A DNA stretch of 34,263 nt from an uncultured Maribacter sp. (GTDB lineage Bacteria > Bacteroidota > Bacteroidia > Flavobacteriales > Flavobacteriaceae): NCBI GenBank assembly GCA_938038975.1, contig CALHVP010000135.1:1-34263 (forward strand). The letters run 5' to 3'. The notes under the pieces were generated by a model. The model ran no database searches. It had not been told where the DNA came from and was given only the letters and a program-made list of their open reading frames with translations. Shown here piece after piece: positions 1-34,263 of the stretch; the stretch's first letter is position 1; each line of letters starts with the position of its first letter. Position numbers and translations under genes: made by a program.

Positions 1-1
1 T

Positions 2-196
2 GCTATTCTTATAAATGATACAGAAGAGAGTTCTACAGCATGGGATATCTGTATGGCACTAAAGGAAAACGGTCTTTTGGCTAAGCCTACTCATGGTAAT
101 ATTATACGATTTGCTCCTCCTTTGGTAATGACTAGAGAGCAGCTATTAGAATGTGTTGCCATTATTAAAACAACATTACTAAGTTTTAAAAAATAG
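2..196 (+). CDS. rocD: ornithine--oxo-acid aminotransferase, C-terminal fragment (5' truncated by window edge)
   Basis: Frame 2 reads AILINDTEESSTAWDICMALKENGLLAKPTHGNIIRFAPPLVMTREQLLECVAIIKTTLLSFKK*, the typical C-terminus of ornithine aminotransferase (GLLAKPTHGxIIRFAPPLV). Confidence 0.88.
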   Translation, partial: AILINDTEESSTAWDICMALKENGLLAKPTHGNIIRFAPPLVMTREQLLECVAIIKTTLLSFKK

Positions 197-213
197 TCAA
201 CCTTTTTAAATAT

Positions 214-252
214 AAAAAGTCCCGTTTCATTTGTTTGAAACGGGACTTTTTT
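214..252. terminator. Bidirectional intrinsic terminator between convergent genes
   Basis: aaaaagtcccgtttca-tttgt-ttgaaacgggacttttt: perfect ~16-bp stem with A/T tracts on both sides, just after the stop at 196. Confidence 0.9.
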
Positions 253-359
253 AATCCCTCATTGAGGGTTTAATTCCCTTAGGCTCGCCTCCTAAGATAT
301 TAAGTATTTTTAGACACATACTTCGTACCCTTGGATTGAGGTTTTTGATTTATAAATAG

Positions 360-671
360 TTACTGAAAACCTCCCTCAGAAGCCGCGGCAAAAAGGAAAG
401 CCCCTATAGCACCAATATAGATAATACCAAAAATGAGATACAGGGCGGCTATCGCTAAACCTATATAGGATAGTATACGTCCTGTTTTTACATTTTCAAA
501 TCCACTGTAATTTGTGCTATCCAATTCGTATAGTCTTTCTGCTTTTTTAGCACTACTGAGGCCAATAAAACTAAATACCGCACCGAAAGGACCGCAACAT
601 AAAACGGTTAATACAATAGATAATATCCCAAATGTTAAGGCATTGCTAGCGCCTGGTAGTGGTTGATTCAT
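360..671 (-). CDS. CCC-motif / DUF4190-like small membrane protein
   Basis: 103 aa, two TM segments, CCGPFGAVFSFIGLSSAKKA motif. Confidence 0.75.
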   Translation of the reverse strand: MNQPLPGASNALTFGILSIVLTVLCCGPFGAVFSFIGLSSAKKAERLYELDSTNYSGFENVKTGRILSYIGLAIAALYLIFGIIYIGAIGAFLFAAASEGGFQ

Positions 672-677
672 CTATTT

Positions 678-1016
678 TTATTCTGTAGGTATACCAAATT
701 GCTCTAGCATTTCTTGGTTTTGTTCCATGTAAGCATCCCATCCACCCATTGACATTATAGAGTAGATACTCCAAAGTAATGTTATAACGCCAATTACTAA
801 GCCAATTATAGCTATTGTTTTGACTGTTTTTAAGCTATTTCCATTAGAATAATCTTCTGGATTTTCACTGTACAGTTTAGTGTCTTTATTTACTAAGAAC
901 AAAGCAATTCCAGAAAGTAATATTCCTCCAATTCCTACGCTGAAGCAGCAGCATAAAAACGAAACAATACTTAGGACCATTGCTATTGTAACATTAGGTA
1001 ATTTTTGTTGTTCCAT
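678..1016 (-). CDS. CCC-motif / DUF4190-like small membrane protein, diverged paralog of the neighbour
   Basis: 112 aa, SFLCCCFSVGIGGILLSGIALFLVNKD followed by a second TM segment; same architecture as the 360-671 ORF. Confidence 0.75.
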   Translation of the reverse strand: MEQQKLPNVTIAMVLSIVSFLCCCFSVGIGGILLSGIALFLVNKDTKLYSENPEDYSNGNSLKTVKTIAIIGLVIGVITLLWSIYSIMSMGGWDAYMEQNQEMLEQFGIPTE

Positions 1017-1028
1017 AATTTTAGTTGT

Positions 1029-1334
1029 TTAAATAAATTTTAAAATATAATTGATTAATATAAATGCTACGGTACTTATCATAAGTACATTGGTTATTCT
1101 ATTCGCTTGTTTAATCGTATAGTATTTGCTAATAATAAGAAAGCCAAATAAAAATAGCATAGGGTAAATAGCTGGGTACATTTCAAAAGCAGCTGAAAAC
1201 TCTCCTTTTAGAAGAAAAATAATAGCCCTTTGTATACCGCATCCGGGACAGTCAAAACCCCATAGCTTCTTTGTAAAGCAAGGAAGCATGTAGTTTTCTA
1301 TTCCTAAAAAAAAAGTAGTAATAAGGGTATGCAT
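1029..1334 (-). CDS. DUF2752 domain-containing membrane protein
   Basis: Contains LWGFDCPGCGIQRAIIFLLKGEFSAAFEMYP, the DUF2752 CPGCGxxRA signature. Confidence 0.82.
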   Translation of the reverse strand: MHTLITTFFLGIENYMLPCFTKKLWGFDCPGCGIQRAIIFLLKGEFSAAFEMYPAIYPMLFLFGFLIISKYYTIKQANRITNVLMISTVAFILINYILKFI

Positions 1335-1367
1335 TTTAGTTTAACGTTCAAAAACGAAAATTACTAC

Positions 1368-1375
1368 TATTTTTG
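1368..1375 (+). promoter_or_regulatory. Bacteroidota -7 box (TATTTTTG) of the Smr-family gene
   Basis: Exact match to TAnnTTTG, 18 nt before ATG 1394; no clear -33 TTG. Confidence 0.4.
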
Positions 1376-1393
1376 GGGAATCAAAATAAAATA

Positions 1394-1936
1394 ATGGCTG
1401 TTTTTAAAGTTGGTGATAAAGTAGAGGCTATAGATGACCTAATTAGTGGCATAGTTACGTCTATAATAGGGAATTCTATATCTGTGCTTTGTGATGATGG
1501 ATTTACGATTGATTTTGAAGTAAAGGAGCTTGTAGTCATTACCGGAAGTATTCAGGTAAGTAATTACGAGGTAGCTCAGGTTAAAAAAGAAAAAGAACTG
1601 CCCAAAAAGCGTAAGCCATTAAGCAGCAAGCCTAAAGAAAGAAATCTACCAAAAATGGAAGTGGATTTACATATTAATCAACTTATTAAAAATTCAAAAG
1701 GTCTTGGTAATTATGAAATGTTGAACTTACAATTAGAAACTGCAAAAAGACAATTGGAATTCGCTATGTCTAAGCGTATTCAAAAAGTAGTTTTTATTCA
1801 TGGGGTTGGTGAAGGCGTACTCAAGGAGGAACTGCGGTATTTATTTAATAAATACGATAATGTAAAGCACTACGATGCGGATTATCAAAAATATGGACTT
1901 GGTGCTACCGAAATTTATATATATCAAAATGTTTGA
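1394..1936 (+). CDS. Smr-domain protein with N-terminal small beta-barrel (DUF2027-like) domain
   Basis: ATG at 1394 (MAVFKVGDKVEAIDD). C-terminal Smr motifs VDLHI and FIHGVGEGVLKEEL. The supplied start at 1373 is a TTG inside a promoter-like element. Confidence 0.83.
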   Translation: MAVFKVGDKVEAIDDLISGIVTSIIGNSISVLCDDGFTIDFEVKELVVITGSIQVSNYEVAQVKKEKELPKKRKPLSSKPKERNLPKMEVDLHINQLIKNSKGLGNYEMLNLQLETAKRQLEFAMSKRIQKVVFIHGVGEGVLKEELRYLFNKYDNVKHYDADYQKYGLGATEIYIYQNV

Positions 1937-1943
1937 TATATTT

Positions 1944-2447
1944 TTATAATTGAGTAGTTACAGTACCAAATTCAGAAATTTGTAAATCGGTTATTCTACT
2001 TCCATCACTAGTGATAAAAGAAATTTCACTCAATTGTATTAAATGACTAAAGGTCTCAGCATCTGTAGTTGTAGTAGTTATGAAAACAGTGCCATCTTCT
2101 GCTGTAACTTCTTCTGTAACTGTAGGTGAAATAGGAGGCACGTCATCACAAAAATAATCCGAAGATACATCGTCGGTAAATATGCGGTATGTTAATTTTG
2201 TAGTTGAAGAAATTTCTTGTGCTATAATTTCTGTTGATACTTCATTTTTAAAGGTACCACTTGGTAATTCTAAAATAAGGGCCTCGTCTCCATTTATTTT
2301 AAAAAGAACGCTTTCTGTGCTGGTAGAAACTGCATCACAAGTTTGAGGGGTTTCTATACTGTCAAAATCAACTGCATCAATCGCTAGATCTCCATCGTCA
2401 CAGGAAAGGAAGATGCTTAATACTATTAGGCTAACTACATTTTTCAT
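1944..2447 (-). CDS. Hypothetical lipoprotein
   Basis: 167 aa with N-terminal MKNVVSLIVLSIFLSCDDGD, a lipoprotein signal with lipobox Cys. Confidence 0.7.
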   Translation of the reverse strand: MKNVVSLIVLSIFLSCDDGDLAIDAVDFDSIETPQTCDAVSTSTESVLFKINGDEALILELPSGTFKNEVSTEIIAQEISSTTKLTYRIFTDDVSSDYFCDDVPPISPTVTEEVTAEDGTVFITTTTTDAETFSHLIQLSEISFITSDGSRITDLQISEFGTVTTQL

Positions 2448-2525
2448 AAATCAAATTTAGTGCAAAAATTAGATAAAGAAGTAGAGGTTTAAAATCATTA
2501 ACAAGTAATTTAACTTTATTTGGAT

Positions 2526-2533
2526 TATTTTTG
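2526..2533 (+). promoter_or_regulatory. Bacteroidota -7 box (TATTTTTG) of the cysteine desulfurase gene
   Basis: Exact match to TAnnTTTG, 27 nt before ATG 2561; no clear -33 TTG. Confidence 0.35.
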
Positions 2534-2560
2534 ATGTTATCAAAAAACAGTACACCAAGA

Positions 2561-3709
2561 ATGAAAAACGTATATCTGGACAATGCCGCGACAACTAAAG
2601 TTAGAGAAGAGGTCATACTTAGGATGCAAGATGCTTTAGCTAATTCTTATGGTAACCCTTCTTCTACACATAGTTTTGGAAGAACTGCAAAAACGGCTAT
2701 AGAAAGTGCCAGAAAAACGATTGCAAAGCAATTGAACGCTTTTCCCTCTGAAATTATTTTTACCTCAGGTGGAACCGAAGCGGATAATATGATTTTAAGA
2801 TGTGCTGTTCGTGATCTTGAGATTACTACTATTATTACAACTAAAATAGAGCACCATGCTGTTCTACACACGGTTGAAGAACTAAATGAAAAAGGATTAG
2901 TACATCTGCACTTTGTAGATTTAGACGCTGATGGGAATCCTAAAATGGATCATTTAAAGTCATTACTAACTGCCGATGATTCTAAAAAATTGGTTAGCAT
3001 CATGCATGTAAATAATGAGATTGGTAATAAGGTTGATATTCATGCCATTTCTGTGCTAGTGAAAGAACACGGTGCTTGGATACATTCGGATACGGTGCAA
3101 TCAATTGGACATTATCCTTGGGACGTAAAAGAAACACCAGTAGATTTTATGGCTGCAGCGGCTCATAAATTTCATGGACCTAAAGGAATTGGGTTCGCCT
3201 TTATTAGAAAAAATTCGGGTATGGGATGTATGATTTCTGGTGGTTCTCAGGAAAGAGGGTTTAGAGCGGGGACAGAATCCTTTCATAACATCGTTGGTTT
3301 AGAAGAAGCATTTATTTTAGCATATGAAAACCTAGAGGGGGAGCAACAATATGTAACCGATTTAAAAACTTATTTTATTGAAAAGGTAAAAAATGAAATC
3401 CCAGAAGCAAAGTTCAATGGTCTATCTGGCGATTTGCAAAGGAGTACATATACTTTAGTCAATGTTTGTTTACCTGTACAACCTGATAAAGCGTTAATGT
3501 TATTGTTTCATTTAGATATAAAAGGAATTGCCTGTTCCAAAGGGAGTGCTTGTCAATCTGGAAGTGACAAGGGCTCTCATGTGCTTTCAGAAGTTTTAAC
3601 GGAAGAAGATCAGAAAAAGCCATCATTGCGCTTCTCTTTTTCAATATATAATACAAAAGAAGAAATTGATTATACGATAGATGTTTTAAAGGAATTTACA
3701 ATGTCTTAG
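2561..3709 (+). CDS. Cysteine desulfurase family protein (NifS/IscS-like)
   Basis: MKNVYLDNAATTKVREEV, SGGTEADNMI, AAHKFHGPKGIGF (PLP lysine), GGSQERGFRAGTES, CSKGSACQSG. ATG 2561 preferred over the supplied 2531 start. Confidence 0.92.
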   Translation: MKNVYLDNAATTKVREEVILRMQDALANSYGNPSSTHSFGRTAKTAIESARKTIAKQLNAFPSEIIFTSGGTEADNMILRCAVRDLEITTIITTKIEHHAVLHTVEELNEKGLVHLHFVDLDADGNPKMDHLKSLLTADDSKKLVSIMHVNNEIGNKVDIHAISVLVKEHGAWIHSDTVQSIGHYPWDVKETPVDFMAAAAHKFHGPKGIGFAFIRKNSGMGCMISGGSQERGFRAGTESFHNIVGLEEAFILAYENLEGEQQYVTDLKTYFIEKVKNEIPEAKFNGLSGDLQRSTYTLVNVCLPVQPDKALMLLFHLDIKGIACSKGSACQSGSDKGSHVLSEVLTEEDQKKPSLRFSFSIYNTKEEIDYTIDVLKEFTMS

Positions 3710-3735
3710 CCTATAGAATTTAGCTTAGTGTTGTA

Positions 3736-4389
3736 TTACTTGTTTTTACGGTCCTTTTTGCGTTCTCTCTCGTAAGGAAACTTCCTAATCGCAAGTTTCA
3801 TCATTCGATCAATCAAGTCGGTAGTGTTCTTACCTGTTTTCTTGTTAATTTGTTTTTCATATTTCCACAGGAGTTTTCCAGTAGTGCCATCGCTAATTTT
3901 AACTCCAATACGGCCATAGTTTGCGTTTCCAGAAAAGTAATCTGTAATACTAAAATCTGTAGAGACACCTTTTGATAACAATACATTTAAATCTAAAGTT
4001 CCGCTAATAACACCATCTACACCCAATATCTCACTAAGTTGTTTTATCGTATAAACATCAATATTTTTATAATCAATGCCCTTCTGCGCTAAAATTGCTT
4101 TTGTGTTTTTAGTATTCTGAAATTCTACTGGCAGTTTTTTCTTTTTACTTCTTTTGGAAAAATAAGTTTCAAAAGCATTCTGTACTGCATAGCCTTCTTT
4201 TTCCTCTAGAATTTTTAAATCTTCTGGTGTCATTTTGTTCTTTAAATCCAGATTTGCCAGAAATGGTAAAATCGCAAGGGTAGTATGGTTGTCGCTTAGT
4301 TCATCAAAATTTGGACTTTCGTATATGTTCTTTTGGGCATTAATGGTAAACGAGATGGAGAAAAGTAATAAAAATAAAATTTTATACAT
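3736..4389 (-). CDS. Hypothetical secreted protein
   Basis: Signal peptide MYKILFLLLFSISFTINAQ; VDGVISGTLDLN and GRIGVKISDGTTGKLLWKYEKQ. 9 nt downstream of the TonB receptor gene. Confidence 0.7.
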   Translation of the reverse strand: MYKILFLLLFSISFTINAQKNIYESPNFDELSDNHTTLAILPFLANLDLKNKMTPEDLKILEEKEGYAVQNAFETYFSKRSKKKKLPVEFQNTKNTKAILAQKGIDYKNIDVYTIKQLSEILGVDGVISGTLDLNVLLSKGVSTDFSITDYFSGNANYGRIGVKISDGTTGKLLWKYEKQINKKTGKNTTDLIDRMMKLAIRKFPYERERKKDRKNK

Positions 4390-4398
4390 AGTGTTCTT

Positions 4399-6864
4399 TT
4401 ATAGTCGCATTTGTAACCTTAGATTAAATACTCTAGAGGTTAGGAAATTGGGTACTGCAAATTGGTTCTTACTATCTACATCTCTAACCCAAGTATTAGT
4501 AATAGAATTTTGATTGTTAAAGAGATTAAAAATTTCAAACCCAATACTCAATTCTTTAAAGTTCTGTAGCCAGTGACCAGTGTTGTATGTTTTGTTCTTG
4601 TCTACAAAAATATATGAAATTCCTAAATCTGCACGTTTATAATCTCTTAATCTATTCTGAAAAATATATGGATCAGCATAGCTAGGAGATCCTCCAGGCA
4701 CTCCTGTACTGTAAACTAAGTTCAAATACATTTTTAAATCTGGAATGTTGGGAATATAGTCCTGAAATAGTATTGCCATTTTTACACGCTGGTCTGATGG
4801 TCTTGAAATATAACCACGATCGTTTCTATTTTCCTCTGTCTTTAAATACCCTAGGCTAATCCAAGATTCTGTACCTGGCACAAAAGCACCATTTAATCTC
4901 ATTTCTGCTCCATAAACGTAGGCAATAGCATCATTGGTAGCTGAATATCGTATTCTCACATCCTCTATAGTGTAAGGGTTTACGTTAGTTAGTTTTTTGT
5001 AATAGGCTTCGCTTATTAGCGTAAATGGGCGTTCCCAAAGTAAAAAACTATATTCATTACCTCCAACGATATGAATAGACTTTTGGGCTTTTACATTGGG
5101 TCTTATCGTACCTATGCTATCTCTTAATTCTCTGTAAAATGGAGGCTGGTGATAAACTCCTCCAGATAGACGAAAGAGCATATCTTTTTCCCAATTAGGT
5201 TTAATGGAGAATTGTGCTCTGGGACTCACTACAGTTTGGGATACCTTTTTCACATCCGTTCCACTAACTGTCCAGTGTTGTGAACGTATTCCTATGTTAT
5301 AATATACGTCATGATTTTTCCATTTGGTCTGTTTTCCAATCTGAAAAAATCCAGAAAATCGATTTGTTTTTACAAAATTGGTAGCATTAAGACTTTCAAA
5401 AGCTTCTAGAGGAGCATTGAAAGGTTCTTCTGGTTGGTTGTTTATAAAATCGGTCCGTGGAGGACGAATTGAAAAACCTGCAGAATCAATAAATTCTGAT
5501 TCTCTAAGTTGATCACGGATATCCTCATGAGTATACTTGAACCCCCATTCCAAGACCACATCTTTTTGTTTGTGAATTCCTCTATGCTTTATATTGAAAA
5601 TTAGTGCATCCAAATCGTTTCTAGTCCGATTAAATTGAGAGCCTATTCCTCTTGGGTTTACAATTTCTCCCAAATTTTCACTACCCAAATTAGCATCAAC
5701 CTCTCCAAGTTGGTATGCTGCATTTACATCAGAAGATTCTTCTTCTGTGGTATGGTAGAGTGATGTGATTAGTTTTAGTGTTGTATTGTCATTTAAGGTG
5801 TAATTGCCCTTAAGAGCACCCAAAGCAGTGGCATATCGGTTAATTTCTTTTCCTTCATAGAAGACGGTTAATGCCCTAGGGTCAGACAATGTCCCGAAAT
5901 TGGTTTGGCGGGTCAATGGTTCATTCACATAACTGTTAACAGAGAGGTTACCTAAAAAATTCAAATTAAATTTATTTGAAAAACGATAGGTTACATAACT
6001 TTGAGCATCTGTAAAGGCAGGATTAAAATTACTTTGAGTTTGTTGACTATTTACAAGTAAGGCATTATTCCTATAGCGCAGTCCACTTATACTACTTAAT
6101 TTATTGTTTTTAGAACGAGTTTCTACGGTTGCACTCGCTCCTAAAAAACTGAAATCACCTTGTACTGAAAAGGTGTTGGGTATTTTGTAAACAATATCTA
6201 ATACAGATGAAAGCTTGTCCCCATACTTTGCTTGGAAACCACCAGGCGAAAATTTTACATCTTGTACCATATTACTGTTTACAAAACTTAAACCTTCTTG
6301 TTGCCCAGACCGTATTAAAAACGGACGATACACTTCAATTTCATTCACATAAACTAAATTTTCATCAAAATTTCCACCTCTAACGGAGTATTGTGTACTA
6401 AGCTCATTATTGGAACTTACCCCTGGTAGCAGTTTAAGTATATTTTCTACCCCTGCGTTTGCTCCAGGAATTTTCTTTAACTGTTCTGTTTTTATAACGG
6501 TAATCCCAGTAACTTCTTTTCTTCCTCTTGGAGATACAGTTACACCAGCAACTTGAACAACGTTTACCAGTAGTACAGGGCTAAATTCAAAAGTTTCATT
6601 CGTGGATAGCAGTAGTTTTTCTAAAGTAAGATCTTTGTGGCCTAAATGAGAAAATACTATTTGAGTTTCTGTATCTGCTGTAATATTTAAAATATAAAAG
6701 CCGTTTAGGTCTGTTGATGTACCTAACTTACCTGCGAAGATGTTTACGTCTGCTAATGGTGTGCTATTTTCATCGAGGACAATTCCCGTAATGGTAGCGG
6801 TTTGCGCGTAGCTTGTAAACTGGCACAGTAGAAAAAGAGTAAAAAAGGCGTTGCAAAATTTCAA
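4399..6864 (-). CDS. TonB-dependent receptor with N-terminal carboxypeptidase-like regulatory domain
   Basis: Signal peptide, ATITGIVLDENSTPLADVNIF repeat domain, plug QLKKIPGANAGVENILKLLPGVSS...YSVRGGNFDENLVYVNEIEVYRPF, C-terminal aromatic-rich barrel. Confidence 0.9.
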   Translation of the reverse strand: MKFCNAFFTLFLLCQFTSYAQTATITGIVLDENSTPLADVNIFAGKLGTSTDLNGFYILNITADTETQIVFSHLGHKDLTLEKLLLSTNETFEFSPVLLVNVVQVAGVTVSPRGRKEVTGITVIKTEQLKKIPGANAGVENILKLLPGVSSNNELSTQYSVRGGNFDENLVYVNEIEVYRPFLIRSGQQEGLSFVNSNMVQDVKFSPGGFQAKYGDKLSSVLDIVYKIPNTFSVQGDFSFLGASATVETRSKNNKLSSISGLRYRNNALLVNSQQTQSNFNPAFTDAQSYVTYRFSNKFNLNFLGNLSVNSYVNEPLTRQTNFGTLSDPRALTVFYEGKEINRYATALGALKGNYTLNDNTTLKLITSLYHTTEEESSDVNAAYQLGEVDANLGSENLGEIVNPRGIGSQFNRTRNDLDALIFNIKHRGIHKQKDVVLEWGFKYTHEDIRDQLRESEFIDSAGFSIRPPRTDFINNQPEEPFNAPLEAFESLNATNFVKTNRFSGFFQIGKQTKWKNHDVYYNIGIRSQHWTVSGTDVKKVSQTVVSPRAQFSIKPNWEKDMLFRLSGGVYHQPPFYRELRDSIGTIRPNVKAQKSIHIVGGNEYSFLLWERPFTLISEAYYKKLTNVNPYTIEDVRIRYSATNDAIAYVYGAEMRLNGAFVPGTESWISLGYLKTEENRNDRGYISRPSDQRVKMAILFQDYIPNIPDLKMYLNLVYSTGVPGGSPSYADPYIFQNRLRDYKRADLGISYIFVDKNKTYNTGHWLQNFKELSIGFEIFNLFNNQNSITNTWVRDVDSKNQFAVPNFLTSRVFNLRLQMRL

Positions 6865-6869
6865 AAATT

Positions 6870-8561
6870 TTATTTTCTAAAAAATGTGGTGGTCAATGTG
6901 TTTTTGTTACCTACATTATCGGTAACGGTAACTTTAAGAACACATTGCTTCTTATTTAATATCTTATCGTCAAAATTATAAGTAATTGTATTCAGTTTAG
7001 GTTCGTATTCCATTAATATCCATTCCCCATTTAAAGTTACAGAATACGTATCTATACCGCTTAGGTCATCTGAAATAGACAGACTTAAATAACTGTAATT
7101 ATTTAGCCACTGTTTTTCTTTAAAGTTTTTAGTTCGGATTTTTGGTGCGATGCTATCTTTTGCTAGGGTATAGGTTCCTAAATTTCTAGTTCTTGTAGTA
7201 AAGGTACCAGACCTCTTATAAGTGCTAGTGTAGCTAGCTCTCAGCTTTTGGTCTAACCTAGCTATAAATAGTTGTTTTTGTTCTTCTTTGCTATATTTGG
7301 TTGCATCAAACGTAATGGTGAAATTACGATGAGCAGGAACCGTGTTGCGGTGAATGGTTACAGTGTCTTTTCCTTTTGTTAAATCGATATAAAAATCGGT
7401 GTAAAACGTATTTGCCGGAAAATATACCTTAGCATCACCAAGGTCAAAATTATTTGGTTTTTTTGCTATAACATACTGGTCTGTTTTAGTTGTGGTTTTC
7501 GGCAACTTTACTTCCTCTTTTTTACCTTCAACTGGTATGGTTAGCGATACTTCATTTCCTTTTAAATCTTTTAGTTGTAATAGGATGTTATAGCTAAGAC
7601 CTTCTCTTATTTCAATTTCTCCGTTGTTGTATAGTGTACTATAAATGCTGAGGTTATTCCCTGGGGTTTTAAAACATTGCTGAATGCGTTGTCTATATTT
7701 CCCAAAATAATCATAATCAATTAAGGTATTTATATATCTCGTCTCTCCAAAGGAAAAAGATTCAAAATCATAAGCAGTATAGGTTTTACTATTCACTTTA
7801 AGAGCAACGGAGTATACGCCATTTTTATTTGCTGCCATATCTTGGCGATCGTACCCTACAAAACCAATACCAATTTTTCCGCTTGCATGTATCTTATCTG
7901 CAAGTAAGCTACCATCGCTTTGCCTTGTGAAGTTTACTTGGATACGCTCTGCACTTTTATTTACTTGTGATTTTTTAGAAAGTGGATAAACAAATAATTT
8001 TTCTAAAATAGGATTTGTTGCATCAGCTACATCAATCCCATATAACAAAGGATTAGTAGGTTTTTCAGAAATGCTACTTCGTATTTCAAAATGTAAATGA
8101 GGACCAGATGAGCCACCGGTGTTGCCACTGTAGGCAATGATTTCACCTTTATCTATTTTTAATTCGCCGTAATCTGGAAAAACTTCAACTTCATAAGATT
8201 TTTTCTTATACTGTATTTCTTTTATGTACGCTTCTATCTTGGGAGAGAATTTTTGTAAATGGCCATATACGGAAGTATAGCCATTAGGATGCGCTACATA
8301 TAACACTTTGCCATAACCCCATAAGGCTACTTTTATGCGTGTTATAGTGCCATCACCTATGCCATAAACTGGCAAACCTTGACGCTGTTGCGTCTTTATA
8401 TCTATACCAGAATGAAAGTGATTGGATCTTAACTCTCCAAAAGTACCCGCTAATATAACAGGAATGTCTAGCGGTGACCTAAAAGCCTGGGTAGGATAAT
8501 TTTCTTGGGCAATAACAGGAATAATAAATAAGAGTATTAGTCCAGCAGTAAAATTCTTCAT
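6870..8561 (-). CDS. M23 family metallopeptidase
   Basis: FGELRSNHFHSGIDIKTQQRQGLPVYGIGDGTITRI, GYTSVYGHL, GPHLHFEIR: LytM/M23 zinc-ligand motifs. Confidence 0.9.
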   Translation of the reverse strand: MKNFTAGLILLFIIPVIAQENYPTQAFRSPLDIPVILAGTFGELRSNHFHSGIDIKTQQRQGLPVYGIGDGTITRIKVALWGYGKVLYVAHPNGYTSVYGHLQKFSPKIEAYIKEIQYKKKSYEVEVFPDYGELKIDKGEIIAYSGNTGGSSGPHLHFEIRSSISEKPTNPLLYGIDVADATNPILEKLFVYPLSKKSQVNKSAERIQVNFTRQSDGSLLADKIHASGKIGIGFVGYDRQDMAANKNGVYSVALKVNSKTYTAYDFESFSFGETRYINTLIDYDYFGKYRQRIQQCFKTPGNNLSIYSTLYNNGEIEIREGLSYNILLQLKDLKGNEVSLTIPVEGKKEEVKLPKTTTKTDQYVIAKKPNNFDLGDAKVYFPANTFYTDFYIDLTKGKDTVTIHRNTVPAHRNFTITFDATKYSKEEQKQLFIARLDQKLRASYTSTYKRSGTFTTRTRNLGTYTLAKDSIAPKIRTKNFKEKQWLNNYSYLSLSISDDLSGIDTYSVTLNGEWILMEYEPKLNTITYNFDDKILNKKQCVLKVTVTDNVGNKNTLTTTFFRK

Positions 8562-8696
8562 AAGAGCTATAAGTTGTTACGAAATTAAATAAACCATTAC
8601 AATTGAAGAAAGGTTTATAAGATTTGTATGGAAGCCTTTTCTTAATAGGGTTTTAAAGGGTTCGTAAAATACTTAAAAGATTATTTGTAAAAAGTA

Positions 8697-8727
8697 TTGC
8701 TAAGTCTACCTGCGAATGTTAACTTTG
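8697..8727 (+). promoter_or_regulatory. Bacteroidota-type promoter of the zapB-like/zapA unit
   Basis: TTG at 8697-8699, 20-nt spacer, TAACTTTG (TAnnTTTG) at 8720-8727, 24 nt before ATG 8752. Confidence 0.6.
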
Positions 8728-8751
8728 TGTAAATAGCATCGAATTTTTTGT

Positions 8752-9042
8752 ATGAGCGAATTAGTACAAATCGTTGACTCCTTAGAAAATAGAATTAGCA
8801 AATTGTTGCACAAGCTGGAAGTTTTGCGCAATGCTAATGCAGATTTAGAGAATAAATTGAATTCACTTGAATCTGTTCAGCAAAAATCTGATAAGTCTGT
8901 TTCTGATTGGGAGGAAAAATATAACTCGCTTAAACTTGCGAATTCAATGCTTGGCAGTAACACAAACAAAACCGAAGCTAAGCTTAAAATAAATACGTTA
9001 ATAAGAGAGTTGGACCATTGTATCACCCAACTATCTGAATAA
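8752..9042 (+). CDS. Small coiled-coil protein, ZapB-like
   Basis: 96 aa heptad-rich (VDSLENRISKLLHKLEVLRNANADLENKLNSLES), 13 nt upstream of zapA. Confidence 0.7.
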   Translation: MSELVQIVDSLENRISKLLHKLEVLRNANADLENKLNSLESVQQKSDKSVSDWEEKYNSLKLANSMLGSNTNKTEAKLKINTLIRELDHCITQLSE

Positions 9043-9055
9043 TGTTTCAATAAGT

Positions 9056-9352
9056 ATGTCAGATAAGCTCAAAATAAAGCTTTCCATTGCAGATAGGGTA
9101 TATCCTTTGACGATAGACCCAAGTCAAGAAGAGGGTTTAAGAAAAGCAGCCAAAAATATAGATGAATTGGCTAAGAAATTTGAGAAGAACTATGCTGTTA
9201 GAGATAAACAAGATGTACTTGCCATGTGCGCATTACAGTTTGCCTCTAAAATAGAACAGAAAGGCATAGAACAGACAGCTGGTACCAAAGAGGCCGAAGA
9301 ACGCCTAAAAGCGTTGAGCGATTTGGTACAATCAAAGCTAACTTCAATATGA
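9056..9352 (+). CDS. zapA: Cell division protein ZapA
   Basis: MSDKLKIKLSIADRVYPLTIDPSQEEGLRKAAKNIDELAKKFEKNYAVRDKQDVLAMCALQFASK, typical of ZapA. Confidence 0.88.
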   Translation: MSDKLKIKLSIADRVYPLTIDPSQEEGLRKAAKNIDELAKKFEKNYAVRDKQDVLAMCALQFASKIEQKGIEQTAGTKEAEERLKALSDLVQSKLTSI

Positions 9353-9382
9353 ACACGTTCTTTAAAATAAACTAAAGTTACT

Positions 9383-9551
9383 GCCCACATTGGTAATACC
9401 TTTTGTCAAACTCAACACTTATTTTTTTAAAAAGGGTGAGTTTAGATTGTAAAAGCAAGCCTTACTTGTATAAGGATCCTTGAGCAGTCTGTTAGCCCTA
9501 AACCTGATTACCGGAGTTTGTACAAAACTTCTCCAATGTGGGCTTTTTTTT
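9383..9551 (+). ncRNA. ssrS: 6S RNA candidate (6S-Flavo type)
   Basis: zapA-rny intergenic region. 11-bp perfect terminal stem gcccacattgg (9383-9393) / ccaatgtgggc (9533-9543) followed by T8; inner stem gtcaaactc (9405-9413) / gagtttgtac (9514-9523, one bulge); distal hairpin gcaag-cctta...taagg-atc-cttgagc (~9455-9485). Long closed rod and zapA linkage match known 6S RNA. Confidence 0.82.
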
Positions 9552-9565
9552 AAATATAAATAGAT

Positions 9566-11134
9566 ATGGATTATACAATGATTTTGATAGCTGGCATCGT
9601 AGGACTAGCAATCGGTTTTACAATAGCTAAGTTTTTGGAAAAGGGGAAAGCCTCCAAGACCATTGCTAATGCAAAAAAAGAGGCGCAACAGCTTCTTAAA
9701 GAAGCGAAGATAGATGGGGAGAGTATTAAGAAAGATAAAATTTTACAAGCGAAGGAAAAGTTTCTAGAATTAAAGTCAGAACATGAAAAAGTAATCATTG
9801 GTAAGGATAGAAAAATCAGTGAGGCTGAAAAAAGAACTAGAGATAAAGAATCACAAATAAGCAGTGAGTTGGCTAAAGGTAAAAAGCTGAACACAGATTT
9901 AGAGCAAAAGTTAAAAGAAGTAGAACACAGAAGAGAGTTTTTTGAGAAAAAGCAATCGGAGGTTGAAAAGCTTCATAATAGTCAGGTGCAGCAATTAGAA
10001 GTGATATCCGGACTTTCTGCAGATGATGCTAAAACTGAATTAATAGAAAGTTTACGAGAGACTGCTAAGTCTGATGCAATGGGGTATATTCAAACCACTG
10101 TTGAGGAAGCTAAATTAACTGCACAGCAAGAAGCCCGTAAAATTGTTATTAATACCATACAACGTATAGGAACAGAAGAAGCAGTTGAAAACTGCGTTTC
10201 TGTTTTTAATATTGAATCTGATGATGTGAAAGGTCGCATTATTGGTAGAGAAGGAAGAAATATTAGAGCTTTGGAAGCAGCTACTGGTGTAGAAATTATT
10301 GTTGATGATACTCCAGAAGCGATTATACTTTCTTGCTTTGATTCTGTTAGAAGAGAAGTAGCTCGTTTATCATTACACAAATTAGTTACAGATGGGAGAA
10401 TTCACCCAGCTCGTATTGAGGAAATTGTAAAGAAGACTGAGAAACAAATAGAGGCCGAAATTATAGATATTGGAAAACGTACAATCATTGATCTTGGGAT
10501 TCACGGATTGCATCCAGAATTAATAAAAGCTGTTGGTAGAATGAAGTATCGTTCTTCCTATGGTCAAAACCTATTGCAACACTCTAGAGAAGTTGCTAAG
10601 TTATGTGGCGTAATGGCTTCTGAATTAGGTTTAAACCCTAAAGTAGCAAAACGTGCAGGTTTATTACATGATATTGGAAAGGTTCCAAATACAGAGGCTG
10701 AGGTAGAAACACCACATGCAATTTTAGGAATGCAATGGGCAGAAAAATATGGAGAAAAACCAGACGTGTGTAATGCCATTGGGGCTCACCATGATGAGAT
10801 AGAAATGAAAACACTAATTTCTCCAATCGTTCAGGTTTGTGATGCTATTAGTGGAGCTAGACCAGGAGCAAGAAGGCAAGTTTTAGATTCTTATATTCAG
10901 CGTTTAAAGGATTTAGAGGAGATTGCATTTGGTTTTGGAGGTGTGCAAAAAGCATATGCCATACAAGCGGGTAGAGAGCTTAGAGTGATTGTAGAAAGCG
11001 AGAAGGTAAGTGATGAAAAGGCATCGCAATTGTCTTTTGAAATATCTCAAAAAATACAAACAGATATGACGTATCCAGGTCAAGTTAAAGTAACAGTAAT
11101 CCGCGAAACAAGAGCGGTTAACGTTGCAAAATAG
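9566..11134 (+). CDS. rny: Ribonuclease Y
   Basis: N-terminal TM, coiled coil, KH domain ([35 protein letters not shown]), HD domain ([16 protein letters not shown]). Confidence 0.95.
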
Positions 11135-11160
11135 AAAGGATAATCAATTCAGAATAATGA

Positions 11161-11190
11161 AAAATGAGCCGCTTTTAGCGGTTCATTTTT
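11161..11190. terminator. Intrinsic terminator after rny
   Basis: aaaatgagccgc-tttta-gcggttcattttt hairpin with T-tract, 27 nt after the rny stop. Confidence 0.82.
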
Positions 11191-11238
11191 AGTTTAAAGA
11201 CTTTACCCAATTGGCTAAATCAATTTCTTCTGCTATGG

Positions 11239-11508
11239 TTAATTGATTTTTTTTCCTTTTGGCATTTTTCTTTTTATGAATACTTGATTATTAATTTCAA
11301 ATTTCAAGCTGTCCATATTAGATATGGTAAATATGTCAACTCGTCTTTTAGTTGCATGGCAGGTATTGCATTTTTTTTTTAAAACAATAAATGCTTTTTG
11401 TTTCAATGACGTTTGTTGCTCATCTATATTTTGAAGCTCTAGTTTGGTTAGATTAGTAGATAAAGAACTAACTAGACTTGCTAACACAAAAAATATGAGG
11501 TACTTCAT
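11239..11508 (-). CDS. Small c-type cytochrome-like protein, possibly frameshifted at its 3' end
   Basis: Signal-like N-terminus MKYLIFFVLASLVSSLS; KKKCNTCHATKRR gives CxxCH; KMPKGK resembles the distal Met region. See the finding on a continued reading frame to 11189. Confidence 0.65.
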   Translation of the reverse strand: MKYLIFFVLASLVSSLSTNLTKLELQNIDEQQTSLKQKAFIVLKKKCNTCHATKRRVDIFTISNMDSLKFEINNQVFIKRKMPKGKKIN

Positions 11509-11545
11509 TTTTTAGAACTAGATTACAAAAGATAGCATTTTCTGT

Positions 11546-12154
11546 TTAAAGAACAAAGAAGTCTTTAAGCCCTGTAAGGATGCTTTGAACTGCATAGGAT
11601 GCAAGAATAAGACCCATAATTTTACTTATTACGGTTATACCATAAGCGCCTATTTTCTCTTGAACGTAGTTCGCTGCTAGTAATAATAAACTGGTCATTG
11701 CTACCACTACTAAAACCAAAATAGTTGTTAAGGCTTGTTGCTCAATCGAGTAAATGTGATTATCTGTCATTAATACAACAGCCATTATAGCTCCAGGAGA
11801 AGCAATAGATGGAATAGCAACGGGGAATATAGTTACATGCTTATAATCTGTGATCAAATGTTTTTCAGACGCTGGTTTCCCATCCCCAAAAATCATCGTA
11901 AGGGCAAATAAAAAGAGAATAACTCCGCCTGAAATCTGGAATGCATCCAATGAGATATCCATTCCTTCTAGAATAAGCTGCCCAATAACTATAAAGAATA
12001 ATAGGATAAAAAACGCTACACCTGATGCTCTAAAAGCTATTTTACGCTTATGTGCCTTATCAAAATTTTTGGTAGCCTCTAGGTATACAGGAACAGTGCC
12101 AATAGGGTCAATAACCGCTATTAAAAACAACAGAGAAGTTATAATTTCTGTCAT
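11546..12154 (-). CDS. MarC family membrane protein
   Basis: LLFLIAVIDPIGTVPVYLEATKNF, FQISGGVILFLFALTMIFG, VAIPSIASPGAIMAVV: MarC/UPF0056 signatures. Confidence 0.9.
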   Translation of the reverse strand: MTEIITSLLFLIAVIDPIGTVPVYLEATKNFDKAHKRKIAFRASGVAFFILLFFIVIGQLILEGMDISLDAFQISGGVILFLFALTMIFGDGKPASEKHLITDYKHVTIFPVAIPSIASPGAIMAVVLMTDNHIYSIEQQALTTILVLVVVAMTSLLLLAANYVQEKIGAYGITVISKIMGLILASYAVQSILTGLKDFFVL

Positions 12155-12675
12155 TTTATACGTTTGCCGTGAGTCATAAATGAAAGACCTTGTTGACCAT
12201 AGGTAGAAATCATGACAGCTTCAAAAATAGGTTCTGAAGTACGTACTGTTGTTGCCCATTCAAATATAAAGTTGGCCCCAGTGCCGCCTTTCTTGTCTAC
12301 TTCCGCAATTACTATTTCTAAGGTTTCCATTTGCTTGAGCGCAATGGGTTCTTTAACATAACTATGTATTAGATTTCCTCCTGTATCATAATAATTAGCC
12401 TTAAGCAAATGAATGGAGTCCAGTTCGCTTGTATTTCTAATACTTACAGTGGCGGTTAAATCTAACGCCGTATGCTCGGTATAACTGTAAATTTGTGAGT
12501 AAACAGATAAGTATGTTTTCCCATAGTTTAGTGAATCTGATAACGCTAAGGATACTGTTTTTCCAGACCAGTCTAATGTTGGTAGGGGTTGTTGCTCTTT
12601 TTTTTCTGTAGTGCAGCTTTCACAAATTAAAAGCACTACAAACAATACAGATATAAATCGAAAACTATTTTTCAT
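12151..12675 (-). CDS. DUF3124 domain lipoprotein
   Basis: Lipobox VVLLICESC; LTATVSIRNTSELDSIHLLKANYYDTGGNLIHSYV; 4-nt overlap with marC. Confidence 0.78.
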   Translation of the reverse strand: MKNSFRFISVLFVVLLICESCTTEKKEQQPLPTLDWSGKTVSLALSDSLNYGKTYLSVYSQIYSYTEHTALDLTATVSIRNTSELDSIHLLKANYYDTGGNLIHSYVKEPIALKQMETLEIVIAEVDKKGGTGANFIFEWATTVRTSEPIFEAVMISTYGQQGLSFMTHGKRIK

Positions 12676-12717
12676 CTTACAGTTCTAGTAAAATATTCTA
12701 AAATACTTCTTAAGCTT

Positions 12718-14862
12718 CTATTCTTCCTCAGATGAAGTAGCTTCTTCTTCCTCTGCTTCTTTTTGAAGGTTATTTTTTAAAATATTCAGTTTCTTTAGTT
12801 TAGCATTCCATGAGTTTAGCGCTTCTCTGTGGCTTTCTACTTTTTTAATTACATCCTTAACGATAGGATTATCCTCAGATGCATTTGAAAAAAACTGCAG
12901 GTTGTTTTCTAACTGGAGTATTTCGTTTTTACTTTCGTCTATTTTTTTACGTATAAAACTACGTTCGTTTTGTATCGCTCGCTCCTGATTGTTATCGTCT
13001 TTTAGCTGTTGTATCTTATTGCCGTATATTAATAATTCAGATTCTTGACGACTAATATCTAGCTTGTTAAATAAAGCATCTATTGTTTTATTGAACTTTT
13101 GATTTATGTTCTTTTGCTTAAACGGAACGTGTCCAAACTTTTTCCAATCCAGAATAAAGGATTTTATACTTGCTAAATCATCCTCTTTTTTGCCACTTAC
13201 GGTAAAACCTTTTAAGTGTTCCATTATGGCTTCTTTGCCTTTTAGGTTTTCTGCCTCTTCCTGGTTTGCTACATTCTTTAAAGCATGTAATCTATCAAAA
13301 TAATGGTTGCAGGCTGCTTTAAATTCTTTCCACAGTTTGTCTGAAAACTTACGAGGTACATGTCCAATTTGCTTCCATTCGTTTTGAATTCGTTTTAATT
13401 CGGACGTAGCCATATCAAAATCTTCAGTATCCTTTAGTGAAACAGCAATTGCTAGCAAAGCTCTTTTCTTGTCTAAATTATCCTGTTGGTCTTTTTTAAG
13501 ATTTTTATAAAAGGCGTTTTTATTTTTGTTGAAATCACGTACTGCATTTTTAAATGCACTCCAAGTAGCTTCATTATCTTTTTGCGGTACTTTACCTGCT
13601 TTGAAAAATGATTCTCTTAGCTCTTCTAGTTGTTTAATTTGCTTTTGTAACGTTCCGTGGTTACTTGAAACATTTTCAGATAAGGTAGCTATTTCACTAA
13701 TAAGCTTCTTTTTGAGTTCAAGATTTTGTTCATGGATTTTATCTTGGTCTTTAAAATAATCCTGTCTTCTACCATGTATAGTTTTGGTAGCCTTACTAAA
13801 ACGTTCCCATATTTCTTCTCTGTGTTCCTTGCCTACAGGACCAATATCTTCTTTCCAAATTTTATGAAGTACTTGTAACTCTCTAAACGCTCTATTTAAA
13901 TCTGGTTCTACAGCTAACGATTCCGCGCGCTTAACAATCTTCTGTTTTTCTTCTAGATTATGTTTAAAATCTAAATCTCGTAATTCTCTGTTAAGATGAA
14001 GAAAATCATAAAATATCTCTATGTGGTGCTGGTATGTTTTCCAAACATTGTTGTAATCTGATCTTGGTATAGATCCAGCAGTTTTCCATTTTTCTTGGAT
14101 ATCCTTAAAGCTATTATACGTGGTGTTAATATCTTCTTCAACATTTACCAATGCCTTTAAGTTTTCAATTAACTCTAAACGATAAGCTAAATTTTCTTTG
14201 TGGCTTTTTTCAAGACTTTTATAATGCTGATTTCTTATTTCTCTGTACTCGTTGTAAACTTCATTAAACTGTCTTTTGGTAACTGAGTTAAATTGAAAAT
14301 CTATTTCATTACCACCATTGGCTATAAAATCCTCTTTTTTCTGATCTACAAATTCTTGAAATTTTAAATTGAATTCGTCTTTTATGCCATCAACATGTTT
14401 TTTTATGGCTTGTACTTTTTCATTTTTCACAAGTCGTTGGAGTTCTCCAACTAAATTTTCCATTGACATGGAGTGGTAATCTAATACCTGAATTTCGTGT
14501 CTTTTTTCCGTATGAGAATCTTCTGCGTCCTCTGCATTATTTTCGTCTATTTCCTCTAAAGCATTGTCTTCGGAATTTGGTTGCTTTGAATCCTCTATTG
14601 TCTTTTCCTCCTTGGATTCTGTATGCTCCGTTTTCTTATCTTCATTTACAACCGCATCTTTAGACTTAATCTCACGTACTATCTTTTCTTTAGATGTTTC
14701 TGATTCGTTTTCAGATGGTGTAGCTAATTCTTCGGCAGTATTAACGTCCACTTTAGTATCCTCGGTTGTTTTCTCCAAACTGTTTTGTTCTTGCTTGGTA
14801 GTTTCCGAGTTTGTATGAGTTACCTCGTTTTCAGGTAGAATGTTTTCTTTGTCTTCAGACAT
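12718..14862 (-). CDS. DUF349 domain-containing protein
   Basis: Acidic N-terminus then repeated units such as WKTAGSIPRSDYNNVWKTY, WKQIGHVPRKFSDKLWKEFKAACNHYFDRL, WKKFGHVPFKQKNINQKF. Confidence 0.88.
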   Translation of the reverse strand: MSEDKENILPENEVTHTNSETTKQEQNSLEKTTEDTKVDVNTAEELATPSENESETSKEKIVREIKSKDAVVNEDKKTEHTESKEEKTIEDSKQPNSEDNALEEIDENNAEDAEDSHTEKRHEIQVLDYHSMSMENLVGELQRLVKNEKVQAIKKHVDGIKDEFNLKFQEFVDQKKEDFIANGGNEIDFQFNSVTKRQFNEVYNEYREIRNQHYKSLEKSHKENLAYRLELIENLKALVNVEEDINTTYNSFKDIQEKWKTAGSIPRSDYNNVWKTYQHHIEIFYDFLHLNRELRDLDFKHNLEEKQKIVKRAESLAVEPDLNRAFRELQVLHKIWKEDIGPVGKEHREEIWERFSKATKTIHGRRQDYFKDQDKIHEQNLELKKKLISEIATLSENVSSNHGTLQKQIKQLEELRESFFKAGKVPQKDNEATWSAFKNAVRDFNKNKNAFYKNLKKDQQDNLDKKRALLAIAVSLKDTEDFDMATSELKRIQNEWKQIGHVPRKFSDKLWKEFKAACNHYFDRLHALKNVANQEEAENLKGKEAIMEHLKGFTVSGKKEDDLASIKSFILDWKKFGHVPFKQKNINQKFNKTIDALFNKLDISRQESELLIYGNKIQQLKDDNNQERAIQNERSFIRKKIDESKNEILQLENNLQFFSNASEDNPIVKDVIKKVESHREALNSWNAKLKKLNILKNNLQKEAEEEEATSSEEE

Positions 14863-14990
14863 TTTCTTTATATTATGTTTTTACAAGATAGTAACTACCT
14901 AAAGAACCGCAAAGAATATGCCTGTTCTTTTTATGATGAGATATCTTTGTAGCCTGTGCTAAAATTGAGAAGTGATGGCAGTTTTAATTA

Positions 14991-15761
14991 CTAATTCATT
15001 TCTTTTGAATTCCAAATTTCCCAAGCTTTTTCTGCTTGCAGTTCTAACATGGTTAAACCATTTAATATGGTGGCACCTTGGCTTTCTCCAATTGCTAAAA
15101 AAGCTGTTTTTTTTGGGTTATAGATTAAATCAAATAATAAATGTTTTGTAGAAATAAACTCATAGGGAAGTTTTGGTTTATCTGTAATGTCTGGAAAGGT
15201 GCCAACTGGAGAGCAATTTATAATTAGGGTATGAGTTTTTATTATATTTTTGCTCAATTGTTCATAGGTATATCCGTCGTTTTTGCCAGTTCTAGAAACG
15301 AATACAAACTTGATATCCAGTCCTTGTAAAACAAACGCTATAGCCTTTGATGCTCCTCCAGTGCCAAGAATCAATGCCTTTTTGTGATGTTTCTTTAGAA
15401 ATGGTTCAATTGATTTTTGGAAGCCATATGCATCTGTGTTATATCCCTTTAAGCCTGATTTTTCTATTTTTATTGTGTTTACTGCTCCAATTGCTTGTGC
15501 AGAAGAATCTAGCTCTGTTAAGTAGGGAATAATAGCTTCTTTATAGGGAATAGTTACATTTACTCCAACGAGGTCATGACTGTTTTTTATCAGTTTTTTA
15601 AATTCCGAAATGTCATCTAAGTCAAAATTTTCGTAACTATGATTAGGCATTTTTAACTCCTTGAATTTTTCAAAAAAATACCCTCTTGAAAAGGAATAGG
15701 AGATTGTTTTACCTACTAGGCCAAACCTATACTTGTATTGTTTCTTTTCTCTTTTTTCCAT
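14991..15761 (-). CDS. aroE: Shikimate dehydrogenase
   Basis: FGLVGKTISYSFSRGYF, GVNVTIPYKEAIIPYL, AIGAVNTI, GYNTDAYGF, LILGTGGASKAIAFVL. Confidence 0.92.
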   Translation of the reverse strand: MEKREKKQYKYRFGLVGKTISYSFSRGYFFEKFKELKMPNHSYENFDLDDISEFKKLIKNSHDLVGVNVTIPYKEAIIPYLTELDSSAQAIGAVNTIKIEKSGLKGYNTDAYGFQKSIEPFLKKHHKKALILGTGGASKAIAFVLQGLDIKFVFVSRTGKNDGYTYEQLSKNIIKTHTLIINCSPVGTFPDITDKPKLPYEFISTKHLLFDLIYNPKKTAFLAIGESQGATILNGLTMLELQAEKAWEIWNSKEMN

Positions 15762-16752
15762 ACCAATCTAAAAGTAATAAAACACCAATTCCGAATACGA
15801 CAAAAAATAAGGCCCACCATGTTTCTGATACGTTCACATCCGGAAAAAATCGTTCGTAATTTACAATAATAGCCTTTCCATTGGAATCTACAAGTTGTTC
15901 GCCAGTTCCTGATAATTTATAAATAGTTCTTTTCCATGGCCAAACTGTGCCTAAGGATCCTGTTATAAAACCCAGAATTACAGCAGTAGTTCTATGTTTG
16001 TAATGTTTAAGTACATAGCTCAGAACATGAGATAATGTAACTAAACCTGTAGCAGAGCCTAGAGTAAAAACTATTAATATGGTAAGTATAGCTAAACGTT
16101 CAGGACTGTTTATAAAACTAAAATCACCTTGTAGTAATTCAGAAATTGTATTGTATAGGGCATTTACCGCATCTACCAATAATAATACATAATTTCCTAA
16201 GAGTATTAAAATGAATGACCCTGAGAGCCCAGGCAGGGTCATGCCAGACACGCTTATCATTCCACACACAAAAACAAAAAGTAAATTATTGTTTTCCTTA
16301 GCAGGGTTTAAAAAACTTATAGCAATACCCACACTAAGTCCAAATAAAGCGGATACAATTGTTTTCTTAGTCCAATGATTAAAGTCCTTATTTATATAGT
16401 GAATAGATCCTAATATCATACCAAAAAAAGCGGACCAAACATAAAGCTCATTATGTTCTAAAAAATAATCTAATACCTTGGAAATACTAAAGTAACTAAT
16501 TAGCATTCCAAATAATAGCAGGCTTAGAAATGACCCATTTATATATCTATAAAAGCTTTTAAATCTACCGTTTAATAGAAGTTTAAATGCTTTGCCATTA
16601 ATTTTTTGCAAGGAATAAATAAACTCTTCGTAAAAACCTCCTACAAAAGCAACAATACCTCCAGAAACACCTGGGACTTTATTTGCTGCACCCATGCACA
16701 ATCCCTTGATAACAAGAAATACTTTATCCAGAAGGGTTCTAGGGTTGTTCAT
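15727..16752 (-). CDS. DUF368 membrane protein (PopT-type, copy 2)
   Basis: KGLCMGAANKVPGVSGGIVAFVGGFYEEFIYSL ... MTLPGLSGSFILILLGNYVLLLVDAVN ... ILGFITGSLGTVWPWK. Confidence 0.9.
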   Translation of the reverse strand: MNNPRTLLDKVFLVIKGLCMGAANKVPGVSGGIVAFVGGFYEEFIYSLQKINGKAFKLLLNGRFKSFYRYINGSFLSLLLFGMLISYFSISKVLDYFLEHNELYVWSAFFGMILGSIHYINKDFNHWTKKTIVSALFGLSVGIAISFLNPAKENNNLLFVFVCGMISVSGMTLPGLSGSFILILLGNYVLLLVDAVNALYNTISELLQGDFSFINSPERLAILTILIVFTLGSATGLVTLSHVLSYVLKHYKHRTTAVILGFITGSLGTVWPWKRTIYKLSGTGEQLVDSNGKAIIVNYERFFPDVNVSETWWALFFVVFGIGVLLLLDWYGKKRKETIQV

Positions 16753-16764
16753 GAAATGCTGTGC

Positions 16765-17679
16765 TTACTTCTTAGAAGCTGTCTTTTCTAATATAAAAAT
16801 AAGGGAAAAACCAATAATAGCCATTACCACAGCCAAGGCTAATTGATTATCACCAGCGTAAGAAAATGGAGTTATATTTTCATCGATAATTATTTCTTTC
16901 TTTCCAATTTTAATAATTTCAATGACATTTTTCCAAGGCCATATTTTGTTTAACGAGCCCAGTATAAATCCGGTGAGAACAGCAAGAGTCGCGTCTTTGT
17001 AGTTCGCAAACATCCATTTTAAAAGTCTAGCAAAGCTTAAAATACCAAAAATAGCTCCTAGCGCAACGGTAATTACAATTTTAAAATCTTTTTCATTTAC
17101 CGCATCTAGGATTGTTTTATAAGATCCTAAAAGAACAAGGATAAAGGAGCCTGAAATTCCAGGCAATACCATTGCGCATATCGCTAAGGCTCCGGATAGG
17201 AATAAAAATGGTAGACTATCTGTGTTTGATGATGGTGGTAAAGTTGTAATATAAAATGCTGTTATAGTTCCTATGGTAAACAAAACAATGGATAGTAGCG
17301 TCCATTTAGTTATTGCTTTAGCAACAAAAATAACACTGGCCAAAACAAGACCGAAAAAAAAGGCCCAAATTGGAATCGTATGAAATTCTAGTAACCAAGT
17401 GATTAGTTTTGAGAATGATAGAATACTAATCATCATTCCTGCAAAAAGTACAACTAGAAAATTACCATTTAATTTTTTCCAAAAAGCTTTAAAACCATCA
17501 TCTTTTAACGTTTTAAAAGTGCTAAGAGAAATATTATTTATAGAGGAAATAAACTCTTCGTAAATGCCTGTGACAAAAGCTATAGTACCACCAGATACGC
17601 CAGGCACCAATTCGGCAATACCCATCGCCATTCCTTTTAAAGCAATAAAAATATGCTGATTCAATTTTCTGTTTTCCAT
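16765..17679 (-). CDS. DUF368 membrane protein (PopT-type, copy 1)
   Basis: KGMAMGIAELVPGVSGGTIAFVTGIYEEFISSI ... MVLPGISGSFILVLLGSYKTILDAVN ... LTGFILGSLNKIWPWK. Confidence 0.9.
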   Translation of the reverse strand: MENRKLNQHIFIALKGMAMGIAELVPGVSGGTIAFVTGIYEEFISSINNISLSTFKTLKDDGFKAFWKKLNGNFLVVLFAGMMISILSFSKLITWLLEFHTIPIWAFFFGLVLASVIFVAKAITKWTLLSIVLFTIGTITAFYITTLPPSSNTDSLPFLFLSGALAICAMVLPGISGSFILVLLGSYKTILDAVNEKDFKIVITVALGAIFGILSFARLLKWMFANYKDATLAVLTGFILGSLNKIWPWKNVIEIIKIGKKEIIIDENITPFSYAGDNQLALAVVMAIIGFSLIFILEKTASKK

Positions 17680-17698
17680 AAATAGGTGATACTGGTAT

Positions 17699-19099
17699 TT
17701 AGATTTTTTTTGAATCGGTTAAGACCGATTTTAACCATTCTGAATCACCGAACTCGGGAAACTGGTTTTGAAAAAGATGTAGTTTTTTAGTTGTCTTGTC
17801 TAACTTTAAAGCATCTAAAAGTGCAATTCGTGCATTAATGTTATCCTTGCCTAAAAGTAAGAAACCAACACGCATATAAAGTATTTTTAAGCTTTTAGGG
17901 TAAAATTCTAAACCCTGATTAAGAATTTCAATGGCACTGTCTACATCGCCATTTCTTTGTGCAACTTTCGCCCAACTTAGCCATGTTTCTAATTCATAAT
18001 TACCTAAATCTACAGATTGTTTATATGCAAAATCCGCTTGATCTAAATTTTTAAGAGCAACATGTATTTTAGCACATTTTTTCCAATAAAGAGGATTGCC
18101 GCCGTCTATGTTTAGCGCCTTGTTTACGTAGTAAAGTGCTTTGTCATAATTTTCTCCTCTGTAGTAGAAATTAGTAATGGCAAGCCAACCTTTATCTAAT
18201 AATGGGTCTTCGTGAACCGTTTGGTAAAAATAATATTTCGCCATCTCATAGTTCTCCAGTTTTTCATAACACTTGCCTATCCTTAAAAATGCATGAGAAG
18301 TAGGATCTTCTATGGATATTGTTGTCTCGTAATTTTCAATAGCTTCTTGGTATTCTCCTAATTTTTCTAGCACAATGCCTTTCTCAAAATATGCGCCAAT
18401 AAAAGTATCGTCAGAAATTATAGCAAAGTCAAATGCAGTCAAAGCTTCCTTATACATTCTCTTACTATAATACTGTTTCCCTAATTGGTGCCAAGCCACT
18501 TCGCAATACGGGTTATCTTCTAGATACGCATTAAGGTAAGTAATGGCTCCATCAAAATCTTCTAAATATTCAAAACAATAGATGACATTGTAAAGAGAAG
18601 AGTAATCAGCTTCGTCGAAATCTACACATTTCATAAAGCTTTTTTTTGCTAGTTTAAAATCATCCAAAAATAAATACTCCATTCCTAAAAGGGAATAAAT
18701 ATCTACATTGTCGGTAGAAAGATTTAATGCCTGTTGAAGAAGCATAATGGCTCCTTCATGATTATCATTTTTGGAAAGTATATTAGCTCTTTGGATATAG
18801 ATTTCTTCGTTACTAGCATCTAAAGATTGTAGTTCGTCTAATAACTTTTCAGCAGCTGAAAGGTTATTTTCAAAAACCATTACTTCAACTTGTAATAACT
18901 TAAGTTCAGTAGAGTCTGGGTGTTGTTGCAATCCGATTTTAATCCCTTTTTTTGCTAACGAAATCTTACCGTTGTTCAAATAGTGGTGTATAATATCCTC
19001 AAAGTCTTCCGCATCAAAGAAATAGACATCGTCTGTCTTTAACATGGATTCAAACTTGGTAATAGGTCGATCAGGTCTTTCGCTAGATTCTAACGGCAT
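17699..19099 (-). CDS. Tetratricopeptide repeat protein
   Basis: Repeated TPR units, e.g. AYFEKGIVLEKLGEYQEAIENYETTISIEDP, AFLRIGKCYEKLENYEMAKYYFYQTVHEDP. Confidence 0.88.
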   Translation of the reverse strand: MPLESSERPDRPITKFESMLKTDDVYFFDAEDFEDIIHHYLNNGKISLAKKGIKIGLQQHPDSTELKLLQVEVMVFENNLSAAEKLLDELQSLDASNEEIYIQRANILSKNDNHEGAIMLLQQALNLSTDNVDIYSLLGMEYLFLDDFKLAKKSFMKCVDFDEADYSSLYNVIYCFEYLEDFDGAITYLNAYLEDNPYCEVAWHQLGKQYYSKRMYKEALTAFDFAIISDDTFIGAYFEKGIVLEKLGEYQEAIENYETTISIEDPTSHAFLRIGKCYEKLENYEMAKYYFYQTVHEDPLLDKGWLAITNFYYRGENYDKALYYVNKALNIDGGNPLYWKKCAKIHVALKNLDQADFAYKQSVDLGNYELETWLSWAKVAQRNGDVDSAIEILNQGLEFYPKSLKILYMRVGFLLLGKDNINARIALLDALKLDKTTKKLHLFQNQFPEFGDSEWLKSVLTDSKKI

Positions 19100-19199
19100 A
19101 GAAACTTTTTGGTTATACTACTTTATTAAAAGTAAGCCTTTGCAGCTGTTTAAAGGGTTGAATAAGTGCTATATTATTAACAAATTAGTTAACAAAAAA

Positions 19200-20378
19200 T
19201 TACTGCTTATTACTTAGAATAGAAAGTATGATATCACATCCTTTTCTAATTTCCTCTTCTGATATGGTGAGGGGAGGAGAGATACGAACTGCTTTGGGCT
19301 CAAAAAGAAGCCAGAATAGAATTAGATGCTTCGTTTTTGCTTGTAATACTAATTCATTTGCTTGATCACTATTTTCCAAAATAAGGGCAAGCATTAGCCC
19401 TTTACCTCTAATTTCTTTTATAGCAGGGTGTATAAGTAAATCTCTGAATAAGTTTTCCTTCTCTAGCGTTTGTTCTATTAATTTAGTGTGCAGCAATTCA
19501 TTTAAAGTGGCTAGGGATGCGGCTGCTATGACTGGATTACCGCCAAACGTAGTGATGTGTCCTAATTTAGGTCCGTCTTGTAAGGTTTGCATAATATGCT
19601 CACTTGATGTAAATGCACCTACCGGTAAACCAGATGCCATTCCTTTTCCTATGACCAAAATATCTGGTATACATGAAAAATGTTCAAATGCAAATAGTTT
19701 TCCTGTTCTTCCAAATCCAGGCTGTATTTCATCCAATATAAGTAAAGCGCCTACTTCATCACAGCGTTTACGAACTTTTTCTAAATAGTTGTTTTTTGGT
19801 AGAATAAAACCTGCGCCACCTTGTATGGTCTCTAGAACAACACAGGCCGTTTTCTGAGTTATACGTTGAAGTTCAGATGCTATATTAAAATGAATAAACG
19901 AAACATCAGGTATTAGAGGCCTAAAAGCTCCCTTACGTTCTTCGTATCCCATAAGACTGAGGCTTCCCATTGTGTTCCCATGGTATGCATGGTGGGCTGC
20001 AATAATTTCTGTCCTACCTGTGTATCTTCTGGCTAGTTTTATAGCTCCCTCAATTGCTTCTGTTCCAGAGTTTACTAAATATGTTGTGTTTAATTGTGGT
20101 GGTAGATTGTTAGCTAAAAGTTTAGCATATGTAACTGCTGGCCCTTGCACATATTCGCCATATACCATTACATGCATATATTTTGCAGCCTGCTCTTGTA
20201 TGGCAGATACTATTTTAGGGTGACAATGCCCAAGACCACATGCAGATACTCCTGCTGCAAAATCCAAATGCGCATTACCATCTACATCATAAATGTAACT
20301 TCCTTTCGCATGTGAAACTTTCATTCCCAGCGGGTATGGTGTTGTTTGAGCTTGGTATTTTAGAAAATCTGATTTCAT
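19200..20378 (-). CDS. Class-III aminotransferase (acetylornithine/ornithine-type fold)
   Basis: YIYDVDGNAHLDFAAGVSACGLGHCHP, NSGTEAIEGAIKLARRYTGRTEIIAAHHAYHGNTMGSLS, ILDEIQPGFGRTGKLFAFEH, VIGKGMASGLPVGAF. Confidence 0.88.
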   Translation of the reverse strand: MKSDFLKYQAQTTPYPLGMKVSHAKGSYIYDVDGNAHLDFAAGVSACGLGHCHPKIVSAIQEQAAKYMHVMVYGEYVQGPAVTYAKLLANNLPPQLNTTYLVNSGTEAIEGAIKLARRYTGRTEIIAAHHAYHGNTMGSLSLMGYEERKGAFRPLIPDVSFIHFNIASELQRITQKTACVVLETIQGGAGFILPKNNYLEKVRKRCDEVGALLILDEIQPGFGRTGKLFAFEHFSCIPDILVIGKGMASGLPVGAFTSSEHIMQTLQDGPKLGHITTFGGNPVIAAASLATLNELLHTKLIEQTLEKENLFRDLLIHPAIKEIRGKGLMLALILENSDQANELVLQAKTKHLILFWLLFEPKAVRISPPLTISEEEIRKGCDIILSILSNKQ

Positions 20379-20386
20379 TAGGAAAG

Positions 20387-22075
20387 CTACTTTACCTTTT
20401 TAGGTTTTATCACCTTTTTAGGGTCTGTTGCTTTTTTATTACCATTTGTAACTGGGTCTGTTTCGTTATGATTGCGCTCCTCTTCTTCGGCATCAATATC
20501 AATAGGGTTGTCAATACCTTTAATAACAACAAGTTTAATATTGTTGTCATCTTCATCAAAAATATCCTCTTTGGTTAGTATCCTTTCATCCCCACGCCAA
20601 ATAAAACCCTTTAACAGCCTACTGTTTTCTGGAAGTTCAGTTTCTGGAAATATATCTCCATCTGGGTCCGTATAGAAAACAAGGTCTTCTATATCGCTAT
20701 TCTCCATGGTGATGCTAATTTTACTGCAAATGGTTTTATCAATTCCTATGAGTTCATCATCATCGTTATACATGTAATAAATGACTTCGGTATTCTTTAC
20801 TAAGTCAATTAGTTTTAGTTCATTGTCTATGAATTTACCAAACAGGTCTTTACCCTTTGCTTGGTTAAAGCCTTCCATACTTACACTATCTAAGGAAATG
20901 ATAAAAGCATTGTTAATTACTTTTAGAGAATCTAATTTTTCGGTAACTAAATCAGATATCAGATGTATACTGTCGCCAGTCATTTGATTATCCACGTTCC
21001 ATAAAACAGGATTTCTTATGAGTTGCGTGATACCCGTCTTTTCTTCTGAATGAATAGAATCACATTTTCCACTCAAATCTGTTTTAAAGAATTTAGCATT
21101 TCTAAAAGCTCTGGTAATGCGTTCATCCGCTTTTCCTGTAATCATTAAAGTATCCCCATGCACATAGAGCGAATCCTTTTCCTGTACTAAAATAGATACA
21201 GCTCGTTTTGTAGCAAAGAGCGAATCCTGCGCTTTATGAACTTCTGCATAATGCGCTCTAACAACACCATTATTTATAGTGTCTGTTACAGTTATATTAT
21301 TTGTGGCTGATGCAAATTCACGCGCTTTATTAAAATACACGCTGTCACCTTCCATAATGCGATCATTGTAATTGATGCGTGTATTTTTAATACCATATCC
21401 GCTTTCTACTTTGGTATCGTAAAACCCACGCTCACAATATATCTTATAGGTTGCTCCAACAATTGTAGATGGCCCATACATATATGCGTTTTTAGAGGTC
21501 GTATAGTAATCTAATTGTTCTGAATCTAAAATGTACTCTGGGTTGTCTATATGGACACTATCCAAAAATTGATATTTATTTAGTTCCATAAAATACCGGC
21601 CAATTTTACTGGTTAGTACATTTGCAGAATCTATTACGGTGCCATTATCTTGGTAATATGCCTCTTGTTTTGCTCTGTCTAGCCTTAACGTATCAGTTTT
21701 AAGAGTCATATCAGAATTGGTTAATACCACTTCTCCCCAAGCTTTTGCCAGTTTAATATCGCCTATATAGTCGATTTTCTTACTGGTCATTTCTATGGAG
21801 TCTCCTTGTTTTAGTACTACATTTCCACTAGCTTCAAGTCTGTTTTCTTTTTGAAAATATACAGCTACATCACACCAGAGGTCCGCTCCTTGGTGCTCAA
21901 ACTGTACTTGACGGTCATCTTTACTGAAGATTGATGCCCCTGGGTATTTTTTTTCGTTCTTGGTAAAGTTAGCACCATAAACAATATTAATTTGTTTGGG
22001 CTCCTCTGGCTTGTCTTGAGCAACAAGCATCACGGTAAAAAGCAAGGATACTATTCCTAAAATTGTCCTATACAA
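20387..22075 (-). CDS. OstA-like protein (LptA/OstA-type organic solvent tolerance domain)
   Basis: Signal peptide; repeated LptA-like strands FQKENRLEASGNVVLKQGDSIEMTSKKIDYIGDIKLAKAWGEVVLTNSDMTLKTDTLRLDRAKQEAYY. Confidence 0.85.
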   Translation of the reverse strand: MYRTILGIVSLLFTVMLVAQDKPEEPKQINIVYGANFTKNEKKYPGASIFSKDDRQVQFEHQGADLWCDVAVYFQKENRLEASGNVVLKQGDSIEMTSKKIDYIGDIKLAKAWGEVVLTNSDMTLKTDTLRLDRAKQEAYYQDNGTVIDSANVLTSKIGRYFMELNKYQFLDSVHIDNPEYILDSEQLDYYTTSKNAYMYGPSTIVGATYKIYCERGFYDTKVESGYGIKNTRINYNDRIMEGDSVYFNKAREFASATNNITVTDTINNGVVRAHYAEVHKAQDSLFATKRAVSILVQEKDSLYVHGDTLMITGKADERITRAFRNAKFFKTDLSGKCDSIHSEEKTGITQLIRNPVLWNVDNQMTGDSIHLISDLVTEKLDSLKVINNAFIISLDSVSMEGFNQAKGKDLFGKFIDNELKLIDLVKNTEVIYYMYNDDDELIGIDKTICSKISITMENSDIEDLVFYTDPDGDIFPETELPENSRLLKGFIWRGDERILTKEDIFDEDDNNIKLVVIKGIDNPIDIDAEEEERNHNETDPVTNGNKKATDPKKVIKPKKVK

Positions 22076-22145
22076 ATTTATTTTTTTTCAAAAATAGGAT
22101 TTTTAAAGGTGGCCTCTAAAAGATTGGCATTCTTTTAGGAATCTC

Positions 22146-23129
22146 TTACTTTATTTGTAGTGGTTTCAAGTTGGGTTTAAATTTTTTTCCAAATCCAGAA
22201 TTATTGGGTTCGTACTTAAAATCAAGAGATACGTTAGTCCCCTCTTCTGGTATATCGTTTTCTTTTTTTAAAGCCCAAAAAATTCCGTTTAATGCTATTT
22301 TACGAACTTCTGGCATTTTAAAATCGAAAGGATGGCCAAGGGTGGTAAAAAATACACGCGCTTTAATTCCAGAGGTGCCAGTATAGCTTTTGGTCCATGC
22401 TACTGGGTTAGTAATTGGAAATTCATCTAATTTGCCATCCATTTGATGCTGTGATTTTAGTGATTTCCCTTCTAAAATAGGTTCGGAATCACCAAACAAT
22501 TTCCAATCGCCACCATCTACATGATACAGCCAAGAATAGGCTTTGATGGAATTAAACCCATTGAGTATGGGATGTTTTTTGTCCATCTTGTAAACCTCTG
22601 TTACTGGCAACATACCATCATCAAAATGACCGTGATGGGTTATCCATTGTTGGCCAAAAACTTTCGTAGGCCATTCATCGTTCCAATATTCTAATGCAGG
22701 GTCTTTATATTTAAACGCATGCGTGGCGGTTCTAAAGCCTACTATGGGTTTGCCAGACTCTACGTAATCTGTTATAATATTTCTTTCTGATTCTGGAAGC
22801 GCTCTGAATCTTGTGAAAATAACCATTAAATCTGCGGTTTTTAAAGCTTCTAGACCAGCGATGTGATCTGGTCTATTTGGGTCTACAATTCCAGTAGAAT
22901 CCAATGCATAGCAAATAGTAACGGCAGCATTTAGCTCTCTCTTTGCTAATTTTGCCAACATCGGCATAGATTCTTCAGATCTGTATTCTTCATCACCAGT
23001 AACAAAAACAATATGCATTGGTTTCTCAACAGTTGGAGTAGCATTTTCATTTGTTTTATTTGATTCTTCCTTGCAACTTATAAAAAGGGAAAATACCGCT
23101 AGGAGTATTATGCTGCCTATTTTATTCAT
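22146..23129 (-). CDS. ThuA domain-containing lipoprotein
   Basis: Lipobox LFISCKE; MHIVFVTGDEEYRSEESMPMLAKLAKREL, LMVIFTRFRALP, GFRTATHAF, WITHHGHFDDG, PVAWTKSYTGTSGIKARVFFTTLGHPFDF. Confidence 0.86.
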   Translation of the reverse strand: MNKIGSIILLAVFSLFISCKEESNKTNENATPTVEKPMHIVFVTGDEEYRSEESMPMLAKLAKRELNAAVTICYALDSTGIVDPNRPDHIAGLEALKTADLMVIFTRFRALPESERNIITDYVESGKPIVGFRTATHAFKYKDPALEYWNDEWPTKVFGQQWITHHGHFDDGMLPVTEVYKMDKKHPILNGFNSIKAYSWLYHVDGGDWKLFGDSEPILEGKSLKSQHQMDGKLDEFPITNPVAWTKSYTGTSGIKARVFFTTLGHPFDFKMPEVRKIALNGIFWALKKENDIPEEGTNVSLDFKYEPNNSGFGKKFKPNLKPLQIK

Positions 23130-23151
23130 AATAGTAGAATTTTAATATGTT

Positions 23152-26100
23152 TTATTGCTCTAAAGGATACTCCTTTAAGAGTTCATCTGGGGTATAGAAA
23201 CCATCTTTATCTTTTGTAGCTTCTCGTATCTCTTTTACTTTGTTCGCTTTAATTACCGATGCTTTATTACCGAATGCATTCCTTACATAGGTTAGTACTT
23301 GTGCAATTTCCTCATCATTAAGTAAACCTTTAAATGCCATCATAGGAACCTGCCCGTCGTATTCATGCCCCATTATGCTCATAGGCCCATAAAGGCCATT
23401 TAGCGTAAGTTTTATTAATCGTTCTTCATTTCCTGTAACCCAAGGTTGATTAACTAATGTTGGAAAACCGGAGGCTTGTAATCCTGCACCACTTTCTTGG
23501 TGGCAGGTAACGCAATACCCTTCTCTCTCAAATATTTTTTTCCCTTTTGCAAATATATCTAGCTCTTCTCCTTTTAGATGTGTGGCCAGTAACTGTTGTT
23601 CTTCTTTTGGAAGAAAACTATTGGTAAGTCTAGTTTTTGCAAAATTGTAAGAGTCTTCCATCCAATCATCCAACGGATAATTTTTAGCTATATCTAATAC
23701 TTGTATACCCTGATCAGCATCTAGCCAAGATGCAGCAGTTATAGCTTCAAGTCTTACTCTTCCATGGGAATCAGCAGCAGCGTTTTTTAGTAATTCTAGT
23801 TTATTTGAAACTTGATGTCCAGTGTACCGTACTACTCTAACAGCGGCAGCTCTAACTCTATGGTCAGGTGATTTTAATACTTTTTTAAGTAATTCTTTAT
23901 CTATTTTATTAAGACCCCAAGAAACCCATAGGGCTTCCAAACGTTGATGTTCATAATTTTTGTTGGTAGGATCTAAATTAGCAACCCAAGCTTTTAAACT
24001 AGTAAGAACGTCCTCTATATTTCGTCCTCTTAATTCTCTTTTAGTTCTGTAACGCGTTCTGTATTCTGGTAATTTTAGATTATCTAAAAGTTCCTCTATA
24101 CTAGCGTCTACTATCTTTGCAGGTGTTACTAATGGTCTTGAAGGATAGGTAATACGATAAATACGCCCATGCGAATGGTCGCGTAAAGGGTCCCTTGCGT
24201 TATGTTGCATGTGACCAATGAGCACATTGTGCCAATCAACTACAAAAAGCGAACCATCTGGCGCAAATTCCATGTCTACTGGTCTAAAGTTTTTATCGTT
24301 TCCTTGAATTAAATCTTGGCGATGTTGTGTTTTGTAACCCGTTCCTTCTTCTAGTATTTGATGTTGCTTGATGCCTAGAAAACCTATAGAGTTGGCGAGT
24401 AGCATATCTCCTTGAACAGCCTCTGGAAAATGACTACTCGATATAAACTCTAAACCAGATGTTGGTCTAACACGATGCTTCTCTTCTATGAGGTTTGCTG
24501 TCAAGGGAGAAGCTACACCATATATAGATTTCAAAGTGCTTGGCATCATCCATTGCACAGTAGGTCCAGAAGTATGAAGGAAAAAATCTTGACCCCATTT
24601 ATCAAAAGCAATACCCCAAGGATTGGGAATACTTACTTGTGCTACACGTTCTAGTTTCTTCCGCTGGGGAGCATATCTGTAAAATCCGCCATTAGTAGCA
24701 CGTACAGGCCCGTATGATGTTTCTACGTTGGTATGAAGAAAAACACCTTCAGCCATATAGAAAGCTCCTGAAGGATCTGCGCAAAATGCAGAAATAGCAT
24801 GGTGGGTGTCATGGTCATCAAAGCCACTTAGAATAATCTCAATTGTATCTGCCTTATCATCACCATCCGTATCTGTATATAGTTTTAGATTGGTGCCTTG
24901 GCTAATGTAAACGCCTTCTGAGGCAAATTCAAATCCTATAGGTAAATGAAGTTTATCAGCAAACACCGTTTGTTTGTCAGCTTTCCCGTCATTGTCAGTA
25001 TCTTCTAAAATCAGAAGTTTATCATTCGGTCGTTCGTCCCCCGGTTTGTAATGAGGATAAGAAGGCATTGTTGCTACCCATAACCTACCCTTATTATCAA
25101 AAGAAAGTTGTACCGGATTTGCTAAATCTGGAAATTCACTTTCAGAAGCAAATAGCTCTACTTTATACCCTTTGGGAACAGTTAAGGTGTTTATAGCATC
25201 CTCTCCATAAAGATATTTTTCCGGATCGTTTGGGTCTCCTAATGTATAATTGGTTTCTACCTCTGGCAGTGTTATGGTTTTAGTGTCAGCTATTTTTATA
25301 TCAAAGGATTTTTCTTGTGCTGTTGACCAAATGGCAGTATCCCTTATCGCGGTCATTTGCCTTATTTTTTCAATTTCATAGGGGTAATTGTCAGGACCAA
25401 AAGGCGCATGTCTACGCCCGTTTACGTGAACACCGTTGGGTATCTTATAATCGTTGTGCCAAAAGAAATTCTTTTCATTTACAGCCTCGTTTATGGCCTT
25501 TCGCTTCTCCTCAATAGCTATTTTTTTATCGCCAGTTATAGCATTGGCAATGAATGAAGAAAAACGTTTGTATCCTCTTTGATTTAATTGAGAGCCATCA
25601 ATAGTAAGATTGTCTTCACTATACCATATGGAGCTTGGATTATAAGCATCTATGAAGGGAACTTGATTATGTAGCGCAATCTCTTTTATAGCGTTAGTAT
25701 ATAGTTTTAAATTTAAATTCTGTTGTTTGCCATTAGGAAGGTCAAAGCTGTCTGACCGGTCTTCAAAAGCAATAGGGGAAACCAATAATAAGTCAGGACT
25801 ACTATTTCCATTATACTTTTGATTTTTGGTATGCGTTATAAAAGCTTGTAGCTCATTTTTAAAATTTTCTAAACCTTCTTCTCCCTCAAAAGATTCATTA
25901 TACCCAAAAAAGGCTATAATCGCATCTGCTTCTAAACGTGTAAGCCATTGATCGGGGTATTCAAATATTCCCTCACTACCAGAGGTTTTAGCTAGTTCTG
26001 TTTGAAATTTTTCAGCACCGGAAAACGCCCATGGTGTACTGCGAGATGAGTGCGGTCTAAACCCTGGCGTATCTCCTGGGTTACACATATTTCTAATTCT

Positions 26101-26313
26101 TAGGGAATCTGATGGAAACCGTAACTGCATTTCGGTTTCAAAATAACCATAGTGTAGCATTCTAGACCCAAGGTTATTTCCTAAAAGGACAATTGTTTCG
26201 TTGGGACTAACAATTAGTAGTGGTTTTTTCTCTTCAGAGCAGGAGCTTAGCATGAAAGCTAAAAAAAATAAAAATCCAAAGGCATTAATAAACGGTTTTC
26301 CAAATGATTTCAT
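23152..26313 (-). CDS. PVC-type heme-binding protein: SGNH-like + membrane-bound dehydrogenase propeller + HEAT + cytochrome c
   Basis: Lipobox MLSSCSEE; SGNH-like FFGYNESFEG; propeller ALVPKGYKVELFASE-type segment (LTVPKGYKVELFASESEFPDLANPVQLSFDNKGRLWVATMPSYP); DVLTSL/HEAT region; heme motif GYCVTCHQESGAG. Confidence 0.86.
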   Translation of the reverse strand: MKSFGKPFINAFGFLFFLAFMLSSCSEEKKPLLIVSPNETIVLLGNNLGSRMLHYGYFETEMQLRFPSDSLRIRNMCNPGDTPGFRPHSSRSTPWAFSGAEKFQTELAKTSGSEGIFEYPDQWLTRLEADAIIAFFGYNESFEGEEGLENFKNELQAFITHTKNQKYNGNSSPDLLLVSPIAFEDRSDSFDLPNGKQQNLNLKLYTNAIKEIALHNQVPFIDAYNPSSIWYSEDNLTIDGSQLNQRGYKRFSSFIANAITGDKKIAIEEKRKAINEAVNEKNFFWHNDYKIPNGVHVNGRRHAPFGPDNYPYEIEKIRQMTAIRDTAIWSTAQEKSFDIKIADTKTITLPEVETNYTLGDPNDPEKYLYGEDAINTLTVPKGYKVELFASESEFPDLANPVQLSFDNKGRLWVATMPSYPHYKPGDERPNDKLLILEDTDNDGKADKQTVFADKLHLPIGFEFASEGVYISQGTNLKLYTDTDGDDKADTIEIILSGFDDHDTHHAISAFCADPSGAFYMAEGVFLHTNVETSYGPVRATNGGFYRYAPQRKKLERVAQVSIPNPWGIAFDKWGQDFFLHTSGPTVQWMMPSTLKSIYGVASPLTANLIEEKHRVRPTSGLEFISSSHFPEAVQGDMLLANSIGFLGIKQHQILEEGTGYKTQHRQDLIQGNDKNFRPVDMEFAPDGSLFVVDWHNVLIGHMQHNARDPLRDHSHGRIYRITYPSRPLVTPAKIVDASIEELLDNLKLPEYRTRYRTKRELRGRNIEDVLTSLKAWVANLDPTNKNYEHQRLEALWVSWGLNKIDKELLKKVLKSPDHRVRAAAVRVVRYTGHQVSNKLELLKNAAADSHGRVRLEAITAASWLDADQGIQVLDIAKNYPLDDWMEDSYNFAKTRLTNSFLPKEEQQLLATHLKGEELDIFAKGKKIFEREGYCVTCHQESGAGLQASGFPTLVNQPWVTGNEERLIKLTLNGLYGPMSIMGHEYDGQVPMMAFKGLLNDEEIAQVLTYVRNAFGNKASVIKANKVKEIREATKDKDGFYTPDELLKEYPLEQ

Positions 26314-26360
26314 AAGTGTGAAGCTGTTTTTGGTCGATTATTACTCTTAAATATAGTTAT

Positions 26361-26383
26361 AAAAAAGCCACCCTGAGGTGGCC
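26361..26383 (-). terminator. Intrinsic terminator downstream of the Gfo/Idh/MocA gene
   Basis: Minus strand: ggccacctcagggtggcttttttat, 6-7 bp GC-rich stem plus T6, 40 nt after the stop at 26423. Confidence 0.78.
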
Positions 26384-26422
26384 TAAAATAGAAATCCTAC
26401 AGTTTATTAAGAGGATTGACTT

Positions 26423-27889
26423 CTAAAAATCTCTATAGTCACCTTCTAGAAATGTATTTGCCTCGTCTTCTGAAAATTTTCCATTTTCACTATCCCAATG
26501 TAGGGTCTGATTTGGAAAACGGTTGGCTATAACTCCTAGTAGTATTGTTTCTGTTAGCCTAGATGCATATGAAAATGGTGCTGAACACTCCTCTTTTCCT
26601 AAACAAGAATCTACAAATTGATGGTAGTGTTTTGGACCCTCTGAACCATAGTTGCGAATAGGTTTACCCATGTTATTGGCTTTTTCTACTGCAGCTATTT
26701 CTTCTGAAATATCTACATACTTGCCGTCTACAATTTTCATTGGTAATTGCATGAAATGCGGCAACAATAAACGGCCTTTATCTCCTATAAACATAGCTCC
26801 TTGATCTGGTAGTTTTCCAGCACCGCTTACCTTTGTTTCTAGCGATATTTTTTCTTTTACTGATGCCTCTGTTGTTTCATCACCCGAATCTGAGCTAGTA
26901 ACCATATCCGCTGCATCTGGTAGTTTTAAATCCTCGTGCATTCCTGGCGCACCGGGACCATCAGACCATATCCATTTTAAACTTTCAGCTGTGTAAGGGG
27001 TGCCTGGAAATTCGTAGGTAACTACATTATTCTCTGGGAAACCAAAATTAGTAGGTTCTCTACATTCGTTTTTAATTGTATACGGTACGTCTAGCGCTAA
27101 GGCATTATATGGTGTATCAAAAATATGAACGCCCATATCACCTAAAGTTCCACATCCATAATCTACTAACTTCCTCCAGTTTCCAGGATGGTAAATACCT
27201 TCTTTATAAGGTCTTTTTGCTGATGTTCCCAACCACAGATTCCAATCTAATGTTTCAGGTATTGTATCCTCTCCTGTTGGCTCTGGGCCATCATATCCCC
27301 AGTTCTTTGGAGACCATGCTCTTACGGTATGTACCTTTCCAATAATACCAGATTGTATAAGTAGTGTGGCTAGTTTGTAATCATAAAAAGAATGTACTTG
27401 GATTCCCATCTGGGTAACCAATCCTTTTTCCTTAGCTAGTTTTTTCATGGATCTTGCCTCAGAGACATAATGGGTCAATGGTTTTTGGCAGTAAACTGCT
27501 TTATTCATTTCCATTGCCATCATAGAAACGGGTGCATGTGTATGATCTGGAGTGGAAACAATGACAGCATCAATTCCATCACTCATTTCTTTAAGCATTA
27601 CTCTGTAGTCACTATACGTCTTCGCATTTGGATGTAGTTTTTTAGCGTTAGCCAAATTATTTGCATCCACATCGCATAAAGCAACAACGTCTACTTTTTC
27701 ATGAGAGGATATATCTCTTAAATCTTCCGCTCCCATATTACCAACACCTACGTGTGCCGTTCGCAATCGGGTCAATGGTGCTACTTTTGCTATTTGCTGT
27801 TCCTGTTTACAAGCCATTAAAAAAGAGGGCATGATGGCAGTTGTAGAGGCTAGTATAGCAGATTTTTTTAAAAATTCTCTTTTTTTCAT
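26423..27889 (-). CDS. Gfo/Idh/MocA family oxidoreductase, exported
   Basis: MKKREFLKKSAILASTTAIMPSFLMACK signal; LRTAHVGVGNMGAEDL, VVALCDVDANNLA, DAVIVSTPDHTHAPVSMMAMEMNKAVYCQKPLTHYVSEAR. Confidence 0.92.
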   Translation of the reverse strand: MKKREFLKKSAILASTTAIMPSFLMACKQEQQIAKVAPLTRLRTAHVGVGNMGAEDLRDISSHEKVDVVALCDVDANNLANAKKLHPNAKTYSDYRVMLKEMSDGIDAVIVSTPDHTHAPVSMMAMEMNKAVYCQKPLTHYVSEARSMKKLAKEKGLVTQMGIQVHSFYDYKLATLLIQSGIIGKVHTVRAWSPKNWGYDGPEPTGEDTIPETLDWNLWLGTSAKRPYKEGIYHPGNWRKLVDYGCGTLGDMGVHIFDTPYNALALDVPYTIKNECREPTNFGFPENNVVTYEFPGTPYTAESLKWIWSDGPGAPGMHEDLKLPDAADMVTSSDSGDETTEASVKEKISLETKVSGAGKLPDQGAMFIGDKGRLLLPHFMQLPMKIVDGKYVDISEEIAAVEKANNMGKPIRNYGSEGPKHYHQFVDSCLGKEECSAPFSYASRLTETILLGVIANRFPNQTLHWDSENGKFSEDEANTFLEGDYRDF

Positions 27890-27899
27890 AAAATCCAGA

Positions 27900-28688
27900 T
27901 TACAGTTTTTTGATTTTTATATTACGAAACCAGATCGGGCTAGAGTGGTCTTGAAAGCCAATGTATCCTTTTTTAAAGGTTCCATAGTCTTTACTATTTT
28001 TCCACTTATCTGAGTTCTTTTTTTCTTCCCAAGCTTCGTCCCAAGGAACAAAAGATACTACCATTTTTCCATTAAGCCAATGCTCTACTTTTTCTGGTGT
28101 GAAAACAATCGTAGTACTATTCCACTCTCCAACAGGATTGAGCGTTTTAGCACTAGCATCTGCAGGGTGCATTGCATAGTCAGATGCGGTTTGTTGTAAT
28201 GGTTTTAGCTCTTCTGGTTTTTCTGTATAGCCTAGACTTATGTTATATGCGGTAAGGTCGTGCATACCAGCATAGTTTTCATCATCTATTAGTTGATATT
28301 CAGGAGCAACCTCTGGTATGCCATTATACCCTTCTTTAATATGATAAAAGATGCCGCTATTACCTCCTTTGGGTAGTTTCCATTCTACATAAAGCTCAAA
28401 ATTATCAAATTCTTCAGCACCGTAGATGATGTCTTTTCCTCCTTTATAATCTTGCTCTAGTCCTAACTGAGTATCAAAAGTTAATTCTTCATTTTTCACT
28501 ACCCACCCTGGTGGTAAATCATCGCCGTTATAAGCCCGCCATCCTTCTGTAGTTTTTCCATCAAATAGTACAATCCATTCCTCGGCTTGTTCTATCTCGG
28601 GTTCAATTGTATTGTTTTCTGGTTTTTTGTCTGTTTTGCAGGCACTGGTCATCAGAATGAGCAATGCAATAATACTGTAGTGTTTCAT
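27900..28688 (-). CDS. DUF1080 (3-keto-disaccharide hydrolase family) lipoprotein
   Basis: Lipobox LMTSACK; EWIVLFDGKTTEGWRAYNG, YVEWKLPKGGNSGIFYHIKEG, PEYQLIDDENYAG, NPVGEWNSTTIVFTPEKVEHWLNGKMV, IGFQDHSSPIWFRNIKIKKL. Confidence 0.92.
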   Translation of the reverse strand: MKHYSIIALLILMTSACKTDKKPENNTIEPEIEQAEEWIVLFDGKTTEGWRAYNGDDLPPGWVVKNEELTFDTQLGLEQDYKGGKDIIYGAEEFDNFELYVEWKLPKGGNSGIFYHIKEGYNGIPEVAPEYQLIDDENYAGMHDLTAYNISLGYTEKPEELKPLQQTASDYAMHPADASAKTLNPVGEWNSTTIVFTPEKVEHWLNGKMVVSFVPWDEAWEEKKNSDKWKNSKDYGTFKKGYIGFQDHSSPIWFRNIKIKKL

Positions 28689-28723
28689 TGGTTGTTTATT
28701 TCCCCCTTAATTTAAGGAAATAA

Positions 28724-28759
28724 AAATGGCGTTAAGCTTTTTTTCGCTTAACGCCATTT
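28724..28759 (-). terminator. Intrinsic terminator downstream of purA
   Basis: aaatggcgttaagc-(8 nt)-gcttaacgccattt: 14-bp perfect stem; minus strand continues into ccatttttattt. 24 nt after the purA stop. Confidence 0.9.
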
Positions 28760-28782
28760 GACCTCTGTTCGAAGTACATAAA

Positions 28783-30054
28783 TTATCTGTAGATGGTCTG
28801 TGTTCTATCTGGTCCAACAGACACTATCTTAATAGGCACTTCCAATTCTTTTTCAAGAAAATCAATATAATCGTTTAGGCTAGAAGGTAGCTGATCTGCT
28901 TTATCCATTTTGGTTAAATCTTCTGCCCATCCATTCATTTCACTATAAATAGGAGTAACATTTTCTGCTTCAATATTAAAAGGTAAATGCGTTATCTCAT
29001 TTCCTTTATAATTGTAAGCTGTACATACTTTTAGTTTTTTGAAACCACTAAGTACATCACCTTTCATCATCATTAGCTCTGTAACGCCATTGATTTGAAC
29101 CGCATATTTTAGTGCAACTAAATCTAACCATCCACATCTTCTAGCTCTACCAGTGGTAGCTCCAAATTCGTTTCCAACACGGCCCATAGTTTCACCATCT
29201 TCATCAAAAAGTTCAGTAGGAAAAGGACCGCTACCAACTCTTGTCGTGTAGGCCTTGAAAATTCCTTTTACAGCTCCTATTTGATTAGGCGCAACCCCTA
29301 AGCCAGTGCATGCACCCGCAGCAGTTGTATTAGATGAGGTTACAAATGGGTATGTTCCAAAATCAATATCTAATAAAGAACCTTGGGCTCCTTCAGCTAA
29401 AATCTTTTTCCCAGCTTTTTGTGCTTGATACAGGTATTCTTCACTATCAATGAACGTAAGTGTTTTAAGCTCCTCAACCGCTTTGAAAAAATCTGCCTCT
29501 AATTCAGCAAGGTCATACTGTATATCTACATCATAAAAACCAATCATGGCTTCATGTTTATTTGCTAGTAGTCTATATTTTTCCTTCCAATTAGAAAGCT
29601 CTAAGTCTCCAATACGCATTCCGTTCCTACCGGTCTTATCCATATAAGTAGGACCAATTCCCTTTAAGGTGGAACCTATTTTGGCTTTTCCTTTTGCAGC
29701 TTCAGAAGCGGCATCTAGAAGCCTATGTGTTGGAAGTATTAAATGCGCTTTTCTAGAAATCAATAATTTGGCTTTAATGTCCAAATTAAATTTTTTCAAT
29801 GCATCAATCTCTTTTTTAAAGATGACAGGGTCAATTACAACTCCGTTACCAACGACATTGATAGCATTTTTATGGAAGATACCTGAAGGTATAGTGTGTA
29901 ACACATGTTTTATTCCATCAAATTCTAGGGTATGCCCCGCATTTGGGCCACCTTGAAATCGAGCTATGATATCATAATTACGTGTAAGAACGTCAACTAT
30001 TTTTCCTTTTCCTTCGTCACCCCATTGAAGGCCCAACAATAAATCTACTGCCAT
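28783..30054 (-). CDS. purA: Adenylosuccinate synthetase
   Basis: VDLLLGLQWGDEGKGKIVDVL, FQGGPNAGHTL, GIGPTYMDKTGRNGMRIGDL, EGAQGSLLDIDFGTYPFVTSSNTTAAGACTGLG. Confidence 0.97.
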   Translation of the reverse strand: MAVDLLLGLQWGDEGKGKIVDVLTRNYDIIARFQGGPNAGHTLEFDGIKHVLHTIPSGIFHKNAINVVGNGVVIDPVIFKKEIDALKKFNLDIKAKLLISRKAHLILPTHRLLDAASEAAKGKAKIGSTLKGIGPTYMDKTGRNGMRIGDLELSNWKEKYRLLANKHEAMIGFYDVDIQYDLAELEADFFKAVEELKTLTFIDSEEYLYQAQKAGKKILAEGAQGSLLDIDFGTYPFVTSSNTTAAGACTGLGVAPNQIGAVKGIFKAYTTRVGSGPFPTELFDEDGETMGRVGNEFGATTGRARRCGWLDLVALKYAVQINGVTELMMMKGDVLSGFKKLKVCTAYNYKGNEITHLPFNIEAENVTPIYSEMNGWAEDLTKMDKADQLPSSLNDYIDFLEKELEVPIKIVSVGPDRTQTIYR

Positions 30055-30079
30055 TATTCTATGTACTTGGTTAATTATT

Positions 30080-30544
30080 TTATTCTGTTTTTTCCCCGTC
30101 TATTTGAGGCTGGTTTTTGGTTCCATAAAAATATAGAGAATGCGTATTTATTTTAATATCAAATACTTCCTCTATCGTTTTTTTGATACTTTGAATACGG
30201 GGGTCGCAAAATTCCATTACTTCACCTGTATCTGTTAGAATTACATGATCGTGTTGATGATCAAAATAGGATTTCTCATATTGTGCTTGCGTCTTTCCAA
30301 ATTGATGTTTTCGTACCAATTTACAGTCTAATAGTAGCTCAATAGTGTTGTATAGCGTAGCACGGCTTACACGATAATTTTTGTTTTTCATTTTAATATA
30401 GAGTGATTCTATATCAAAGTGATCTTCACTTTCATAAATTTCTTGAAGAATTGCATAACGTTCTGGGGTTTTTCTATGCCCGTTACCCTCTAGAAAAGAG
30501 GTGAATACGTTTTTTACAATTTCTTGGTTCTTGTCCGAAGCCAT
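30080..30544 (-). CDS. Fur family transcriptional regulator
   Basis: [54 protein letters not shown]; metal-binding [22 protein letters not shown]. Confidence 0.92.
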
Positions 30545-30592
30545 GGATAGTGCGTTAATTTACAAATGTACAGTTAAATTTTAATTCCTTTT

Positions 30593-32797
30593 CTAAACTC
30601 GGGTTACTTTGTCAATACCATTTAATTGCACAAGATTTTGTATCAATTTTTTCAGGATAGCGTTATTCTTTACTACCACAGTTATCTTACCTGAGAATGT
30701 GCCGCCGTCTGTGCTAAAATTTAAATTCCGCATGTTAACGTGCATGTTTCCAGAGATTACTTCAGTAATCTTACTAACCAAGCCAAGATTATCTATTCCC
30801 GTTAATTTAATATCTACTTTAAATTCCTGTTGAGAGGAATCCATCCATTTTGCACTAATAATACGATACGCATAATTAGACTGGAGCGAAATGGCATTTG
30901 GACAATTCTTTTTATGAAGTTTAATGCCTTCAGAAACACTAACAAAACCAAAAACATCATCCCCAGGTATAGGATTACAACATTGAGAAAGTTTATAATC
31001 TAATTTTTCCTCTTCCTTTCCAAACACCAACATGTCATATTTGGAAGTTATTTCATCCTTGCCAACATCTACTGGAGCAGGAGTCTTACGCATGCGATTT
31101 TTAAAGAAACTAATAAACGCATTGTTATAGGAGGAAGCAAAGTCCTTTATCATTTGGTTGTCAATAGAACCAATACCTACTCGGTAAAAGAGATCCAAGC
31201 TTGTTTTAAGCTTAAAGTGACTTACCATGCTGTTTACAGAGTCTTCATTTACCGCTATCTTCTGAGACTTTAATTTTCGACGTAAAATTTCCTTTCCGTC
31301 CTCTGCAATTTCTTTCTTTTCTTCTCTTAAGACAGATTTTATTTTGGCCCTTGCCTTAGCTGTAGTGGCATAATCTAACCAGTTTTGATTAGGTTTCGCC
31401 TGTTCTGAAGTGATAATCTCTAATTGGTCACCGCTATTAAGCGTAGTGTTTAAAGGCACTAATTTCCCATTTACCTTGGCTCCCCGTGTTCGCATACCTA
31501 CTTGCGTATGTATACTGAATGCAAAGTCTAAAGGCGTAGCTCCTTTAGGTAAAGATTTTAGTTCTCCCTTTGGAGTAAAAACAAATATTTCTTTTGAGTA
31601 GAGATTCAATTTAAACTCTTCTACAAAATCTACTGCGTTCGCATTCGCATTTTCCAGTGCTTCTTGCAATTTGTTTAACCACACTTCAATACCCTGTTCT
31701 TTTTGATTTCCGTGCTTGTATTTAAAATGTGCTGCATATCCTTTTTCAGCAATTTCATGCATCCGTTCGCTGCGTATCTGAACTTCTACCCATCTTCTTT
31801 TAGGCCCCATAACGGTAATGTGCAGCGCTTCATAGCCTGTAGATTTTGGAGAAGATATCCAGTCTCGTAAACGTACTGGATTTGGCGTAAAGTGATCAGT
31901 TACAATTGAATATATTTTCCATGCTAAAAATTTCTCATTCTCCTTATCGGATTTATAGATAATACGAAGGGCAAATTTGTCATAGATTTCATCAAACGAG
32001 ACATTTTGCGCTATCATTTTTTTACGCATAGAAAAGATAGATTTCATCCTTCCCTTAATCGTATAATTTAAGCCTTCCTTCTTCAAAGAGGTATCTATAA
32101 TCTCTGCAAACGAATCTATATACTCTTGCTGGTCTTCCTTACTATCCTCTACTTTACTTTTAATATCATCGTAAACTTCCGGTTCGGTATATTTTAAACT
32201 TAGGTCTTCTAGTTCTGTCTTTATATTATACAATCCAATCCGGTGCGCCAAGGGAGCGTAGATATATAATGTTTCTGATGCAATTTTCACTTGCTTATGC
32301 TCTGGCATGGAATCCATGGTAAGCATGTTATGGTATCTATCTGCAATTTTAATGATGATTACCCTTACATCATCATTTAAGGTAAGTAGCATTTTTCGAA
32401 AATTCTCCGCCTGTTGGGAGATATTCATATCCTTTTTTAAATGCGATATTTTTGTGAGTCCGTCTACGATTCTTGCGACAGTTTCTCCAAACATTCTATC
32501 AATGTCATCTAAGGTGTAATCTGTGTCTTCAACCACATCATGGAGTAGGGCAGATGCAATAGATACGGCATCTAGTCCAATTTCAGACGCAACTATTTTA
32601 GCAACAGCAATAGGATGAAATATATAGGCTTCTCCAGATTTTCTACGCTGGTCCTTATGTGCATCCACAGCAATCTCAAAAGCACTACGAATAAGCTTTT
32701 TGTCCTCATCCGTTAGGGTTTGGTAGCTTATGCGCAAGAGCTCCTTGTATTGCTTTGCAATAAGTTTGTTTTCTTTTTCTATATCCGCTTCCGTCAT
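30593..32797 (-). CDS. Bifunctional (p)ppGpp synthetase/hydrolase, RelA/SpoT family
   Basis: HD domain (ASALLHDVVEDTDYTLDDI), synthetase (DKFALRIIYK, DWISSPKSTGYEALHITVMG, VEVQIRSERMHEIAEKGYAAHFKYK), TGS (FVFTPKGELKSLPKGATPLDFAFSIHTQVG), ACT. Confidence 0.95.
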   Translation of the reverse strand: MTEADIEKENKLIAKQYKELLRISYQTLTDEDKKLIRSAFEIAVDAHKDQRRKSGEAYIFHPIAVAKIVASEIGLDAVSIASALLHDVVEDTDYTLDDIDRMFGETVARIVDGLTKISHLKKDMNISQQAENFRKMLLTLNDDVRVIIIKIADRYHNMLTMDSMPEHKQVKIASETLYIYAPLAHRIGLYNIKTELEDLSLKYTEPEVYDDIKSKVEDSKEDQQEYIDSFAEIIDTSLKKEGLNYTIKGRMKSIFSMRKKMIAQNVSFDEIYDKFALRIIYKSDKENEKFLAWKIYSIVTDHFTPNPVRLRDWISSPKSTGYEALHITVMGPKRRWVEVQIRSERMHEIAEKGYAAHFKYKHGNQKEQGIEVWLNKLQEALENANANAVDFVEEFKLNLYSKEIFVFTPKGELKSLPKGATPLDFAFSIHTQVGMRTRGAKVNGKLVPLNTTLNSGDQLEIITSEQAKPNQNWLDYATTAKARAKIKSVLREEKKEIAEDGKEILRRKLKSQKIAVNEDSVNSMVSHFKLKTSLDLFYRVGIGSIDNQMIKDFASSYNNAFISFFKNRMRKTPAPVDVGKDEITSKYDMLVFGKEEEKLDYKLSQCCNPIPGDDVFGFVSVSEGIKLHKKNCPNAISLQSNYAYRIISAKWMDSSQQEFKVDIKLTGIDNLGLVSKITEVISGNMHVNMRNLNFSTDGGTFSGKITVVVKNNAILKKLIQNLVQLNGIDKVTRV

Positions 32798-32933
32798 ACT
32801 AAAATCAAAAATCTAGGTAATAGCACGCTGTGTATAGATTTTGAGCCTATTTTAATTTGAGGTAAACCCTTATAAAATTAAAACCACGCGTGGGATTAAA
32901 TTTACCATAATTCGAGTTGATAGACAACAAAAG

Positions 32934-34166
32934 TTATGCCTTTAAATTCCGAATTCTATCCTTTAAAGGAGGATGGGAATAATGCATGAAGACATAGGCA
33001 GGGTGAGGCGTAAGATTACTTAGGCTATTTTTAGATAACTTTTTTAAAGAAGTAACCAAAGGAGTTCCAGAAAAGGTGTTTTTTGCAAAATCATCTGCCT
33101 GGTATTCAAAGGTTCTAGAGACGTAATTCATAAGCAGTCCCGTGATCTCCGAAATAGGACTATAAAGCATTCCAAAACCTATTAAGGCTGCATGAAAACT
33201 TGTTTTGTCTACCCCAATAGCTAAAGAAACGCTGGGGTTATTTATAAATAGTGATAAAATGAACAGCATTAAACCAGTTAATACAATTGAAGTTGCCAAG
33301 TTAAATATGATATGATTCTTTTTGTAATGACCTACTTCATGTGCCAATACTGCAACAATTTCATCTTCCTCTAAATCATTAATAAGCGTGTCGTATAGTG
33401 TAATACGTTTTTCCTTTCCAAACCCAGAGAAATAGGCATTGGCCTTGGTAGATCTCTTAGACCCGTTTATAACAAATATGTTTTGGAGTTCAAACCCTAC
33501 TTTTTCAGCGTAGGCTTCTATTTTGGATTTTAGGCTGCCATCTTCTAATGGTTCTTGTTTATTAAATAATGGTACAATGAGCTTGCTGTAAAACAAATTC
33601 ATGAAAACGGTAAAAATGGTGATAAGCCCCCAGGTATATATCCAAAAATTTGTTCCAGCCCAGTCAAAGAACCAAAGCACCAATGCTAGTATTCCGCCTC
33701 CTAAAACAACAATCATAAACCATCCTTTTACTTTATCTGTAATAAATGTTTTTAGGGTGGTTTTGTTGAAACCAAATTTCTCTTCAATGACAAAAGTTTG
33801 GTAATAGCTAAAAGGAGTGTTTAGAATATCACTACCAATCATAATAATGCCAAAAAATAGTAAGGATTGTAGGGTCGTATTGTCTGTGAAATTAGAAACC
33901 AAGTTGTCTATCCATCCAAAACCACCAAAAATTAATATGCTTACTATTAGTAAAATAGAAAAGGTAGACGTAAAGATTCCAAAACGGTGATTTGTTAATT
34001 TATATGTTTGTGATTTTTTATATTCTTCTGTGCTATATACATCAGAGAGGTCTTCAGGAATGGTATCCTTAAAGCGTTTTGCGTTCAGAAAATTAAGCGT
34101 AGTAGCTAGAATATATTCGCTTATCAATATACCAATGATGCAATAAAATATAAGCGTTGTATCCAT
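32934..34166 (-). CDS. M48 family (Ste24-like) metallopeptidase
   Basis: Multiple TM segments; VAVLAHEVGHYKKNH (HExxH); SKRSTKANAYFSGFGKEKRITLYDTLI; FEYQADDFA. Confidence 0.93.
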   Translation of the reverse strand: MDTTLIFYCIIGILISEYILATTLNFLNAKRFKDTIPEDLSDVYSTEEYKKSQTYKLTNHRFGIFTSTFSILLIVSILIFGGFGWIDNLVSNFTDNTTLQSLLFFGIIMIGSDILNTPFSYYQTFVIEEKFGFNKTTLKTFITDKVKGWFMIVVLGGGILALVLWFFDWAGTNFWIYTWGLITIFTVFMNLFYSKLIVPLFNKQEPLEDGSLKSKIEAYAEKVGFELQNIFVINGSKRSTKANAYFSGFGKEKRITLYDTLINDLEEDEIVAVLAHEVGHYKKNHIIFNLATSIVLTGLMLFILSLFINNPSVSLAIGVDKTSFHAALIGFGMLYSPISEITGLLMNYVSRTFEYQADDFAKNTFSGTPLVTSLKKLSKNSLSNLTPHPAYVFMHYSHPPLKDRIRNLKA

Positions 34167-34218
34167 AAATTGTTCTTTTTGTCCTCTTGCTAACGAGGTA
34201 GACCTCTTTTTGTTGCTA

Positions 34219-34263
34219 TTATTCGTTACGTTGTCGCTTTCCTTCGAATATCAGTATGGCGGC
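34219..34263 (-). CDS. C-terminal fragment of a minus-strand CDS truncated by the window edge
   Basis: Minus strand from 34263 reads AAILIFEGKRQRNE* with stop at 34219-34221; same strand as and just upstream of the M48 gene. Confidence 0.45.
   Translation of the reverse strand, partial: AAILIFEGKRQRNE

Follow-up and report, generated by a model that had tools for sequence, protein, structure and literature searches.

The window analyzed here, a stretch of 34,263 nucleotides of DNA from an uncultured Maribacter sp. (contig CALHVP010000135.1 of assembly GCA_938038975.1), contains a row of genes on the forward strand that encode a ZapB-like coiled-coil protein, the cell division protein ZapA and RNase Y, the product of rny (Table 1). 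The zapB-like assignment is supported mainly by the position of the gene. Between the stop codon of zapA at 9352 and the start of rny at 9566 lies a gap of 213 nt, estimated at about 210 nt in the original prediction, which had been made from the sequence alone and had placed in it a 6S RNA candidate, probably of a known class such as 6S-Flavo. Directly downstream of zapA, and ahead of the RNA, there is a short conserved element that resembles the boxA sites of rRNA operons.

Table 1. Features of the zapB-zapA-6S-rny locus (coordinates in the window)
Feature	Position	Strand	Remarks
Predicted Bacteroidota sigma-A promoter	8697-8727	+	TTG 8697-8699, 20 nt, TAACTTTG 8720-8727 (TAnnTTTG box)
zapB-like, coiled-coil protein, 96 aa	8752-9042	+	PF06005 ZapB, E 4.7e-4, under the curated cut-off
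zapA, 98 aa	9056-9352	+	PF05164, E 4.5e-19
boxA-like element ACGTTCTTTAAAATA	9355-9369	+	Conserved, directly after the zapA stop
6S RNA (6S-Flavo), full extent	~9380-9551	+	5' end and full extent predicted
Terminal stem, 5' arm	9383-9393	+	Pairs with 9533-9543
Closing stem, 5' arm	9401-9413	+	Pairs with 9514-9527; AACUC/GAGUU invariant
Invariant AACUCAAC	9409-9416	+	Proposed pRNA template start region; invariant in 50 sequences
Rfam 6S-Flavo core	9410-9519	+	Covariance-model match
Upper stems and apical hairpin	9433-9499	+	Fold, covariation helices 3-6
Upper pairings	9433-9437/9495-9499; 9443-9450/9484-9491; 9453-9455/9479-9481; 9460-9464/9471-9475		
Terminal stem, 3' arm	9533-9543	+	Fold and covariation in relatives
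U8 tract	9544-9551	+	Presumed terminator or 3' end
rny (RNase Y)	9566-11134	+	PF12072, E 1e-34

Searching the whole window against Rfam yielded a single match at the gathering threshold, namely to the 6S-Flavo model (RF01685), all 108 positions of which are covered with a score of 104.2 bits (E 1.4e-17; gathering score, 85 bits). In a separate search of the gap region (241 nt), the general 6S model (RF00013) matched at full length, at 9379-9548, with 32.7 bits and an E value of 2.6e-5, below its gathering cut-off of 46.4 bits, and the Bacteroidales-1 model scored 23.7 bits; Rfam treats 6S-Flavo as a family separate from RF00013. The comparison with both 6S models that had been proposed as a check on the original prediction thus came out in favor of the class that it had named, and a 6S-Flavo RNA is found in the same place in nearly all relatives. 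A 6S-Flavo RNA is carried by 292 of the 301 genomes of the host family, and by 248 of its 250 good assemblies, with a single match per genome among the matches listed; the nearest named 6S sequences include several from Maribacter. RNA-seq has revealed 6S RNA in Flavobacterium psychrophilum (PMC9723704); in Bacteroides thetaiotaomicron, both 6S RNA and pRNAs have been detected (PMC7366714). We are highly confident that the RNA in the window is a 6S RNA (ssrS) by identity and function. The identification alone is ordinary, since the class, a global transcription regulator of bacteria that holds RNA polymerase in check, is already known and the gene is only a further member of it; as foreseen, protein-only annotation misses this RNA, and the gap that holds it is unannotated.

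The predicted fold of positions 9380-9551 (-53.0 kcal/mol, z = -5.2, with none of 200 shuffled sequences as stable) is a rod with a closing stem, a large central bubble and an apical stem, which is the general shape of 6S RNAs (150-200 nt). The structural details that had been anticipated are all present: a perfect terminal stem of 11 bp, the arms of which, expected to lie about 140 nt apart, are separated by 139 nt, inner stems, a distal hairpin, and the terminal T8 tract. The closing stem, the element behind zapA and the zapB promoter are additions to that earlier description. The T-run is kept in nearly all relatives. The 6S end went unreported in a standard terminator scan because the loop is 139 nt long.

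To count covariation, the fold predicted for the window sequence was compared with 50 aligned relatives. In this alignment, 99.3% of the cells of the terminal stem are paired, and 8 of its 11 pairs show double changes, in agreement with the covariation that a genuine stem had been expected to leave; the closing stem (helix 2) is 96.1% paired, and at pair 9407-9520, five of the 50 relatives have C-G in place of U-A. The AACUC/GAGUU portion of the closing stem is invariant, so that covariation neither supports nor refutes pairing there. Over the entire fold, 27 of 40 pairs display double changes, amounting to 190 cells compared with a mean of 45 in shuffles that ignore relatedness, and sliding of one strand gave at most 36 double-change cells, in a control that leans toward the fold, itself derived from one of the aligned sequences. 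We consider the compensatory changes in the terminal stem a stronger argument than these shuffle and slide counts. A possible switch, in which AAACUCA (9408-9414) would pair with UGAGUUU (9437-9443) in place of the closing stem, shows no covariation, is broken in several relatives, and was rejected.

The order zapB-like gene, zapA, 6S and rny, all on one strand, was found in 121 of the 127 loci examined. Of the six exceptions, five keep zapA and L094 lacks all of these genes; the exceptions include a locus (L076) that is interrupted by a contig end. Named genomes were collected with a DNA pattern that selects for the element together with the beginning of 6S and is blind to the genes; these genomes have zapA upstream in all 111 cases and rny downstream in all 102 that could be checked. 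Within the family, the arrangement hardly varies, and it is seen again in remote families of the same phylum. The tie of 6S RNA to zapA in Gammaproteobacteria, on which the prediction had drawn, is on record: the order zapB-zapA-ssrS has been published for beta- and gammaproteobacteria (PMC7641849), and its conservation in both groups and in the family of the window points to an ancient connection of 6S RNA with cell division genes. In the small-genome relatives L105-L108, zapA and 6S are kept and rny was not found adjoining; in one of these (L107), most of the T-run is lost.

Beyond the family, sub-threshold RF00013 matches in families f17, f34, f37 and f28 (L152-L181 except L170) all lie upstream of rny; most of them are preceded by zapA- or zapB-like genes, and the four upstream proteins that were tested are Pfam ZapA. 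These matches probably represent true 6S genes. A full-length model, R1, was built from the 50-relative alignment; its score of 171.6 bits on the window is circular, the window being in the training alignment. R1 finds two Bacteroidales-1 loci outside its training set, L147 and L148, with 54.6 and 49.9 bits, and three genomes of family f8 (L374, L375 and L376) with 35-50 bits; an Rfam scan of L374 and L375 gave no match at E 0.01. The full-length model yields 6S candidates where Rfam gives none. The 6S-like RNAs of these three genomes end in a T-run and are located away from zapA and rny. On the minus strand of the window, R1 has a weak match (29 bits) that mirrors the self-complementarity of the rod.

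The predicted promoter of the operon carries the flavobacterial sigma-A box TAnnTTTG (PMC9723704), which in the window is located 32 nt before zapB. Of the 50 loci, 47 have the same box in the 120 nt ahead of zapB, for the most part 31-37 nt from its start codon, and one has it in the stretch before 6S; the background is 0.06 per 100 nt. Between 6S and rny, no such box is present in the window and one was found among 47 relatives; given that the window has none there, rny is probably read from the zapB promoter. The simplest reading would be a single transcript for zapB, zapA, 6S and rny. About 14-15 nt (9552-9565) separate the end of the U8 tract from the start of rny, with no promoter box in between. 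Expression of RNase Y may therefore require transcription to continue past the 6S end.

The element ACGTTCTTTAAAATA begins a few nucleotides past the zapA stop in most loci, where the position of the promoter would place it within the transcript, and precedes the 6S 5' end by 18-25 nt, the spacing being variable. It has no second exact copy in the assembly, and the copies of this 15-mer with one mismatch lie in stretches without an Rfam match. No 16S gene was found in the assembly to which the window belongs, and the rRNA of genus relatives was therefore used for the boxA sites. In related genomes, the 16S leader has GTTCATTAACATATTG, or a sequence close to it, past the promoter box of the rRNA genes, and GTTCATTGACATATTG lies behind the 16S gene; boxA usually occurs in the 16S leader and in the stretch behind 16S. 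Scored with a matrix built solely from the rRNA boxA sites, the 6S element comes out on top among about 6,200 positions in 21 of 51 loci, which are related, so that the counts are not independent; with 300 column-permuted matrices, the mean was 0.44 and the maximum six loci ranked first. The core pattern has 5-11 matches in each of four complete genomes, several of which are rRNA sites, and the reversed pattern 3-6. The resemblance to boxA is imperfect, with T for A and A for C at two positions, and becomes weaker in genus g2; family f2 and the smallest genomes lack the element. Most loci of family f2 (L088-L093) instead carry the hairpin-like GGGAAATAGATTTTTTTTCCC, or a sequence close to it, between zapA and 6S. 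Outside Flavobacteriales, AAGTTCTTTGAAAACA, just before the 6S match of L161 (family f28), resembles boxA. Among the papers searched, none mentions boxA in connection with 6S RNA and antitermination. On this evidence, the chances that the element acts as a boxA that protects 6S from Rho appear to be evenly balanced; in that role, it would most likely recruit the Nus/S10 complex, such that the polymerase would not be stopped by Rho after the ribosomes leave.

The competing explanation that 6S has a promoter of its own, of another type, with ACGTTCTTTAAAATA representing the promoter of an alternative sigma factor and not a boxA, appears unlikely; it draws on the conservation of the element at a short distance from the 6S 5' end and, by eye, on TAnnTTTG sequences just upstream of the Bacteroidales 6S RNAs L147 and L148. 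However, TAnnTTTG is absent before 6S in 49 of the 50 loci, the distance between the element and 6S is not constant, and the same element is found in the 16S leader, downstream of the TAnnTTTG box of the rRNA promoter, and again after 16S. Very little room is left for the view that the RNA is mainly an attenuator or terminator before rny and resembles 6S incidentally, given its match to the 6S-Flavo model, the conservation of the central bubble and the compensatory base changes. This view draws on the proximity of the U8 tract to the rny start with no promoter box between them, but the RNA is kept without an adjoining rny in L105-L108, L147, L148 and L374-L376. Finally, a structural relative of 6S RNA, the mycobacterial Ms1 (PMC9130861, PMC4191392), binds sigma-free core polymerase; that the window RNA behaves in this manner and does not bind the holoenzyme is nevertheless highly improbable, considering that its sequence matches 6S models and that the 6S RNA of Bacteroides makes pRNAs, a holoenzyme activity (PMC7366714).

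We infer that the zapB-zapA transcript is the precursor from which 6S is processed, and that a boxA shields it from Rho. The fullest form of this reading, to which we give even odds, is that the 6S RNA of Flavobacteriaceae lacks a promoter of its own, is excised from a cell division operon transcript, and is protected from Rho by an rRNA-type boxA at the zapA stop. The zapB promoter would drive a zapB-zapA-6S(-rny) transcript from which 6S is cut out, with the terminal stem and the U-tract making its 3' end. The long hairpin with its central bubble would imitate an open promoter and, during slow growth, bind the RNA polymerase holoenzyme; the polymerase would release the RNA by copying a short pRNA from the invariant 5' strand of the bubble (AACUCAAC). 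In the 6S RNA of Escherichia coli, pRNAs are copied from the 5' strand of the bubble, and the corresponding strand of the window RNA would fit this role; the pRNA is proposed to lie within 5'-GUUGAGUUUGACAAAA. On the 3' strand, UAAACCUG (9499-9506) is loosely similar to TAnnTTTG, with the last UG invariant, which is a weak observation. If the full reading is correct, the output of 6S RNA would be tied to the expression of zapB and zapA and to ribosomal antitermination. Were the element ahead of 6S a real boxA, antitermination of the rRNA type would apply to one more stable RNA, and this would point to a way for an untranslated RNA to persist within an mRNA operon.

Compared with the published 6S-Flavo RNA (RF01685; Weinberg 2010, PMC2864571), the core at 9410-9519 matches the full model; the model lacks the terminal and closing stems, which in the window RNA are backed by covariation and by conservation, respectively. 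The proteobacterial 6S/SsrS RNA (RF00013) gives a full-length but weak match, and its gene, like that in the window, follows zapB-zapA (PMC7641849). In proteobacteria, however, ssrS is followed by ygfA/fau or an EVE gene, whereas rny follows 6S in the window, and a boxA-like element behind zapA, as present in the window, was not found described in the papers searched. With Bacteroidales-1 (RF01693, suggested 6S-Bacteroidales), the window RNA has in common the bubble strands AAACUCAUCA and GGAGUUU; unlike the window gene, the Bacteroidales-1 loci L147 and L148 do not adjoin zapA or rny and show TAnnTTTG just upstream. With the boxA of rRNA operons, the window element shares the core GTTCWTTRAMATA, which is common to it and to the 16S leader and spacer elements of relatives; in contrast to the rRNA sites, the candidate boxA of the window precedes a 6S RNA and stands directly after a coding gene.
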